64,000 bases of DNA from Methylocystis hirsuta (GTDB lineage: Bacteria; Pseudomonadota; Alphaproteobacteria; Rhizobiales; Beijerinckiaceae): assembly GCF_003722355.1 (NCBI RefSeq), contig NZ_QWDD01000001.1, positions 2,781,001 to 2,845,000 on the forward strand, written 5' to 3'. Made by a program: the position numbers and the translations under genes. This document shows, piece by piece, positions 1 to 64,000 of the stretch. The notes beneath the pieces were generated by a model. It had not been told where the DNA came from, did not search any database, and worked only from the letters and a program-made list of their open reading frames with translations. How positions within the stretch are numbered: the first letter of the stretch is position 1; the number at the start of each line of letters is the position of its first letter.

Positions 1-1
1 C

Positions 2-133
2 GTTGTTGGCGTCCTGATCGAAGTTCCAGTGATGCTGAGCGTCGTCTGGATCGTCAATCGGAGCAAGGGCTGGTATGAGCGCGGAGCGCTCCGATCTCCC
101 GATCGAGTCTCCGCGCCCGTCGATCTACCCTAA
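2..133 (+). CDS. ACR3-family arsenite efflux transporter, C-terminal end (partial)
   Basis: An open frame enters from the left edge and ends at a TAA at 131-133; 43 residues are visible. It contains VVGVLIEVPVMLSVVWIVN, which matches the last membrane helix of ACR3-type arsenite permeases, where GVLIEVPVML is strongly conserved, followed by a short hydrophilic tail. The family extrudes arsenite across the inner membrane. Assignment rests on this one motif because the body of the gene lies outside the window. It converges with the next gene, leaving only two bases between the stop codons. Confidence 0.7.
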   Translation, partial: VVGVLIEVPVMLSVVWIVNRSKGWYERGALRSPDRVSAPVDLP

Positions 134-135
134 GA

Positions 136-573
136 TCAGCAGAGGCGGTAGCCGTACGCCGCGAGCTGGCGGCCGGTAATCCGCAGCATGGGCGCAGGAG
201 CTTGATTGCCGTGGCGCCGCACGTGAGCCATGAAGGCCTGGCGCAGCCCGGGCTTATAATGCGCGGCGAAGACCGCCGTCATGCGCGGATCGACAACGCC
301 CCCCTCGGGGCCGCCAAACCAGGGCGCATGGAATCCGAAAACCGCGCCCTCCGAAACACAGGACTGGGGATGCGCCAGATAGAGCGTGCATGAGGAATCG
401 CATTCAGTCGGGCCAATCCGGATTGGCTCGCCCCGAGCCCGCGCCTTCGCAAGCCTAGCTTCATATTGCTCCACGCGTCCGCCATAATCCGGAGACATGA
501 CATCGAAAGCGTTCGCGGGCGCAGTCAAAAGTACAAGCGTCATCGTTCCTGCAAGACCAAGAGATCGCAGCAT
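136..573 (-). CDS. Small secreted protein with a ClpP-fold-like motif, function unknown
   Basis: This encodes 145 residues. The N-terminus is a signal peptide, with a hydrophobic stretch ending in TAPANA before the mature FDVMSPDYG. The mature part has CDSSCTLYL and VFGFHAPW, which resemble the strand and oxyanion-side pattern of periplasmic ClpP/crotonase-fold proteins of the COG3904 kind, but no full catalytic set can be pointed to. Four cysteines, including one at the C-terminus, could form disulfides. The ATG has a good ribosome site (AAGGAAA) upstream. It sits convergent with an arsenite exporter, which may be coincidental. Confidence 0.6.
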   Translation of the reverse strand: MLRSLGLAGTMTLVLLTAPANAFDVMSPDYGGRVEQYEARLAKARARGEPIRIGPTECDSSCTLYLAHPQSCVSEGAVFGFHAPWFGGPEGGVVDPRMTAVFAAHYKPGLRQAFMAHVRRHGNQAPAPMLRITGRQLAAYGYRLC

Positions 574-929
574 AGGATTTCCTTTTGGGGCGCTCGTAAG
601 GGGCGGCCGCGCCGCCCACTGCTGTCAGGGCTCAGTCGACCGAGCGCATGTCTCGGGCCCATCGGGAAGGGGAAGGGCTATAACTACGCCTCTTCCAGCT
701 TCAGCGTTCCTTTTTTAAACAAGCGATATCTGCAGTGCAAGCAGGGCCTTAACTTTATGGTTAAATATTTTTGAAGATAGCTCTTGGCGAGATCGCAATG
801 CGCCCTAGCGCCTTTAGCCCAACGATAGGTCCAGATCCACGGCGCGCGGGACGTTCGGCCTAATAGACGCAGCGGATCCATCTCCAGAGCTGCTAAATTT
901 ATTTTCCCGCATTTGCAAAGGAGCGAAGG
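574..929. other. Intergenic region between divergent genes, no gene seen
   Basis: About 356 bases separate the start of the minus-strand secreted protein from the TTG-started plus-strand thiol protein. An AT-rich patch around 705-775 is a plausible promoter zone. Short frames here have no ribosome site and no recognisable product. I see no RNA gene. Confidence 0.5.
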
Positions 930-2060
930 TTGAAACTCCCTCCATTTCGCGTCGCGCTCGTCGTTCTTCTTGGACTCACGTTCGCGTGGCTGCAGTTAGC
1001 GGAGCAGGCCAGCCCGCCGCCTGCGCAGATCGACTGGCGCGAGGACGGCCAGCTGCATGTATTTTTCTCGCCCGACTGTCCGCATTGCCATGAAGCCATC
1101 GAGTTTCTCAAACAGCGACGCAAAATCGCTTACGTGCTACATGACATTTCAAAGCCGTCGAGCGAGGCGCTCTTTCGTAGAGTTGTGAAGCACTACGGCA
1201 TAGAAGACCCAGCCGTTCCCCTCTTCGTGCGCGGCTCGCGCTATGTCGTTGGCTTTGACTCAGCGCAAACGACCGGGCGCGAAATTCTCGCGCTCCTTTC
1301 CGGCCAGGAAACTGGCGCGCGACGCGCCGCCGAATCGAAAATCATCATTCCTCTCATCGGCGAAATCGATCCGACGCATCATTCCCTTCTCGCGCTGACA
1401 GCGCTCATGGGTTTGTCGGACGGGTTCAACCCGTGCGCGATGTGGGTGCTGATCTACCTGATATCTCTCATCGTGAATATTCAGGATCGGCGAAAAATCT
1501 GGTGGCTGGTGGGCACGTTCGTGCTCGCTTCAGGAGTCCTGTACTTCCTGTTCATGACCGCGTGGCTCAACACTTTTCTTTTCATTGGATATATTCGTCC
1601 GCTCACGCAGCTCATCGCGCTGACGGCCATCGGTTTCGGCCTCGACCATGTCATCGGCGTCGCAAGGGCGCGCGGAGAACTCGTTTGCGAAGTGGGCGAC
1701 CTGGAGCAGCGCCAGCGCACGATGCAATGGGGACGCAAGATTGTCGCCGCGCCCGTAGGGATCGGCAGCCTCGTCATGGTGATTGCGCTCGCCTTCGCGG
1801 TGAACGCGATCGAATTCATCTGCTCTGCAGCATTGCCGGCGATCTACACGCACTTGCTTGCGTTAACCGATCTGCCGATCGCTCTGCACTATGCCTACAT
1901 CGGGCTCTATGTCGTCTTTTTCATGCTGGACGATCTCATCATCTTCGGATTGGCGGCCCTCGCCGTGCAGAAAATTGTCAATACCCGCTACGCCGCCATC
2001 AGCCGCATGATCGGCGGAGTCGTTCTCATTGGCCTCGGCGGTTGGATGCTGGCGCGTTGA
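930..2060 (+). CDS. Glutaredoxin-like domain fused to a CcdA/DsbD-like membrane domain
   Basis: This encodes 376 residues. An N-terminal anchor is followed by a thioredoxin-fold domain at about 35-125 with the dithiol motif CPHC in VFFSPDCPHCHEAIEFL and a cis-proline in DPAVPLF. From about residue 150 there are six or so membrane helices with LSDGFNPCAMWVL and NAIEFICSAALPAIYTHLL, the paired-cysteine, proline-bearing helices typical of CcdA/DsbD electron transporters. This predicts transfer of reducing equivalents across the inner membrane to its own redox domain. The start is TTG with a GGAG site eight bases upstream. The physiological partner is unknown. Confidence 0.75.
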   Translation: MKLPPFRVALVVLLGLTFAWLQLAEQASPPPAQIDWREDGQLHVFFSPDCPHCHEAIEFLKQRRKIAYVLHDISKPSSEALFRRVVKHYGIEDPAVPLFVRGSRYVVGFDSAQTTGREILALLSGQETGARRAAESKIIIPLIGEIDPTHHSLLALTALMGLSDGFNPCAMWVLIYLISLIVNIQDRRKIWWLVGTFVLASGVLYFLFMTAWLNTFLFIGYIRPLTQLIALTAIGFGLDHVIGVARARGELVCEVGDLEQRQRTMQWGRKIVAAPVGIGSLVMVIALAFAVNAIEFICSAALPAIYTHLLALTDLPIALHYAYIGLYVVFFMLDDLIIFGLAALAVQKIVNTRYAAISRMIGGVVLIGLGGWMLAR

Positions 2061-2169
2061 GCGAGGGGCCGCTGTCTCTCTCAACGATCATGTTCAGCAA
2101 ATGACTCGAGGCAGGGCCGTGGCGATAGCGGCAAAGACCCCGTGCAACCGCAATACAAGGATAGGGCGC

Positions 2170-2583
2170 TCAAACACCGGATCGACGCTCCGCACAGCGT
2201 CGGAACGCCGGGAGGTGCCGCTGTTGCGAAGCCTGTTGAAGCCGCGTCAAGACGTCGCGAGCTCTCACGTCGCTGACTTGCGCCAAAAGCCGCTCATACA
2301 TCGCGGCGTTCTCGATCTCCGCCTCGACTCCCGCTTTGCACGCTTCAGCAAGACTCGAGGGCGCCGGGACCTGACCCGCCCATCTATCCTTCGGCGGCTC
2401 GATGCCGAAGCGTTCAAGAAGACGCAGAAGCGCGTTCGCGTGGCGCTCTTCGGCTTCAATGATATTCACAAAGGGTCTGACCGGCCCAAATCTGTCGATC
2501 ACGCTTTGATAGGTCGCGCGAGCCTTGTACTCATCGTCGAGCGCCTCGCGCAGCGCTCCGATCGTCTTTTCGTCGACTGACAT
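2170..2583 (-). CDS. Ferritin-like-fold protein (DUF2202-like)
   Basis: This encodes 137 residues, mostly alpha-helical. ALDDEYKARATYQSVIDRFG and NIIEAEERHANAL give the ExxY and ExxH spacing of a ferritin-like di-iron four-helix bundle, and EAEIENAAMYERLL supplies a further acidic helix. Proteins of this type bind iron or act in peroxide protection; the exact substrate cannot be told here. Helices three and four carry further Glu/His/Arg residues. It is divergent from the stress-type membrane protein at 2839, with an unusual direct repeat in the region between them. Confidence 0.65.
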   Translation of the reverse strand: MSVDEKTIGALREALDDEYKARATYQSVIDRFGPVRPFVNIIEAEERHANALLRLLERFGIEPPKDRWAGQVPAPSSLAEACKAGVEAEIENAAMYERLLAQVSDVRARDVLTRLQQASQQRHLPAFRRCAERRSGV

Positions 2584-2611
2584 GCTGCCTTCTCCAACTT
2601 AGTGATTTCAA

Positions 2612-2650
2612 TTCAAATGGCGGCCATGAGTTTCAAATGGCGGCTATGAG
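2612..2650. repeat. Two tandem 19-bp direct repeats in a divergent promoter region
   Basis: TTCAAATGGCGGCCATGAG at 2612-2630 recurs at 2632-2650 with a single C-to-T change, giving a 20-bp period, close to two helical turns. It lies upstream of both the ferritin-like gene and the 2839 gene. A tandem operator or a small duplication would both fit. Confidence 0.6.
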
Positions 2651-2838
2651 CTCAAGACCAAGGAGGCGTGACAACAAGTAGCGACGACAGCACCAGCGGC
2701 GAGGCGTCGATTTGCCACGGCGGCGTTCGCCGCAATCGGTTGGCCGCGCGCTTGAAGTTCCGCGATCCGGGCCCTTATCCATCAGATACGGCGCGGTTTG
2801 CGCTCGCCGGACAGCCCTTTTTTCAAGGAGACGTATCA

Positions 2839-3399
2839 ATGACGATCGAAGACGAACAGAGTCAGACGCGCGAGGTCGTTGGCGTGTTCAACGACGCTGG
2901 CGCGCTCCAAGAGGCCATCGACGATCTGATGTCGTCGGGGTTCGATCGCGCCGAGATCAGTCTGCTCGCAAGCGAGAAGGCCGTCGATGAGAAGCTCGGT
3001 CATAAATACAAGAAGGTCACCGAGCTTGAAGACGAGGAGGCCGCGCCGCGGACGCATTACGTGTCGGTGGAATCGATCGGCGATGCGGAAGGCGGCGTGA
3101 TCGGCGGGCTGGTGTATGTCGGCGCCGGCGCGGCGATCAGCGCCATATTCGCGTCGGGCGGCGCCCTGGCCACCGTGATCGCGGGCGCGCTGCTCGCGGG
3201 AGGAAGCGCCGGCGTGCTCGGCGCGGCGTTGGCCAGGCTAATCGGCGAACGTCACGCGAAACACCTCGAAGAACAGCTGCGCCACGGCGGCTTGCTCCTC
3301 TGGGTGCGGACCTGGGACGCCGAGCGCGAACGTAAGGCGAAGGAGATTTTGGCGCGGCACTCCGGGCGCGATGTCCACGCCCATACCGTAAAGCCCTAG
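2839..3399 (+). CDS. General-stress-type (GsiB/17M-like) membrane protein
   Basis: This encodes 186 residues. The N-terminal third (VVGVFNDAGALQEAIDDLMS, then FDRAEISLL) matches the ferredoxin-like fold called the general stress protein 17M-like domain, in which a variable-sounding flip-flop motif precedes a Gly/Ala-rich segment. Residues about 85-135 are a Gly/Ala-rich hydrophobic hairpin, so it is probably membrane associated. ATG at 2839 is chosen over the longer frame because AAGGAG sits seven bases upstream. Its stop overlaps the ppk2 stop through a shared CTAG. Confidence 0.6.
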   Translation: MTIEDEQSQTREVVGVFNDAGALQEAIDDLMSSGFDRAEISLLASEKAVDEKLGHKYKKVTELEDEEAAPRTHYVSVESIGDAEGGVIGGLVYVGAGAAISAIFASGGALATVIAGALLAGGSAGVLGAALARLIGERHAKHLEEQLRHGGLLLWVRTWDAERERKAKEILARHSGRDVHAHTVKP

Positions 3400-4403
3400 C
3401 GGGAACGCTTGCGCTTCTTCTCGATATCCATCGCAAGCGACTTGCCCAGAATGTGCTCGTCGCGGCCGATGACGTGTGCGCTGGCGCCGACGATGAGCGG
3501 ATCTGGTCCGTGTACGACGCTATGATCTCTGTTCGGATAATCGAGGCTCGATAGAAATTGCTGCATGCAATTAAGGCGCGCGCGCTTTTTGTCGTCCGAT
3601 TTGATGACGATCCACGGCGCGTCGGCCGTGTCGGAGAAGAAGAACATCGCCTCCTTCGCCTCGGTGTAATCGTCCCATTTGTCCATCGACGCACGATCGA
3701 TCGGCGAGAGTTTCCACTGCTTCAAAGGATCGTTCATGCGCGAACGAAAGCGACGCTGCTGCTCCTCGCGCGTCACCGAGAACCAATATTTGTAGAGGCG
3801 AACGCCGGAATTGACGAACATGCGCTCAAGATCGGGGCATTGGCGCATGAAGTCGAGATATTCGTTCGGGGTGCAGAAATTCATCACGCGCTCGACCCCG
3901 GCGCGATTATACCAGGAGCGGTCGAAGAAAACGATCTCGCCGGCCGCCGGCAGGTGCTGGATGTAGCGCTGGAAATACCACTGGCTGCGCTCGCGCTCGG
4001 ACGGCTTTTCCAAGGCGACGACCCGCGCGCCGCGCGGATTGAGATGTTCCATAAAGCGCTTGATGGTGCCGCCCTTGCCGGCGGCGTCGCGCCCCTCGAA
4101 CAGCAAGACGATGCGTTGACCGGTCTCCTTCACCCAGTTTTGCGCTTTGAGGAGCTCCACCTGCAGGAGCTCCATGCGCCGCAGGTAGACCTTCTCGCTC
4201 AGGCGCGTCTTGTAGGGAAATTCTCCTGACTCAAACGCCTTCCGGACCGCCTCGGCGTCAGCCCGCAGGCGACGCACGTCCTGATATGGCGCGTGGGGAT
4301 GCGCTGCGCGCTCGGCCGCTTGAACGTCCCCGGGCTCAGCCTCGACTTTGGGACCTGGCGCCTCTACGCCGGTCGCAGCGGCGGCGTTGGCGGTTTCATC
4401 CAT
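3396..4403 (-). CDS. ppk2: Polyphosphate kinase 2 (PPK2 family)
   Basis: This encodes 335 residues. The core has the Walker A-like LLFEGRDAAGKGGTIKRF, the lid Arg/Lys segment EKPSERERSQWYFQRY and the Walker B-type FFDRSWYNRAGVE, all diagnostic of PPK2. These enzymes transfer phosphate between polyphosphate and nucleoside diphosphates. The single-domain length fits class I (NDP) enzymes, but nucleotide preference is not readable. An Ala/Glu-rich N-terminal extension of about 70 residues and a basic C-terminal tail are present. It is divergent from the PpiD-like gene. Confidence 0.9.
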   Translation of the reverse strand: MDETANAAAATGVEAPGPKVEAEPGDVQAAERAAHPHAPYQDVRRLRADAEAVRKAFESGEFPYKTRLSEKVYLRRMELLQVELLKAQNWVKETGQRIVLLFEGRDAAGKGGTIKRFMEHLNPRGARVVALEKPSERERSQWYFQRYIQHLPAAGEIVFFDRSWYNRAGVERVMNFCTPNEYLDFMRQCPDLERMFVNSGVRLYKYWFSVTREEQQRRFRSRMNDPLKQWKLSPIDRASMDKWDDYTEAKEAMFFFSDTADAPWIVIKSDDKKRARLNCMQQFLSSLDYPNRDHSVVHGPDPLIVGASAHVIGRDEHILGKSLAMDIEKKRKRSR

Positions 4404-4620
4404 TATCGGCTCCGGTTTTCGGCGCGCGCTCCGAATTGGAACTGCTCAGGCGCGGATTCTGGTCGGGGGAGACTGCAAGCATTCAAAACACAGAGCAATA
4501 GCGCGTTTCGACGCTTCGGGCAGTTCCGTGCGGAGCGCATTGCCACGCGCCCGCCCCCTCCCTATAGTCCGCCGCCAAAACCGGGAAGCCGGATCCAACG
4601 CACCCAAGGAAGCAATACCC

Positions 4621-6528
4621 ATGCTAGAAGGCCTGCGCGTCGCCTCGCAGAACTGGATCGGCCGCACCATCATGGCGCTTGTCATGGGCGTCATCGTCAT
4701 CAGTTTTTCGATCTGGGGCGTCGGAGACGTGTTTCGCGGCATGACGGCCCAGCGGCTCGCCCGCGTCGGCAGCGGCGAAGTCACGGTCGAGACCTATCGC
4801 AGCGCCTATCAGAACGAACTTCGCCGCATTCAGCAGCGGATGCGGCGCGCGATCACCAATGAGGAAGCCCATCAGTCAGGACTGGATCTGCAGATCCTGG
4901 AGCGCCTGATCACCGAGGTCGCGCTCGACCAAAAGACGCGGCAGCTCGGACTGGCCGCAAGTGACGAGACCACCCAGCGACTGCTGGCGTCGGAAAAGGT
5001 GTTTCAGGGCCCCGACGGCAAATTCGACGCCGCGCGGTTCAAGCAGATCGCCAATGACTCCGGCTTCACCGAGCGCGGCTTCGTCGCGGATCAGAAGAAC
5101 GCTTACCTGCGCAAGATGATTACCGACATCGCCGTCGCCGGAGTCGAGCCGCCGAAGTTGATGGTCGAGGCGATTTATCGCTTCCGCAATGAATCGCGAA
5201 CGATCGACTACGTCATTCTGCCGCCGTCGCTGGTCGGCGCCGCGCCGACGCCATCCGACGAAGAGCTGAAAAAATACTTCGACGAACGCGAGCAGACCTT
5301 CCGCGCCAAGGAATACCGCAAGCTGACGGCGCTGGTCGTCAGCCCTTCCACGGTCGGGAAGCCGGAGAGCGTGCCTGCCGAGCAGGCGCGCAAGCTGTAC
5401 GACGAGGTCAAATCGAAGCGCTATGGAACGCCGGAAAAGCGTGACGTGCGGCAGATCGTGTTCAAGACCGACACAGAAGCTGAAGCCGCGCTCGCCAAGC
5501 TCAAAGCCGGCGCGGACATCGACGCAATGGCGGCCGAGCTCAAACTCAATCCCAAGGACGTCAACCTCGGCCTGGTCGAGCAGCGCGACTTCGGCGACCC
5601 CAAGGTCGGAGCGGCCGTTTTTGCGCTTCCCGCGCCGGGGCTGACCGAGCCGGTTCATACCGCCTTCGGCGCCGTCGTGTCCCAGGTCAGGAGCATCACC
5701 CCGGCGGTCTACAATAAAACTTTCGAGCAGGCCGAGCCGGAACTGCGCGCGGAAATCGCCGCGCAGGGGGCCATGCCTGAAGTGCGCCGGCTCCATGAGG
5801 CCATTGAGGATCAGCGCGCCTCCGGCAAGACGCTCGCCGAATCCGCAAATGCGGTCGGGCTGGAGACGCACGTCTATGACGGCGTCGACGATGCAGGCAA
5901 TGATCGCGGCGGTAAGCCGATCGCCGGCCTTCCTGCCGGTCCAGACCTCGTGAAGGCCGCCTTCGCTTCGGACATCGGCGTCGACAACGATACTGTCGCG
6001 ACGCGTGATGGCGGCTACGTCTGGTACGAGGTTAACGGCATCGAGCCTGCCCGTCAGAAGACATTCGAAGAGGTGAAGCAGGCCGTCGCCGACGCCATGC
6101 GCAGCGACGCGGCGCAAAAGGCGCTCGCCGCCAAGGCCGACGAAATCGTCGCCAAGCTGAACGCGGGCAGACCGATCGAAGACGTCGCCAAGGAGCTGGG
6201 CGTTCAGACCCAACGCGCCAACGAGGTGAAGCGCGAGGCGCGTCCCGACTTCAACACCAACGTCATCGTTCGATTCTTCGATGTGGCGCCGCGCAACGCT
6301 GGCTCCGTCGTCGTCGATAATGGCCGGCTGGTGTTTTTCGTGCGCGCCTCGACGACCCCCGTGTTCGACCAGAACTCCATCGAAGCGAAGACGATCGCCG
6401 AGCAGCTGAAGCCTGCATTTCACAACGACCTGCTGGAGCAATATGTCGGCGGCCTCGAGAAGGCGCTCGGCGTCGATATCAATCAGCGGGCGCTCGAAGC
6501 CGCGACCGGAGCGGAACGCGACCAGTGA
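4621..6528 (+). CDS. PpiD/SurA-type periplasmic peptidyl-prolyl isomerase
   Basis: This encodes 635 residues. One N-terminal membrane anchor (MALVMGVIVISFSIWGVGDV) is followed by a SurA_N-like helical chaperone region to about 200, a parvulin-like domain at about 250-380 (DVRQIVFKT, then FGDPKVGAAVFALP) and a C-terminal helical part. This is the layout of PpiD, which helps outer-membrane and secreted proteins fold. Several canonical parvulin active-site residues are not obvious, so it may be mainly a chaperone. The start is an ATG preceded by GGAAG; the longer upstream frame has no support. Its stop overlaps the trpE start. Confidence 0.85.
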   Translation: MLEGLRVASQNWIGRTIMALVMGVIVISFSIWGVGDVFRGMTAQRLARVGSGEVTVETYRSAYQNELRRIQQRMRRAITNEEAHQSGLDLQILERLITEVALDQKTRQLGLAASDETTQRLLASEKVFQGPDGKFDAARFKQIANDSGFTERGFVADQKNAYLRKMITDIAVAGVEPPKLMVEAIYRFRNESRTIDYVILPPSLVGAAPTPSDEELKKYFDEREQTFRAKEYRKLTALVVSPSTVGKPESVPAEQARKLYDEVKSKRYGTPEKRDVRQIVFKTDTEAEAALAKLKAGADIDAMAAELKLNPKDVNLGLVEQRDFGDPKVGAAVFALPAPGLTEPVHTAFGAVVSQVRSITPAVYNKTFEQAEPELRAEIAAQGAMPEVRRLHEAIEDQRASGKTLAESANAVGLETHVYDGVDDAGNDRGGKPIAGLPAGPDLVKAAFASDIGVDNDTVATRDGGYVWYEVNGIEPARQKTFEEVKQAVADAMRSDAAQKALAAKADEIVAKLNAGRPIEDVAKELGVQTQRANEVKREARPDFNTNVIVRFFDVAPRNAGSVVVDNGRLVFFVRASTTPVFDQNSIEAKTIAEQLKPAFHNDLLEQYVGGLEKALGVDINQRALEAATGAERDQ

Positions 6529-8054
6529 GCGGCGCGCTGTTTGAGCCCGACGTCGACGCCTTCGGCGCCGAATACGACGCTGATCGGCCACAGCTGGTCG
6601 TGACCCGGTTGGTCGCCGATCTCGAAACTCCGGTCTCCGCCTATCTCAAGCTCACGCGCGATCGGCGCGGCGCTGCTTTTCTGCTCGAATCCGTCGAAGG
6701 CGGCGCCGCCCGCGGCCGCTACTCGATGATCGGCCTCGACCCGGACGTGATTTTTCGCGTCGTCGGCGATCGAGCGGACATCAATCGCGCCGCGCTCGAC
6801 GACGCGAGCGTCTTTACGCCTTGCGAGGCGGCGCCGCTCGTCGCCTTGCGTCAGCTCATCGCCGAATCCGCCGTGCCGCAGGCCGTGCGGCTGCCGCCGA
6901 TGGCGGCGGGAGTCTTCGGCTATCTCGGCTATGACATGGTGCGCCAGATGGAGCGCCTCGCGCCGGCCAAGGAGGACAGGATCGGCGCGCCTGACGCGCT
7001 TTTCGTGCGTCCGACGGTCATGATCGTCTTTGACACGGTTCGCGACGAAATCTCCATTGTCACGCCCGCTCGGCCAAAAGCCGGCGTTGCTGCGAAGGCG
7101 GCCTATGAAGCGGCGCTCGCCCGCCTCGACAAGGTCGTCGCGACGCTGGAGGCGCCGCTGGAGCATCGCGACGGCGGGGCCGACGTGCAGCTTCTCGCTC
7201 AGGAGCCGGTTTCGAATACGCCGCAATCGCGTTTTCTCGAGATGGTCGAGCGCGCCAAGGAATACATTCGCGCCGGCGACATCTTTCAGGTCGTGCTGTC
7301 GCAGCGGTTCACCGCGCCTTTCGCTTTGCCCGCCTTTGCGCTCTATCGCGCATTGCGCCGCGTAAATCCGGCGCCGTTTTTATGCTTTCTCGATTTCGGC
7401 GAGTTCCAGATCGTCTGTTCGAGTCCCGAGATCCTCGTGCGCGTCGCCGACGCCAAGGTGACGATTCGCCCGATCGCCGGCACGCGCTGGCGCAGCGAGG
7501 TGACGGCGGAGGACGAGCGTCTGGCGGCGGATCTCCTCGCCGACGAAAAGGAGCGCGCCGAACATCTGATGCTGCTCGACCTTGGCCGCAACGACGTCGG
7601 CCGCGTGGCAAAGACGGGCACGGTGCGCGTCACCGACAGTTTCACCATCGAGCGCTACAGTCACGTGATGCACATCGTCTCCAATGTTGAAGGCGAGCTC
7701 GATTCGCGCCACGATTGCATCGACGCGCTCGCCGCGGGTTTTCCCGCCGGCACCGTCTCCGGCGCGCCGAAAGTGCGCGCCATGGAGATCATCGACGAAC
7801 TCGAGACCGACAAGCGCGGAATCTACGGCGGCTGCATCGGCTATTTCGGCGCCGGCGGTCAAATGGACACCTGCATCGTGCTGCGCACGGCGATCGTGAA
7901 GGACGGCAAGATGCATGTGCAGGCAGGCGCTGGCGTCGTCTACGACAGCGAACCGGAATATGAACACCGCGAATGCGTCAACAAGGCGAAGGCGCTTTTC
8001 CGCGCCGCCGAGGAAGCGGTTCGCTTCGCAACGCGCGCACGGCGGGGGCAGTAG
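6525..8054 (+). CDS. trpE: Anthranilate synthase component I
   Basis: This encodes 509 residues. It has the chorismate-binding domain with the conserved FPAGTVSGAPKVRAMEIIDE and YGGCIGYFG and the C-terminal AGAGVVYDSEPEYEH. The N-terminal domain carries the LLESVEGG-type tryptophan feedback site. It makes anthranilate from chorismate together with TrpG, encoded 2.7 kb downstream. It starts at a GTG inside the stop of the PpiD-like gene (GTGA overlap), so there is no room for a classic trp leader peptide. Component II is not fused here, unlike trpE(G) of many rhizobia. Confidence 0.95.
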   Translation: MSGALFEPDVDAFGAEYDADRPQLVVTRLVADLETPVSAYLKLTRDRRGAAFLLESVEGGAARGRYSMIGLDPDVIFRVVGDRADINRAALDDASVFTPCEAAPLVALRQLIAESAVPQAVRLPPMAAGVFGYLGYDMVRQMERLAPAKEDRIGAPDALFVRPTVMIVFDTVRDEISIVTPARPKAGVAAKAAYEAALARLDKVVATLEAPLEHRDGGADVQLLAQEPVSNTPQSRFLEMVERAKEYIRAGDIFQVVLSQRFTAPFALPAFALYRALRRVNPAPFLCFLDFGEFQIVCSSPEILVRVADAKVTIRPIAGTRWRSEVTAEDERLAADLLADEKERAEHLMLLDLGRNDVGRVAKTGTVRVTDSFTIERYSHVMHIVSNVEGELDSRHDCIDALAAGFPAGTVSGAPKVRAMEIIDELETDKRGIYGGCIGYFGAGGQMDTCIVLRTAIVKDGKMHVQAGAGVVYDSEPEYEHRECVNKAKALFRAAEEAVRFATRARRGQ

Positions 8055-8103
8055 CCATTTCCGCCAAAGCGCACGGACGGCGAAAAAGGCGGCGGCGCAT
8101 CTG

Positions 8104-8610
8104 ATGGACGGCCCAACGATCTACGACGACGGCGACGATCCCTACCGCGCAATCCGCGTCGGCGAACCGAATGGCGGCGACGCCGCCAAATGGGGCGTGC
8201 TGCTCTCGCGCTTCATGCGCATCGTCGCGTTATTTTGGCTCGTGCAAGGCTTGATGCAGTGGCGGATCATTCTCGCTGCTGAACGCTCGATCTTTGAAAC
8301 CATGCCGCAGAGCGCAGCCTCCGCCGTTATTTTCTTCGCGGTGCTCGATCTTATCGCCGGCGTCGGCCTGTGGCTGGCGACGCCCTGGGGCGGCGTTTTG
8401 TGGCTGCTCGTTGCAAGCGCGCAGATTTTTCTTACGCTCAGCATGCCGGGATTCTTCACCGGCGGCTATTGGCTGATCGGCGTCAACGCCGTGCTGATCG
8501 CCATGTATTTCGGGCTGACCTTCGAGGCCGGACGCGACGTCGAGGCGCAGCGCATGCACGAACGCCGCCGTCGCCGCAGATTTGACAGGAAAACGCCAAA
8601 AGATTCCTGA
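8104..8610 (+). CDS. DUF6163-like four-helix membrane protein
   Basis: This encodes 168 residues with four hydrophobic segments (around 40-60, 75-95, 100-118, 122-140) and a very basic C-terminus rich in arginine. Position directly before an LdtR-type MarR gene matches the DUF6163-ldtR order I recall for Hyphomicrobiales, which supports the family label. No catalytic motif is visible. ATG at 8104 is preferred because the longer frame would overlap trpE by nearly 140 bases. Confidence 0.6.
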   Translation: MDGPTIYDDGDDPYRAIRVGEPNGGDAAKWGVLLSRFMRIVALFWLVQGLMQWRIILAAERSIFETMPQSAASAVIFFAVLDLIAGVGLWLATPWGGVLWLLVASAQIFLTLSMPGFFTGGYWLIGVNAVLIAMYFGLTFEAGRDVEAQRMHERRRRRRFDRKTPKDS

Positions 8611-8809
8611 TCCGCAAGGTTTGTTTGAGGAATCGTTAGCGTAAACCGAACCTTTAAGTTCATCCATCATTCACCGCAAACAGCCCTATCGCGGTAAACG
8701 CGGGATTCAGGCTGTTGTTTAAACCGCCTTTCATCTGCGTCGATCTAATTTGGTTTCATCGAAGGCCGATCAAGAGATGCGCGACGCATCCGCTGTGATG
8801 GAGAAGACG

Positions 8810-9319
8810 ATGAGCGCCATGATGAAGACCGCCCCGCAGGCTCGCGAGGATCGCGCCAGCGAGATCCGACCGGTTTATCTCGAAGCGCTCACGCTCGTCG
8901 AACGCCTTCACCGCCGTCTGCTCGACGTCATCAAGGACGAATTCGACCGCCGGGATCTTGGCGACGTCAATTCCGTGCAGGCGCTGCTGCTTTACAACAT
9001 CGGCGACAAGGAGTTGACCGCAAGCGAATTGCGCACGCGCGGCTATTACCTCGGCTCCAATGTTTCATACAACGTCAAGAAGCTCGTCGAGATGGGCTAT
9101 ATGCATCATGCGCGCTCGCGCCTTGATCGCCGTTCGGTGCGCATCAGCCTGACTCCGAAGGGCAAGCAAATTCACGATATCGTTGCGCAGCTTTATGAGA
9201 AGCACGCGCTGACGGTCGAGCAGATCGGCGGCGTCACCTGCGACGAATTTCGCACCCTCAATACGTCGCTTTCACGGCTGGAGCGCTTCTGGACCGATCA
9301 GGTCCGCTATCGCCTCTGA
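8810..9319 (+). CDS. ldtR: MarR-family transcriptional regulator, LdtR type
   Basis: This encodes 169 residues. It carries a winged helix-turn-helix with ELRTRGYYLGSNVSYNVKKL as the recognition region and the wing ARSRLDRRSVRISLTPKG. The pattern is that of LdtR, a MarR regulator of cell-wall L,D-transpeptidase and stress genes in Rhizobiales. The start is uncertain: ATG at 8810 has GGAGAAG at a good distance, while ATGs at 8777 and 8798 and a TTG at 8750 are also in frame. The target transpeptidase gene is not nearby. Confidence 0.75.
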   Translation: MSAMMKTAPQAREDRASEIRPVYLEALTLVERLHRRLLDVIKDEFDRRDLGDVNSVQALLLYNIGDKELTASELRTRGYYLGSNVSYNVKKLVEMGYMHHARSRLDRRSVRISLTPKGKQIHDIVAQLYEKHALTVEQIGGVTCDEFRTLNTSLSRLERFWTDQVRYRL

Positions 9320-9420
9320 CGCGATCTCGCTTTCTGCTCGTCTCTCAACTGTTGTCTCGTCTACCGCCGGCAAGCGCCTCACAGCCGCTTCGCCGGCGTT
9401 TTTCGTGCGTCCCCGCGCTT

Positions 9421-9531
9421 AGAGCCGGTTCCGAAAAAGTTGACGGACTTTTTCGATGAGAACCTGCTCAACATTTTGATTTTGAGCGATTCCTTCCCGA
9501 TCACGTGATCCATGTGATCGGGAAGCGCTCT
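9421..9531. repeat. Palindromic intergenic repeat element (about 110 bp)
   Basis: The ends are imperfect inverted copies (AGAGCCGGTTCC against GGAAGCGCTCT). Inside are a hairpin with 8-bp arms (GAAAAAGT at 9433-9440 and its complement at 9447-9454) and a perfect 12-bp pair, CTTCCCGATCAC at 9493-9504 and its complement at 9514-9525. The layout resembles REP/BIME-like elements scattered through Hyphomicrobiales genomes. No coding content is seen. Confidence 0.65.
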
Positions 9532-9591
9532 AGCGCAAGCCGCCGCTCAGTCCTATCTTACCGGCTGTTAACCACGATCGCAGGAGCTCAA

Positions 9592-10704
9592 ATGCGATGG
9601 TCCCTCACGATCGGCTCCTTCATGGGAACCGCCGTGCGCATTCACGTCACGTTCCTGCTGCTCTTGGGCTGGATCGGCTTTGCGGCCTACCAGCGCGGCG
9701 GCGCCGTCGCGGCGCGCGACAGCATCCTGTTCATCGTCGCGATCTTTATCTGCGTCGTGTTGCACGAGTTCGGCCACATATTGACGGCGCGGCGCTATGG
9801 CATTGTCTCGCCGGTGATCACGCTGCTGCCGATCGGCGGCGTGGCCGACATGGAAAAAATGCCCGATAAGCCCGGCCAGGAACTGCTGATCGCGCTAGCC
9901 GGTCCGGCGGTCAATCTCGTCATTGCTGCTTTGCTGTTCCTGTTTCTTGGCGCGGTCGATTTGTCCGACGCGATCCAGATCGGCGATCCTTCCGTCAATC
10001 TTCTGAAACGTCTGGCGGCGGTGAATATCTTTCTTGCGGCGTTCAACTTGATCCCGGCCTTTCCGATGGACGGCGGGCGTGTGCTTCGGGCAGCCCTGTC
10101 GATCTGGATCGGCAAGGACCGCGCGACGCGCATTGCCGCCCAAATCGGTCAGGGCTTCGCTTTTCTCCTGGGTTTTCTCGGGCTGTTCGGGAATCCGCTG
10201 CTGCTGTTCATCGCGATTTTCGTCTATATCGCGGCTGCGGGCGAAGCGCAGATGACGTCGATGTCCGAGGCGGCGCGTGGCCTGAAGGCCGCCGACGCTA
10301 TGGAGACGCGCATCGCCGTGATCGAGCGCAGCGCAAGCGTGCGCGAAGCGGTGGATATTCTTTTGGCCACGTCTCAGGATGAATTCCCAGTCGTGGACGG
10401 CTCGCGCCGGCTCAGCGGCTTCCTGTCCCGCGCCAATATCATCGAAGCCTTGCGGGCTTCCGAGCCCGACGCGCCGATCGCGCCATTCGCTCGCCAGGAG
10501 CCGGAGACGATCGATGGTCGAGAGAGCATCGACGCCGTCCTGCCTAAGCTTACCGGGGGAGAGACTGTCGGCGTAACCGACGAGGAGGGGCGGTTCTTGG
10601 GTCTCCTGACTCGCCAGTCGCTGGCCGAGATCATGATGATCAAAGACGTTCGGCCGGACTGGCGCTTCTCCCCGCGAGACGACAGCCGTCCGACGGTTGC
10701 TTAA
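9592..10704 (+). CDS. Site-2 protease family (M50) membrane protease with CBS pair
   Basis: This encodes 370 residues. The zinc motif HEFGH lies in the second or third membrane helix and the second active-site motif is NLIPAFPMDGGR, both diagnostic of S2P/M50 intramembrane metalloproteases. Six or so helices are followed by two CBS domains from about 225 to 345 (DEFPVVDGSRRLSGFLSR and GVTDEEGRFLGLLTRQS), which usually sense adenine nucleotides. This is the Rip-like, SpoIVFB-type subgroup. The start ATG has AGGAG upstream. It is placed between ldtR and trpG. Confidence 0.9.
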   Translation: MRWSLTIGSFMGTAVRIHVTFLLLLGWIGFAAYQRGGAVAARDSILFIVAIFICVVLHEFGHILTARRYGIVSPVITLLPIGGVADMEKMPDKPGQELLIALAGPAVNLVIAALLFLFLGAVDLSDAIQIGDPSVNLLKRLAAVNIFLAAFNLIPAFPMDGGRVLRAALSIWIGKDRATRIAAQIGQGFAFLLGFLGLFGNPLLLFIAIFVYIAAAGEAQMTSMSEAARGLKAADAMETRIAVIERSASVREAVDILLATSQDEFPVVDGSRRLSGFLSRANIIEALRASEPDAPIAPFARQEPETIDGRESIDAVLPKLTGGETVGVTDEEGRFLGLLTRQSLAEIMMIKDVRPDWRFSPRDDSRPTVA

Positions 10705-10773
10705 GCTCGCCGCCCGGCCTATTGCACTCTCAAAACCGGTCAAACCCGCGCCAGGAGGCTGGACAGCAGCCCA

Positions 10774-11388
10774 ATGTCCAACGTCACGCTTATCGACAAC
10801 TACGACAGCTTCACCTTCAACTTGGTTCACTATTTTGGCCAGTTGGGCGCGAACGTCACCGTGCACCGCAACGACGCCGTTTCTGTCGCCGAAGTGCTGG
10901 CCGGCGGACCCGACGCGATCGTGCTGTCGCCGGGCCCCTGCACGCCGCATGAAGCGGGCATCTGCATGGAGCTGATCTCAGCCGCCGCCGAGACCGTGCC
11001 GATTTTCGGCGTCTGCCTCGGCCATCAGTCGATCGGCGAGGTGTTTGGCGGCGACGTCATTCGGGCGCCGCTGCCGATCCACGGCAAGATGGCCACCATC
11101 CTCCACCACGGCGACGCCGTGTTTCGCGGCATCGAAGGGCCATTCCAGGCGACGCGCTACCACTCGCTGATCGTCAGCCGCGACACCCTTCCCGACTACC
11201 TGCGGGTGACCGCCGAGACGCCGGACGGCCTCATCATGGCGCTGTCGCATAAGACGCTCCCAACGCATGGCGTGCAGTTCCATCCCGAGAGCATCACCTC
11301 GCAGCACGGCCACAAAATTTTACAAAATTTCCTCGATCTCGCTCGGGAGTGGAACGAGGGCCCCCGCCGTCGTGAGAAGGCGGCGTGA
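10774..11388 (+). CDS. trpG: Anthranilate synthase component II (glutamine amidotransferase)
   Basis: This encodes 204 residues. It is a class I amidotransferase with DNYDSFTFNL at the N-terminus, the nucleophile in GVCLGHQSIGE and the His-Glu pair in GVQFHPESI. It supplies ammonia to TrpE. It leads the trpG-trpD-trpC run. As in many bacteria it could also serve aminodeoxychorismate synthase (PabA). Start ATG; a purine-rich AGGAGG lies slightly far upstream. Confidence 0.95.
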   Translation: MSNVTLIDNYDSFTFNLVHYFGQLGANVTVHRNDAVSVAEVLAGGPDAIVLSPGPCTPHEAGICMELISAAAETVPIFGVCLGHQSIGEVFGGDVIRAPLPIHGKMATILHHGDAVFRGIEGPFQATRYHSLIVSRDTLPDYLRVTAETPDGLIMALSHKTLPTHGVQFHPESITSQHGHKILQNFLDLAREWNEGPRRREKAA

Positions 11389-11455
11389 AGACCGCTTCGA
11401 AGCTCGCCTGCCGTCCGCCGGCGGCCCTGCCCTTGCGCAACGGCGCTGAACTGCA

Positions 11456-12478
11456 GTGAGCGAGGATTTCAAATCCTACATCGCCGCGCTGGTCTCCGGC
11501 GCGCCCCTTGCCCGCGACGAGGCGAAAGCGGCGTTTTCTCTGATTTTCCGGGGCGAAGTGACGCCGGCGCAGCTTGGAGCCTTTCTCATGGGCCTGAGAC
11601 TGCGCGGCGAGACGATCGACGAGATCATCGGGGCGGCGGAGGCAATGCGCGCCGCGATGACGCCGGTCGAAGCGCCGGCCGGCGCAATCGACATCGTCGG
11701 GACCGGCGGCGACGGCGCCGGCACATACAATATTTCCACTCTTGCCGCGATCATCGCCGCAGCCGCCGGCGCGATCGTCGCCAAACATGGCGGCAAGGCG
11801 GCTTCGTCGCTGTCGGGTTCCTCCGACGTGCTCGGCGAACTCGGCGTCAAGGTCGGCATTTCGCCAGCCGCCGCCGCCGCATCGCTCCAACACGCCGGAA
11901 TCTGCTTCATGGCCGCGACGACGCACCATCCGGCCATGCGCCACGCCGCGCCGGTGAGAAGCGAGCTGGGCGTGCGCACGATTTTCAATTTGCTTGGTCC
12001 TCTGTGTAACCCCGCGCGTGTCGAGAGGCAGACGATCGGGGTCTTCTCCCGCGACTGGCTCGAACCTTTGGCCCGCGCGCTTCGCGAGCTCGGCGCGAAG
12101 CGCGTCTGGCTGCTGCATGGCGTCGACGGACTGGATGAGGCGACGACGACGGGCGTAACCCATGTGGTTGCGCTCGAAGACGGCGAAATCCGCAGCTTTG
12201 ACCTCTCGCCAGAGGAGGCCGGATTGCCCCGCGCGACGATTCAGGCGCTTGTCGGCGGCGACGCGGCGCATAACGCAAGAGCCCTGCGCGCCGTTCTGGA
12301 GGGCGCGAAGAACGCCTACCGCGACGTCGCCGTCCTCAACGCCGGCGTGGCGCTGGTCGTCGCCGGGCGCGCCGCAAATGTGCGCGAAGGCGCGGCGCTC
12401 GCTGAGACGGCGCTCGATTCCGGCGCGGCGCGGGATAAGCTCGACGCGCTGATCCGCTGCTCCCATCGAGACGCCTGA
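11456..12478 (+). CDS. trpD: Anthranilate phosphoribosyltransferase
   Basis: This encodes 340 residues. It has the glycine-rich PRPP-binding motif DIVGTGGDGAGTYNIST and the KHGGKAASSLSGSSDVLE-like loop, here KHGG followed by SSLSGSSDVLGELG. It transfers phosphoribose to anthranilate. It starts at GTG 67 bases after trpG and is separated from trpC by about 120 bases without any recognisable feature. Length is normal for the family. Confidence 0.95.
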   Translation: MSEDFKSYIAALVSGAPLARDEAKAAFSLIFRGEVTPAQLGAFLMGLRLRGETIDEIIGAAEAMRAAMTPVEAPAGAIDIVGTGGDGAGTYNISTLAAIIAAAAGAIVAKHGGKAASSLSGSSDVLGELGVKVGISPAAAAASLQHAGICFMAATTHHPAMRHAAPVRSELGVRTIFNLLGPLCNPARVERQTIGVFSRDWLEPLARALRELGAKRVWLLHGVDGLDEATTTGVTHVVALEDGEIRSFDLSPEEAGLPRATIQALVGGDAAHNARALRAVLEGAKNAYRDVAVLNAGVALVVAGRAANVREGAALAETALDSGAARDKLDALIRCSHRDA

Positions 12479-12601
12479 TCGCCCTTCGCCTTTCGATCGG
12501 GATAGGATTGCGCCCGTTTATCGGCTATTCATGAGCAGCCGGCAGTCGGCGGAACGAATTCGAGCGATGGCGGTCGCGGCCCGCCCGCCGTAGGCGAGAA
12601 G

Positions 12602-13441
12602 ATGACCGACATCCTAAGAAAGATCGAAGCTTATAAGCGTACCGAGATTTCCGAGGCCAAGGTGCGCATGCCCTTCGCGACGCTCGAGCGCAACGTGCGC
12701 GATCATGATCCGCCGCGCGGCTTTGTCCATGCGATCGAGCAGAAACTGAACGAGCGTCGTATCGCGCTCATCGCCGAGATCAAGAAGGCGAGCCCATCCA
12801 AGGGAATCATTCGCCCAGACTTCGATCCGCCGAAATTGGCGCGCGCCTATGAAGCCGCCGGCGCGGCCTGTCTTTCAGTGCTGACCGACACGCCCTCGTT
12901 CAAGGGCAGGCTCGAAGATCTCGAAGCCGCGCGAAAGGCGACTCATCTGCCGGCGCTGCGCAAGGATTTCATGTTCGATCCCTATCAGGTCTATGAGGCG
13001 CGCGCTTACGGCGCCGATTGCATCCTCATCATCATGGCCGCCGTCGACGACGACGAAGCGAAGGCGCTGAACACGGCCGCGCATGATCTTCGCATGGATG
13101 TGCTCGTCGAAGTGCATGACGAGCTGGAGCTCGATCGCGCCTTGGCGTTGGAGACGCGTCTGATCGGCGTGAACAATCGAGATCTGCGCGACTTCAAAGT
13201 GTCGCTCGAAGTCAGCGAGAGGCTCGCCGAGAAGATTCCGCGCGACAAGATCATTGTCGCCGAAAGCGGCATCACGATGCATGACGATTGCGTGCGCCTG
13301 GAAAAATCGCACATCTTCACCTTTCTCGTCGGCGAAAGCCTGATGCGCAAACATGACGTCGAAGCGGCCGCGCGCGAACTCTTGCAAGGCTCGACGGCCA
13401 ATCAAAATTCGGGCGCGCACAATTCCCCCGCCGGCGCGTGA
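12602..13441 (+). CDS. trpC: Indole-3-glycerol phosphate synthase
   Basis: This encodes 279 residues. It is a TIM barrel with the catalytic lysine in [13 protein letters not shown], followed by [17 protein letters not shown] and [12 protein letters not shown] and the phosphate-binding AESGI. It closes the indole ring in tryptophan synthesis. The C-terminus is extended by about 15 polar residues ([13 protein letters not shown]) beyond the usual end. It is followed one base later by moaC, so the two are probably co-transcribed. Confidence 0.95.
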
Positions 13442-13442
13442 C

Positions 13443-13922
13443 ATGAGCGCGCTGACTCACATCGGCGCGACGGGCGAAGCGCATATGGTCGACGTGTCGG
13501 CGAAGGCCGAGACGTCTCGCGTGGCGCTTGCCCGCGGCCATGTGGCGATGGCGCGCGAAACTCTGCGTCTCGCGGTCGAAGGTCAGGCCAAGAAAGGCGA
13601 CGTTTTCGGCGTCGCCCGCGTTGCAGGAATCATGGCGGCCAAGAAGACGAGCGAGCTCATCCCGCTTTGCCATCCTCTTCCCTTGTCGAGCGTCTCGGTC
13701 GAGATCACGGCCGATGACGCGCTGCCCGGCCTGCGCGTGCTGGCCGAAGCGTCTGTCGCCGGCAAGACCGGCGTCGAGATGGAGGCGCTGACGGCCGTTT
13801 CGGTCGCCTGTCTGACCATCTACGACATGCTGAAGGCGGCGGATCGCGGCATGCGCATCGAAGGCGTCGAACTCGTCGAAAAGCGGGGCGGCAAGTCCGG
13901 CGACTGGCGACGCGGCGAATAA
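13443..13922 (+). CDS. moaC: Cyclic pyranopterin monophosphate synthase
   Basis: This encodes 159 residues. It has the paired lysines in [16 protein letters not shown], the LCHPLPL metal-site-like motif, and the signature [21 protein letters not shown]. MoaC forms cPMP in the first stage of molybdenum cofactor synthesis. The trpC-moaC-moeA order is common in alphaproteobacteria. It starts one base after the trpC stop. Confidence 0.95.
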
Positions 13923-13928
13923 TTCGAC

Positions 13929-14057
13929 TTGGGCGGCGCCATCGCTTATCCCAGCGTCGACATTGGCGTGGCGCTTGCGACGGTGATCGTACTGGCCGCG
14001 CTCGCGGCCGAGAGCCTCTGCGCTTTCATTTACCGCCGCGTCGCGAACCGGGGATAG
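13929..14057 (+). CDS. Possible 42-residue single-helix membrane protein
   Basis: A TTG-started frame fills the gap between moaC and moeA exactly. It encodes a 42-residue peptide with one hydrophobic helix (GVALATVIVLAALAAE) and a basic end (YRRVANRG), the positive-inside arrangement. It has no clear ribosome site and might depend on coupling to moaC. No family is recognised. Evidence is limited to the open frame, the helix and the exact fit between its neighbours. Confidence 0.35.
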   Translation: MGGAIAYPSVDIGVALATVIVLAALAAESLCAFIYRRVANRG

Positions 14058-14065
14058 ATTTTCGC

Positions 14066-15268
14066 GTGGATAAGCTTCTTTCCGTTCCCGACGCCCTTGC
14101 GCGGGTGCTCGCTGGGACTTCACGCCTTGGCGAAGAATCGACGCCGCTGGCGCGGGCGCGCGGCCGCACGCTCGCCGCCGACCTTGTCGCCCGCCGCAGC
14201 CAGCCGCCCGTCGCCGTCTCGGCCATGGACGGCTTTGCGCTGCGCGCCGCTGACCTCGCCGCCGGGCCGCTGCGCGTCGTCGGCGAAAGCGCCGCAGGCC
14301 ACAGCTATGGAGCGGCGCTCAAGCCGGGCGAAGCCATCCGCATCTTCACCGGCGCGCCAGTTCCCGAGGGAGCGGATGCGATATTGCTTCAAGAAGACGC
14401 TATCGTCGCCGACGGCGCGTTGACGGCAGGCGCCCCACCCGGCCCGCATATTCGCGGAGCTGGCCTCGACTTTCACGAAGGCGCGGTGGCGCTCTTCGCG
14501 GGCGTGCGCCTTGGCCCCGCAGAACTTGCGCTCGCCGCCGCGATGAACCACGCTGCAGTTCCTGTCGCGCGGCGCCCGCGCGTGGCGATCATCGCTTCGG
14601 GCGACGAACTCGTGCCGCCGGGCGCCGAGCCCGGCCCCTCGCAGATCATCTCCTGCAACAATCTGGCGGTCGCCGCCATCGCCGAAGACGCCGGCGCCGA
14701 AGTGATCGATCTCGGCATCTTCCGCGACGATCTCGCGGCACTCGAACGCGGCATTGGCCTTGCGCGCGAGGCGCGCGCCGACGTTCTGGTGACGCTCGGC
14801 GGCGCGTCGGTCGGAGACCGCGATCTGCTGCGCCCTGCCCTGGCTCGACAGGGCATGTCGCTCGACTTCTGGAAAATCGCGATGCGGCCGGGAAAGCCCC
14901 TGATCCATGGCGCGCTGGGCGACGCGCGCATCCTCGGCCTGCCCGGCAATCCGGTCGCGTCCTTCGTCTGCGCGCTGGTGTTCCTCGCGCCGCTCCTGCG
15001 CGCATTGCAGGGCGATCCAGACGCCGGCGCCGAGCGAACCGAGACGGCGATCGCAGGAAGCGCCCTCCCCGCCAACAAGGGGCGGCGCGACTATATGCGC
15101 GCGCGGCTCGCCCTGGACGAAAATGGCAACGTCGTCGCAACGCCACAACCGCTGCAGGATTCTTCGCTGCTCACCGAGCTGGCGCAATCGCAAGCGCTGC
15201 TGATCCGCGAGCCAGGCGCGCCGCCCCTGGCGAGCGGCGACCCGTGCCGCATCCTTCGGCTGCCATGA
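14066..15268 (+). CDS. moeA: Molybdopterin molybdotransferase
   Basis: This encodes 400 residues. Domain markers in order are SAMDGFALRAAD, RIFTGAPVPEGADAI, the central MoaB/Mog-fold domain with IIASGDELV and VTLGGASVGDRD, then RPGKPLIHG and LPGNPVASFV. MoeA inserts molybdate into adenylylated molybdopterin. It starts at GTG nine bases after the small membrane ORF and follows moaC in the same operon. The length is normal for the single-domain gephyrin-like form. Confidence 0.95.
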   Translation: MDKLLSVPDALARVLAGTSRLGEESTPLARARGRTLAADLVARRSQPPVAVSAMDGFALRAADLAAGPLRVVGESAAGHSYGAALKPGEAIRIFTGAPVPEGADAILLQEDAIVADGALTAGAPPGPHIRGAGLDFHEGAVALFAGVRLGPAELALAAAMNHAAVPVARRPRVAIIASGDELVPPGAEPGPSQIISCNNLAVAAIAEDAGAEVIDLGIFRDDLAALERGIGLAREARADVLVTLGGASVGDRDLLRPALARQGMSLDFWKIAMRPGKPLIHGALGDARILGLPGNPVASFVCALVFLAPLLRALQGDPDAGAERTETAIAGSALPANKGRRDYMRARLALDENGNVVATPQPLQDSSLLTELAQSQALLIREPGAPPLASGDPCRILRLP

Positions 15269-15354
15269 TCGATGCCGCGCATCCGTGACTTTGGCGCCGC
15301 AACATGGCAAAGGAAACGCGCGCGCTGGTCAGCGCGCCACGAAAGCAGGCCCGC

Positions 15355-16053
15355 ATGTCGATCATCGATTCCGTCCGTAAGTCGCTCGTCCCGATCCATC
15401 CGGAAGGCTACGTCTTCATCGCTGGTTTCGCCGCTGTCTCCTTCCTGCTTGACTGGCTGTCGCCGACGCTCGGCTGGATGGGTTTCATCGCCACCGCCTG
15501 GTGCGCCTATTTCTTCCGCAATCCGCCGCGGGTGACGCCGCTGCGGGACGGGCTCGTCATCTCGCCCGCGGACGGCGTCGTCAGCGCGGTTGGCTTCTTT
15601 CTGCCGCCGGCCGAACTCGGGCTCGGGGCCGAGCCGATGCAGCGCATCTCCGTGTTCATGAGCGTCTTCGACGTGCATGTGAACCGTGCGCCGATCACCG
15701 GCCGCATTTCGAGAATTGCTTATAAGCCGGGCCTGTTCCTGAACGCCGACCTCGACAAGGCCAGCGAAGACAATGAACGCAGCGGCATGGTCATCGAAGC
15801 GCCGTCGGGGCGCTTTGGGGTGGTGCAGATCGCAGGTCTCGTCGCGCGGCGCATCGTCGGATTCGTCAAGGAAGGCGAGCAGATCGGCGTCGGCGACCGT
15901 TTTGGCCTCATTCGTTTCGGGTCGCGCGTCGACGTCTATATGCCGTCATCGGCACGGCCCATGGTGGCTATCGGGTCCCGGGCCATCGCCGGCGAGACCA
16001 TACTCGCCGACATGACCGCCGGCGTCGCCGCGCTGACATTCAAGGCGGGTTGA
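15355..16053 (+). CDS. psd: Phosphatidylserine decarboxylase proenzyme (short form)
   Basis: This encodes 232 residues from the ATG at 15355, which gives the usual family start ([19 protein letters not shown]); an in-frame ATG at 15304 would add 17 residues. A membrane hairpin at about 20-45 is followed by [28 protein letters not shown] and the self-cleavage site in [10 protein letters not shown], where the serine becomes the pyruvoyl group. It makes phosphatidylethanolamine. It lies seven bases before pssA, which makes its substrate. Confidence 0.92.
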
Positions 16054-16060
16054 ACAAGCC

Positions 16061-16903
16061 ATGGCCGATCCGTTCTTCTCCGGGCGTGATTCGCAAGAGG
16101 GCGTGCTGACGCCCTCCGAACAGCGTCGGCTGCGATTTCGCAACATTCCGCTGCGCATCGTTCTTCCCAATCTCGTGACGCTGCTGGCCCTATGTATGGG
16201 GCTGACGGCGATCCGCTATGGAATCGAAGGACGATTTGAGACGGCCGTGACGGCGGTGATGGCCGCGGCGGTGCTCGACGGGCTGGACGGCCGCCTGGCG
16301 CGCGCCATTAAGGGCACGTCGCGCTTCGGGGCGGAGCTCGACTCGCTTTCGGATTTCGTCGATTTCGGCGTCGCGCCTGGCCTGCTGCTGTATCTGTGGG
16401 CGCTGCACGAGATCAAAGGCCTCGGCTGGTTCGCCGTGCTCGTCTTCGCCATCGCCGGCGCACTACGGCTCGCCCGCTTCAATGTGACGATGGACGATCC
16501 GACGAAGCCCGCCTGGCACGCCGAATTCTTTGTCGGCATGCCGGCGCCCGCCGGCGCCGTGACGGTGTTGCTGCCGCTCTATCTGCATTTCTCCGTCTTG
16601 GAGCTGCCGGCGTCCAAGGCGATGACGCCGTTTTACATCGTCTATGTGCTCGGCATCGCCTTCCTGATGGCGAGCCGCATTCCGCATTTCTCAGGCAAGC
16701 GCATCGGGCGCATACCGCGCGACCTCGTGATTCCGGTGCTTTTCGGCGTGGGCGTGACGGCGCTGCTGCTGGCGATCTACCCCATGGAGCTGCTCGCCGT
16801 GCTCAGCGTCGCGTTTCTGGCGGCCATTCCGCTCAGCGTGAGGCGCTATAACAAGCTCGCGAAAGCGGAGGCGGAAAAAGCGGCGGCGCCGAAAGAGGCG
16901 TAA
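16061..16903 (+). CDS. pssA: CDP-diacylglycerol--serine O-phosphatidyltransferase
   Basis: This encodes 280 residues, an integral membrane enzyme of the CDP-alcohol phosphatidyltransferase family. The active-site motif is readable as DGLDGRLARAIKGTSRFGAE followed by LDSLSDFVDFGVAP, matching D-G-x2-A-R-x8-G-x3-D-x3-D. About seven further hydrophobic helices follow. Together with psd it makes phosphatidylserine and then phosphatidylethanolamine. Confidence 0.95.
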   Translation: MADPFFSGRDSQEGVLTPSEQRRLRFRNIPLRIVLPNLVTLLALCMGLTAIRYGIEGRFETAVTAVMAAAVLDGLDGRLARAIKGTSRFGAELDSLSDFVDFGVAPGLLLYLWALHEIKGLGWFAVLVFAIAGALRLARFNVTMDDPTKPAWHAEFFVGMPAPAGAVTVLLPLYLHFSVLELPASKAMTPFYIVYVLGIAFLMASRIPHFSGKRIGRIPRDLVIPVLFGVGVTALLLAIYPMELLAVLSVAFLAAIPLSVRRYNKLAKAEAEKAAAPKEA

Positions 16904-16918
16904 CGGGTTTGGTAGCGG

Positions 16919-17299
16919 CTATGATTTGCTTTTCGCGACATAGAGGACGCCCTGCAAGGTTCTGAAGTGCGCGTCGCATGTCAGAACGTCTGCGCCATGT
17001 TCCAGCGCTGTGGCATAGACGATGGCGTCAGCGGTGGCCAGATGGTGCTTGGCGCATAGCTCCGCAGCCGTGAGAGCGATTTTAGTGTCAAGCGCCGCCA
17101 CTACACAAAGTTCGGTGAAAGCAATCACCTCGTCCGCCCGATCTTCACTTACTTCGCGGCTCATCCATTTGAAGAGTTCAAGCTGCACGATTGTCGGAAC
17201 AAGCCAGTCATCACGGGAGGGAATGGCCGGTGACAACGCCTTTCCCGTGGGTGACCCGATCAGCCATTCAATCCACGCAGAAGTATCGACGAGACGCAT
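16919..17299 (-). CDS. vapC: VapC-type PIN-domain ribonuclease toxin
   Basis: This encodes 126 residues. The PIN acidic residues are visible in RLVDTSAWIEWL, QLELFKW, ATADAIVYATA and TCDAHFRTL. VapC toxins cleave RNA and are held by a cognate antitoxin. ATG at 17299 overlaps the antitoxin stop (TGATG), which implies translational coupling; the TTG one codon upstream is also possible. The pair sits after pssA in convergent orientation. Confidence 0.85.
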   Translation of the reverse strand: MRLVDTSAWIEWLIGSPTGKALSPAIPSRDDWLVPTIVQLELFKWMSREVSEDRADEVIAFTELCVVAALDTKIALTAAELCAKHHLATADAIVYATALEHGADVLTCDAHFRTLQGVLYVAKSKS

Positions 17300-17511
17300 C
17301 AAAAGCGGTCTGTGCGGTCGCGGTAGTTTTCTGGATTTGCGCCCTTCGCGATCCCGGCCAGTTGATCGCGCTCAGGCACGGGAACGAGCAGCACGCCAGA
17401 TCCTTTGGGGATGAACGCAAACTCCTGGCCGGCCTTCCATTTGCGCGCTTCGCGAACGGCCTTTGGGATCGAGATCTGAAATTTTGCGGAAAGTGTAGCG
17501 GTGTCTGACAT
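17299..17511 (-). CDS. vapB: AbrB/SpoVT-fold antitoxin
   Basis: This encodes 70 residues. The first half is a swapped-hairpin DNA-binding domain, with SAKFQISIPKAVREA and EFAFIPKGSGVLLVPV. The C-terminal part, rich in Asp and Arg, would wrap its toxin. The family binds its own promoter together with the toxin. It is the first gene of the pair. The AT-rich stretch at 17512-17575 is the likely promoter. Confidence 0.85.
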   Translation of the reverse strand: MSDTATLSAKFQISIPKAVREARKWKAGQEFAFIPKGSGVLLVPVPERDQLAGIAKGANPENYRDRTDRF

Positions 17512-17580
17512 TTTTCATACGCCAAGCTTATCGATCATCGACTCGTAAGAAAGTAGTCATAAGACCGGAAAATGGCAAGC

Positions 17581-18750
17581 TCACCGAGCGGCGGCGAGCG
17601 GCGCCAGCGGCTGGCTCTCGACCTTTTGATTGCCAGGCGGTGAGGCGCGTTCCTGCTCCGCGTCGCCGCCACGCGCATCGATCACCGCCTGTGTCTCGGC
17701 CTCCCCCGGGCGCGGCGCCGTCAGCTGCGCGCCGATCTTTCGCACCACGTCGGGCGCTTCGGCGAAAGCGCCGTGGCCGACGAAGTCCGTCGAGAACGAC
17801 GAAATATCGTGCACGGCGACGCCCAATCGATCGAGCTCCGACTTGTCTTCAGGATTGGTGGGATTCATCGCGCCCAGGCGCGGACGGTCGCCGGCGATGC
17901 GCGACGCGAGCGACAGCGCGCGATCATTGTTGGCGACGAAGATCGACACATGCCGAGGATCGACGCGCGCGACCTGTTGGCGGAAAACATTGAGATCGAT
18001 GTCGGGCGCGGCCAGCATGACCTCGCCAAGTTTGCCGTCGAGATCCGGATGGCCGGACTGCGCGACGCCGCGCAGCGTCTCCATCGTCAGCCACGCGCCC
18101 ATCGAATGGGCGAGCACATGGATGCGGCCGACGCCGGGCGTGCGCGACAGTTCGACGACGAATTTCTCAAGCGCGTCGCGCGAGACTGTCGCCGCCTCCT
18201 TGTCGGACTCATAGTTGAACAGCCCGCCTCGGGAATTCCAGGTAAAGAGCGCGGGAACGCCGGAGAAGCGTCCGTCGGCGACAATCTGCGCCAGACGAAA
18301 GCGCGCCTCCTCGACTCCCGTGTTGAAGCCGTGCACGTAAAGCAACACGTCGCGCGAATTGCCGATGCGCCCCGAGACATGCGAGGCGACTTCGCCGTAA
18401 AACTCCCGCTCATCCATGTTGCGCTTCGACAGCACCGTGAAATGCCGACGCCGATCGGCGCCGCCGAAGCTTGGACGCTCGAGGCTTCCAGCACGATGGT
18501 TGAGCGGGACGCCAATCGAGGTCAGTGAAAAATGCGCGCGGCCATCGTCTGTCGCGCCTTCGGAACGCCGCGTCGAAGCAACGAAAATGGCGACATTCGA
18601 CGGCTCTCCCTGGGCTCCAGAGACAAGAGAAACGGCGTTGCCGACGTGGCCGTCGACCATGCGCATGCCGTCCGACACGCAGCCGGCAAGCGACGCCGCG
18701 ATCAAGAGCGCGCTTAAGCGCGTCAGCGTTTCTTTTCCATGAGTGCGCAA
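17581..18750 (-). CDS. DUF900-type alpha/beta hydrolase lipoprotein
   Basis: This encodes up to 389 residues. The N-terminus has a lipoprotein signal with a lipobox LAGC, so it is probably anchored to a membrane face outside the cytoplasm. The hydrolase part shows YVHGFNTGVEEA, LFTWNS, the nucleophile elbow HVLAHSMGAWL and later GHGAFAEAPDV, which fit the esterase/lipase superfamily called DUF900. The substrate is unknown. The only in-frame start giving the full signal is a TTG at 18750 without a clear ribosome site, so the start is uncertain. Confidence 0.75.
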   Translation of the reverse strand: MRTHGKETLTRLSALLIAASLAGCVSDGMRMVDGHVGNAVSLVSGAQGEPSNVAIFVASTRRSEGATDDGRAHFSLTSIGVPLNHRAGSLERPSFGGADRRRHFTVLSKRNMDEREFYGEVASHVSGRIGNSRDVLLYVHGFNTGVEEARFRLAQIVADGRFSGVPALFTWNSRGGLFNYESDKEAATVSRDALEKFVVELSRTPGVGRIHVLAHSMGAWLTMETLRGVAQSGHPDLDGKLGEVMLAAPDIDLNVFRQQVARVDPRHVSIFVANNDRALSLASRIAGDRPRLGAMNPTNPEDKSELDRLGVAVHDISSFSTDFVGHGAFAEAPDVVRKIGAQLTAPRPGEAETQAVIDARGGDAEQERASPPGNQKVESQPLAPLAAAR

Positions 18751-19023
18751 ATTGGTTGGCTCGATCCAGCGCCTGCTCGGAAGTGAATCCTGAGCGGCGC
18801 GCTTCGACTGAGGCGCTTCGCCTCTCCCTCATCGTTTCTGACGAAAGAAAGCGACCAAAGCGGGGCGAGACGCCCGCCGCAACAGGGAAAAAATCTCGAC
18901 ATTTCATGGAGGCCGCGCAAATCGGTCGCACTTGCGCGAATGTGGGTCGCCTGCGCATAGTGCCAGGAAAATAACACTCAGGGAGATCCGACGTGGCGGC
19001 GCGCCCGCTATGTCGAAAAGCCA
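18751..19023. other. Intergenic region before pqqB; no pqqA found
   Basis: I read both strands for a short PqqA-like frame with the Glu-x3-Tyr core and found none. A small perfect hairpin (GAGGCG, loop CTT, CGCCTC) lies at 18810-18824. The region is divergent between the DUF900 gene and pqqB and must hold both promoters. Confidence 0.55.
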
Positions 19024-19953
19024 ATGCGGATCAGAATCTTGGGGTCGGGCGCCGGCGGCGGCTTCCCGCAATGGAACTGCAACTGCGCCAATTGCCGGGC
19101 TGTCCGCGCCGGAGCGCCTGGTTTTTTGCCGCGCACACAGTCGTCATTGGCGGTGAGCGTCAACGGCGCCGACTGGCTGCTGCTCAACGCCTCGCCTGAT
19201 CTGCGCGAGCAAATTGCCGCCGCGCCCGAGCTTGCTCCTGCTCCCGATGACGGTCTGCGCGCGAGCCCGATCAAGGCGGTGGCGCTGACAAATGGCGACG
19301 TTGACCATGTCGCGGGTCTTCTCAACATGCGAGAAGCGCAGCCGTTCAGCCTCTACGCCGCAGGACGCGTTCTCGATGCGCTCGGCGCCAATCCGATTTT
19401 TACGATCCTGCAGACGCAGCTCGTGCCCCGCATTGAGCTGCACACAGAGAAAGCGACGCCTGTCACCGGAGCGGGCATTGATCTTGGGCTCGCGATCCGC
19501 GCCTTTCCCGTTCCGGGCAAGATCGCGCTCTATCTCGAGAACGCCAACGCGCCGAATTTCGGCACAAGCGCCGGCGACACGCTGGGGCTTGAGATCATCG
19601 AAACCGCGACGGGCGACTCATTCTTTTACATTCCCGGATGCGCCAAGGTTGACGCGGACCTCGCTGAGCGGCTTCGCGACGCCAAGCTGGTGTTCTTCGA
19701 CGGCACGCTTTTCCACGAAAACGAGATGATCGAGCAAGGCCTGCTCGGCAAGACCGGTTCGCGCATGGGCCATGTCAATGTCAGCGGCGCCGACGGCTCC
19801 ATCGCCGCGTTCGAGCCGCTCGACGTGAAGCGCAAAATCTATGTGCACATCAATAATTCGAACCCTCTCCTGAACGAGTTCTCGGATGAATATGCGACCG
19901 CTCAAGCGGCCGGCTGGGAAATCGGCGAGGATGGCATGGAGGTCGACCTGTGA
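19024..19953 (+). CDS. pqqB: PQQ biosynthesis protein PqqB
   Basis: This encodes 309 residues. It is a metallo-beta-lactamase-fold protein with the family start RILGSGAGGGFPQWNCNC and the NGDVDHVAGLLN segment that replaces the HxHxDH metal motif, then RMGHVNVSG and YVHINNSNPLL. PqqB acts late in making pyrroloquinoline quinone, the cofactor of methanol and glucose dehydrogenases. It overlaps pqqC by four bases, so pqqB-pqqC-pqqDE form one operon. Confidence 0.95.
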   Translation: MRIRILGSGAGGGFPQWNCNCANCRAVRAGAPGFLPRTQSSLAVSVNGADWLLLNASPDLREQIAAAPELAPAPDDGLRASPIKAVALTNGDVDHVAGLLNMREAQPFSLYAAGRVLDALGANPIFTILQTQLVPRIELHTEKATPVTGAGIDLGLAIRAFPVPGKIALYLENANAPNFGTSAGDTLGLEIIETATGDSFFYIPGCAKVDADLAERLRDAKLVFFDGTLFHENEMIEQGLLGKTGSRMGHVNVSGADGSIAAFEPLDVKRKIYVHINNSNPLLNEFSDEYATAQAAGWEIGEDGMEVDL

Positions 19954-20720
19954 ACGAGATCGTAGCCATTGATTGGCGCGGCGCCGCGCCGCTCGCCCGC
20001 GACGAATTCGAAGCCTCGATTCGCGCCGTCGGCGCCGAGCGCTATCACGACAAGCATGAGTTTCATAAGCTGCTGCACGGCGGCAAGCTCCAGAAGGAGC
20101 AGGTCGCCGCCTGGGCGCTGAACCGCTACTGCTACCAAGAGGCGGTGCCGCGCAAGGACGCCGCCTTTATGAGCCGCGTCCATGATCGCGAGCTGCGCCG
20201 CGAATGGATACATCGCATCCACGATCATGACGGACTCGGCGAAGAAGGCGGCGGCATCGAGCGCTGGCTCGTGCTGACGGACGCGCTCGGCTTCTCGCGC
20301 GAGTACGTGACCTCTCGGCGTGGCGCCCTGCCCGCGACGAAATTCGCCGTCGAAGCCTATGTGCGCTTTGTCGTCGAGCAGCCGCTCGTCGTTGCGGTCG
20401 CGTCTTCGCTGACCGAACTCTTCGCGCCGTCGATCCATCGCGAACGCATCGTCGGAATGCTGGAAAATTACGAATTCGTCGACGACCAGGTGATGGCCTA
20501 TTTCAAACGACGGCTGACGCAGGCGCCGCGCGATTCCGAGTTTGCGCTCGGCTATGTGCTGGACAACGCCAAGACCCGCGCCGAACAGGAAGCCTGCGTC
20601 GGCGCCGTGCGGTTCAAATGCGACGTCTTGTGGGCGCAGCTTGACGCATTACATCACGCCTACGTCACGCCCGGGCTGATCCCGCCCGGCGCATGGCGGC
20701 CAGGAGACGCCAATGTCTGA
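19950..20720 (+). CDS. pqqC: Pyrroloquinoline-quinone synthase PqqC
   Basis: This encodes 256 residues, all helical. It has YHDKHEFHKLLHGG, the motif ALNRYCYQEAVPRKDAAF and RIHDHDG, and VVEQPLVVAVASSLTELFAP, all conserved in PqqC. The enzyme carries out the final ring closure and oxidation. PqqD is not fused to its C-terminus, unlike the PqqCD fusion of Methylobacterium. It overlaps the next gene by eight bases. Confidence 0.95.
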   Translation: MNEIVAIDWRGAAPLARDEFEASIRAVGAERYHDKHEFHKLLHGGKLQKEQVAAWALNRYCYQEAVPRKDAAFMSRVHDRELRREWIHRIHDHDGLGEEGGGIERWLVLTDALGFSREYVTSRRGALPATKFAVEAYVRFVVEQPLVVAVASSLTELFAPSIHRERIVGMLENYEFVDDQVMAYFKRRLTQAPRDSEFALGYVLDNAKTRAEQEACVGAVRFKCDVLWAQLDALHHAYVTPGLIPPGAWRPGDANV

Positions 20721-22185
20721 GGCGCAGGCCGCGCGGTTCGTGATCGGCCCGGATTCGCGTCCGGCCTTCACGCGCTACGCGCGGCTGCATGAAGACCGCG
20801 CGCGGTCTCGAACGGTTATTCTGGCGCCCGAGCGCGCCTATGAACTCGATCCGATTGGGCTCATCGTGCTGCGCGCGATCGACGGCGCAACGCGCCTCGC
20901 CGATCTTTGCGCGCGGCTCGCGCAGCAATATTCCGCGCCGCTCGACGTTATCACGCGCGACGTCACGGCGCTGCTGCAAGGCCTCGCCGACAAGCGGCTG
21001 CTGCGCGACGGAACCGACGAATTTGCGGCGCCGCCGCCGTCCGCCTTCGCCGCGTCGATCGCGCCATTCGCGGGCGGACCCGCGGGGCTGCTCGCCGAGC
21101 TTACCCATCGCTGCCCGCTGCAATGTCCCTACTGCTCCAACCCGCTCGAACTCGAGCGCTCGAACGTGGAGCTCACCGCCGACGAGTGGGGCGCGACCTT
21201 CCGTCAGGCGGCGTCGATCGGCGCGCTGCAACTGCATCTTTCCGGCGGCGAACCGACTGTGCGCCGCGATCTTGAAGAGATACTCGCACACGCAGTCGAC
21301 GCGGGACTCTACACCAATCTCGTCACCTCCGCCGTTCTGCTGACGCGCGAGCGGATGCAGCGTCTCGCAAAGATCGGCCTCGATCATGTGCAAGTCTCTA
21401 TCCAGGACGTCGTTCCCAAGAGCGCCGACCGAATCTCGGGCTTTCAGGGCGGCGTCGCCAAGAAGCGCGACGTCGCGCGATGGACGCGCGAATTCGGCAT
21501 GGGGTTGACGATCAATGCGCCGATGCACCGGCAGAACATCGCGCATCTGCCGCAGATCATCGACTTCGCCGTCGAGGTCGATGCGCAGCGCATCGAGATC
21601 GCGCATATTCAATATTACGCCTGGGCGCAGATGAACCGCGCCGCGCTCATCCCGACGCGCGAAGCCTTCATGGAAACAGTCGGCATCGTGGACGAGGCGA
21701 AGAAGCGTCTCGCCGGCGTGCTCAATTTCGATTTCGTCATCCACGATCATTACGCGACGCGGCCGAAGGCCTGCACGGGCGGCTGGGGCCGATCAATCAT
21801 GGCGGTGACGCCATCCGGCAAGGCCCTGCCCTGCCACGCCGCGCAGACCCTGCCGGGAATGGCCTTCGACAATGTGCGCGAGAGGCCGCTCGGCGACATC
21901 TGGCGACATGGCGCTGCCTTCAACGCCTTTCGCGGCACGGACTGGATGAAGGAGCCCTGTCGTTCTTGCGAGCGCCGTGAAATCGATTTCGGCGGCTGCC
22001 GCTGTCAGGCGTTCGCGATCGCCGGCGACGCCGCGGCGACGGACCCCGCCTGCCATCTGTCGCCGGACCATGCGCGCTTCGCCGCTTACGCCGAAATCGA
22101 ATCGCACGTCCCACCGCCGGACTTCGTCTACCGCCGCTATGGCGGCGCCGCAGCGTCGACGGCGCGCGCCAAAGAGCCCGCGTAG
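20713..22185 (+). CDS. pqqDE: PqqD-PqqE fusion: peptide chaperone plus radical SAM enzyme
   Basis: This encodes 490 residues. Residues 1 to about 100 form a PqqD winged-helix domain (PAFTRYARLHED, then LDPIGLIVLRAIDGATRLADL). From about 115 is PqqE with the radical SAM cluster motif CPLQCPYCSNP, SGGEPTVRRDLEE, and a C-terminal SPASM-type region with GWGRSIMAVTPSGKALPCHAAQ and EPCRSCERREIDFGGCRCQAF. PqqD presents PqqA while PqqE links its Glu and Tyr. Fusion fixes the partner ratio. No pqqA is adjacent. Confidence 0.93.
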   Translation: MSEAQAARFVIGPDSRPAFTRYARLHEDRARSRTVILAPERAYELDPIGLIVLRAIDGATRLADLCARLAQQYSAPLDVITRDVTALLQGLADKRLLRDGTDEFAAPPPSAFAASIAPFAGGPAGLLAELTHRCPLQCPYCSNPLELERSNVELTADEWGATFRQAASIGALQLHLSGGEPTVRRDLEEILAHAVDAGLYTNLVTSAVLLTRERMQRLAKIGLDHVQVSIQDVVPKSADRISGFQGGVAKKRDVARWTREFGMGLTINAPMHRQNIAHLPQIIDFAVEVDAQRIEIAHIQYYAWAQMNRAALIPTREAFMETVGIVDEAKKRLAGVLNFDFVIHDHYATRPKACTGGWGRSIMAVTPSGKALPCHAAQTLPGMAFDNVRERPLGDIWRHGAAFNAFRGTDWMKEPCRSCERREIDFGGCRCQAFAIAGDAAATDPACHLSPDHARFAAYAEIESHVPPPDFVYRRYGGAAASTARAKEPA

Positions 22186-22278
22186 TTACCGCTGCGGCGC
22201 GCGCGGATCGTCGCGCGGGTCAAGATAGGTGATGTTCCACATGGCCGCGCCCACAAGAATTGCAGCAAGATTTCGCAT
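22186..22278 (-). CDS. Possible 30-residue membrane miniprotein
   Basis: This ATG frame of 31 codons has a hydrophobic N-terminal helix (LAAILVGAAMW) and a charged tail (DPRDDPRAPQR). A GAGG lies nine bases upstream. It abuts the pqqDE stop from the opposite strand. No family is recognised; the short length makes chance likely enough that this stays tentative. Confidence 0.35.
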   Translation of the reverse strand: MRNLAAILVGAAMWNITYLDPRDDPRAPQR

Positions 22279-22453
22279 AGCTTGGGCCTCCAAAGCGCCC
22301 CTCGCTTGAGATAGTGCGCCGAAGACACACAGACGCGAAGAATTCAAAAATTCGATTTCGGTAACAAACGAGCAACTTCCACAGGGCATATTGAGCCTTG
22401 TCTCGCGGAGTTAAGGATTTGTTTCGCATAAGTTGCGTAATGGAGCTTGTCGC

Positions 22454-22858
22454 ATGAAGTCGCGGGATACGCTTGTCCGTCTCAAACGGTTCCAGGCCGA
22501 GGAAAAACGTCGGCGTGTCATCCAATTGAATGCAATGATCGGCGAATTCACGCGCATGGCCAATGAGCTCGAGCGTGAAATCGGTCAGGAAGAGCGGCGC
22601 GCCAACATCGACGATCCCAATCATTTCGCTTATCCGACCTATGCGCGGGCGGCGCGCACGCGACGCGACAACATCGTTGCGTCGATCACGGAGCTGCGCG
22701 GCCAACTCGAAGAAGCCGAAGCGCAGTTCAAAGAGGCCAGCGAAGACTTCGCCAAGGCGCAAAACCAGGAAGCGCGGGATCGCGGGGCCGAGCGCATGGT
22801 TGATGTCGTCGCCGAGCGGCGCCACGCCGAAATGCCGGAAGTTTTGCGCAGGGCTTAA
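22454..22858 (+). CDS. fliJ: Flagellar export protein FliJ, Hyphomicrobiales type
   Basis: This encodes 134 residues, almost entirely coiled coil. The start MKSRDTLVRLKRFQAEEKRR and the central FAYPTYARAARTRRDNI match the short FliJ of rhizobia as I know it. FliJ is the central stalk of the flagellar type III export ATPase. No other flagellar gene is in the window, so the assignment rests on sequence alone. ATG at 22454 is preferred; the upstream ATG at 22433 lacks support. Confidence 0.75.
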   Translation: MKSRDTLVRLKRFQAEEKRRRVIQLNAMIGEFTRMANELEREIGQEERRANIDDPNHFAYPTYARAARTRRDNIVASITELRGQLEEAEAQFKEASEDFAKAQNQEARDRGAERMVDVVAERRHAEMPEVLRRA

Positions 22859-23433
22859 GGCTTAAACAGCCGCCAGCGCAGCCTGCCTCGCGGCGGGCGC
22901 GCCCAAACGCCAAACGTTCTTCGGCGAACGGCGCTGAACTCTTCGCCTCTGGCGAGAGCGTGTGCGAGTGATGCGACATCGAAGTCGAACGCTCGGAAAA
23001 AAAGCGCCGCGCCGGAACGCCCGGCATCGATGAAGGCCAATTCGAAACGCACGAGGTCGGCGACCCAGGGCGGCTCCAATTCGCACCTTGCGACACGCCT
23101 ATCGAGAAATGCAGTGAGCGCCGCAGCGTCCGAGCGATTTGTTGCATCTCGCGCAGCGCCGAGGATCGCCTGGCGGAAAAGCGCATCGAAACGATCGCCC
23201 AACGCGCGCGCCGTGAGCGGCAGCGCCCTGCGCGCATAAAGCGCGCGTTTGCCGATCAGGCTCTGCGCAAAGGCTTCGATTTCGCGACGGTCGATTCCGA
23301 CGAGGCGCTGCGTGTCATGCATGCTCAGCCCAAAGCGCGTCGCGACGGCGATCGGCGCTTCGAAGAATTCCCGCCGCAGATCATCGTCGGTGAACAGGCG
23401 CGCAAGCAGCGCCTGCGTCTGCGCTAACGCCAT
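22855..23433 (-). CDS. Partner protein of the DUF692 enzyme (SCO6045/MbnC-like role)
   Basis: This encodes 192 residues, mainly helical. TQALLARLFTDDDLRREFF at the N-terminus and FGLSMHDTQRLVGIDRREIE are seen, but there is no cysteine cluster or known catalytic motif. It overlaps the DUF692 gene by ten bases, and MNIO enzymes are usually encoded beside a helical partner that recognises the substrate peptide (MbnC, HvfC/BufC or SCO6045-like). I take it as that partner by position and fold class, not by a decisive motif. Confidence 0.6.
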   Translation of the reverse strand: MALAQTQALLARLFTDDDLRREFFEAPIAVATRFGLSMHDTQRLVGIDRREIEAFAQSLIGKRALYARRALPLTARALGDRFDALFRQAILGAARDATNRSDAAALTAFLDRRVARCELEPPWVADLVRFELAFIDAGRSGAALFFRAFDFDVASLAHALARGEEFSAVRRRTFGVWARPPRGRLRWRLFKP

Positions 23434-24266
23434 CGCCCGTTCTCCACGAGCGTTCGTCGCGCGCGCGCCACTTCATCGATGAGTTCGCCGAACGGCGGCA
23501 TTTTCTCGTCGCGCTCGAGAATGACCGCCTTGACCGGCGCACGGGCGACAACGCGATCATAGAGCCGCCAAACCGCATCGCTCGTCGCAGCGTCATGGCT
23601 GTCGATCAGCAGGCCGTCGCGCTGGCGTCCGCCGGCGTAGTGGATTTGCACCAGCCTGTCCCATGGCCAGCGCTCGAAGTCGCGTTCGAGATCGACGCCG
23701 AAATTCGTCGCATTCACATGCATGTTGGCGACGTCGCACAGCCAACCGCATCCGGTCGCTTCGAGCGTGCGCCACAAAAATTCAGCTTCGTCCATTTCGC
23801 CGCCTGGAATGCGCACCACGCAAGTGATGTTTTCCAAGATCAGCGGCGTCTTGATGCGCCTGCGCACAACTTCGACATTGCGCGCGACCACGTCGACGGC
23901 TTCCTGCGTATAGGGCAGAGACGCAAGATGGCCGATGCTGATTCCGCCGGCGCGCGTGAAGCAAAGATGTTCGCTCCACCAGGGCGGATCGATGCGTTCG
24001 ATCAGCGCGGCGATTTTATCGAGATAGCGTGAGTCGACGCCGTCTGCGCTTCCGATGGAGAGATCGAGACCATGCGCGACGAGCGGGAAATGCGCTCCTA
24101 AAAGCTCGAGTTCAGCGAGCTTTTCCTTTGATGCGTCAAGATAATGATCGGCGATGATCTCGATGAAATCGACCTCATCCCGTCGGGCGAAGAGATCGGC
24201 ACGAAACTGCGGACGATAGCCAAGTCCGGACCCGAGGGCCGGCGCGTCAATCGCGGACGCCACCAT
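23424..24266 (-). CDS. DUF692 multinuclear non-heme iron oxidative enzyme (MNIO)
   Basis: This encodes 280 residues, a TIM barrel of the MbnB/TglH/ChrH family. Metal-site segments can be read in order: VAHGLDLSIGS, then WWSEHLCFT, LENITCVV, WLCDVANMHVNATN, LVQIHYAGG, LLIDSHDAATSD and ILERDEKMPPF. The family uses two or three irons and oxygen to modify cysteine-containing peptides. ATG at 24266 is chosen because it gives the usual family start; it overlaps the upstream gene by 20 bases. Context suggests the TIGR04222 protein tail as the substrate. Confidence 0.88.
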   Translation of the reverse strand: MVASAIDAPALGSGLGYRPQFRADLFARRDEVDFIEIIADHYLDASKEKLAELELLGAHFPLVAHGLDLSIGSADGVDSRYLDKIAALIERIDPPWWSEHLCFTRAGGISIGHLASLPYTQEAVDVVARNVEVVRRRIKTPLILENITCVVRIPGGEMDEAEFLWRTLEATGCGWLCDVANMHVNATNFGVDLERDFERWPWDRLVQIHYAGGRQRDGLLIDSHDAATSDAVWRLYDRVVARAPVKAVILERDEKMPPFGELIDEVARARRTLVENGRWR

Positions 24267-25170
24267 CGCTCGCTCCGCCGTCGCCGCAACTGCCGCCGCA
24301 ACTTGTTCCGCAATCTGAGCCATCGCTTCCCGAGCCGCGACTGAAGGCTTCGGCGAACATCGCCTCCGTCGTGCCTTTGAGCGGCGCGAATCCATAAAGG
24401 CCGATGAGAAACAGCGCGGCGCCGTGGAACGCGCGCGCTTCGGGTCCAGGCGATCCGATGTGACCGACGGCCTCCTTCAGACGGCCGCCATAGGCAAGCC
24501 GCATCGCGTCAAGATAGGCGTGGCCGCGACGGCTGGCATGGGTTCTGGTCAGCACATAGGCAAGCGCGAAAAGCGACGCGACAGACGCAGCTGCGAGAAA
24601 GACTAGATAGGCGACATTCACGGCGCCCGCTGTCCATTCCACATAGATCTTGGCAAGCGCCAGGCCGACGATGATCAGCGTTCCGCCGATCTGCGCGCGC
24701 CGACGCCAGATCTTCACGGACTTGGGCTTGATCAGCTCTTCCGCGGCGAGCTTGGCGCGCAGCGGCGCGAGCTGCTCCAGCAGCCAGCGCCGCAAGCTCC
24801 GATCTTCGAACAGCGCATGCGCCTTCGGCTTCGCCTGCACGGCTTCGAGCAGGCGCGTCTCCATGGCGGTGAGTTCGCCCGGCTCCGGCTGCTTCTCTGT
24901 GGGAATCACGTGATCCTCCGCGGCGAGGACGACGAAGCCGCGCTGCGCAAGATCGTAGATCAGCGTTCGGATGACCTGATTGACGCCGCCCTGCAGGAAG
25001 GCGACCTCCATCGCGTCGGGGTTCTGCGGAACGGGCGGCGGCGGGCGGCGATCGGTGCGATCCGCGAGCCTAATGCAAAGGTAAGTGGCCGCCAGCACGA
25101 GGATGACGACGAGGCCGAAGACATTGAGAAATTCTGGCCCGGGAAGATTAAGGATCGCAATATTCTGCAC
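24247..25170 (-). CDS. TIGR04222-type membrane protein with Gly/Cys-rich tail
   Basis: This encodes 307 residues. An N-terminal helix (about 12-32) precedes a cytoplasmic domain beginning PDAMEVAFLQGGVNQVIRTL, which matches my recollection of TIGR04222; two further membrane helices lie at about 170-210. The C-terminus is a Gly/Ser/Asp-rich tail with three regularly spaced cysteines, CGTSCGGSCGDGG. It starts at GTG ten bases after ctaA and overlaps the DUF692 gene. A tail of this sort beside an MNIO enzyme is a candidate modification substrate. Confidence 0.75.
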   Translation of the reverse strand: MQNIAILNLPGPEFLNVFGLVVILVLAATYLCIRLADRTDRRPPPPVPQNPDAMEVAFLQGGVNQVIRTLIYDLAQRGFVVLAAEDHVIPTEKQPEPGELTAMETRLLEAVQAKPKAHALFEDRSLRRWLLEQLAPLRAKLAAEELIKPKSVKIWRRRAQIGGTLIIVGLALAKIYVEWTAGAVNVAYLVFLAAASVASLFALAYVLTRTHASRRGHAYLDAMRLAYGGRLKEAVGHIGSPGPEARAFHGAALFLIGLYGFAPLKGTTEAMFAEAFSRGSGSDGSDCGTSCGGSCGDGGASDGGVRD

Positions 25171-25180
25171 GCCAGCCGCC

Positions 25181-26293
25181 TCAGTTCGTGATCACGTCTT
25201 GCACAAGCCGTCGCGCCTGCAGCGTCGCGACCGCCAACACCGCCATGCCGATCGCCTGATGCGCGAGCGCCAGAGAGAGATGCGGCGCGCCGGCGAAAGG
25301 CGGTTCGACGAGCACCAACGTCGCAACGCCAAGCGCGATCTGCATGAGCACATGGCCGAACAGAATCGCGGCGCCGCGGCGCGCGCGTCCTTCCGCGTTC
25401 ATCCACGCGTCCAGAAGATGCCCGAGCGCCAGAGCGAAGATCAGATAGGCGATCATGCGGTGGAAGAATTGGACGGTGACAGGGTTGTCGACGAGATTGG
25501 TCCAGAAGGGCTCCAATCGCCACAAGACGTCGGCCGGAGGAATGAAGGCGCCGTCCATCAGCGGCCAAGTGTTGTTGACGAGGCCCGCCCGCAATCCAGC
25601 GACGAGGCCGCCGACGAAAATCTGCAGAAACACAAAAGCGAGGATCGTCAGCGCGACCGCCTTCAGCCGACCTGCGCCCTCGTGCACGAGAGACACGGCG
25701 CGCGGTCCGAGGCCGCCGGCCACCCATAAACATGCGGAGAAGATCAGCGCGGCGAGCAGCAAATGGATCGCGAGGCGCTCCTGCGCCACCTCGATGCGGT
25801 TGACGAGGCCGGATGCAACCATCCACCAGCCGACGCCGCCCTGGAGCGCCCCGAGCGCGAGAATGCCGACAAGCTTCGGCTTCGCCGAACGCGGCAGGCG
25901 GCCGGTCGCCCAAAACCATATGAGCGGGACGGCGAAAACCACGCCGATCAGGCGCCCGAGAAGACGATGCGCCCATTCCCAGGCGTAAATATATTTGAAC
26001 CCGGCGACATCCATGTCCGGGAACAGTTCCCTATACTGCGGAATCTGCTTGTATGCCTCGAACGCCTCCTGCCACTCTTGCTGGGACAGCGGCGGCAGCA
26101 CGCCGGTGACAGGCTTCCACTGCACGATCGATAGGCCCGATTCGGTTAACCGGGTCGCGCCGCCGACGATGACCATCAGAAAGACCAGCCCTGCGACGAG
26201 CCACAGCCAGTTGCGCACCGCCCGGGCGTTCGCCGCGGTCGCGTGGTGTCTGATCGCTGGGACCGGTTGGGGAAAGTGCAGCCAATCTTCCAT
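25181..26293 (-). CDS. ctaA: Heme A synthase (COX15/CtaA)
   Basis: This encodes 370 residues with eight membrane helices. Family motifs are GGATRLTESGLSIVQWKPV, EWAHRLLGRLIG, QGGVGWWMVASGL, the second-half histidine pairs in AIHLLLAALIFS and FFHRMIAYLIF, and LALAHQAIGMAVL. It oxidises the heme O methyl group to give heme A for cytochrome oxidase. ATG at 26293 starts the protein; the very long frame further upstream is an artefact. It heads the four-gene minus-strand run. Confidence 0.95.
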   Translation of the reverse strand: MEDWLHFPQPVPAIRHHATAANARAVRNWLWLVAGLVFLMVIVGGATRLTESGLSIVQWKPVTGVLPPLSQQEWQEAFEAYKQIPQYRELFPDMDVAGFKYIYAWEWAHRLLGRLIGVVFAVPLIWFWATGRLPRSAKPKLVGILALGALQGGVGWWMVASGLVNRIEVAQERLAIHLLLAALIFSACLWVAGGLGPRAVSLVHEGAGRLKAVALTILAFVFLQIFVGGLVAGLRAGLVNNTWPLMDGAFIPPADVLWRLEPFWTNLVDNPVTVQFFHRMIAYLIFALALGHLLDAWMNAEGRARRGAAILFGHVLMQIALGVATLVLVEPPFAGAPHLSLALAHQAIGMAVLAVATLQARRLVQDVITN

Positions 26294-26452
26294 GAGACGC
26301 CAAGGGTTGGGAGCAGGATGACGGCGGCCAGTTAAGGGATGCGGCCCTCGCTTGTCCACACCCGGCGGCCGTCTCCGGCACGTCGGGCCAATTTGGCTGA
26401 AAACTGCGCCGCTTCGGATGTTAGAATAGCGCGGCTTGAGTCGAGGGATCAG

Positions 26453-27037
26453 GTGTCGGGCAAGAGCGATGAAGCGATGCGCACGATCGGCGAGGTCGCG
26501 GCGAGCCTCGACCTTCCCGCGCATGTGCTGCGCTTCTGGGAAACCCGTTTCAAGCAGATCAATCCTCTTAAGCGCGCAGGCGGGCGGCGCTTCTACCGGG
26601 AGCGCGACATCGAACTCGTGATCGCGATCCGCCGCCTGCTCTACGACGAAGGCTATACGATCAAGGGCGTGCAGCGCATCCTCAAGGAGGCTGGCGTCGA
26701 GGCGGTCCTGGCGGGCGCCGGGCGCCGCCAAGGGGACCTGCCCGGGACTCCCTCCCCTTTCCGTCCGGGCGCGGGCGAGGGACGAATCGGATCAGCGCGA
26801 GACGAAGACGAGACGGACGCCGCCGTCTCGGCCGACGACCTGGCCGTTCTGCGCGCGCAAAATCCAAATCTTGCGGCCCAGGACGCGGCTCCCGCCGTCG
26901 AACTTGACGAGCGTCTTGCGTCGCCTTCGGCCCGCAGCGAACCGCGCTCTCTTGCTACGCCGCAAACGCGTATCCTGCGCGAGGTTCTGGCCGAGATCGA
27001 GGAATGCAAACGCCTGCTGAGACTGACCAGGCGATAG
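26453..27037 (+). CDS. MerR-family transcriptional regulator
   Basis: This encodes 194 residues. The DNA-binding part is clear, with [20 protein letters not shown] and [15 protein letters not shown], then [15 protein letters not shown]. After it comes a low-complexity Ala/Asp/Pro-rich linker and a C-terminal helix ([16 protein letters not shown]). This is the small MerR type often found with ihfA in alphaproteobacteria; here ihfA is absent. GTG at 26453 has a GGGAT-type site and gives the usual nine residues before the motif. An IS is inserted just after the stop. Confidence 0.82.
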
Positions 27038-27039
27038 CG

Positions 27040-27058
27040 ACCCAGGCGTGTCGGGCGT
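27040..27058. repeat. Left 19-bp direct repeat flanking the IS
   Basis: ACCCAGGCGTGTCGGGCGT occurs immediately outside the left inverted repeat and again, identically, at 28446-28464. The most likely origin is a target-site duplication. It begins three bases after the merR stop. Confidence 0.8.
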
Positions 27059-28445
27059 GTCGATAGCGAATTAAGTTGGCCGGATTTGGTAGCACATCAT
27101 CTGTCCGCTGCTTCTACTTTTGTTCTCCTGTGGGATTGTGGGCAAGGCGAGAGCCTTGTCCGCACTTCCACAGGCTGGCCGCCGAGCGGATTCAAGCGGC
27201 TTTTCTTTCTTCCTGGAGGGCGCCCTTTTCGTCGTAGCGCGCGAGGCATCGCGGGCCGTGGAAGACGGCGTGGGTTCCATCGGGATAGCAGCGCACCTTC
27301 ACCCGCGCCTTGACGAAATGCGCGCGCAGCGGGCTTTCGGGAATCTGAAGCTTGAGCCGGTTGAACGACACGCAGTTGTCGTTGCCGACCTGGCGCTCCT
27401 CCTGCACGCATAAAATCTCGCAAAGATCGACGCCGGAGATCGCCACGAAAGCCGAGCCCTCCTGCGTTGGCGCCACCGCGAACCGGGCGTTGTGCGACGG
27501 AATATAGACCTCGCGCAGGAACCGGTTGGCCGCCGCGACCGTGTCGATCCCCGCAAGCGCCAGCTCCTTCACCAGTCGATCCTGCAAGGTCTGGAACACC
27601 CGCTCCGAGCGCCCGCGCGCCTGCGGAGAATACGCCGCGATATGCTCGACGCCCAGATGCGCCAGCGCCCGTCCGACCTGCGTCGGCTTCGACCGGTCGA
27701 CCTTGCCGCCCGCTTCCGGCGTGTGAAAATAATGCGCGCCGCGATCCGTGTAGAGCGAAAGCGGCAGGCCATGTTCGCCAAACACCTCCGCCAGCGCGCG
27801 GAAGGTCGAAGCCGTCCCTTCCTCCTCGACCAGAAACGCCGAGTAGATTTGGCTCGTCGCGTCGTCCAGCGTGACGATCAGATCGAGCGCCGGCCGCCCC
27901 TCGAGCCACACATGCCGCGATCCGTCCTGATGCAGCATCATGCCGGGAAGCGGGCGCCGCTCGCGCTTGCGCCGATGCGCGCCGCGCTTGGGCGCCTTCT
28001 CCAGCAAACCCCGCCCATGCAGGAAGGTCTTCGTCCAGGTGTAGCCCCATTTGAACCCGTGCATGCGCACCAGATGCTCGTGAAAATGCTTCGCGGTGAA
28101 GCCAGCGTACCGACCGCGATACAGAGCCTCCACTTCTTCGCTCCGATCAACCGGAACCCGCTTGACAGACGCCTTGCCGAGCCGCCGGTCGAGAAGGCCC
28201 GCTTCGCCCTCCTCCTCATAGCGTTGACGCCAGCGCCGGAACGTCCGCTCGCCAACCCCCAACAGTTCCGCCGCTTCCAGCTGACTAAACTCAGCCGCCT
28301 CGTAACGACTCAATAGGCTCAGGAACTTGATCATTCGCACACCCTGAAGGGCTTCCGTCCGGCGCATCAAACCCTCCGAAAAGGGCCCCGACGCTACCGG
28401 ACAGATCGTGCGCTACCTAAACCGGTCATATCGTGTGCTACTGAC
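27059..28445 (-). mobile_element. Complete ISNCY-like insertion sequence (about 1387 bp)
   Basis: The ends are long imperfect inverted repeats: the left starts GTCGATAGC and the right, read inward, GTCAGTAGC. Over about 50 bases they share TAGC, CCGG, GGTAGC and a perfect ATCTGTCCG. Perfect 19-bp direct repeats flank the element. A single intact transposase gene fills the interior. The long duplication suggests the IS1202/ISTde1-type part of ISNCY, a point made from memory. Confidence 0.85.
27192..28367 (-). CDS. ISNCY-family DDE transposase
   Basis: This encodes 391 residues and looks intact. The N-terminus holds a helix-turn-helix (AEFSQLEAAELLGVGERTFR, WRQRYEEEGEAGLLDRR). The integrase core has the acidic residues in GMMLHQDGSRHVW, LYTDRGAHYF and, after ARGRSERVFQ, the glutamate within SERVF. 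The C-terminal part is beta-rich and basic. ATG at 28367 has GGAGGG upstream. Codon usage is GC-rich like the host, so arrival need not be recent from a distant source. Confidence 0.9.
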   Translation of the reverse strand: MRRTEALQGVRMIKFLSLLSRYEAAEFSQLEAAELLGVGERTFRRWRQRYEEEGEAGLLDRRLGKASVKRVPVDRSEEVEALYRGRYAGFTAKHFHEHLVRMHGFKWGYTWTKTFLHGRGLLEKAPKRGAHRRKRERRPLPGMMLHQDGSRHVWLEGRPALDLIVTLDDATSQIYSAFLVEEEGTASTFRALAEVFGEHGLPLSLYTDRGAHYFHTPEAGGKVDRSKPTQVGRALAHLGVEHIAAYSPQARGRSERVFQTLQDRLVKELALAGIDTVAAANRFLREVYIPSHNARFAVAPTQEGSAFVAISGVDLCEILCVQEERQVGNDNCVSFNRLKLQIPESPLRAHFVKARVKVRCYPDGTHAVFHGPRCLARYDEKGALQEERKAA

Positions 28446-28464
28446 ACCCAGGCGTGTCGGGCGT
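28446..28464. repeat. Right 19-bp direct repeat flanking the IS
   Basis: This is identical to 27040-27058 and directly follows the right inverted repeat. It lies 37 bases before tRNA-Pro. Confidence 0.8.
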
Positions 28465-28501
28465 TGCCAGCGCCGCGCCGCCTCACTATAAGGGCGCTAG
28501 T

Positions 28502-28579
28502 CGGAGTGTAGCGCAGCCCGGTTAGCGCACTTGTCTGGGGGACAAGGGGTCGTGGGTTCGAATCCCGCCACTCCGACCA
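28502..28579 (+). tRNA. tRNA-Pro (anticodon GGG), CCA encoded
   Basis: The acceptor arms CGGAGTG and CACTCCG pair perfectly. The anticodon stem CTTGT/ACAAG encloses CTGGGGG with GGG at positions 34-36. The T arm is GTGGG-TTCGAAT-CCCGC and the 3' end is ACCA. All cloverleaf parts are present in 78 bases. It reads proline CCC and CCU codons. Confidence 0.96.
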
Positions 28580-28849
28580 TTTAAAAATCAACTGTTTACG
28601 AGACAATCGGGTGGCTGGAATATCTGTCTGAAATGGTTCCTGGGTAGCAGCAGGGGTAGCAGGACGCCCCACCGCCCCACCCGACTAGTCCCCGCCGGCG
28701 CCTTGCTCCGTCCGGTGTTTATCCAAAGCTGCAGACCAGCCTCGGCGAACTTCTTGATCGTCGTTCCCGGCTTGGGGCTCCATTGCCTCTGCGCGGCTGA
28801 GGGCAAGATTGGGCATACGATGACGGCCGAACGGTTTCCATTGCATTGA
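28580..28849. other. Intergenic region after tRNA-Pro, no gene seen
   Basis: About 270 bases lie between the tRNA and the toxin-antitoxin promoter. Frames on the minus strand here have no ribosome site or recognisable product. I see no second tRNA and no repeat of the tRNA 3' end that would mark an attachment site. Confidence 0.5.
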
Positions 28850-28867
28850 TGTATCCATTAGGATACA
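28850..28867 (+). promoter_or_regulatory. Inverted-repeat operator before the toxin-antitoxin pair
   Basis: TGTATCC-ATTA-GGATACA is a perfect 7-bp inverted repeat 30 bases before the toxin start, with a TTGCAT just upstream that could be a -35. Toxin-antitoxin complexes of this type usually repress their own promoter at such a site. Confidence 0.6.
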
Positions 28868-28897
28868 AGGTGCGTTGTCGTTCTCACAAATCCGCAT

Positions 28898-29203
28898 ATG
28901 TTAACGCTTGTTCGATCCGACACTTTCTCAGCTTGGCTTGCCGCGCTCACCGATAAAAAGGGGAAGGCTCGGATATTGGCTCGGCTGACCAGTGTCGAGC
29001 ATGGCAACTTCGGAGACTGTGAGCCGGTAGGCGAAGGCGTGTCGGAAATGCGAATCCACTTCGGTCCAGGATATCGCGTCTATTTCGTGAAGAACGGCTC
29101 GACTGTCTATGTCCTGCTTAACGGCGGAAACAAAGGTTCGCAAAAGCGGAATATCGCACAAGCAAAGAGAATGGCGCGCGAGTTGAAGGAGTCCGACAAA
29201 TGA
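28898..29203 (+). CDS. RelE/ParE-family toxin (HigB-like killer protein)
   Basis: This encodes 101 residues. It has the addiction-module killer layout: FSAWLAALTDKKGKARILAR, the central GEGVSEMRIHFGPGYRVYF with the basic active surface, then LLNGGNKGSQKRNIAQAK. This subgroup cleaves mRNA at the ribosome and is encoded ahead of its antitoxin. It overlaps the antitoxin by four bases. Confidence 0.9.
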   Translation: MLTLVRSDTFSAWLAALTDKKGKARILARLTSVEHGNFGDCEPVGEGVSEMRIHFGPGYRVYFVKNGSTVYVLLNGGNKGSQKRNIAQAKRMARELKESDK

Positions 29204-29580
29204 CCACGCAATATGCCACCTTCAGCGCGGCAGATTATCTCGACGATGAAGAGGTCATCGCCGAATACCTCTCCGCCGCCGCTGAGGATGAAAACCCAGA
29301 CGTGCTGCTATCCGCGCTTGCGGAAGTCGCAAAGGCGCGAGGCATGTCTCAGGTCGCTGCTGCGTCTGGACTTGGCAGAGAGAGCCTTTATAAGGCGCTC
29401 GCGCCAGGGGCGAAGCCGCGATACTCGACTATAAGCGCCGTCATGCGCGCTCTTAATGTGAAATTCGCCGTCGCGCCCGTAATAGCGGTTTCGCACAAAG
29501 TTGCGACAAAGCCGAAAACAGGACGTTTCAGCAAGCCTGCCACAAGACGCAAGACGGCTGTCCAAGAGAAGTGCGCCTGA
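29200..29580 (+). CDS. Addiction-module antidote protein (HigA/XRE-like)
   Basis: This encodes 126 residues. The N-terminal part has FSAADYLDDEEVIAEYLSAA and the helix-turn-helix KARGMSQVAAASGLGRESLYKAL, followed by PRYSTISAVMRALNVKF, the standard arrangement for the antidote of the preceding toxin family. A basic tail of about 30 residues (KPKTGRFSKPATRRKT) extends beyond the usual end. It is co-translated with the toxin through an ATGA overlap. Confidence 0.88.
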   Translation: MTTQYATFSAADYLDDEEVIAEYLSAAAEDENPDVLLSALAEVAKARGMSQVAAASGLGRESLYKALAPGAKPRYSTISAVMRALNVKFAVAPVIAVSHKVATKPKTGRFSKPATRRKTAVQEKCA

Positions 29581-29683
29581 CATTCTTCGCCTCGCTGAGA
29601 GGCGGGCAACAATCGCCCATCTTCGCGCTAAGGGCGTCGTTGAGGCGTGCGACTGACGCATCGCGGAGGCGGGATGGCGGCGA

Positions 29684-32173
29684 TCAGTTCGGCAGCCGCG
29701 AGAAAAGCTCCGCGCGATCAAACGCACCGACGAGCGAAGCGTCGAAAGTGAGCGGCCCAGCTAATGTCACGCGCACAGCTGCGGGCTCGAGCGGCTTGAG
29801 ATGGCGGTCCATGACGCCGACGCCGCAAACCTGGGCGGGAGCGACGCCTGCGACGCACTGCGCGTAAAGAGGGTCGCTCGGCAGGAGCGAGCCATATGCA
29901 AATGTGATCTGGTCGGAGCGAGAGTTGAAAATGTTGAAGGCGTCGAACTGCAAACGCCAGCCGTCGCTCCATCGATAGCCCATTCGCGCGTTCAACGCGC
30001 CGGTCGCCGGGGAATTGAAATAGCCGTCCTCGGTGAGCGCCCTGGCCCCAAAGTAGCGATATTTCAGCGCGCCGAACCATCCGGTCGCCTCGCCGAGCTC
30101 CAATCCGCCCATCGCCGTCACCGCTATGGCGTTCGACAGATAGTTGCCGGGCGCATTGCCCAGGAATGTCCCATAAGGCAATGCGTCAGGCGTCATCAAA
30201 TCGAGCCACGCCAAGGTCTGCGCAACGTCGACGCCGCGGTAGCGCGCCTGGACAAGCGCCACGTCGCCGTCAAATCTGATCCAGGCGTTCGGGGCGTATT
30301 TGTTGGCGAGTTCGAGGCCATATCTGCGACTCGGGCGACCGAAGATCGTCGTGCCGCTGTCGCCGACAAACTGGTTCTCCGATTCGAGATTGAGCCAGAA
30401 CAGGCTGATGCTGGAATCGAGGCCTTCGATGAATTTGGCGCGGGCGCCGATCTCGGCGCCGCGTGATTTCACCAGCAGCGGAATCGCCGCCGCCTGAGCG
30501 AAGCCGTCATTGTCGGCAAGTTCGGCCGTGGAGACTCGCAGCACCGTTCCCCGCGCGTCGGTCGAGTGGAAGCCTTCGCCGTAATTGGCGTAGAATTCCG
30601 TCTTGTAGAAGGGGCCGACGATGATCGAGAGCTTCGGACTGAACAGCGACGCATTCTTGACGCCCTGATTGAACGGTCCCGTGAGGAGGAACGCCGGCAG
30701 GCCGGCGCTCGTCACAAGTTTCGGCGCGTCCAATAGCGTCTGCCGGGAGCTTACGGCGGCGTTGTAATAGTCGAACCGCGCCCCGGTGACGGTCTTCAGC
30801 CAGGGCGTCCAGCGTATCGTCGTGTCGGTCCAGACGCCGATGCTGCCTTCGCCGACGGCATTGTTGCTGAGCGTGTCATAGAGCTGTCGACGGACGCTCT
30901 CCTGCAAGCCAAGTCGAATGTCGTCGTAGCGTCCCTGAAAGCCGACGCGGGTCTCGATTGGCGCGCCACTCACATCGGCCCATCTGATCGCATGCTGCGC
31001 GTTAACGCCGACGAGCGTGCGATCGTCGAACTGACGGATCTGGTCGCCCAAATTCTGATGCGCCAGGAAATAGGTGTAAGTGCTGTAGAGATCCAAGGTC
31101 GAATGGACGACATAGGCTTCGACGCGCGTGGCGTGATCGCCGTCAATCTGACTCCAGCGCGACGAAAGCGAGAAGCGCGAAGTCGCGCCGCCGGCGGTTG
31201 GGTCCATCGTGCCCCATAGCGACAGCAACCCGGCGCTGACCGCGCGACTCGGAATTTGATCCGTTCCGTACCATTTGTTGGCGTAGCCCATGAAGGTCAC
31301 GGAGGCGCCGTCTTCCTGCGTGCCGCGCGACCAGCGCAACACGCTGTTGAGGCGCCGCATATTGTCGCCGCGCTCCCAAGGTCCGTTGTAATATTGCGCT
31401 TCGACCGCGCCATAGGCGGCGCCGCCGGCGAAATCCTGGTAGGGCGCGACGGCGAGCGCTCTCGCATAGGCGAAACTGCCGCCGGTGAGCTGGAAGAAGC
31501 CTTTGTCGATCCTGTCCTTGTATTGCATGTAGATCGAGCCCGCCGACGAGAAGTCGCCGTCTTGCGCGTCATACGGCCCTTTGCGGGCGAGAACGTAGGA
31601 CAGGAGCTCGGGGATCAGGAAATTACTGTCCGCGTAACCCTGGGCATGGCCATGGGTGCGCATATTGAGCGGCATGCCGTCGAGATAGAGCGCGAGATCG
31701 GTGCCGTGATCGAGGTTGAAGCCGCGCAGGAAATACTGGTTCGCCTTGCCTTCGCCGCTGTGCTGCGTGACGACGAGTCCGGGAACGATCTCCAGCGCGT
31801 CGCCGGGACGCGCGAAGGGAAGCGCGTTGACCTCCTTGCCCGTGAAGAACTTCTCGCTTGAGGCGGTGATTGGCGGCGGCGTCGGGCCCGACGGCTCCGC
31901 CGGCGGTCGACTGACTGCGGCGACGGCCGGCGACGCGCGCGGCGATGGCGGAGGCGAATGCGTGCGCGCCGCCGGTCCCGGCGCGGACGCGTGAGAATGG
32001 ACCGATGGAGCAGTCCGACGCCCGCCGACTTGGATTGTGGGAAGCGCGGTTTGCGCCAGCGCCGTGAAGGGAGGCGCCGCCGCTAATATTGCAGTCAGGA
32101 AGCAGGCCAAGGCTGAACGAAATGACAATTGCAGACTCCGCAGCAAACATGGGCGATCACTGCGAAGGGTCAT
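29684..32173 (-). CDS. TonB-dependent outer-membrane receptor
   Basis: This encodes 829 residues. A signal peptide ending near FTALAQ is followed by a His/Pro/Ser-rich linker (about 50-100), then the plug (FARPGDALEIVPGLVVTQH, QYFLRGFNLDHGTDLALYLDG) and the 22-strand barrel with DAFNIFNSRSDQITFAY near the end. The substrate is unknown; no ExbB, TonB or sigma/anti-sigma gene is close. The usual terminal beta strand ends at AAVRVTLAGPLTF, yet the frame runs 19 residues further. It has no B12-type leader that I can see. Confidence 0.9.
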   Translation of the reverse strand: MTLRSDRPCLLRSLQLSFRSALACFLTAILAAAPPFTALAQTALPTIQVGGRRTAPSVHSHASAPGPAARTHSPPPSPRASPAVAAVSRPPAEPSGPTPPPITASSEKFFTGKEVNALPFARPGDALEIVPGLVVTQHSGEGKANQYFLRGFNLDHGTDLALYLDGMPLNMRTHGHAQGYADSNFLIPELLSYVLARKGPYDAQDGDFSSAGSIYMQYKDRIDKGFFQLTGGSFAYARALAVAPYQDFAGGAAYGAVEAQYYNGPWERGDNMRRLNSVLRWSRGTQEDGASVTFMGYANKWYGTDQIPSRAVSAGLLSLWGTMDPTAGGATSRFSLSSRWSQIDGDHATRVEAYVVHSTLDLYSTYTYFLAHQNLGDQIRQFDDRTLVGVNAQHAIRWADVSGAPIETRVGFQGRYDDIRLGLQESVRRQLYDTLSNNAVGEGSIGVWTDTTIRWTPWLKTVTGARFDYYNAAVSSRQTLLDAPKLVTSAGLPAFLLTGPFNQGVKNASLFSPKLSIIVGPFYKTEFYANYGEGFHSTDARGTVLRVSTAELADNDGFAQAAAIPLLVKSRGAEIGARAKFIEGLDSSISLFWLNLESENQFVGDSGTTIFGRPSRRYGLELANKYAPNAWIRFDGDVALVQARYRGVDVAQTLAWLDLMTPDALPYGTFLGNAPGNYLSNAIAVTAMGGLELGEATGWFGALKYRYFGARALTEDGYFNSPATGALNARMGYRWSDGWRLQFDAFNIFNSRSDQITFAYGSLLPSDPLYAQCVAGVAPAQVCGVGVMDRHLKPLEPAAVRVTLAGPLTFDASLVGAFDRAELFSRLPN

Positions 32174-32678
32174 GCCGTGTCGAGCGCGAACGCGCCATCA
32201 CCGGCTTAACCGCGCCTTGCGGGAACGTGACTGACAGTATGCGTCAAATTTGCTTTTCAGCAAGCCGATGAAATGGCGCGCTATTCTCTGGCGCAACTTT
32301 TTCTCGGCAGTGATGCAGAAACATCACGGCGCGTCTTGAGGGGGCGCCCCTCGCAGACACGCCGCGCACTGCCGCAAGCGCGATCGAATGTTCGTCAAGA
32401 CGCTCGCAAAGCGGGACCGCGAAGTGAGCGCAGCAGCTTTTCTCACCCGAGCGCTTTCAATTCCGGCAAGGCTCTATAGCTAGCCATCGTGTGCGCTCAT
32501 CGCGCTGCGCGAGAAGCGCGATGTGCGCGTTCGGAGACGCAAATTATCGCTCGCTTTATGTCACCTCCGCGTCGCAAGGCGTTTCAAAGCGGCAAGAGCC
32601 TCATGCAGGCGGCATTTTTCGCTGTCGGCCCGGCGCAGAAGGACGTCCGCCAAACCTCTTCGCGGACGAGGCGCCGTC
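32174..32678. other. Intergenic region between TonB receptor and broken oxidase gene
   Basis: About 505 bases with no convincing gene. Several short frames exist but lack ribosome sites and homology that I recognise. It must contain the receptor promoter on the minus strand. I looked for a cobalamin-riboswitch core and did not find one. Confidence 0.5.
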
Positions 32679-33699
32679 ATGAGTCCGTTGTTGCGCGCGC
32701 TGCGCCGCGAGAATGGCGCATCATCTCAAGTGGAAGCGGGCGCCGCGGCGGCGCGGCTCGACGCAAGCCCCGCAACGGTGAAAGGCACGCCGCGACGCAA
32801 GCTCTACGCTGGCCATGCTCTTGAGCACGCGCGCACCATCGATGATCTCAGGGCGACGGCCCACCGCCGCTTGCCCGACTTCGCGATCGAGTATCTGGAA
32901 GGGGGCGCCGAAGAAGAAGCGACTCTCTCGCGAAATCTTGCGGCGCTCGCCAGCTACCGCCTGTTGCCTCGGGCCTTGGTCGATGTCTCGCATCGCGATC
33001 TGAGCGTATCCGTGCTGAATCGCTCCATGCCGCTTCCGTTTGCAATCGCGCCGACCGGCCGGAACGGGCTGTTTTGGAGCAAGGCCGATGTGCTCCTGGC
33101 CTTCGCCGCGGCAAAGGCCGGCATTCCCTTCATACAAAGCAGCATGTCGAACGACCCGATGGAAGACGTCTCCGCGATTCCGGGACTGCGGCATTGGTGG
33201 CAGCTCTACGTCTTTGTCGACCGCTGGATTCGCGACGCCTTGATCGCCCGCGCCGATAAGGCCGGCTGCGAAGCGCTCGTCGCAACGATCGACGCGCGGT
33301 TTTACGGCGATCGAGAATGGGAAGAACGCCGTTTCGCGCATCCTGGACGGCCGCAAGCTGCTGATCAAGGGCTTGCTCAATGTCCATGACGTGGAGCGCG
33401 CCATGGCGATCGGCGCCGATGGCGTCATTCTCTCCAATCACGGCGGACGGCAATTGGATTGGACGATCTCCGGATTGGACGCGCTGTCTGCCGCGCGCAG
33501 CGTTATTCGCAATGGCAAGACGCTGATCGTGGACGGCGGCATTCGCCGTGGAACGGACGCGGTGAAGGCGCTGGCGCTCGGAGCCGACGCCGTGCTGCTC
33601 GGCCGCGCGACGCTTTACGACCTGTCGGCGGCGGGCGAACCCGGCGTCGAACGCGCGATCGACATTTTGCCGCGCCCTCATACCCAGAGCATCCGGTAA
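32679..33699 (+). pseudogene. FMN-dependent alpha-hydroxy-acid oxidase, internally deleted and frameshifted
   Basis: The first frame (ATG 32679) reads ARTIDDLRATAHRRLPDFAI, PFAIAPTGRNGLFW and HWWQLYVFVDR up to ATIDARFYGDREWEERRF, typical of L-lactate/mandelate dehydrogenases. At about 33320 it leaves that frame. The second frame resumes with LLIKGLLNVHDVERA, GVILSNHGGRQLDW and the phosphate motif DGGIRRGTDAVKALALGADA. Around 70-80 residues that belong between them are missing, so a deletion with a frame change has destroyed the gene. The flavin site is split across both pieces. Confidence 0.85.
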
Positions 33700-33823
33700 T
33701 CGCGCGAGCAGGACTGCGGCTTTTTAAATTTTCTGCGCGAGACCAATCCGTATGCGCATTGTCGCTGCGCGCAGCCGCGCTAGGTAGCCTGCGGCTCGTA
33801 ATGTAGATACGTGAGGCGCGCCA

Positions 33824-33916
33824 ATGCCTCGACTAGCTGAGACGGCGCTGATCTTGTTGCTTTTGGCGACAGTCAACGCCAGCCTGTTTGGCATCATCTA
33901 TCGAATGCTGCGCTAA
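33824..33916 (+). CDS. Possible 30-residue membrane miniprotein
   Basis: ATG with GAGG eight bases upstream starts a 31-codon frame consisting mostly of one hydrophobic helix (TALILLLLATVNASLFGII) ended by YRMLR. It stands alone in the 467-base gap between the broken oxidase and the SDR gene; the rest of that gap shows nothing. No family is known to me. Confidence 0.4.
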   Translation: MPRLAETALILLLLATVNASLFGIIYRMLR

Positions 33917-34166
33917 AGGCGGCGCATAGCGCTATTTAGCGTCGGCTTATGCGCATCGCTTTGCCGAGAGCTGTCGTTTGCCATTTACGGCCCTGACGCT
34001 ACGAACGGGGGACGAACTTAAGCGGCGGTTGCGCTGCGCCCTTCGCAGCCGCCTTGTTCGGAGCCGCCCTATATGAAACTCTACCATCGCTTGCGCCGCA
34101 GTGACGGCCGTTCGTCGCGCGCGCATCGCACGATCAACATTATGATAGTCCAGCCAAGGCCTGCTC

Positions 34167-35459
34167 ATGAAAATTCTTCTCCTTGGCGCGACGGGCCTCA
34201 TCGGATCGAGCATCCTTGCCAAACTCCTGTCAGCCGGTCATTCGGTGGTCGCCGTTTCGCGACGCGCCAATGTCCAACGGCAATTTCCTCAGGCGCAATG
34301 GGTGTCGTTAGATTTGAGAGTTGTAGACTCGCCACAACAATGGCTTTCGCATCTTGAAGGCGTTGATGCGGTCATCAATTGCGCCGGCGTTCTTGGCGGA
34401 AGCGGGTCCGATTCCACCGACGCGGCGCATCACAGAGGCCCGGCGACGCTGTTCGCCGCCTGCGAGCAGGCTGGCGTCAAACGCGTCGTTCACTTCTCCG
34501 CCGTCGGCGTCGACCGGCAGACGCCGAGCGAATTCTCGAGGAGCAAGGCGGAGGGCGACGCCGCCTTAAGAGCGACGGCTCTCGATTGGGTCATTCTTCG
34601 TCCCTCGGTCGTCGTCGGACGCCGCGCTTACGGCGGAAGCGCGTTGTTTCGCGGGCTGGCGGCGTTGCCGATGCTTCCCCGCTTCAAGGATGCGGGAGAA
34701 CTGCAAATCGTCCAACTCGATGACGTCGTGGCGACCGCGCTTTTTTTCCTCACGCCCTCGGCGCCCGCGCGTGTGGAGCTGGAGATCGTCGGACCGCGGC
34801 GCCTGACCTTCAACGAGGTCGTCGCGATTTATCGCAGATGGCTCGGATGGCGTCCCGCCCAGCTCGTCGACCTCCCCGACTGGCTGATCGACGGCATGTA
34901 CCGCCTCGGAGATTTCCTCGCCTGGCTGGGCTGGCGCACGCCGATCCGCAGCATCGCAAAACAGGAAATGGTCCGCGGCGCCATCGGCGATCCCACGCCT
35001 TGGACAAACATGACGGGAATCAAGCCGCAATCGCTTGAAGCGGCGCTGATGGCCGAGCCCGCCGACGTGCGCGAAAAATGGTTTGCGCGCATCTACGCGC
35101 TCAAGCCCCTCATTTTCGCCGTTACGGCGCTGTTCTGGATTTCGACCGCCTTGGTTTCTTTCGGGCCGGGATGGGAGATTGGGCTCGGGCTTTTGTACGA
35201 GGACGGACTGTCGGGGCCAATCGTGCCGCTGGCCGTGATCGCGGGCGCCACATCCGATCTCATCATCGGCGTCGCCATCGCCTTTCGCCGCACATCGAAA
35301 ATTGCGCTTGTCGCGGCGCTCATCCTGTCGTTCGTTTACCTCATCCTCGGAACCATCCTCGTGCCGCGACTCTGGCGTGACCCGCTGGCGCCCATGTTAA
35401 AAATCTGGTCGGTGATGGTGCTGAACGTCGTTTCTCTGGCGATCGTCGACGACCGGTGA
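34167..35459 (+). CDS. SDR/NmrA-type NAD(P)-binding protein with C-terminal DoxX-like domain
   Basis: This encodes 430 residues. The N-terminal 290 residues are an atypical short-chain dehydrogenase, with LLLGATGLIGSSILAKLL for the dinucleotide, GVDAVINCAGVLG and FSAVGVD, but no canonical YxxxK. The C-terminal 130 residues have four hydrophobic helices like DoxX-type membrane proteins. Such fusions may act on quinones or lipids in the membrane, which is a family-level guess. It overlaps the DUF2269 gene by four bases. Confidence 0.8.
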   Translation: MKILLLGATGLIGSSILAKLLSAGHSVVAVSRRANVQRQFPQAQWVSLDLRVVDSPQQWLSHLEGVDAVINCAGVLGGSGSDSTDAAHHRGPATLFAACEQAGVKRVVHFSAVGVDRQTPSEFSRSKAEGDAALRATALDWVILRPSVVVGRRAYGGSALFRGLAALPMLPRFKDAGELQIVQLDDVVATALFFLTPSAPARVELEIVGPRRLTFNEVVAIYRRWLGWRPAQLVDLPDWLIDGMYRLGDFLAWLGWRTPIRSIAKQEMVRGAIGDPTPWTNMTGIKPQSLEAALMAEPADVREKWFARIYALKPLIFAVTALFWISTALVSFGPGWEIGLGLLYEDGLSGPIVPLAVIAGATSDLIIGVAIAFRRTSKIALVAALILSFVYLILGTILVPRLWRDPLAPMLKIWSVMVLNVVSLAIVDDR

Positions 35460-35926
35460 TTTATCTCCTCCTCAAATACATTCACATCATCGGCGCCGCG
35501 GTTTTGCTGGGCACGGGCGCCGGAATCGCATTTTTCATGCTGATGGCGCATTTCTCGCGCTCCGCGCCCGTCATCGCCGGGGTCGCGCGCATTGTTGTGA
35601 TCGCGGACTTCGTCTTTACCGCCTCCGCCGTGGTGGTTCAGCCCGTCACCGGCGTCGCGCTCGCCTGGCTGGCCGGCTATTCGCTCGCCGAAGGCTGGAT
35701 CGCGCTCTCAATCGCGCTGTATCTTTTGGCCGGCGCCTTTTGGTTGCCTGTCGTGTGGATGCAGATGCGCATCCGCGATATCGCGCAAGCCGCGGTAGCG
35801 GCGAACCAGCCGCTCCCACCGATCTACCATCGATTTTTCTGGTGGTGGTTCGCTTTCGGCTTTCCCGCGTTCGGCGCCGTTATGACGATCATATGGCTGA
35901 TGATCGCCAAGCCGCAGATATTCTGA
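35456..35926 (+). CDS. DUF2269-family membrane protein
   Basis: This encodes 156 residues with four membrane helices. LLKYIHIIGAAVLLGTGAGI and a C-terminal RFFWWWFAFGFPAFGAV fit DUF2269, a family with conserved histidine and tryptophan residues that is commonly encoded after an SDR/DoxX gene. GTG start inside the previous stop implies translational coupling. The function is unknown; a role together with the upstream protein in the membrane is inferred. Confidence 0.8.
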   Translation: MIYLLLKYIHIIGAAVLLGTGAGIAFFMLMAHFSRSAPVIAGVARIVVIADFVFTASAVVVQPVTGVALAWLAGYSLAEGWIALSIALYLLAGAFWLPVVWMQMRIRDIAQAAVAANQPLPPIYHRFFWWWFAFGFPAFGAVMTIIWLMIAKPQIF

Positions 35927-35962
35927 CGCCGCGCGACCGTCCCCAAGCGCGCGACGGTTCCC

Positions 35963-36058
35963 CTATCGCGTGTACCAGACGTAGACGATGGAAAAGGCCA
36001 AAGCCAGCGCAAAGCCAATCATGACGTTGCGTATAAAGCCCCCGCCGAACTCATCCAT
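35963..36058 (-). CDS. 31-residue single-helix membrane protein
   Basis: ATG at 36058 with GGAG seven bases upstream starts a 31-residue frame with one helix (VMIGFALALAFSIVYVWY) after a short acidic N-terminus, MDEFGGG. The ribosome site decides for this start over the longer frame at 36184. It resembles in length tiny subunits of membrane complexes, but no family is recognised. Confidence 0.5.
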   Translation of the reverse strand: MDEFGGGFIRNVMIGFALALAFSIVYVWYTR

Positions 36059-36249
36059 GTTGCGTCTCCAATGGTCGCGCGCCGCAGCGGACAATTTGGC
36101 GTAACCCTGCGAATGGCGCAACAGCAGTCTCCCCGCGGCGTCCGCATTTTGTCTCGCCACATTCTTCAGTATAGTCGCGCCCATCAGGCGCTATTTGGAT
36201 TCCCGCCGCGCCCGCCTATGCTAGACCCGCTGGAAGGAAGGATGCCGCG

Positions 36250-37425
36250 ATGAAGGACGATCTCGGCGCGCTGTCCGTCGTTCTCAACCGGAGCACGGAA
36301 ACGCCGGGACGCCTGTCCGGCGCGAGCTTCGTCGTCAAGGAGAACATCGACGTCGCGGGACACGTCTCGACCAACGGCCATCCGAAATGGGCGGCGACCC
36401 ACGCCCCTGCCGAGCGCGATGCGCCCGTCGTCGATCGATTGCTCGATGCGGGCGCGCGGCTCGTCGGCAAGACGCAAATGGACGAGATGGCCTATAGCCT
36501 GCTCGGCGCCAATCCGCATTACGGCACGCCGATCAATCCGGCCGCGCAAAATCGCCACCCCGGCGGCTCGTCTTCAGGCTCGGCGGTCGCTGTCGCCGCC
36601 GGCCTCGTCAATTTCGCCATCGGCACCGACACCGCCGGCTCCTGCCGCGCGCCGGCGGCCTTTTGCGGAGTTTTTGGCTTCCGCGCATCGCATGGCGCAG
36701 TCGCGATGGATGGAATCATTCCGCTTGCGCCGTCCTTCGACGCTATCGGCTGGTTCGCGCGCGACATCGGCGTCATGGCCCCTGTCGGCGCGGCTTTGTT
36801 GCCGCTAAAGGCGGAAAACGCCGAGCTCAAAGAAGCCGTGCTGCTCACCGACGCCTTCTCGGGAGTCGGGATGGATTTCGCTTCGGCGGCGGCGGCTCCG
36901 GTCGACGCCCTGAAGGCGTTCGGCCCCTGGCGCGAAGCGACGCTCGGCGACGACTTCTTTAAGACCGCGCTCGGACATTTCCGCAACATGCAGGCCTTCG
37001 AGGCCTGGGCCTCGCATGGGGCCTGGATTTCGGCGAACAGTCCGACTTTCGGCAAGGGCGTCGAGCAGCGTTTCGCCTATGCGGCGAAAGTCACGGCCGA
37101 CCAAAAGAACGCCGCTGAAAGCTTCCGCGCGGAGGCGCGCAAGAGAATCGACGCCATCCTCGGTTCGCAAGGCTTCCTCGTGTCGCCGACGACGCCGTTT
37201 CGCGCGCCGCTCCTGACCGAGAGCGAGGAGACGCTCGACGCCAAGCGCTATCAGATGATGCGTCTGTTTCTCATCGCGAGCTTTTTTGGCCTGCCGCAGA
37301 TCAGCATTCCCCTTCCAACCAGCGATGCGCCGGTTGCGCTCTCTTTCATCGGCCGACGCGGTTCGGACCACGCACTGATCGCCCTTGCGCAGCGCTTCTG
37401 CGCGCAGATGAAGAAGTCTCCTTAA
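36250..37425 (+). CDS. Amidase-signature-family amidase
   Basis: This encodes 391 residues. The Ser-cisSer-Lys triad regions are visible: FVVKENIDVAG with the lysine, PGGSSSGSAVAVAAG with the first serine, and TDTAGSCRAPAAFCGVFGFR with the nucleophile. It is short for the family (usually 450 or more) but has all catalytic parts and a normal end. The substrate cannot be inferred. ATG with GGAAGG upstream. Confidence 0.88.
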   Translation: MKDDLGALSVVLNRSTETPGRLSGASFVVKENIDVAGHVSTNGHPKWAATHAPAERDAPVVDRLLDAGARLVGKTQMDEMAYSLLGANPHYGTPINPAAQNRHPGGSSSGSAVAVAAGLVNFAIGTDTAGSCRAPAAFCGVFGFRASHGAVAMDGIIPLAPSFDAIGWFARDIGVMAPVGAALLPLKAENAELKEAVLLTDAFSGVGMDFASAAAAPVDALKAFGPWREATLGDDFFKTALGHFRNMQAFEAWASHGAWISANSPTFGKGVEQRFAYAAKVTADQKNAAESFRAEARKRIDAILGSQGFLVSPTTPFRAPLLTESEETLDAKRYQMMRLFLIASFFGLPQISIPLPTSDAPVALSFIGRRGSDHALIALAQRFCAQMKKSP

Positions 37426-37448
37426 GTTTTTTCTATATGCAACCGGTT

Positions 37449-37550
37449 GTCATTCCCGGCGGGCCGAAGGCCTGACCGGGAATCCGGAGCAAAATCCTCT
37501 CTGCGTCGCAATTCTGGATTCCCGATTGCGCTTCGCGCGTCGGGAACGAC
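37449..37550. repeat. Palindromic intergenic repeat element (102 bp)
   Basis: The outer ends GTCATTCCCG and CGGGAACGAC are inverted copies with one mismatch. Two inner hairpins follow: ATTCCCGG at 37452-37459 with CCGGGAAT at 37476-37483, and TTCCCGA at 37519-37525 with TCGGGAA at 37540-37546. This is a BIME-like element between convergent genes. Confidence 0.65.
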
Positions 37551-37575
37551 ATAGCGCAACCCATGAGACACGTAA

Positions 37576-38025
37576 TCATCCGCTCAGCGGCGGCCCGTGT
37601 CCGAGCAGATCCTTGATCCGCCCCGTCAGCCGCTCGCGCACGTCGCGATAGGCGTCGAGAATGGCCTCGCGCGAGCCCTGCGCGGCGGTCGCGTCGGGCG
37701 TCGGCCAATAGACGACGTCGACGGCCATCGTGCGCGTAAACTCCAGCGCCTTGTGATGCGCCTCGGGGGACAGCGTCACGATCAGATCGAAATTCGAATC
37801 TTCGAGATCTTCGAACGTGTGCGGCTTATGTGCTGAAATGTCGACGCCGATCTCGTCCATTGCCGCGATGGCGAAAGGGTCAAGGGCCCCGCGCTTCAGA
37901 CCAGCGGAAGCGAAATAGGTTTCGCGGCCGAAATAATACCGCGCGATCGCCTCCGCCATCGGCGATCGGACAGTGTTCAGCGTGCAGGCGAAGAGAATGG
38001 ATTGGGGGCGCGCCACGTTGCTCAC
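37576..38025 (-). CDS. Low-molecular-weight protein-tyrosine-phosphatase family protein
   Basis: This encodes 149 residues. The P-loop is CTLNTVRSPMAEA (C-x5-R-S) and the general acid region is YWPTPDAT with the Asp-Pro order altered (usually DP). It is the member that follows hisD and UPF0262 in Hyphomicrobiales genomes. The missing DP pair and an Asn in the P-loop mean arsenate-reductase-like or weak phosphatase activity cannot be excluded. It is last in the minus-strand hisD run. Confidence 0.82.
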   Translation of the reverse strand: MSNVARPQSILFACTLNTVRSPMAEAIARYYFGRETYFASAGLKRGALDPFAIAAMDEIGVDISAHKPHTFEDLEDSNFDLIVTLSPEAHHKALEFTRTMAVDVVYWPTPDATAAQGSREAILDAYRDVRERLTGRIKDLLGHGPPLSG

Positions 38026-38031
38026 GCGACC

Positions 38032-39459
38032 TCATCGCTGGCTCTGCGCCAACTGACGGTCTCGTTCGATGAACGCCGCAAGCTCCTTCGTCTGCTCCGT
38101 GAACAGCTGCAGTTCATTGATGTCGAGCGGCTCGCTTACATGCTGCATCAGCAGCAGATCTCGGCCTTCGGAGAAGGCCGGCGTGAGCCCGCAATAGAAA
38201 AATCCCTGGCGGCGCGCGCTCTCAACCAGGAGCGGCAAGCCGGGGTCGTCGACATGCGCGGAAAGCTGCACGGCGCGCGCGCCGAGGCTGCTGACGTCGC
38301 TCATGGCCTGGCTCAATTCGATGCTGGCGTTCGACCCGATCATCTCGAAGCGAATCCTGCCGTAGCCCCAAGGGTTGACCATGACGCTCGTCATTGACCG
38401 AGTCTCTGTTGGCGTTCCGCTCTCGCGTAGAGAAACGCCGACGCCGAGACGGCCGTATGTCGTCGTCATGACGTCGCGATACGCCACAGGCGCGACGATC
38501 TCGCATGCCCGCGCGGTCGCCAGGAAACGGAACGTCAGCAGAAAACTCTGGCGCTGTCCGGCCGTCGGCACAGGCAAATCCTTCGAATGCGAGGTTTCGG
38601 GCGCGGCGCCGAGCAGGATCGCGCATGTCGGCATGCCGGCCCGCTCGTCGTTGCGCTGTGAGAATGTATGAGTCGTAACCGGCTCGGCGTAGATCCCGAC
38701 GAGCCCGAGCTTCGTTGCTTCGTCGGTCAGCCGCTCGGTCATGCGCTCGAGGAGATGACGTCCGCGGTAGGACGGAAGCACGACCGCTTCGCCGCGTTCG
38801 GCGATCGCCGCGCCGGGCTCGCGTTCGAGCGCGACATGCCCGATGACTTCGCCGCGCGCGTCGCGGGTCACGACCGGAATGAGCTCTCCGCTTTCGACTT
38901 TCCGCCAATAGCGGTGCGGGGAAAAGACTTCCCGGTGAACGTAATTGTGCCCGTAGACCGCCAGGAAGCAGCGCGCGATCGCCGCCGAATCGCTCTGCTG
39001 AGGCACGTCGATCCGCACCGTTTCCGTCGTCTCCGCGGCTTCGGCGATCGGCTCTTCGTTATGTTCCGCCGCTTCCCGAGAGGGTTCGAAACCGCGATGG
39101 ATCGTGATCTCCCATCCGTCGACGCCGCGTTCCCGGTAGGATAATCCCGCATCTCGTCGCACCTGCGCGCTAAGCGAACCAACGACGGCGGAAAAGCGGG
39201 AATGGCCGTTGAGCAGAATCCGTGCGCGCGCCTCGCCTTTGGAAGAGGACAGAAGCACCGCGGCGCGCTCGGCGTTCGTGCGCGACCCGCAAAGAATCTG
39301 CCATGTTTGCGCGACGTCGGCGGCGATCAGGCTCGCGGTCATCGGCGGAACCCCTTCGACCAGCGACGCTTCGCGAACGAAAGCGCGGAGCAGCTCGCCC
39401 CCTTCCGCTTCCATCGACAGCCGCAGCTCGGCGAAATGATCCGAATTACTTTTGCCCAT
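38032..39459 (-). CDS. GNAT acetyltransferase fused to an anti-sigma-like ATPase domain
   Basis: This encodes 475 residues. Residues 1 to about 125 look like a degenerate RsbW-type HATPase domain (AELRLSMEAEGGELLRAFVREA, DGWEITIHRGFEP). Residues about 150-300 hold a GNAT fold with RGEVIGHVALER and the acetyl-CoA loop VLPSYRGRHLLERMTE. The final 170 residues form a second, GNAT-like or regulatory region. The substrate is unknown. It interrupts the usual UPF0262-phosphatase neighbourhood and lies six bases upstream of the phosphatase. Confidence 0.7.
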   Translation of the reverse strand: MGKSNSDHFAELRLSMEAEGGELLRAFVREASLVEGVPPMTASLIAADVAQTWQILCGSRTNAERAAVLLSSSKGEARARILLNGHSRFSAVVGSLSAQVRRDAGLSYRERGVDGWEITIHRGFEPSREAAEHNEEPIAEAAETTETVRIDVPQQSDSAAIARCFLAVYGHNYVHREVFSPHRYWRKVESGELIPVVTRDARGEVIGHVALEREPGAAIAERGEAVVLPSYRGRHLLERMTERLTDEATKLGLVGIYAEPVTTHTFSQRNDERAGMPTCAILLGAAPETSHSKDLPVPTAGQRQSFLLTFRFLATARACEIVAPVAYRDVMTTTYGRLGVGVSLRESGTPTETRSMTSVMVNPWGYGRIRFEMIGSNASIELSQAMSDVSSLGARAVQLSAHVDDPGLPLLVESARRQGFFYCGLTPAFSEGRDLLLMQHVSEPLDINELQLFTEQTKELAAFIERDRQLAQSQR

Positions 39460-39542
39460 GCCGATTATTCCATGACGACAAAGTGACAGCGCCGAGCGCT
39501 GCGCCGCGCAGCGCTCTCATCATCGGCGACCGAGCGCGGCGC

Positions 39543-40028
39543 TCAGCCCTTCCAGTGCAGCGCCGTGATCAGCGTGAAGATACGGCGCGCCGTATCCTGA
39601 TCCGTGTCGATCTTGCCTTTCAAGCGTTCGAGGAGAAGCTGCGCGCCTTCGTTATGGAGGCCGCGACGCCCCATGTCGATCGCCTCGATCCTGCTTGGGG
39701 TCGCATGGCGGATCGCCGCGTAATAGCTTTCGCAGATCATGAAATAATCTTTGAGAATGCGCCTGAACGGCGTCAGCGAGAGAATGTGCGTGACGAGGCA
39801 GACGCCCTCCGCGTCGCAAATCTTAAAAACGAGTTTGGCGTCGACGAGCGAAATCAGCAGCTCATAAGGTCCGCCATGATGGCCAATCAGCGCGAAACTG
39901 TTTTCCTCGATAAGATCGTAGATCGCGATGGCGCGCTCATGCTCCTGATCCGCCGAGCCGCGGCCGATCGAGTTTTCGTCGAGCGTGACGGAGATCAGCC
40001 GCTTCGACTCGTTTGACTCCACCCTCAC
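39543..40028 (-). CDS. UPF0262 family protein
   Basis: This encodes 161 residues. [40 protein letters not shown] and [20 protein letters not shown] are the conserved blocks of UPF0262, a small alphaproteobacterial family of unknown function encoded behind hisD. GTG at 40028 overlaps the hisD stop (GTGA), which indicates coupling; a second GTG two codons later is possible. Confidence 0.85.
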
Positions 40029-41326
40029 GCCTCGAGCTGATTGAGGCGGATCGACACCGAACGCGCATGGGCCTGCAAGCCTTCGGCCTCGCCGAGGGTG
40101 ACCGCGGCGGCGCCGATGGCGCGCAGCGAGTCCGCGTCGCATTTCAGGATCGACGTGCGCTTGACGAAATCGAGCACGCTCAGACCCGACGAAAAGCGCG
40201 CCGAGCGCGCCGTCGGCAGCACATGGTTCGAGCCGCCGACATAATCGCCGACGGCTTCCGGCGTATAGCCGCCGATGAAGATGGCGCCGGCGTTGGAAAC
40301 GCGCGCGGCGAGGTCCTCGGCGTCTTCGCTGATGATCTCAAGATGTTCGGCGGCGATGCGGTCGGCGAGCGGAAGCGCGTCGGACAGCGTCTTCACGAGG
40401 ATCGTCGCGCCATAGTCGCGCCAGGAGGCGCCGGCGATCTCCTTGCGCGAAAGCGTCGAGAGATGCCGTTCGACGGCGGCGACGACCGAGTCGGCGAGCG
40501 AGGCGTCGTCGGTGATGAGAATCGACTGAGCCGATTCGTCATGCTCGGCCTGCGCAAGCAGGTCGGCCGCGATCCAGTCGGGATTGGCGCTCGCGTCGGC
40601 GAGGATCAGCACTTCGGAGGGGCCGGCGATCATGTCGATGCCGACCTGGCCGAAGACCCGGCGTTTCGCCGCCGCCACCCAGGCGTTGCCCGGCCCGACG
40701 ATCTTGACGACGGGCGCAATCGTCTTCGTGCCATAGGCCAGCGCCGCCACGGCCTGCGCGCCGCCGACGCGATAGATCTCGTCAATGCCGGAGCGTTTGG
40801 CGGCGGCGAGCACCAGCGGCTCCACATGGCCGCCAGGCGTCGGAACCACCATGACGATGCGCTTTACGCCGGCGACCTTCGCCGGAACGACATTCATCAG
40901 CACGGAAGACGGATAGGCGGCGGTGCCGCCGGGCACATAGAGCCCCACCGAGTCGAGCGGGGTCCAGCGCCAGCCGAGTTCGACGCCGGCCGCGTCCCGA
41001 AAGCGCAGATTTTGGGGCTTCTGCCGCTCGTGGAAGGCGGTGATGCGATCGAGCGCGAGATCGAGCGCCGCGAGCTGCTCGGCGGAACATTTGGCTTCCG
41101 CCGCCGCGACCTCCTCGCGGGAGACGGCGATGCCGGTCGCCTCAAGGTCGACGCGGTCGAAGCGCTTGGAATAGTCGACAAGCGCCGCGTCGCCGCGGGC
41201 GACGACGTCCTCGATGATGCCGCGCACGGTGTCGTCGACATCCTGCGACGCCTCACGCTTCATGGCGAGCAGCGACGCGAAACGCTGTTCGAAATCGGGC
41301 GCCGCGGCGTCCAAACGCAAGGTCAT
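40025..41326 (-). CDS. hisD: Histidinol dehydrogenase
   Basis: This encodes 433 residues. Markers in order are [76 protein letters not shown] and the late NHVLPT. It performs the last two steps of histidine synthesis using zinc and NAD. ATG at 41326 gives the family length. It is followed by UPF0262 with overlap and preceded by DUF2948. Confidence 0.96.
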
Positions 41327-41354
41327 GATCCTCTCCAGCCGGGAAGTCCGGCTG

Positions 41355-41843
41355 TCATGGCCCTCGGGGAGCGTGCTCGTCAAGTTCGCCGCTGAAATCA
41401 TGGTTCGGCCGGGCGGCGACCTTCCAGCGCGGTCCCACGTCGCAAAGTTGCGCCTCGACGCATTCGACGTCGAGCGCGATCGACGCGCCGCCGGCGAAAT
41501 AGAGCCGGATGACTCCCGACGGCGGTTCGGGGTCGGGCTCGAAGGTGACCGCCAGAAGTTCGAGGACGGCGTCGGGCTGGTCGCGGCAGATACGCTGGCA
41601 GCGCACGCGCTGCACGCCCTCGAAATGGAGGCCGCAGCGGCAGCGCTCCAGCCGCCCGTCAAGTTCAGCGGCCCAGTCGAAACGCGACCCAACCAGGGCG
41701 AACCGGCGCTTGTCGGCGAGAAAGGCGATGTCGCCGACGCGCACCAGGGCGTCCTGCACATGCGCCGAGAGCAGCGAAAGATCTTCGCTGTCGAGCGCGT
41801 GCAGGCGCAGGGCGAGCTCACAAGGCCGATTGGGTGGTTCCAT
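41355..41843 (-). CDS. DUF2948 family protein
   Basis: This encodes 162 residues. ALRLHALDSEDLSLLSAHVQ, FLADKRRFALVGSRFDW and FEGVQRVRCQRI match the DUF2948 family, which sits between murA and hisD in many Hyphomicrobiales. Its function is unknown. The C-terminal YFAGGASIALDVECVEAQL is the usual end. It lies 28 bases ahead of hisD and is probably the first gene of that unit here. Confidence 0.85.
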   Translation of the reverse strand: MEPPNRPCELALRLHALDSEDLSLLSAHVQDALVRVGDIAFLADKRRFALVGSRFDWAAELDGRLERCRCGLHFEGVQRVRCQRICRDQPDAVLELLAVTFEPDPEPPSGVIRLYFAGGASIALDVECVEAQLCDVGPRWKVAARPNHDFSGELDEHAPRGP

Positions 41844-42005
41844 GTCCTCTCCTCCTTCGCCCGATATGGCGAAGGAGGGGAAGGCCCGCAACCCTATGGG
41901 CGACGCCAAGCTAAGTTAATGGGATTTTCTCGTTTCCACGCTCCTCTTGACCTCGTCATCTACCTCGCGGGGCGGGGAAACGCGATGATCCTGCGGCGCG
42001 CCCGC

Positions 42006-42480
42006 TCAGGCGGCGCGCAACTTTGCCTCTCCCGACATCCAGACGAGTTTTGGCGCCCCGTCCAACCGAACCGCCTGTCGAGCTTCGTTAAGCTGGGTGC
42101 TGAAGCCCTCGACGGACATCTTTGTCCAATGCGGGTCGAGGTGGGGGTGAAGCGTGACCACCATCCGCGCATGATCGCCGGCGGCGCTGAAGCCCACCTC
42201 GATCAGGCTCTCATAGGGTTCGGAGCCGGGGACGAAGTCGATCAGATGCGCCAGCCTCAACCGCTCGCGCAGGCGGAATTCGGCGTAGGTCCCGCGCACG
42301 CCGTGGGAAAGGGGCTGGCCCATGCCTTTCTGGCCCATGCCTTTCATGGCGGCGATCGCCTCGGGCGCGTCGGCGATCATGTCGTACTCGAACGCGCCGC
42401 CCTTGCGCGCCTCCAGGACATGGACCTCAATGCGAAAGCCCTCCCCGGGCCCCGCCCCGACTCAAAGTCCGCCTTCGTGA
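42006..42480 (-). pseudogene. Truncated and frameshifted SRPBCC/AHSA1-domain gene
   Basis: The frame reads GFRIEVHVLEARKGGAFEYD, YAEFRLRERLRLAHLIDFVP and RMVVTLHPHLDPHWTKMS, an AHSA1-type START-like protein. The first ~40 residues that should contain the family start are missing, an in-frame TGA lies just before VGAGPGEGF, and a LRITKADF-like start is visible in the next frame near 42480. An IS5-type transposase scar abuts the broken end, so insertion or rearrangement probably destroyed the gene. Confidence 0.65.
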
Positions 42481-42487
42481 TCCTCAG

Positions 42488-42570
42488 CGCCCAACCTCGA
42501 CGCCATCCGCAAGCGCTGGCCGTGGATTAAGCGTCTGTTCGCCGACGGCGCCTACGAGCGCACGACGCTC
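42488..42570 (+). pseudogene. IS5-family transposase fragment
   Basis: The frame encodes AIRKRWPWIKRLFADGAYER followed by TTL, the region around the second catalytic aspartate (FADGAYDR) of IS5-type transposases. Only about 27 codons remain and no inverted repeats are seen. It sits between the truncated AHSA1 gene and the end of the gas-vesicle cluster. Confidence 0.7.
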
Positions 42571-42657
42571 GGCCCGTCGCTACACGCGGCTGGGGGCATT
42601 TCCGAACCCAATAAGATCTCAGGAAGCAACCACAGCTTGCGCTGCGGCGACCTCCAA

Positions 42658-43137
42658 TTATACCGGAAGCTGGGTGCGGATCGCGTCCATGATTCTTTGA
42701 ATAGCAGCATCGGCGTTCTCCGCGCGACATTCGGCATCTTTCATGCGCTGTTCGGATGCCGCCAACTCTGCTTCCTTGGCGGCAGTTTGTGATTGCAGCA
42801 TCTCAAGATCACTGTGCGTCTGCACAATGGCGGCGGCGAGGTCTTCGACTTCGGCCTCGGCTTGGCGGAGCGCCGCCTCGGCGCGCTCGGAGCGGGTCTC
42901 AGCGCGTTCCAACTTTTCCTTCAGCGCATTGGCGGCGGCGTGAGCGCGCGCCACCGCTTGAGCCGACTGCTTCTCGAATTCTCTGATCGCCGCCGCTGTC
43001 TCCGACACCAGCTCCAGCGCGGCGGCGGCGTCATCGCCGCCGCGCGCAGACTGGCCCGCCGGCGTTAACGCCTGTGTTCCTAAATCCCCCCTGGGAATAA
43101 TTTCGTCCATGACGTGATTCAGCTCGACCGAGCCCAT
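42658..43137 (-). CDS. Coiled-coil protein at the end of the gas-vesicle operon
   Basis: This encodes 159 residues from the ATG at 43137. About 100 residues form an Ala/Glu-rich coiled coil (FEKQSAQAVARAHAAANALK, AEVEDLAAAIVQTHSDLEML). The end is DAAIQRIMDAIRTQLPV. No family is recognised. It is the last minus-strand gene before the IS5 scar, 92 bases after the TPR-like protein, so it may be co-transcribed with the vesicle genes. Confidence 0.6.
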   Translation of the reverse strand: MGSVELNHVMDEIIPRGDLGTQALTPAGQSARGGDDAAAALELVSETAAAIREFEKQSAQAVARAHAAANALKEKLERAETRSERAEAALRQAEAEVEDLAAAIVQTHSDLEMLQSQTAAKEAELAASEQRMKDAECRAENADAAIQRIMDAIRTQLPV

Positions 43138-43228
43138 CGATGCCTCCAGCCAATGCGCGGCCGAGCGCGCATGGTCATCCCTCGACGATACTTGGCCGCA
43201 CGAACGTCCGACTCCATCTCTGACGCCA

Positions 43229-43573
43229 TCACTCCAGGGAATGAGCATTCGGCCGCAAAGACTTCACTTCGCGGCAGTACGCGACGTCGTCCAAGTCGCT
43301 TAGACGCTCATAAACAGCGCGCGCGGCATGTCGCGCGTCGTCGCGTTCATAGGCCTCGGCCAGTTCCAGCAGGCTTTCTTGCGCCTCCAACGCTTGCGCC
43401 GTCTCGGAATGGTCTTCCGACAACCGCCAATACATCTCCATCGCTTGCCACAGACTTCCTTCGCTGCGGTAGCGGTGCGCCATAGCCAATAGGTGATCGA
43501 GGCTTTGGCGAACGGTGTCCAATCGGCGTTCTTGCCAAAGGGCTCCATACGATACGGATTGTTCAGATTGCAT
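43229..43573 (-). CDS. TPR-like helical protein in the gas-vesicle cluster
   Basis: This encodes 114 residues. SLDHLLAMAHRYRSEGSLWQ and ALEAQESLLELAEAYERDD with ARHAARAVYERL read as two to three TPR-like helix pairs, which suggests protein binding. ATG at 43573 has AGGAG upstream. It follows the CDC48-type ATPase by 54 bases; a cofactor or substrate adaptor role for that ATPase is possible but only inferred. Confidence 0.65.
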   Translation of the reverse strand: MQSEQSVSYGALWQERRLDTVRQSLDHLLAMAHRYRSEGSLWQAMEMYWRLSEDHSETAQALEAQESLLELAEAYERDDARHAARAVYERLSDLDDVAYCREVKSLRPNAHSLE

Positions 43574-43627
43574 ATCGTTCTCCTTTGTCAGGACTTCGGT
43601 CGGTCGAGCCGCCGAAGTCACACGGCG

Positions 43628-45820
43628 CTACATAACAACTGCCTTCGGCTGCGACGGCCGTTCCGAAGCGCCGGCCTCCGCTGCGAGCGCGTCATCGAAG
43701 TCGCGTTGTTCGATGAGCAGCGAGCCAATGTCGACCACTCCTCCGTGCGTTGTGGGAAAGATGCGGCGGATCGCGTTCAAGGCGGCGCGATCGCAAAGGA
43801 AGCGAATCTCGGCGGCGGACATTCCCTCCGTCAGGTCGGCTAAGGCCGCGAGATCGATCCGCTCGTCCAAGGGTCTCTTGCGCAGATGGACCCCCAGAAT
43901 CGCGGCGCGCGCTTCGCGATCCGGCCGCGTCACCTCAAGGTGAAAGTCGAGCCGACCTGGACGTAGGAGCGCATCGTCGATCATATCCAGCCGGTTCGTG
44001 GCGGCGATCACCCAGACGTTCCCCAGCGCTTCAACGCCGTCGAGTTCAGTCAACAATTGGCTCACGACCCGATCGGTTACCGGCGAGCGGCCGTCGAAGC
44101 CCCGCTTCGGCGCCAGGGCGTCGACTTCATCCAGGAAGATGATGCATGGCGCCGCATGGCGCGCCCGCGCGAAGAGCTCGCGCACGCCCTGCTCGGATTC
44201 GCCGACATATTTCGACAAGAGCTCTGGGCCCTTTACCGAAATGAAGTTGAGATTGCTCTGGGAGGACAATGCCTTCACCAGAAGCGTCTTGCCATTTCCT
44301 GGCGGGCCATAGAGCAAGATCCCGCGCGGCGGCTGCAGCCCGATTTTTTCAAACAACAGCGGTTGGCTCAATGGCCAAGCGATCGCTTCCCGCAGGGTGG
44401 CCTTGATCGGCTCGAGGCCGCCCACGTCCTCCCATCGCACGTTTGGCACTTCGACGGAGACTTCGCGTAGCCCCGACGGCGTCACCTCGCTCAGCCCCTC
44501 TGTGAAGTCCGACATTTTGACGTCCATAGCCATCAGCGCCTCATAGGGAACCGGCCCCGAGTCGAGCGACAGCTCTGGAAGTTGGCGACGCAGCGCCGCC
44601 ATGGCGGCCTCGCGGCAAAGCGCGTTCAGATCAGCGCCGGTGAATCCATGTGTCGTCTCCGCCAGGTCAGCGAGGTCAATGCCTTCGGCGAGCGGCATGC
44701 CGCGCGCATAGATCTCCAATATCTCCCGCCGAGCATGCTCGTTGGGGATGCCGATGGCGATCTCGCGGTCGAAACGACCGGGGCGCCGCAAGGCCGGATC
44801 GATGCTGTTTAAACGGTTGGTCGCCGCCATCACGATCACGTCGCCACGGCTCTTGAGGCCGTCCATCGAGGCAAGAAGCTGTGCGACGACGCGCTTTTCG
44901 ACCTCGCCTTCGACGCGTTCGCGCTTGGGAGCGAGCGAGTCGATCTCGTCGAAGAAGATGATGCAGGGCGCGCGCCGCCGCGCATCGTCGAAAATCTTAC
45001 GTAATTGAGCTTCGCTCTCGCCATAGAATTTCTGAATGATCTCGGGTCCGCTGACGTAGATGAACGCAGCATTGGACTCATGCGCCACCGCGCGCGCGAG
45101 CAGTGTCTTGCCGCAGCCGGGCAGCCCATGCAGCAGGACCCCTTTCGGCGGCGTCATGCCCAGACGCTCGAAAATCTCCGGATGCGACAGCGGCAGCTCG
45201 ATCATTTCGCGAATCTTCGCGACTTCACGCTCCATTCCGCCGAGATCGTCATAGGTGACGATGTCCTCGGCCTCGGAAGCCGCTCGTTTCTGCTCGCCGC
45301 CACGGGCGCCTTCGACCGCGAGCAGGGTGTCGGGATGGATCATGACCGGCCCGTCGGGTTCTGTCCGCATCACATTAAAATCTCGATGATTTCCTCCGAA
45401 CAAGGCGATTCGCACACGGTCGCCGGTTCTGACGGCGAGCCCGTCGAGGCGGCGCGCCGTGTGTTCGATTTCGTCCTCATGCAAGGCGCCGGCGCCCAAC
45501 GGAGCCACGACCACGCGCCGAGCGACGGCATGAGAAACCTTTTTGATCAGAGCCTTCTGGCCAAGCGCCACGCCTGCATTGGTGCGGCCGACGCCGTCGA
45601 GCTGAATGACCTGTTGCCCCCTTTGATCCTTAAAGGTCGGCATCGCCTTCGCGACGGTCTTCGCGCGACCTTCGATCTCCAGCACGTCGCCAGGCGAAGC
45701 GCCGATCTTCCGCAGAGTTTCGGGATCGATCCGGACGATCCCGCGTCCTATGTCGTCGCGCCGCGCCTCGACGACCGTCAGCCGCAACTTCTCGCCATTG
45801 TCGGGTGCTTCGTCGGACAT
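43628..45820 (-). CDS. CDC48/VCP-like double AAA ATPase
   Basis: This encodes 730 residues. An N-terminal double-psi barrel and CDC48_2-like domain (about 10-170) precede D1 with Walker A HGLPGCGKT at 231-239 and IIFFDEIDSLAPKR, and D2 with GPPGNGKT and IIFLDEVDALAPKRG. ATNRLNSIDPALRRPGRFDR and ATNRLDMIDDALLRPGRLD give the arginine fingers. These machines unfold or extract proteins. A CDC48-type gene is a recurrent member of gas-vesicle clusters in some proteobacteria; its role is probably assembly or disassembly. Start at 45820 has GGAGAG upstream. Confidence 0.9.
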   Translation of the reverse strand: MSDEAPDNGEKLRLTVVEARRDDIGRGIVRIDPETLRKIGASPGDVLEIEGRAKTVAKAMPTFKDQRGQQVIQLDGVGRTNAGVALGQKALIKKVSHAVARRVVVAPLGAGALHEDEIEHTARRLDGLAVRTGDRVRIALFGGNHRDFNVMRTEPDGPVMIHPDTLLAVEGARGGEQKRAASEAEDIVTYDDLGGMEREVAKIREMIELPLSHPEIFERLGMTPPKGVLLHGLPGCGKTLLARAVAHESNAAFIYVSGPEIIQKFYGESEAQLRKIFDDARRRAPCIIFFDEIDSLAPKRERVEGEVEKRVVAQLLASMDGLKSRGDVIVMAATNRLNSIDPALRRPGRFDREIAIGIPNEHARREILEIYARGMPLAEGIDLADLAETTHGFTGADLNALCREAAMAALRRQLPELSLDSGPVPYEALMAMDVKMSDFTEGLSEVTPSGLREVSVEVPNVRWEDVGGLEPIKATLREAIAWPLSQPLLFEKIGLQPPRGILLYGPPGNGKTLLVKALSSQSNLNFISVKGPELLSKYVGESEQGVRELFARARHAAPCIIFLDEVDALAPKRGFDGRSPVTDRVVSQLLTELDGVEALGNVWVIAATNRLDMIDDALLRPGRLDFHLEVTRPDREARAAILGVHLRKRPLDERIDLAALADLTEGMSAAEIRFLCDRAALNAIRRIFPTTHGGVVDIGSLLIEQRDFDDALAAEAGASERPSQPKAVVM

Positions 45821-45851
45821 CGATCTCTCCACTTGTGGTCATCGACCGTCG

Positions 45852-46406
45852 CTACTGGCCTCGCACCGCCAAATATTCGACCTTGATGCGCTGAGGTAGA
45901 AACTTCGTGACTTTATGCAGAGCGCCTATGAACAGTATGGCGTCCTCGTCATCGCGAAGCGTCGCGTCGATTTTCTCGGCGATGAATCGGTCGCGCGCCT
46001 CCAGGAGAGCCGCGGCCTGCGCCTCCGTACGCTCGGGAGACTGCAACAGCTTATATTCATCGAGAAGCAGAGCCGGCGACTCGGTGCCGACGAGTGTGGC
46101 GCCTTCGCGCACGAGACTCTCGAGGAGCTGGTGATTGCGACTACCCTGGGACGCCAAGTCCCGCACCAAATCATTCTCTCGGCCGCAGACCGGCAGGCTG
46201 TCCTGATAGAGTTTGACGTGCTTGAGATCGAACCCGAGCGTCTTGATCGCGTCGGCGATAGCGCCCCAAATGGCGTCGAATTCAGCGGATCGCTCCACCC
46301 ATTTGCTCTCGCCATAGCGAGCGACGAACGCCGCCTTGTAACCTGGCGCAGCGGAGCCCATCTCCGCCGCGCTGTGAACCACCGGAACATATATCAATCG
46401 CGCCAT
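45852..46406 (-). CDS. Conserved hypothetical protein in the gas-vesicle cluster
   Basis: This encodes 184 residues. Notable segments are ARLIYVPVVHSAAEMGSAAP, VKLYQDSLPVCGRENDLVRD, LVGTESPALLLDEYKLLQ and DDEDAILFIGALHKVTKFLP. The alternating strand-helix pattern suggests a Rossmann-like alpha/beta domain, but I recognise no family or catalytic site. It lies between gvpH and the CDC48-type ATPase with short spacing on both sides, so it is probably co-expressed with them. Confidence 0.65.
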   Translation of the reverse strand: MARLIYVPVVHSAAEMGSAAPGYKAAFVARYGESKWVERSAEFDAIWGAIADAIKTLGFDLKHVKLYQDSLPVCGRENDLVRDLASQGSRNHQLLESLVREGATLVGTESPALLLDEYKLLQSPERTEAQAAALLEARDRFIAEKIDATLRDDEDAILFIGALHKVTKFLPQRIKVEYLAVRGQ

Positions 46407-46450
46407 CTCGCAGGTTGCTCCGTTCCCAGCCACACCGCGACTGGGGGATG

Positions 46451-46969
46451 CTACGTTTGCTTGTTCAACCGAACCTCGAGAACGCCGTTGCGCAGATTGA
46501 GATGTGGCGAACCCGCGGCGAGTTTTTCTTCAATGAGCGTTTCCTTGCGGTAAAGTCTTTCGCCCGCCTTCGCCTCGAGCAGCAGGATATCGCCATCGAG
46601 GACACAGCGAACATCTTTGCGTTCGACGCCAGGCAATTCAAAGAGCAGCACCATTTCGCCCGGTTCGTCGAATATGTCCGTGACGGGCTCGAGGACCTCG
46701 AGCGAGCTTCGCTTGGCCGCTCTTTGCGGCGGCGTTTCCGAGCGCGTCGGCCTCTCCTCCGAGGCCCGCTTCTCCGCCGCCGCTTCGCCTAGCGTGCGCG
46801 TTCCGAAGGAATATTCCATCACCCGCCCATCCTTCTCGTGCCGGCCGCGGCGTGGAAGCTGGTCGAAATCGGCGAGCACATTGAAAAGGTCGGAAAGCCC
46901 GCGCGCTATCTTTTCGAAGCCTGCGGCGCCCGTGACGTCATCCTTATCACTCGGGTCTTTCTTACTCAT
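46451..46969 (-). CDS. gvpH: Gas vesicle protein GvpH (Hsp20-like)
   Basis: This encodes 172 residues. The first 95 are polar and disordered (GLSDLFNVLADFDQLPRRG, a GvpH-like element). Then an alpha-crystallin domain follows: EPVTDIFDEPGEMVLLFELP, GVERKDVRCVLDGDILLLEA and the C-terminal NGVLEVRLNK. GvpH proteins act as small heat-shock-type chaperones or modulators in vesicle clusters. It overlaps gvpJ by eight bases. Confidence 0.85.
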   Translation of the reverse strand: MSKKDPSDKDDVTGAAGFEKIARGLSDLFNVLADFDQLPRRGRHEKDGRVMEYSFGTRTLGEAAAEKRASEERPTRSETPPQRAAKRSSLEVLEPVTDIFDEPGEMVLLFELPGVERKDVRCVLDGDILLLEAKAGERLYRKETLIEEKLAAGSPHLNLRNGVLEVRLNKQT

Positions 46970-47303
46970 GAGCCGTACTCCCGCGTTCGAATGGCGCCGC
47001 GACGACGGCGCCTAGCGCCTGCTCGATCCGTCCCAATCGTTCATCCATCGCCTCCAGCGCCGCATTGCGCTCGGACGCCAGGCGGTCTGGACGTCCAGTA
47101 TGGTTCCACCAATCGAGGCCGAGTTCGCGCGCCTTATCGACCGAGCAGATCACCAGGCGCAGTTGAATCGTCAACAGTTCGACCTCGACGAGCTTGATCG
47201 ATATATCGCCGGCGACGACGACCCCTTTGTCGAGGATGCGCTCGAGCAAATCGGCGAGGTTCGTGCTCTCGACAGAATGCGTCATGGACTTGGCGGGAGG
47301 CAT
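46962..47303 (-). CDS. gvpJ: Gas vesicle protein GvpJ (GvpA-related minor shell protein)
   Basis: This encodes 113 residues. TNLADLLERILDKGVVVAGD followed by ISIKLVEVELLTIQLRL is the GvpA-fold core, and the rest (ARELGLDWW, then a helix MDERLGRIEQAL) is the extension that distinguishes GvpJ/GvpM from GvpA. These minor proteins are thought to nucleate the vesicle tips. ATG at 47303 has AAAGG upstream; another ATG 15 bases earlier is possible. Confidence 0.88.
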   Translation of the reverse strand: MPPAKSMTHSVESTNLADLLERILDKGVVVAGDISIKLVEVELLTIQLRLVICSVDKARELGLDWWNHTGRPDRLASERNAALEAMDERLGRIEQALGAVVAAPFERGSTAHE

Positions 47304-47314
47304 AGCAATACCTT

Positions 47315-47959
47315 TCATAGCGCGCCGTCGGGAACGCCGAGATCGAGGGAGATATCCCGGTCGGAAAAGCCGAACTGCCGCTGCAAGCGCAAGATTTCCT
47401 CGGCTTGAGCGATGAGCGCCATTCCGACATTGTCGATTTGCGCGTCCGTGAGCCGCCCTGCCTCCATACGCCGCACGGCCTGCCGTTCGAGCACCTCATG
47501 AAGCAATTTCACGAGGGTGAGCACGAGTCGGACGAGGCCTTGCGCCGGCGATGACCCGTCCGCGCTTCGGCGGTCGTTCAGGGCGATCGGCGGGCCGCCA
47601 TCGACTCTCCCGAGCGCGACGTCGCGCGATCCGATCTCGGGCCGAGCGGCGGGTGTCTCCGACGACGCAGGCGACGGGGGCGGGGGCGATGGGGGCGATG
47701 GGGGCGACGGGGGCGTCCGCGGACAGACCGCGGGGACGGGCGGAGCGCCATCTGGCCAGATCGCGTCAACCGAGCCCAACAACAGTCGCAGATCGAGGAA
47801 CAACAGGTCGACGTCCGCCAGCCCGATGGTCAGGTTGCCTTGCACCGACACGCCGCGTTGGAGGATTCGATCGAGCGCATCCGCCAGCGACAAATGATCG
47901 CGATATGGCGGCGCCGCGTTGGACGGGCCAGAGTCAGGAACTGGCATCGCCGTGGGCAT
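47315..47959 (-). CDS. Fusion of a GvpA/J-type domain with GvpK
   Basis: This encodes 214 residues. Residues about 24-70 are a GvpA-fold domain (SLADALDRILQRGVSVQGNL, then TIGLADVDLLFLDLRLLLGS). Residues 71-140 form a Pro/Ser-rich linker with PPSP runs. Residues about 141-205 are GvpK (GLVRLVLTLVKLLHEVLERQ, RLTDAQIDNVGMALIAQAEE). Normally gvpJ/gvpS and gvpK are separate genes. The linker DNA at about 47683-47716 is a 9-bp tandem repeat (GGGGGCGAT-type). ATG at 47959 follows GGAGG. Confidence 0.85.
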   Translation of the reverse strand: MPTAMPVPDSGPSNAAPPYRDHLSLADALDRILQRGVSVQGNLTIGLADVDLLFLDLRLLLGSVDAIWPDGAPPVPAVCPRTPPSPPSPPSPPPPSPASSETPAARPEIGSRDVALGRVDGGPPIALNDRRSADGSSPAQGLVRLVLTLVKLLHEVLERQAVRRMEAGRLTDAQIDNVGMALIAQAEEILRLQRQFGFSDRDISLDLGVPDGAL

Positions 47960-48194
47960 CGCTTCCACCCTCCGAATGCAGACGATCGAGCCGGTCCAGC
48001 AATTTCTTTTCGCGCACGTCGAATTCCGCTTCTGTCATTGCTCCGCTGTCGAGCGCGCGGTGGAGCGCCGATAGATCAGCCATGACCGCCTGCTCCTCCG
48101 CCTCGATCTCCTTCTGGACAGCCTCATCGATCTTCTCGAGAACGAACATTAGACCGCGTAGCGGCGCCGCCAACAGGCTGTCGATGATGATCAT
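47934..48194 (-). CDS. gvpG: Gas vesicle protein GvpG
   Basis: This encodes 86 residues. AAPLRGLMFVLEKIDEAVQK with EIEAEEQAVMADLSALH is the GvpG pattern of a short membrane-like helix and a long amphipathic helix, followed by GAMTEAEFDVREKKLLDRLD. GvpG is an essential minor assembly protein that interacts with GvpF/L. Its end overlaps the next gene by 26 bases. Confidence 0.88.
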   Translation of the reverse strand: MIIIDSLLAAPLRGLMFVLEKIDEAVQKEIEAEEQAVMADLSALHRALDSGAMTEAEFDVREKKLLDRLDRLHSEGGSDAHGDASS

Positions 48195-48345
48195 GATCTT
48201 GTCCTCCGCCGATCGATGGCGCCGATGTATGCTTTCTCAGCCGTGCTTTTCGAACCGCGCTGCCGTGTCTGACGGTCAGAATTTTCCGCAGAATGGAGAC
48301 CACAACATTCGACGTCGCCGCTAACAGATCATCGAGGATGAACAT
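48124..48345 (-). CDS. Small GvpG-like ORF, possibly a decayed gvpG copy
   Basis: This encodes 73 residues. The first 22 (FILDDLLAATSNVVVSILRK) mimic the N-terminus of GvpG (IIIDSLLAAPLRGLMFVLEK) and the start has GGGAG upstream. After that the frame becomes polar and basic with His-Asp-His and overlaps gvpG by 71 bases out of frame. It could be a duplicated gvpG start with a lost body, or a distinct leader gene. Confidence 0.4.
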   Translation of the reverse strand: MFILDDLLAATSNVVVSILRKILTVRHGSAVRKARLRKHTSAPSIGGGQDHDHHRQPVGGAATRSNVRSREDR

Positions 48346-48383
48346 TGCCTCGTTCTCCCAGATAGGCCGCGACGATGCGCGAT

Positions 48384-49121
48384 CTATCGGTCGCTTGGAT
48401 CGAACTGCACGAAATTATGCGGCAGCCATGGACCGCCGATATTGAAGGCGATGTCTTCGTCAGTCTGCGCCGCCGATTCATGGACAGCCGCTTCGAACCG
48501 ATCGAGATCGGAGCGAGACACGAGCGCCGCAAGGTTCGCAATCTCCTTCTCGCCGCGAACCGGCAATGCGATGAGTTCGGCGCAGGACGCTCCGACCACC
48601 GCCATGACCTGCGAGGTTCGCGCATCGCGGTACTGACGCAGCGCCTCGTCGACCATCTGGCCAAGGCGGATTCTGTCGTCGTACGAGGGCGCTCGGCGGC
48701 TGTGAAAAGTTCGTTCCCGCGCCGCCTTCAGCGCCGGCGTGCGTTCGACGACATAGGCGATCGGATCGGGAACCTCAAGGCTCAAACGCAGACTCATTTC
48801 AATTGCGCCAGAGATGCGTTGCAGCTGCGCTGTAAGAGTCTCGTGATGCTCATCGAGGAAAAGCCGGAGATCGTCTTTCGATTTCGTTATGGTGCCAAAC
48901 GCCATCGGCAAAAGATCGAAATTCGCGTTGAGAGCGGCGAGCACACGTTGCGTCGCGGCGATATTACGGCGTTCGGCGCGCACCGCGCCGACGGGGCACT
49001 CGCTCACGACTGCGTAAAGGGAGCCCACATCGAGCCGATAGGCGGGCCGGTCGAAGACGCCGCGCAGCGGCGGCAATTCGCCATCGTCGGATCTGCCGAC
49101 CGCATAGACGTAAAGGCCCAT
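48384..49121 (-). CDS. gvpF: Gas vesicle protein GvpF/GvpL
   Basis: This encodes 245 residues. GLYVYAVGR at the start, LPMAFGTITKSKDDLRLFL in the middle and FNIGGPWLPHNFVQF at the end match the conserved blocks of GvpL/GvpF. These proteins cap or escort GvpA during assembly. ATG at 49121 is chosen over an adjacent TTG. A second member of the family is encoded in the regulatory operon at 54288. Confidence 0.9.
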   Translation of the reverse strand: MGLYVYAVGRSDDGELPPLRGVFDRPAYRLDVGSLYAVVSECPVGAVRAERRNIAATQRVLAALNANFDLLPMAFGTITKSKDDLRLFLDEHHETLTAQLQRISGAIEMSLRLSLEVPDPIAYVVERTPALKAARERTFHSRRAPSYDDRIRLGQMVDEALRQYRDARTSQVMAVVGASCAELIALPVRGEKEIANLAALVSRSDLDRFEAAVHESAAQTDEDIAFNIGGPWLPHNFVQFDPSDR

Positions 49122-49262
49122 CAACCACCCTTCCGCGGGCCGGACCCGCCTGTTGGCTTTCTAAGACCATGACCTTCGAAATGTTGCGGACCGTTCAACC
49201 AGGATCATGCTGGATATGAACGGATCGATCGTGTGATCGACCCGACTGGAGATGGTCATGCC

Positions 49263-49637
49263 TTAGCCGTCCTCCGGCTTGAGGTTCTCGTACGACCAGA
49301 CAGTCAAATCCGCGTCGAGTTCGAGCGCGTAGTGCTCCCGTTCGAGAACTTCTTGGGTCAGCGGGAGGCCGAGCATCTTGACCTCGAGATTCGGCACGAG
49401 GATTTCGGCTTCAGCGGACCACCCCTCTGAGCCGCGGTCGACGGGGACGATCTTGGTGATGCGGACTTCCTGCGCGCCCAGTTCGGTCGAAAGAAACCGC
49501 TGCACCGCGGCGCGAGCCGCCGACAGCCTGCCAACGGGCGCGACCGCAGACTCCGGCGTTAAAGGCGGCGGCGTCTTGACGATCGGCGTCTTTTGATGAG
49601 GCGCCGCATGTTCGGCTTTTTCACTTTTCTGCACCAT
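49263..49637 (-). CDS. gvpO: Gas vesicle protein GvpO
   Basis: This encodes 124 residues. A Pro-rich start precedes LSAARAAVQRFLSTELGAQE, GSEGWSAEAEILVPN and QEVLEREHYALELDADLTVW, which fit GvpO, an essential small protein with a regulatory or assembly role. ATG at 49637 has a weak GGGGA upstream; ATG at 49655 is an alternative. Gaps of about 135-140 bases on both sides show no additional promoter that I can support. Confidence 0.85.
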   Translation of the reverse strand: MVQKSEKAEHAAPHQKTPIVKTPPPLTPESAVAPVGRLSAARAAVQRFLSTELGAQEVRITKIVPVDRGSEGWSAEAEILVPNLEVKMLGLPLTQEVLEREHYALELDADLTVWSYENLKPEDG

Positions 49638-49772
49638 TTGTTTTGTCCCCGGCATTCAGGTCGTTCGGCTCGCCAAAATTCGCCTGGCGTAAGCGGGATC
49701 ACGGAAAACGTCTGTTGCAAATTGCGCGGATGCTCCGGTGGATTTAGTCCACTGAGTCGCCGTTCAGGCGTC

Positions 49773-50102
49773 TCAGTAGTTGATTTGAAAATGTCGCGTC
49801 GCCGGCCGACGTCCGACGGGCGACCGATGCGGCGCCTGGACTGCCTGTGCTCGAGGAGCAGTCCCGTCGAGACTTGCGTGAATGCTGGCAATTTCAGCGT
49901 CGATCTCACGAAACCGGTCGCGGATCATGTCGGAGCGATCTCTGCAAGTCCGCAATTCTTGCGTTCGCCGCGCGCGCTCGAGCTCGAGAAAGCTGATACG
50001 GAGATAAGCTTTGTGAGCGGGAATCTGCGTATCCGAACGCCCAGTCAGCGTTCGCAGCTCGGCAAGTCCCCGTGATGGCCGTCTTTGAAGCGCCATTGTC
50101 AT
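49773..50102 (-). CDS. Hypothetical helical protein between gvpN and gvpO
   Basis: This encodes 109 residues, highly basic. GLAELRTLTGRSDTQIPAHK and LRISFLELERARRTQELRTC lead into a helix MIRDRFREIDAEIASIHASL, then a Pro/Arg-rich tail. No family is recognised. AGGGA lies before the ATG and the gene starts six bases after gvpN, so it is part of the vesicle operon. Confidence 0.6.
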   Translation of the reverse strand: MTMALQRRPSRGLAELRTLTGRSDTQIPAHKAYLRISFLELERARRTQELRTCRDRSDMIRDRFREIDAEIASIHASLDGTAPRAQAVQAPHRSPVGRRPATRHFQINY

Positions 50103-50108
50103 CGTTCC

Positions 50109-51092
50109 CTAATTGAGCGGCGCAGCGTCGCCCACGCTTTCCAACCGCCGGAGAAGAAAATCGACGAAAGCAGACGAGATCGCGCCTTCGCTCTTTCCAG
50201 GCTTCGACGACTGGCTGAGGATGTCTCGGCTCGACCAAACAAAGACGGAGTTGCGCAAGCTCGCTTCGCCGCCACGCGCGGCGAGCACCCGTGCAATGGC
50301 GATCGAGGCCCGCAGAGTTGGATGATGAGGATCCGCGCCTTCCGAGCGGCACAGCCTCACCAAATCGACCACCCGCGCGGCGCGAGCCATATCAAGGCCG
50401 GATTTACTGGCCGTGATGGCGATCTCTGTCTCGCGGTCATAATGGTCGAGAGGGAGCGTGATCATACGATCCAACAGCGCGTCCTGGGTACGGTAAACGC
50501 CCGCATACTCGGCAGGGTTCGAGGTAAATATAGCTCGAAACCGAGGATGGACGTTGACGTAACCTTCGCCTCGACCATGTAAGCCAGGAACATTGAGGAC
50601 GCCTTCCGACAAGATGCTCAGGAAGGGGTTGTTGGCTTCCGGCTTGCTGCGGTTGAATTCGTCGTAAATGATCGAATGGCCGAGCCGGCAAGCCGTCGTG
50701 ATGCGGTTGTCGATCCAGAGTGCGCGCCCTTCCTCTTCGAGCTTGACGACGGACGCGATGTAGTTATCCACGACGCGCGACTTGTGATAGCCGCTCTCGC
50801 GCCCGATCAGGTCGGAGCTACCGAACTCGTGATCGCCATGAAGCAAGATGGCCGGTCGACCAAGCTGCGCGGCGACATGGAAAGCGAGAGTCGTCTTCCC
50901 TGTGCCGGCCGGCCCAGAGAAATGAACGGCATAGCCCGCTTCGAGATAAGCGAGGGCCCGTTCGGTGATCTCCTGGACGGCCGGGGAGGTCACGAATGCA
51001 TTGCTGGGGCCCAGAGCGATGGAGCCATGATCGTCGCCAGAAGATTCATCGGCGATCGGATCACGGCTTGGAAAGGCGGCGACAGCGCTCAT
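50109..51092 (-). CDS. gvpN: Gas vesicle protein GvpN (MoxR-type AAA ATPase)
   Basis: This encodes 327 residues. Walker A lies in FSGPAGTGKTTLAFHVAAQL and a Walker B-like segment in IIYDEFNRSKPEANNPFLSI, then FRAIFTSNPAEYAGVY and an arginine finger region. GvpN controls vesicle width and growth. The last ~50 residues (VFVWSSRDILSQSSKPG) are an extension found in this branch. It overlaps the gvpC-like gene by four bases. Confidence 0.93.
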   Translation of the reverse strand: MSAVAAFPSRDPIADESSGDDHGSIALGPSNAFVTSPAVQEITERALAYLEAGYAVHFSGPAGTGKTTLAFHVAAQLGRPAILLHGDHEFGSSDLIGRESGYHKSRVVDNYIASVVKLEEEGRALWIDNRITTACRLGHSIIYDEFNRSKPEANNPFLSILSEGVLNVPGLHGRGEGYVNVHPRFRAIFTSNPAEYAGVYRTQDALLDRMITLPLDHYDRETEIAITASKSGLDMARAARVVDLVRLCRSEGADPHHPTLRASIAIARVLAARGGEASLRNSVFVWSSRDILSQSSKPGKSEGAISSAFVDFLLRRLESVGDAAPLN

Positions 51093-51856
51093 TTCTCATC
51101 CTTTCCATGACGATCGCTCGAGCCTTTATGGCCCCAACCGCCGAACGGACGCTTTCCTGACCGAGCAGCCGTGTCCGGCGCTTGCGCAGCGGCGACATCA
51201 TGCGCCGGATCGGATGGACTCTGCGGAACAGACGATTCTGTTTGAGCAGGGGGGGACTCGGGCCCCGACCGATGGGCGGCTTGGGCGACGTCCTGTCGCC
51301 GGCTTCCACGCCATATGGCGACCGCTTCACGACGATCCAACGCGTAAGCTGCGAGACGTTCGCGAATCGCGGCGGCGCGATCGCGACCCTCTTTGGCGAA
51401 ATTGTCGCGAAGGGCGGCGACGCTATTGGTCAGATCCCGCATGAAGGCCGCCGACTTGTCACGCTGCGCCACCGCGAGTTCCTGGAAGTGCTGCCGACGC
51501 GCAACCCGCACGCGCCGGAATTGCCCCATAAGCGCCTTCACCTCACTGCGCCGTCCGTCGATTACGACAATCGCCTCTCTTCTATATTCGCGAGTGGCTC
51601 TGCCCCGCGCCGTCTTCAATCCCTGCATCAACGCCTGGACCTCGCCATGGCGCGCACGCGTTGCCTGCTTGACTTCCGCCGCATGCTCGCGGCTCGCTCT
51701 GACGCGCGACGCATTCAAGCGCTGCAGCGATGAGCGGACTTCGCTCCGACGATTTCTCGTCGCATTCTCAATCTCTATCGTTAGTTTACTGCGCTGCTGC
51801 CGACTCGACGCGATGCCGTCCGCCACGCGCGCCATGCCTTCCGCCACTTTCGCCAT
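51089..51856 (-). CDS. GvpC-like protein with four 33-residue repeats
   Basis: This encodes 255 residues. From residue 36 the sequence falls into units of exactly 33: 36-68 (RRSEVRSSLQRL), 69-101 (RHGEVQALMQGL), 102-134 (RRSEVKALMGQF) and 135-167 (SAAFMRDLTNSV), then a partial fifth. Each unit is a charged amphipathic helix. Cyanobacterial GvpC, which strengthens the outside of the vesicle, also has 33-residue repeats. The C-terminal 80 residues are disordered (Ser/Pro/Ala, then GGWGHKGS). GGAGG stands seven bases before the ATG. Confidence 0.72.
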   Translation of the reverse strand: MAKVAEGMARVADGIASSRQQRSKLTIEIENATRNRRSEVRSSLQRLNASRVRASREHAAEVKQATRARHGEVQALMQGLKTARGRATREYRREAIVVIDGRRSEVKALMGQFRRVRVARRQHFQELAVAQRDKSAAFMRDLTNSVAALRDNFAKEGRDRAAAIRERLAAYALDRREAVAIWRGSRRQDVAQAAHRSGPESPPAQTESSVPQSPSDPAHDVAAAQAPDTAARSGKRPFGGWGHKGSSDRHGKDEK

Positions 51857-51886
51857 GTCGAATCCTCCGTTTCAGGCCTGTCGCCG

Positions 51887-51922
51887 CCGGAAGCGTGAGC
51901 TAAGGACTGCTCACCCTCCCGG
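51887..51922 (-). terminator. Hairpin between gvpA and the gvpC-like gene
   Basis: Read on the minus strand, CCGGGAG-G-GTGAGC pairs across AGTCCTTA with GCTCAC-G-CTTCCGG, giving a stem of about 13 pairs with two mismatches. No U-run follows, so it is more likely a partial terminator or mRNA 3' stabiliser that keeps gvpA message high relative to downstream genes. Confidence 0.45.
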
Positions 51923-51939
51923 CAAGCATTGGCTGTGGG

Positions 51940-52158
51940 TTACGCGGGCGCTGCGGCGGAGGCTGTTAGGCCGACCGCTTCGGCGTATTTGAGGTAGGTC
52001 TCGACGGAGGCCACCACGACGCGAGCTTCGATCGTGATCAGCTCAATTCCCACAAGCGAAACCTTGACCCACGCATCGATGACGATGCCTTTGTCGAGGA
52101 TCCGATCGACGACTTCGGCGAGGCTCGACGAGTCAGTGGACTTTTGTACGCGTGCCAT
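51940..52158 (-). CDS. gvpA: Gas vesicle major structural protein GvpA
   Basis: This encodes 72 residues. [20 protein letters not shown], then [20 protein letters not shown] and [14 protein letters not shown] follow the near-invariant GvpA sequence that forms the ribs of the vesicle wall. It is first in the operon, has a strong ribosome site (AAGGAG, seven bases) and lies downstream of a sigma-54 promoter. The longer frame to 52281 is not needed. Confidence 0.96.
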
Positions 52159-52239
52159 GAAGTATCTCCTTAATGACGTCTTTGAGCTCTTCGAGAACTT
52201 GCCGGAATGAATCGATACTCTTCCGGCCGCTATGTGCGG

Positions 52240-52255
52240 AGCAAACGCAATGCCA
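52240..52255 (-). promoter_or_regulatory. Sigma-54 (-24/-12) promoter of gvpA
   Basis: On the minus strand TGGCAT-TGCGT-TTGCT has GG and GC separated by exactly ten bases, matching the consensus TGGCAC-N5-TTGCA at 13 of the key positions or nearly so. Transcription would begin about 70 bases before the gvpA ATG. An NtrC-type activator with GAFTGA is encoded four kilobases upstream. Confidence 0.8.
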
Positions 52256-52370
52256 TTCGGACGCACTTCCGTAAGAAACAAAGTAGATGTGCGAAATCAG
52301 ATGCTTGAGAATTCGACGCCAATGCCGGCTCGCGGCGGCATGTGCGGAATGCGGGCGAGCGCGCCCGGTA

Positions 52371-52778
52371 TCAGGGGCGATGTTTCCCGTTGCTCGTTCC
52401 CGTGACCGCCGCCACGATCGCGTCGATCTGAAACGGCTTGGCGAGGAAACCGTCGATCGCAGACGCCTGCACAGCTTCCAATATGCGTATGTCGTCTTCG
52501 AAATAATAACCGGAGATCATGATTATTCGCATTGCCGGCCGTAAACTATGCAGTTCCTCGATTAGACGCAGGCCATCCATATCCGGCAGCCGGGCGTCGA
52601 CAAAGGCGATCGGAAAGGCATGGAGTGCAACCGACGCGATAGCCTCTTGCGCCGAGCAGACGGTTGTCACAGCGCAACCCAAACCGGTTAGCGCGACCTC
52701 GAGAATCCAGCACATGTCTTGGTCGTCATCGACGACAAGGACCTTTTCAGGCACGGTTGGAGTCACGAACGCCGTCAA
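52371..52778 (-). CDS. CheY-like response regulator receiver protein
   Basis: This encodes 135 residues. A single receiver domain shows VLVVDDDQDMCWILE, the phospho-acceptor Asp61 in IAFVDARLPDMDG, MISGYY and the lysine in GFLAKPFQ. No output domain is present. It follows the histidine kinase by seven bases and lies next to the gvpA promoter. It may act as a phosphate sink or relay for the kinase and the NtrC-type activator. Confidence 0.9.
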   Translation of the reverse strand: MTAFVTPTVPEKVLVVDDDQDMCWILEVALTGLGCAVTTVCSAQEAIASVALHAFPIAFVDARLPDMDGLRLIEELHSLRPAMRIIMISGYYFEDDIRILEAVQASAIDGFLAKPFQIDAIVAAVTGTSNGKHRP

Positions 52779-52785
52779 ATCAGGA

Positions 52786-54264
52786 TCACTCCTCGGCGTG
52801 CATATCCCGGTCGCGCGCGACCGGGATATGCACGATGAATGTTGTGCCCTCGTGCGGCGAGCTGCGGACGGTCACGCTGCCACCGTGCTGGCGCACGATC
52901 GAATGAGACACCGAAAGGCCGAGCCCGGATCGGCGGCTGTCAGACCGCGTCGTGAAGAAAGGATCGAAAATTTTCGAAACATGAGCCTCTGGTATCCCCG
53001 GGCCCGTATCACTGATTTCGATGATGATCTCGGCCCCTTCGCGCCGAACGGCGATGGTCAACCTGCCGCCGCTGGGCATCGCTTGGAAGGCGTTCAGAAC
53101 GAAATTGATAATGACGAGTTCAAGAAGGTTCTGCACGCCCTCGGCATAAAGAGAGTCCGCTATGAACGGCAGCTTCCACTCGATTGCGGTTCCCGCCGCG
53201 GCCTCGCCAGAAGCGAACATCAACGCGTTCTTTAGCATATCGAGCACATTGACCTTGGTTGTCTCGCTGATCGGCCCCGGCCGCGCGAAACGCAAGAGGC
53301 TTTCAACGACGAGAGACGCCCGATCGATGCCGCCGATAACCTTGTCGATGCACTCTCCGAGTAGAATCGGCGTGGCGATTCTGCCCTTCATGAGCTGCGC
53401 AGCGGCGGAGCTGACTCCTAATGGATTTCGGATCTCGTGGGCGATGCCGCCGATGACCATGCCAAGCGCGGCAAGCTTCTCGCCTTGGTGAATCTGCGCT
53501 TCCATGGCGCGCTGCTCGACGAGATTGCGTCCGACGACCACGACCCCCGTAACCTTGCCGGTGTCATCGGTCATCCGCGACAGCCGCCAGGACACCGGTA
53601 TGCTTTCTCCATTGCGGCATCGCATCGGCCATTCGACCGAACGACGATCGTCGATCTCGGCAATTCCACGGTAGCAAGCTTCAACATCTTGATTTTGAGG
53701 CTCTTCTATATGGTCCGCGAGCTTGGAGTTGCGAACTTCGACATGCGTGTAGCCGGTGGATTTCTCCGCCGCAGTATTCCAAGTCATGATCGCCCCTTGC
53801 GGGTCCGTGGAGACGATGAGGTCCCCTGCGCTTTCCACGACGCTGGCAAGATGCAGCTGCATCCGCCGCACTTCCTCTCCGAGTTGCAGCAGGTCCGTCA
53901 CGTCGTCCATTACTAAGATAGCGCCGCGCCGACCTCTCTGTAGCTGCAGCGGACAGATGCTATAGGAATATGTTCGGAGCGATACGCCCGGCGCTCGATA
54001 GGTCATGCGCTGGCGATGCAATGTCCTGCCGGTGGCGATAACGTCTCGGATCTGGTGATCCAGGGCCGTGTCTTGGAACGCGGCCGGAAAAATCTCGTGC
54101 AAGCGGCGGCCGAGCGTCAAGCTCAAGACGCCTCGAGATTTTTCCAGGAAATTGTTATTGACGGACAAGACGGCGAGGCGTTCGTCGAGGATCAGAATCG
54201 ACGAGGGAATCGTCGCCATCACGGCGTGAAAGAAGCTTTCGTAATCGAGCGTGGCGAGGAACAT
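52786..54264 (-). CDS. PAS-domain sensor histidine kinase (NtrB-like)
   Basis: This encodes 492 residues from the ATG at 54264. Two PAS domains (about 10-115 and 135-245) precede the dimerisation helix with His276 in GGIAHEIRNPLGVSSAAAQL, then the ATPase domain with NFVLNAFQAMPSGG, ISDTGPGIPEAH and GLGLSVSHSIVRQHGG. No membrane helix is seen, so it is cytosolic. It probably phosphorylates the NtrC-type activator encoded upstream. Its last 15 codons contain a perfect 36-bp palindrome. Confidence 0.92.
   Translation of the reverse strand: MFLATLDYESFFHAVMATIPSSILILDERLAVLSVNNNFLEKSRGVLSLTLGRRLHEIFPAAFQDTALDHQIRDVIATGRTLHRQRMTYRAPGVSLRTYSYSICPLQLQRGRRGAILVMDDVTDLLQLGEEVRRMQLHLASVVESAGDLIVSTDPQGAIMTWNTAAEKSTGYTHVEVRNSKLADHIEEPQNQDVEACYRGIAEIDDRRSVEWPMRCRNGESIPVSWRLSRMTDDTGKVTGVVVVGRNLVEQRAMEAQIHQGEKLAALGMVIGGIAHEIRNPLGVSSAAAQLMKGRIATPILLGECIDKVIGGIDRASLVVESLLRFARPGPISETTKVNVLDMLKNALMFASGEAAAGTAIEWKLPFIADSLYAEGVQNLLELVIINFVLNAFQAMPSGGRLTIAVRREGAEIIIEISDTGPGIPEAHVSKIFDPFFTTRSDSRRSGLGLSVSHSIVRQHGGSVTVRSSPHEGTTFIVHIPVARDRDMHAEE
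52798..52833. repeat. Perfect 36-bp palindrome at the end of the histidine kinase gene
   Basis: GTGCATATCCCGGTCGCG is followed directly by its own reverse complement, with no spacer and no mismatch. Both strands therefore encode VHIPVARDRDMH in this stretch. It lies within the last codons of the kinase gene, just upstream of the receiver gene. Confidence 0.9.
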
Positions 54265-54287
54265 ATTACGTCTCGAATCATGGTCAT

Positions 54288-55133
54288 TTATTGGGGTGAT
54301 TTGAGATCTGGTCGAAAACTGAACGGTGGCCAAGGGCCAGACAATGTGATCGCGATATCTCGGCGCGCAGCGTCCGCGGCAATTTCCTCTATGCGCGTCC
54401 GCATCGCGGCGACATTTGATAGCGGCACAAGAAGGGCGTAACGGGCGATAGGCCGGCTCCCTTCGGAGTCGGGCAGGCGACGGACGTCTTGGAGGCGAAT
54501 GCCTGCCGTCAACGGCCGCAGCTCCACGACGAAGTCGCGTACGAAGGCGGCGGCTTCGGCGCAGCCGAAATCGACCAGCGCGGCGCGATCCCGGCAGAGA
54601 CGCATATAGCGGGCGCCCTTCGGCAGCTCCCGCCAGTCCGGCCATGCGCTACAAGCCAATTTGTCCAAGATATCTGGGCGGTCAAACTGGGCGACCGCCC
54701 GCAATTCCCACTCCTCCTTGTCCGCGACGGCCTCGAAGAAATCAGCGATCGTCGCTTCGTGAGCACGCATGAACGTCGTCAGACTGGCGATGTTCGAATA
54801 GAGGGTCCCGAAGGGGACGGGGAAGACCGGCGATCGTCGCATCGCCCAATCCATGATCTCGGCATGGCGACGAACGCGAGGCGCGAGCCAGTCGACATCG
54901 GCCAATCGACGTTCGGCGTCAGCGCCGCAATAATCCGCCGTCGGCGCAACGCCAATCAAGGCCACGACTGCTCCTACACGGTGCAGCAAGAGCCGCCGCT
55001 CCGGCGGTTCATCGGGCGGCTCGAGAGAATCGGCGCACTCGATGAAGGCGAACAGGCAGATCACTTCTTCGGCAGCCGCCGAGGGCAAATCGGCGTCGCT
55101 GCCAGCGAGCGGGAACGATTCAACTTCGGCCAT
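54288..55133 (-). CDS. Second GvpF/GvpL-family protein
   Basis: This encodes 281 residues. VFPVPFGTLYSNIASLTTFM, FFEAVADKEEWELRAVAQ, and at the end IAITLSGPWPPFSFRP are GvpF/L blocks; GPWPP.. is the family C-terminal signature. It is more divergent than the copy at 48384. It lies between the sigma-54 activator (14-base overlap) and the histidine kinase (23-base gap), so it is expressed with the regulators, not the structural operon. Confidence 0.85.
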   Translation of the reverse strand: MAEVESFPLAGSDADLPSAAAEEVICLFAFIECADSLEPPDEPPERRLLLHRVGAVVALIGVAPTADYCGADAERRLADVDWLAPRVRRHAEIMDWAMRRSPVFPVPFGTLYSNIASLTTFMRAHEATIADFFEAVADKEEWELRAVAQFDRPDILDKLACSAWPDWRELPKGARYMRLCRDRAALVDFGCAEAAAFVRDFVVELRPLTAGIRLQDVRRLPDSEGSRPIARYALLVPLSNVAAMRTRIEEIAADAARRDIAITLSGPWPPFSFRPDLKSPQ

Positions 55134-56532
55134 CGGGGACTGCTCCCTCGCGTCCCTCAAACAACTTTAGCTTCATGCGATAGGTCTTGTAGTCTATGCC
55201 GAGGAGACGGGCCGCCTTGGCTTTGTTGCCTTTTGCTTGCTCGAGCGCGCCAACGATGGCGTCGCGCTCGAACGCGCGAACATGGCGCTGAACGCGATGA
55301 CGTAACGATGTAGAACCGTCCGGCGTCTCTCGAGCAGGAACGACAGGCGCGACACCGTGGCCGAGACTGTCCGCCAACTGTGAAGGGCCGAGTATGTCTG
55401 ACACGGTAAGGGCGGCCCGCCGCATGACGTTGCGCAACTCTCGCACATTGCCCGGCCAATGATAGGCTCGAAGCAGATCCAGGGCCGACGACGTGACTTC
55501 AACCGGCGGCCGCCCCAAGGACTCGCGCGCTTGCGTCAGAAAGCGCTGCGTGAGGAATCCGATGTCCTCCTGACGCGAGCGCAAGGGCGGAACGGTGATG
55601 ACATATTCGGCCAATCGAAAGAAGAGATCTTCGCGAAAGGCTCCTGTCTTGGCGTGTTCCTTGAGGTCGTCGTTGCTGGCCGCGATGACGCGCACGTCCA
55701 GGTCGATCAGCTCGCCTCCGCCTACTCTGCGAATTTTGCGCTCCTCGAGGGTTCGCAGCAACGCTTTCTGCCCCGTCGACGCGAGATTTCCAATTTCGTC
55801 TAGGAAGACAGTTCCGCCGTTGGCGGCCGCTTCGAACCAACCGCGGCGCCGGTCGCCGGCGCCGGTGAACGCTCCTTTCTCGTGGCCAAAAAATTCGCTG
55901 TCGGTCAAGCCCTCGGAGATGGCGCCGCAATCGACCACCACGAATGGGTGGGTTGCGCGGCGGCCGTACCGATGCAGGCTGCAGGCGACGAGCTCCTTGC
56001 CGGTGCCGGTCTCCCCTTGGATGACGACGGAATAATCGGTCGAGATGACGGCCTCGATCTGCGCGGCCAACTTCTGGATGGCAGGACCTTGCCCCATCGT
56101 CGCGGCGACGGCGGCGCGGACGCCAGTGGCCACGGAATGAGCGGCGTTTCTGCGCGCGACCGCCCGCTGCACAGCGTCCAGCAGATGCTCGTTGCGGAAC
56201 GGCTTGGTGAGGTAATCAAATGCGCCATCGCGCACCGCGCTCACCGCTCCGGAGATCGTGCCGTGGGCAGTGATGATAATGACCGGTAGAGTGGGGTCGA
56301 GTCGGCGCAGCCGTCGCAAGACCTCTTCGCCGCCGAGGCCGGGCATCCGCATGTCGAGCAGAACCGTATCCGGCGTTCGGCGACTGGCAATCTCGAGGCC
56401 GACTCCACCGGCTTCCGCTTCCGCCACGCTGAACCCGGCGTCCGCCAAGATATTTCGCATGGCCCAGCGCATATCCGAGTCATCGTCGATCAGCAGAATC
56501 ATAGCGTGCTGCGTGTCAATTTTGAAAACCAT
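55120..56532 (-). CDS. NtrC-family sigma-54-dependent response regulator
   Basis: This encodes 470 residues. The receiver has acceptor Asp60 in VLLDMRMPG and Lys110 in DYLTKPF. The AAA domain has Walker A GETGTGKE at 173-180, the sigma-54 contact loop GAFTGA at 220-225, GGTVFLDEIG and HWPGNVRELRNV. A Fis-type helix-turn-helix is at the end, NKAKAARLLGIDYKTYRMKL. With the kinase it probably activates the gvpA -24/-12 promoter. It is the first gene of the regulatory operon. Confidence 0.95.
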   Translation of the reverse strand: MVFKIDTQHAMILLIDDDSDMRWAMRNILADAGFSVAEAEAGGVGLEIASRRTPDTVLLDMRMPGLGGEEVLRRLRRLDPTLPVIIITAHGTISGAVSAVRDGAFDYLTKPFRNEHLLDAVQRAVARRNAAHSVATGVRAAVAATMGQGPAIQKLAAQIEAVISTDYSVVIQGETGTGKELVACSLHRYGRRATHPFVVVDCGAISEGLTDSEFFGHEKGAFTGAGDRRRGWFEAAANGGTVFLDEIGNLASTGQKALLRTLEERKIRRVGGGELIDLDVRVIAASNDDLKEHAKTGAFREDLFFRLAEYVITVPPLRSRQEDIGFLTQRFLTQARESLGRPPVEVTSSALDLLRAYHWPGNVRELRNVMRRAALTVSDILGPSQLADSLGHGVAPVVPARETPDGSTSLRHRVQRHVRAFERDAIVGALEQAKGNKAKAARLLGIDYKTYRMKLKLFEGREGAVPDGRS

Positions 56533-56840
56533 GGGCGCATCTACCCCAAAGACGTCGAGGCACGACTACACTTAGGAGGCCCCAATGCCCGGACAAGCCA
56601 ATTTTACTTTATATATTCTATACCTATCGGCACGGGCGTACGGCTTAAGCATAAGCATAAGCATAAGCCCATAAGGCATTTTGCCGCAAGGGAAATAATG
56701 CAAACAGTCGTTAGCATTGCAACGAAATATTCGGAAAGGCGCTTGAGGCGCCCCCGCGAAAGTGGTCCGTGATTGATGTTAGTTATCTGTAAGCGCCTTT
56801 CCGATCACCTATGCGGCGAGGCTTGGCGCGGCGACGAAGC
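56533..56840. other. AT-rich region upstream of the regulator operon
   Basis: About 300 bases without a gene. The stretch 56600-56720 is unusually AT-rich for this genome and holds the likely promoter of the sigma-54 activator plus a hexanucleotide repeat. It also marks the edge of the gas-vesicle island. Confidence 0.5.
56646..56668. repeat. Hexanucleotide tandem repeat (TAAGCA, nearly four copies)
   Basis: TAAGCA is repeated three times perfectly and then as TAAGC. It lies about 115 bases upstream of the sigma-54 activator start, in its presumed promoter region. Confidence 0.7.
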
Positions 56841-57040
56841 TCATGAGTGCCTCCGCAACATTTTCCAGTCTTTGTGACCTGTAACCAAGGCGACCTGCTC
56901 TACAGTAAACCCTGCCTCAAGGAGACGGCTCCTACCCTCATGTCGCAAATCATGGAAATGCAAATCCTCTATCTGTAATTCACGGCATTGCCTTCGAAGG
57001 GCGGCTCCAACCGACTTTCCATTATAAGGAAAATTCGCCC
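56841..57040 (-). pseudogene. Tyrosine recombinase (integrase) C-terminal fragment
   Basis: The readable part has PYNGKSVGAALRRQCREL, DLHFHDLRHEGRSRLLEAGF and QVALVTGHKDWKMLRR. HDLRHEG and VTGH are the Arg and His box of tyrosine recombinases. The nucleophile normally found in KMLRRYT is a histidine here and the frame stops two codons later, so it is catalytically dead. The N-terminal two thirds are absent. It lies directly before dusA, a common integration gene. Confidence 0.8.
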
Positions 57041-57214
57041 CCTGCTCTTTCCGAAAAGCGTTCGCTGCTCCTCGACAATCGCACAGGAATCGCAACCGCC
57101 ATTTCGTGTGCGCTCTGTGTGCACTGAGAAGTCGAAAAGTCGCGAAAACTGTCGTATCGAGGCGTAGAACGGAGTGTGCACGACGCGACCTGTGCCGTTG
57201 AGAACAAACAGATA

Positions 57215-58240
57215 ATGCTTACAACTCAAGAGATTAGATTCTCCGTGGCGCCGATGATGGACTGGACGGATCGGCACTGCCGATACTTCCATCGTCTCTT
57301 GTCGCGCCGCGCGCGCCTGTACACGGAAATGCTCACGACGGGCGCGGTGATCCATGGCGATCGGGCGCGGCTGATGGCGTTCGATCCGTTTGAACAGCCC
57401 GTCGCCATGCAGCTCGGCGGCGCCGAGCCGGCGGCGCTGGCGAAGTCGGCGGTTCTCGTCGAAAAATTCGGCTACGCGGAGGTCAATCTCAACGTCGGTT
57501 GCCCGTCGGATCGCGTGCAGAACGGCGCGTTCGGCGCCTGTCTCATGCGCGAGCCTGCGCTCGTCGGCGACTGCATCAAGGCGATGAAGGACGCCGTCTC
57601 AATTCCTGTTACGGTGAAATGCCGCATCGGCGTTGACGATCAGGAGGAACATGCGCTGTTCGCGCTTGCCGAAGCCTGCGTCGAAAGCGGCGCCGACGCG
57701 CTGTTCGTGCATGCCCGAAAGGCTTGGCTTAAGGGCCTCTCGCCAAAGGAAAACAGGGACGTTCCGCCGCTGGACTATCCGCTGGTGCACCGTCTCAAGC
57801 GCGCCTTGCCGGACGTTCCCATCGCCATCAATGGCGGCCTGACGCGGATGGCTGAGATGCAGGAGCAGCTGCGATTCGTCGACGGCGTGATGATCGGGCG
57901 CGCGGCCTATCACGATCCCGCGTTGCTCCTTGATGTCGACCCACAATTGTTTGGACAGCCCTCTCCGGCAGCCGACCTCTTCGACGCCGTCGACGCCTTT
58001 CTTCCCTATGTTGAGCGGCAGTTGGCGCGAGGCGAACGGCTTGCCGCCATGACGCGCCATCTTCTCGGGCTTTTTGTTGGAATGCCGGGCGCGCGGTCGT
58101 TCCGTCGACGGCTGGCGCTCGAGGCCGTTGCGCCTGGCGCCGGAGTCGAAACGCTGCTTGAGGCCGTCGGCGAAGTGCGCGCCGCTCGGGCGCGCTTTGC
58201 CGAAGCGGCGAAACTCGCGGAACCGGCCGAAACAAATTGA
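57215..58240 (+). CDS. dusA: tRNA-dihydrouridine synthase A
   Basis: This encodes 341 residues. FSVAPMMDWTDRHCRYFHRL, MQLGGAEPAALA, LNVGCPSDRVQNGAFGACLM, the catalytic Cys region and VTVKCRIGVDD, then INGGL and DGVMIGRAAY are DusA hallmarks. It reduces uridine 20 of tRNAs with FMN. The first ten codons (LTTQEIRFS) are AT-rich compared with the rest, as expected if an inserted island supplied a new 5' end. ATG at 57215 fits the family. Confidence 0.94.
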   Translation: MLTTQEIRFSVAPMMDWTDRHCRYFHRLLSRRARLYTEMLTTGAVIHGDRARLMAFDPFEQPVAMQLGGAEPAALAKSAVLVEKFGYAEVNLNVGCPSDRVQNGAFGACLMREPALVGDCIKAMKDAVSIPVTVKCRIGVDDQEEHALFALAEACVESGADALFVHARKAWLKGLSPKENRDVPPLDYPLVHRLKRALPDVPIAINGGLTRMAEMQEQLRFVDGVMIGRAAYHDPALLLDVDPQLFGQPSPAADLFDAVDAFLPYVERQLARGERLAAMTRHLLGLFVGMPGARSFRRRLALEAVAPGAGVETLLEAVGEVRAARARFAEAAKLAEPAETN

Positions 58241-58244
58241 CGGA

Positions 58245-59021
58245 TCACGCGGCGGATAGCGCCGCCAGAATGGCGATCTCGGCGAGCTGCTGCGCCGCCC
58301 CGAGCACGTCGCCCGTGTAGCCGCCAATCTGCTTTTTTGAGAGATTGGCGATGAGAGCGGCGACGGCGAAGGCGGCGACGATCGCGACCGCGATCTGGCT
58401 GGGGCCGGCGCCGGCAAGCCAGGGCGCAAGGCCAATGCCGGCGGCGGCGAACCAGGCGCGCGCCCAGACCTCGAGCGAGGGCGCAGAGACGGTCGCGCCC
58501 AGACCATCGGCGCGCGCTGGCGGAAGCCACATCATCGGCGCCAGTCCGGCGACGCGCGACATGGCGCCGGCGAAGACGAGCGCGAGCGCTGCGAGCGCGA
58601 CGCTTCGCTCAAAGAGCGACGCGAGCGCCGCGACGCGCAGCAGGATCGAGAAACACAGCGCCAGCACGCCATAGGTCCCAACGCGGCTGTCGCGCATAAT
58701 GGCGAGCTTCGACTCTCGCGTCGCGCCGCCGCCGAACCCGTCGGCGACGTCGGCGAGTCCGTCCTCATGCAGCCCGCCGGTCGCGAGCACGAGGACCGCG
58801 ACAGCGACGAGCGCGCAGACGAGCGCAGGAAAATGGCAGATGCGCGCGACGAGCAAAGCAGCGGCGCCTGTGGCGCCGATCACGGCCCCGGCGATCGGCA
58901 GCGCCGGCGCCATGCGCGCGAAATCAAGCCGCGCCTGTGCGCCGTCGCCGATCGGAAAACGCGAATAGAACCGCAAAAAGGTCAGGACGTCGGCGAGAAC
59001 TCCGCGCGGCATCGGTTCCAT
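58245..59021 (-). CDS. cobS: Adenosylcobinamide-GDP ribazoletransferase
   Basis: This encodes 258 residues with about seven membrane helices. LTFLRFYSRFPIGD, TGGLHEDGLADVADGFGGG, REKLAIMRDSRVGTYG-like and GYTGDVLGAAQQLAEI are conserved CobS blocks. It joins adenosylcobinamide-GDP and alpha-ribazole to form cobalamin. It is convergent with dusA, four bases apart. No other cob gene is nearby. Confidence 0.94.
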   Translation of the reverse strand: MEPMPRGVLADVLTFLRFYSRFPIGDGAQARLDFARMAPALPIAGAVIGATGAAALLVARICHFPALVCALVAVAVLVLATGGLHEDGLADVADGFGGGATRESKLAIMRDSRVGTYGVLALCFSILLRVAALASLFERSVALAALALVFAGAMSRVAGLAPMMWLPPARADGLGATVSAPSLEVWARAWFAAAGIGLAPWLAGAGPSQIAVAIVAAFAVAALIANLSKKQIGGYTGDVLGAAQQLAEIAILAALSAA

Positions 59022-59070
59022 TTTTGGCGCCTCGTCCGATTTGTCGAGAAACCGATCGCCTCCAACGGCT

Positions 59071-60570
59071 CTATATCGTCTGGTTGTAGGCGCCGACCTC
59101 GGGATTTTCGCGCAGCACGCCGTCGATCGCCGTAAACATTTCCTTCATGCGCGACTGCGACACAGGACTTTCGACGACGACGACGAGTTCCGGCTTGTTC
59201 GACGACGCGCGCACGAGGCCCCAGGTGCCGTCGGCGACTGTGACGCGCACGCCATTGATGGTGACGACGTCGCGGATCGGCTGCCCGATGATCTGTTCGC
59301 CGCGCGCTCGCATCGCCTCGATGCGCGCCGTCACCTTGTCGATGACGCCATATTTCTTTTCGTCGTCGCAATGCGGCGACATCGTCGGCGAGCCCCAGGT
59401 CTTCGGCAGTTCGGCGTAGAGTTCGGCCATCGATTTCGTCGGATTGCGGTCGAGCATTTCAAGGACATGCACGGCGGTGAGCAGCCCGTCGTCATAGCCG
59501 CGTCCGATCGGCTCGTTGAAAAAGAAGTGCCCCGACTTTTCGAAGCCGGCGAGCGCCTTGCGATCGCTGACGCGGCGCTTGATGTAGGAATGTCCGGTCT
59601 TCCAATATTCCGTGACGACGCCGCGCGCGACGAGTTCCGGGTCGGTCGCGAACAGGCCAGTCGACTTCACGTCGACCACGAATGACGCGTTCGGATGAAC
59701 CTTGGAGAGATCGCGCGCGAGCATGACGCCGATCTTGTCGGCGAAGATCTCGTCGCCATTGTTGTCGACGACGCCGCAGCGATCGCCGTCGCCGTCGAAA
59801 CCAAGCCCGACGCAGGCGCCGGTCTCGCGCACTTTGTCGGCGATAGCGTGCAGCATGTGCAAATCTTCAGGGTTCGGATTGTAACGCGGAAAGGTGTAGT
59901 CCGGCTCCACGTCGAGCGGGATGACTTCGCAACCGAGACGTTCCAGCATCTGTGGCGCGAAGGCGCCGGCGGTGCCATTGCCGCAGGCGGCGACGACCTT
60001 CATCTTGCGGGCGAACGGCGGCCGGCGGGTGAGGTCGTCGATATAGCGCGCGCCGAAATTCTCGATGTAGCGGTAGGAGCCGCCTTCCGTCTCGTGAAAT
60101 TCGCCGGCGAGAACGATGTCCTTCAGACGGCCCATCTCCTCGGGCCCGAAGGTCACGGGCCGCCGTGCGCCCATTTTCACGCCCGTCCAGCCATTGTCGT
60201 TATGCGAGGCCGTCACCATCGCTACCGCCGCGACATCGAGATCGAACTGGGCGAAATAGGCCATCGGCGACAAGGCGAGGCCGATGTCGCGCACGCGCAC
60301 GCCGGCGGCCATGAGGCCGCTCACCAGCGCCAGTTTGATCGATGAAGAATAGCTGCGGTAATCGTGACCGACGACGATTTCGGGCGCGACGCCCAATTCG
60401 CGCAGCAGCGCGCCAAGGCCCATGCCGAGCGCCTGCACGCCCATCAAATTGAGGTCGGCGCCAAACAGCCAGCGCGCGTCATATTCGCGAAAGCCGGTCG
60501 ACTTGATGAGCGGCGCCTCTTCATATTCGAATGTGTTGGGGCGCAGATTCGGGACGGGCTTGGGAAACAT
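59071..60570 (-). CDS. Phosphomannomutase/phosphoglucomutase
   Basis: This encodes 499 residues from the ATG at 60570 (AAGGACC upstream). STGFREYDARWLFG, the catalytic serine in VTASHNDNGWTGVKMG, the metal site GLGFDGDGDRCGVVD, the sugar loop GFEKSGHFFFNEPIGRGYDD and a C-terminal RASSNKPELVVVVES match the AlgC/ManB type. It interconverts hexose 6- and 1-phosphates for exopolysaccharide or LPS precursors. The serine motif has N where most have P (ASHNP), a small oddity. Confidence 0.9.
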   Translation of the reverse strand: MFPKPVPNLRPNTFEYEEAPLIKSTGFREYDARWLFGADLNLMGVQALGMGLGALLRELGVAPEIVVGHDYRSYSSSIKLALVSGLMAAGVRVRDIGLALSPMAYFAQFDLDVAAVAMVTASHNDNGWTGVKMGARRPVTFGPEEMGRLKDIVLAGEFHETEGGSYRYIENFGARYIDDLTRRPPFARKMKVVAACGNGTAGAFAPQMLERLGCEVIPLDVEPDYTFPRYNPNPEDLHMLHAIADKVRETGACVGLGFDGDGDRCGVVDNNGDEIFADKIGVMLARDLSKVHPNASFVVDVKSTGLFATDPELVARGVVTEYWKTGHSYIKRRVSDRKALAGFEKSGHFFFNEPIGRGYDDGLLTAVHVLEMLDRNPTKSMAELYAELPKTWGSPTMSPHCDDEKKYGVIDKVTARIEAMRARGEQIIGQPIRDVVTINGVRVTVADGTWGLVRASSNKPELVVVVESPVSQSRMKEMFTAIDGVLRENPEVGAYNQTI

Positions 60571-60743
60571 CAATGGTCCTTCGCTTGACGAGCGTCGCCT
60601 TGGCGGCCTTGACTTAAGCGAAAATCCGCGCCGCGCCAAATTTCGGGCCGAAGGCGGTCAATTTCGGCTTGCCGGACGCCGAAGGCGCTCGTAGGGTTTT
60701 CCGTTGCTGAGACGAATTGCTTTGATCTTTTCGAGGTTTCGCT

Positions 60744-63500
60744 ATGGTCAAGAAAATTGTTATTTTGGCGGATGGCACCGGAAACGGAAGACTGGTGCAA
60801 GTCTCAAACATCAATCGGCTTTCCCAGGCGCTCTGCCTCTCAAACAAAAATCAGGTCGTTTATTACATTCCCGGCGTCGGCACCGAGGGCTTCAAGCCGC
60901 TCGCGATGCTGGACGGCGCCACGGGCTTTGGCGTGCCGTCGAACGTGCGCAAGCTTTATCGTTTCCTGTCCTGGAATTGGGAGCCTGACGCAGCGATCTA
61001 TATGTTCGGCTTCAGCCGCGGCGCATTCACCGTTCGAATGCTGATCGACCTGATTCACAAGCAAGGGCTGCTGCCGACGGAATTCAATCGGAAGCGGGTA
61101 ACCCACCAGGAGATGGTTCGCAATTCAAACGACGCGTGGCGGGCGTTCTGCGCGCAGGATGAGGAACGCAAAAAGAATATCTGGGTTCTATTGCGTTTGC
61201 CCAAGCTGCGAGACGCCGTCCTGGGCGCTTGGAAGCAGCTTCGAGGGCAGCCGAGCTATGCTGACGTGAAAGAGGAGGCTTCGGACCGCGCGCCTGAGAA
61301 TATCTCGATCGACTTTGTGGGACTGTTCGACACCGTGGAAGCCTATGGCGTGCCGATTGAAGAGATGCGCGATGTCATCCATCGCTTCGTCTTCCCCATC
61401 AAGTTCGGCGGCGATCATACGATGTGGGAAAGAGTGTTGCGGATTCGTCAGGCCTTGAGCCTTGATGACGAACGCCTCACCTTTCATCCAATCCGCGTAT
61501 CGCTTCTTGAGGATGATCTGAAGGAACCTGATGACGATTTAAGAAAGCCGAAGCCCAAACGCATTGAGGAAGTTTGGTTCGCCGGCGTGCATTCCGACGT
61601 CGGCGGCGGTTATCCGGACGACATGACGGCGCATTGCCCGTTGGTGTGGATGATTCGAGAAGTCGAGAATGTTGAGGCCGACAGAGCGCTCAATTTCCAC
61701 GCAACGGCGCTGGCCGAATTCAGAAGGACAGCGACGCCATTCGGACCGCTGCATAACTCTCGAGCCGGCGCGGCGGTGTTGTATCGCTACGATCCACGAC
61801 AAGTGGAGCTGGAGGATCCAGACAAGCACCCCTACTGCCGGCCAACCGTCCACCACACGGTCGTTGAACGGCTCGTTGACGGCAGCGACGATTACGCGCC
61901 GCTGGCGCTCGGCGAAATCAGCGCCGACGTGGCCGCGCGCGGAGCCAAAGGCGCCGACGTGCTCATGCCGGACGGCTCCATCACGCGCGCCGAGACCGGC
62001 TCGGATTACACGCTCATTCGCGAGGCGGATCGCGCCTCGGAGCCGGAGAACCTGCACAGCGACGGCAGCGAACTCTACATCGCTAAGGGGGCGATGAAGA
62101 AACTCGACGCCCCCGACCGGAACGAGATGGAAATCGCCCGCGACTATGTGTGGCTGAACCGAATTGCTTATTTTTTCTTCGTGGCCCTGTTCGTCACGGC
62201 GCTCGCCCTACCGGTGATTGCTCCGGCGATTGAGGACTTTAATAAAGGCGTTTGGAGCCAGATTTCGGGAATCGCGCTCCCGTTCCAGTGGCTTTTGCAT
62301 GTGCTCGGCCCCATTGGCGACGCTCTATCGCGATTCATGTCAGGCTTTGAAAATGTGCTGCGCGGCATGGGCGACACAATCCTGTCCATTACGCCTTCCT
62401 ATCTTTATGCCCATGTCAAAGCGGCGCTGAATCATCCGTTTTTCAGCATTGCGCTGGTGATTGGCTATTTCTTTCTGCGCTACAAGAGCGACGCTTACGA
62501 GGACGCCACGCGCTATCATGCGCGCTTGGCGTGGAACATCCAGAACGACAAACTCAAGACGGACATTGAACCCAAGCCGAGCGGATTATCGAAAAAAGTG
62601 CGCGCGTTGAGAAATTCGCCTGCGGCAAGGTCCGTCCTTAAGGCCGGCCGCGCATTGACGCCTGTCGCTTATGCGCTCGTGTTCGTGATCGCCCCCGTCT
62701 TCATTGCGGTCAACCGAATTGGCTTCAATTATCTGGAGGGCTCCGGGCGCATCTGTAAAGGCCCTAATCCGCCGGAGTGGGTGTCGCGCGCAAGCGGAAG
62801 ATTTACGACCAGCGATCCGTGCTGGGCGAGCGGCTGGATGCTTGAGCGCGGCGGAGCCTATCGCCTGACGATCAGCATCGACCCGGAAAAAGACGACCCT
62901 TGGCTCGATCAGCTGATGCTCACCGATCCCTACGGTTTTGAGGGAAGAGGCTTCGTTTACAGCGCCGGCGTCGCTCTGCGTCGGTGGCCTTCGGCCTCTT
63001 GGTTTTCTCCCATCGCTCGAATTGGCGAGCGCGGAGACGTCGAATGGCCACTGACTCCGGTCGATGGCGGCGGCGCCTTGTCGCGTTACGGCAAGAAATG
63101 TTCGTCGCTGCCGTCCGACTACGCAAACTCGGCGGAGCACGCCAGCTTTTGTGCTACTCACAAGCACCTGAAATCCTGCGCCGGCAGCGAACTTTCGCTT
63201 GGCATTGGCGATCCCCTGCCGCCCGAAGAATTGGACGCGGCGAAGAAGGCCTGGGCGCAGGACAGTTTCGTCTATGAGGGGAGGAGTTGCACAACGACTT
63301 TCCCGCGCAAGACTTTCGTGTCTGAATTCATTGCGAGCGACACGGGGGAATTTTTCCTCTTCGTCAACGACGCCGTGCACATCGCCTGGCCGGCGCGCGA
63401 ACAGATTTCCTATCGAAACAACACTGGCTCCGCGAACGTCTCGATCGAACGGCTCCCGCGCGTGGAAATGCCTGCAACGAGTGCGAGCAGCGCGCCTTGA
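60744..63500 (+). CDS. DUF2235 alpha/beta hydrolase-like membrane protein
   Basis: This encodes 918 residues. The N-terminal 400 residues are DUF2235: KKIVILADGTGNG, the serine motif YMFGFSRGAFTVRML, FVGLFDTVEAYG and VHSDVGGGYPDD give Ser, Asp and His candidates. Three or four membrane segments lie at about 475-500, 515-545, 570-590 and 650-675, followed by a 230-residue C-terminal domain with several cysteines. DUF2235 includes Tle1 phospholipases, but no secretion gene is adjacent, so an effector role is not supported. Confidence 0.8.
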   Translation: MVKKIVILADGTGNGRLVQVSNINRLSQALCLSNKNQVVYYIPGVGTEGFKPLAMLDGATGFGVPSNVRKLYRFLSWNWEPDAAIYMFGFSRGAFTVRMLIDLIHKQGLLPTEFNRKRVTHQEMVRNSNDAWRAFCAQDEERKKNIWVLLRLPKLRDAVLGAWKQLRGQPSYADVKEEASDRAPENISIDFVGLFDTVEAYGVPIEEMRDVIHRFVFPIKFGGDHTMWERVLRIRQALSLDDERLTFHPIRVSLLEDDLKEPDDDLRKPKPKRIEEVWFAGVHSDVGGGYPDDMTAHCPLVWMIREVENVEADRALNFHATALAEFRRTATPFGPLHNSRAGAAVLYRYDPRQVELEDPDKHPYCRPTVHHTVVERLVDGSDDYAPLALGEISADVAARGAKGADVLMPDGSITRAETGSDYTLIREADRASEPENLHSDGSELYIAKGAMKKLDAPDRNEMEIARDYVWLNRIAYFFFVALFVTALALPVIAPAIEDFNKGVWSQISGIALPFQWLLHVLGPIGDALSRFMSGFENVLRGMGDTILSITPSYLYAHVKAALNHPFFSIALVIGYFFLRYKSDAYEDATRYHARLAWNIQNDKLKTDIEPKPSGLSKKVRALRNSPAARSVLKAGRALTPVAYALVFVIAPVFIAVNRIGFNYLEGSGRICKGPNPPEWVSRASGRFTTSDPCWASGWMLERGGAYRLTISIDPEKDDPWLDQLMLTDPYGFEGRGFVYSAGVALRRWPSASWFSPIARIGERGDVEWPLTPVDGGGALSRYGKKCSSLPSDYANSAEHASFCATHKHLKSCAGSELSLGIGDPLPPEELDAAKKAWAQDSFVYEGRSCTTTFPRKTFVSEFIASDTGEFFLFVNDAVHIAWPAREQISYRNNTGSANVSIERLPRVEMPATSASSAP

Positions 63501-63562
63501 TCGAGAGGCGCACGCCTGACTGAAAGGTCGGGCGACGCTTCGCGCTTCGCGTCGTCACGTGC

Positions 63563-64000
63563 TCACGAGCCCCGCGGCTTGGCGCGGGTCGTCGGCTGCG
63601 CGGCCGCCGGATCGTCCGGCCAGAGATGGCGCGGGTAGCGCCCTCTCATCTCCTTCTTCACCTCGCTCCAGGAGCCTTTCCAAAAGCTCGGCAGATCGCG
63701 CGTCGTCTGGATCGGCCGATGCGCCGGCGAGAGCAGTTCGAGCGTGAGCGGCGCGCGTCCGCGCGCAAGCGTCGGGTGACTCGAGAGGCCGTAAAGCTCC
63801 TGCACGCGCACCGCGAGGATCGGTCCGTTCTCGGCGCCATAGTCGAGCGCATGGCGCGACCCCGCGGGCGTTTCGAAATGAGAGGGCGCTTCCGCATCGA
63901 GCCTGCGCGACAACTCATAGGGGAGAAGCTGAGCGAGCGCGGCCTCGATGTCGTCGGCCGCAATGTCCGCGAGCGACGTGCGCCCCTCAATGAACGGCGT
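63563..64000 (-). CDS. hrpB: ATP-dependent helicase HrpB, C-terminal part (partial)
   Basis: The frame continues off the right edge; 145 residues are visible. FIEGRTSLADIAADDIEAAL, GPILAVRVQELYGL, LTLELLSPAHRPIQTTRDLP and FWKGSWSEVKKEMRGRYPRH match the HrpB C-terminal domain. HrpB is a DEAH-type RNA helicase; the helicase core is outside the window. It converges with the DUF2235 gene. Confidence 0.92.
   Translation of the reverse strand, partial: TPFIEGRTSLADIAADDIEAALAQLLPYELSRRLDAEAPSHFETPAGSRHALDYGAENGPILAVRVQELYGLSSHPTLARGRAPLTLELLSPAHRPIQTTRDLPSFWKGSWSEVKKEMRGRYPRHLWPDDPAAAQPTTRAKPRGS

Follow-up and report, generated by a model that had tools for sequence, protein, structure and literature searches.

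Results

An apparent operon downstream of ctaA

The window analysed here is a 64,000-nucleotide stretch of the Methylocystis hirsuta genome, and its nearest named loci come from Methylocystis sp. H62, M. silviterrae, M. suflitae and M. rosea. On the minus strand, ctaA (25181..26293; COX15-CtaA, PF02628, E 6e-100) is followed by genes for a TIGR04222 membrane protein (24247..25170), an MNIO enzyme (DUF692, PF05114, E 1e-82; 23424..24266) and a helical partner of 192 residues (22855..23433). The series ends at a convergent fliJ-like gene on the plus strand (22433..22858; TIGR02473, 28.7 bits, under the cut-off), which forms a conserved flank. The TIGR04222 protein has 307 residues (NCBIfam 81.2 bits, cut-off 43), and its GTG start lies 10 nt past the end of ctaA. 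Its gene overlaps the MNIO gene by 20 nt, and the MNIO gene overlaps the partner gene, whose ATG sits within it, by 10 nt. Together with ctaA, the three genes form an apparent operon.

The open reading frame (ORF) of the MNIO extends over 23424-24395. A Shine-Dalgarno-like GGAG (24273..24276, minus strand) can be read within the TIGR04222 coding sequence, six bases ahead of the ATG at 24266, and this ATG is the likely start, giving an enzyme of 280 residues.

The position, families and overlaps of the three genes, as well as their place behind ctaA, agree with a preliminary description of this DNA. It had also stated that there is no separate small precursor, and none was found in the operon: the gaps among the three genes between ctaA and fliJ are at most 10 nt and leave no room for one. 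Nearly all small ORFs with at least two cysteines in positions 22000-27000 lie inside or antisense to annotated genes. Two such ORFs (within 22137-22389) are found between pqqE and fliJ, beside the remnant of another gene. In the same region, positions 20713-22185 hold a single 490-residue ORF with PqqD and radical SAM/SPASM domains, i.e. a PqqD-PqqE fusion, and a 30-codon ORF on the minus strand (22186-22278) matches both ends of a longer pqqE-fliJ stretch in relatives, with the middle missing. Both ends of that stretch are present in loci L006 and L011, and the far end alone in several other loci.

Other MNIO clusters in the same genome

The genome (G000) encodes three more MNIO clusters, two of the BufB class (L001 and L002) and one for methanobactin (L004), each with an apparent precursor in front of the MNIO and a partner behind it. 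L001 contains a 76-residue Cys-rich ORF with a Sec-like start, and L002 a DUF2282 precursor over the cut-off with a weak BufA2 match, together with an ORF that looks DoxX-like by eye. In both, the enzyme exceeds the BufB cut-off and the partner is a sub-cut-off HvfC match. L004 has MbnB and MbnC over their cut-offs and an ORF with CASTC at its end, which from its position we take to be mbnA. The cassette in the window has the same gene order as all three, with the TIGR04222 gene in the precursor slot.

The TIGR04222 protein has a conserved cysteine motif in a predicted cytoplasmic tail

In its AlphaFold2 model (pLDDT 87.4), the TIGR04222 protein consists of TM1 (~11-36), a soluble domain (~53-143), TM2 (~150-180), TM3 (~187-208), C-terminal helices and a disordered tail of residues 282-307 (24250..24327, minus strand), in which pLDDT falls below 50 for residues 282-300 and 302-307. 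The Cys core CGTSCGGSCG, the proposed modification site, spans residues 287-296 (24283..24312, minus strand). The motif named in the preliminary description is thus present, but the protein does not end in it as had been stated: it stops 11 residues short of the C-terminus.

A protein search returned 94 homologues. After removal of P0091 (fusion-like, with a shifted frame) and the distant P0093 and P0094, 91 were left, of which 74 have at least three cysteines among their final 60 residues, against 17 with fewer. CG-x2-C-x3-CG is kept in 72 of these 74, and CxxxCxxxC in all 26 intact tails of the genus. Judged by this comparison, the Cys motif is not due to chance. As the MNIO coding sequence begins only downstream of the Cys core, the conservation of this core is no by-product of MNIO coding.

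We assessed the topology on 34 sequences with less than 80% identity, out of 37 that we had chosen, using hydrophobicity scales. Positive charges follow TM1 in 33 of the 34, precede TM2 in 29 (with two opposite cases) and follow TM3 in all. A fourth hydrophobic stretch shows no charge bias, has a median score of 5.4 versus -1.3, 2.3 and -1.5 for TM1-3, and is modelled as a helix of 9 residues in the window protein. Because of the charge bias of TM1-3 and the weakness of the fourth segment, this rule of thumb predicts an N-out protein with three helices, whose soluble domain and tail would both be cytoplasmic.

It is also conceivable, if doubtful, that the tail lies in the periplasm and is modified before crossing the membrane. 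A periplasmic location is the published prediction for other TIGR04222 proteins (Antoine et al., PMC12452194), and L067, an MNIO-linked relative, has a more hydrophobic fourth stretch (score -0.2), the sole exception in this respect. However, the positive charges at TM1-3 lie on the side opposite to that expected for a periplasmic tail, and the fourth segment is short and weak. Moreover, the weakly related DUF2207 proteins carry, N-terminal to the matching part, a further domain that follows a stretch resembling a signal peptide by eye, which fits an N-out, C-in arrangement.

Some DUF2207 proteins (L134, L136, L137 and L140) carry Gly/Ser-rich tails without cysteine after a region weakly like TIGR04222. 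It may be that the Cys-rich tail is one form of a broader type of tail.

Joint presence and absence of tail, MNIO and partner in Methylocystis

TIGR04222 is found in 33 of 39 genomes of the genus. In 27 of the 33 loci, it is adjoined by both MNIO (phmmer search with the window enzyme as query, E 1e-8 or 1e-5) and a partner match (profile search), with the partner cut by a contig end in one (G287) and split by a frame change in another (G190). The motif is intact in 26 of the 27; the exception is G234, where a frame break in TIGR04222 precedes the tail. In this locus (L012), as in P0091, TIGR04222 and MNIO are apparently brought into one frame by a shift ahead of the tail, which reflects either a gene break or an assembly error.

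In five genomes (G017, G057, G164, G303 and G311), TIGR04222 stops before the tail, and MNIO and partner are gone from the locus. G303 was paired with L026, and G311 with L024, by position alone. The genes merR, ctaA, fliJ and pqq hold their places at these loci as far as the contigs reach. In a sixth genome, G304 (66% complete), MNIO and partner are missing at the locus and the tail is masked. The best hit of a tblastn search with MNIO and partner against six loci lacking them had an E value of only 0.5. Genome-wide, PF05114 is absent from G057, G164, G303 and G311 (completeness 99, 98, 73 and 81%), and the partner was not found in G017, G057 or G164; G017 has one PF05114 copy ~0.9 Mb from the tail-less locus. 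Six genomes of the genus have no TIGR04222, and the three that were read (G089, G215 and G261) have no module gene near fliJ; in G215, ctaA and fliJ adjoin. These three have one, two and four PF05114 matches elsewhere, respectively.

Among the genus loci read, none shows a tail without MNIO or MNIO without a tail. The co-occurrence of TIGR04222 tails and DUF692 genes, which the preliminary description had proposed to check, is borne out within Methylocystis, and it includes the partner. In a tree of 57 chosen rows (loci and homologues, with the tail removed), three tail changes are required, and a single clade (99/98) holds all five tail-less cases of known context, which reduces the joint absence to one event. 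Given the gene overlaps, a single deletion could suffice as its mechanical cause, perhaps with the tail cut by accident. P0083/P0084 and P0087, known from protein sequence alone, have no Cys tail and branch apart from this clade. We did not count them as independent losses. Because one clade keeps the body without tail and enzyme, the TIGR04222 body, on this comparison, probably has a role of its own, to which the modified tail would be an add-on.

Cysteine tails also occur without MNIO outside the genus

A family-level survey of 298 genomes gave 43 with a TIGR04222 match, 35 of them over the cut-off, and only the latter were followed. Thirteen matches lie outside the genus, five with MNIO adjoining and eight without. 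All seven tails that could be read among the eight have three or four cysteines (the L069 ORF was not found by the profile), and four of these seven genomes lack PF05114 altogether, so such tails do something without MNIO. A rule that ties the tail to MNIO in general, as opposed to within Methylocystis, is refuted by these loci. In a phylum-level survey of 398 genomes, 14 matches exceeded the cut-off, four of which had already been met. No MNIO was seen in any of the ten loci read, although in three (L130, L131 and L133) the contig stops right after TIGR04222 and would hide a downstream one. Among the ten, two tails have no cysteine (one is cut by the contig end), the L133 ORF was not found, and the other seven have two to five cysteines. 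A class-level survey of 385 genomes returned only the genome of the window over the cut-off. Gly-rich tails with two to five cysteines and mostly a CGGCGG-like end, with no MNIO at the locus, were seen in L061-L065, L068, L075 and L124-L129.

The five MNIO-linked matches outside the genus come from two other genera (G078, G161 and G200; G027 and G167), and each combines Cys tail, MNIO and partner. As five genomes of two other genera have the module, it would seem to be the older state. None of their five tails (L057-L059, L067 and L077) has the full CG-x2-C-x3-CG; L058 and L059 have CGSSC, and all five have CGGCGG, which is dispensable in homologues from the genus (33 of 74). By this comparison, CG[ST]SCxxSCG is characteristic of the genus Methylocystis.

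One alternative is that the Gly/Cys tail simply binds metal or serves a structural purpose, that the substrate of the MNIO is an unlinked precursor, and that one deletion took the 3' end of TIGR04222 together with the two overlapping genes. The single clade of losses with known context, the common occurrence of Cys tails without MNIO among distant TIGR04222 proteins and the Cys-containing apparent precursors elsewhere in the genome would all suit it. Yet the tail-less proteins retain body and flanks, tail, MNIO and partner occur together in three genera, and the motif is conserved ahead of the MNIO coding sequence. In addition, a single DUF2282 precursor was found in the genome, and it adjoins its own MNIO; the other MNIOs likewise come with apparent precursors. 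We therefore regard this alternative as unlikely.

The link to ctaA is positional

The position behind ctaA had raised the idea of a copper, heme or respiratory link. The distribution of ctaA does not support the heme or respiratory part: ctaA adjoins tail-less TIGR04222 in L023, L024, L026 and L066 (in L025 the contig ends before ctaA), stands beside fliJ with no module at all in L101, and is not near the module in L057-L059, L067 and L077, from five genomes of two other genera. We rejected it as functional evidence. As judged from these loci, the link is positional and ctaA is not part of the module. A copper link is possible by analogy only.

The enzyme and its partner

The MNIO matches PF05114 (MbnB_TglH_ChrH) with 277.8 bits against a cut-off of 25, and scores under the cut-off of every NCBIfam subgroup model compared: BufB 239.4 (310), HvfB 186 (360), ApyH 116 (400), MbnB 52.5 (325) and ChrH 34 (600). 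Its nearest solved relatives by sequence are 3bww, TglH (second, E 2e-25) and MbnB. Across ten MNIOs (the window enzyme, two of BufB class, MbnB and six relatives), 13 His, Asp, Glu or Asn positions are invariant, including H65, H100, E145, N146, D178, H209, D222, H224 and E251, several of which are presumably iron ligands.

The modelled fold of the partner is nearest to TglI, over nearly its full length, and Pfam finds no DUF2063 signature in it. With an NGO1945/TglI fold, no DUF2063 match and a gene after the MNIO gene, it is classed as PME-type 2.

Bufferin and captophorin maturases (BufB and HvfB) are the nearest models and share the gene order, but the window enzyme lies under both cut-offs, the partner lacks DUF2063, and the slot of the short Sec-type precursor upstream of the MNIO holds a 307-residue membrane protein. 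Methanobactin (MbnABC) shares the enzyme superfamily and the genome, and its core CASTC has the same C-x3-C spacing as CGTSC of the tail, while the genome has its own MbnB and MbnC at L004. The pearlin system TglHI resembles the cassette in enzyme family and partner fold, and differs from it in that the putative substrate here is a 307-residue membrane protein. TglHI-like chemistry, i.e. carbon excision from cysteine, is improbable despite the fold of the partner and the rank of TglH, as the NCBIfam order is BufB, HvfB and then ApyH, and as TglHI acts on a cysteine appended at the peptide C-terminus (PMC9016710), whereas the stretch between ctaA and fliJ holds just the TIGR04222, MNIO and partner genes, with no Cys-appending gene among them.

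Discussion

Our results suggest that the MNIO chemically rebuilds the tail, maybe into a metal-binding site. The preliminary description had proposed the tail as the MNIO substrate. Comparison at one syntenic locus across the genus supports this proposal, but the idea is not new. Antoine et al. 2025 (PMC12452194) propose Cys tails of TIGR04222 subsets as MNIO substrates, without experiment; they report TIGR04222 mostly from Actinomycetota. TIGR04222 also appears in PMC5183585. The clusters of Antoine et al. likewise have a TIGR04222 gene before the MNIO gene, a C-terminal Cys/Ser/Gly tail, a PME-type 2 partner and no signal-peptide precursor. They differ in taxon (mostly Actinomycetota versus Methylocystis) and in the predicted side of the tail (periplasmic versus cytoplasmic), and in Methylocystis tail, enzyme and partner are jointly absent from the same locus in one clade. 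The cassette is best read as a Methylocystis member of this already proposed class. Among the matches listed for Methylocystis and MNIO, titles and abstract beginnings revealed no paper on a TIGR04222-MNIO cassette, and we found no experiment on tail modification in the literature. The present analysis adds the coupled presence and absence of tail, enzyme and partner in the genus, a partner fold like that of TglI, a predicted topology opposite to the published one, and the positional nature of the ctaA link.

We then propose a model for the cassette, which we consider probable as a whole. The TIGR04222 protein would span the inner membrane with three helices and expose both its soluble domain and its Cys-Gly-Ser tail to the cytoplasm. 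A cytosolic MNIO, tethered to its substrate by the TglI-like partner, would oxidise at least one cysteine of CG[ST]SCxxSCG. Because the enzyme scores nearest to the bufferin maturases, the product might be a heterocycle of 5-thiooxazole type formed from cysteine. According to PMC13097082, 5-thiooxazole is suggested to be a broad product of MNIOs that depend on a PME-type 1 partner, and such peptides bind copper; the partner here is of the other PME type, so this chemistry does not follow from that work. Speculatively, the altered tail would then bind a metal on the cytoplasmic side of the membrane.

It is tempting to speculate further, by analogy and only tentatively, that the protein forms a cytoplasmic methanobactin-like copper site, with cysteines of CG[ST]SCxxSCG turned into metal-binding heterocycles.

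The characterised MNIO enzymes act on peptides. If a full-size membrane protein were confirmed as a substrate, this would widen the scope of the family and provide a metal site that is fixed and genetically tractable. For a cytosolic enzyme, a tail in the cytoplasm would pose no problem of access. The Methylocystis clade without tail and enzyme offers a natural control. Should the copper site be real, methanotrophs would possess a membrane-fixed copper buffer or sensor, with a protein rather than a peptide as the MNIO substrate.
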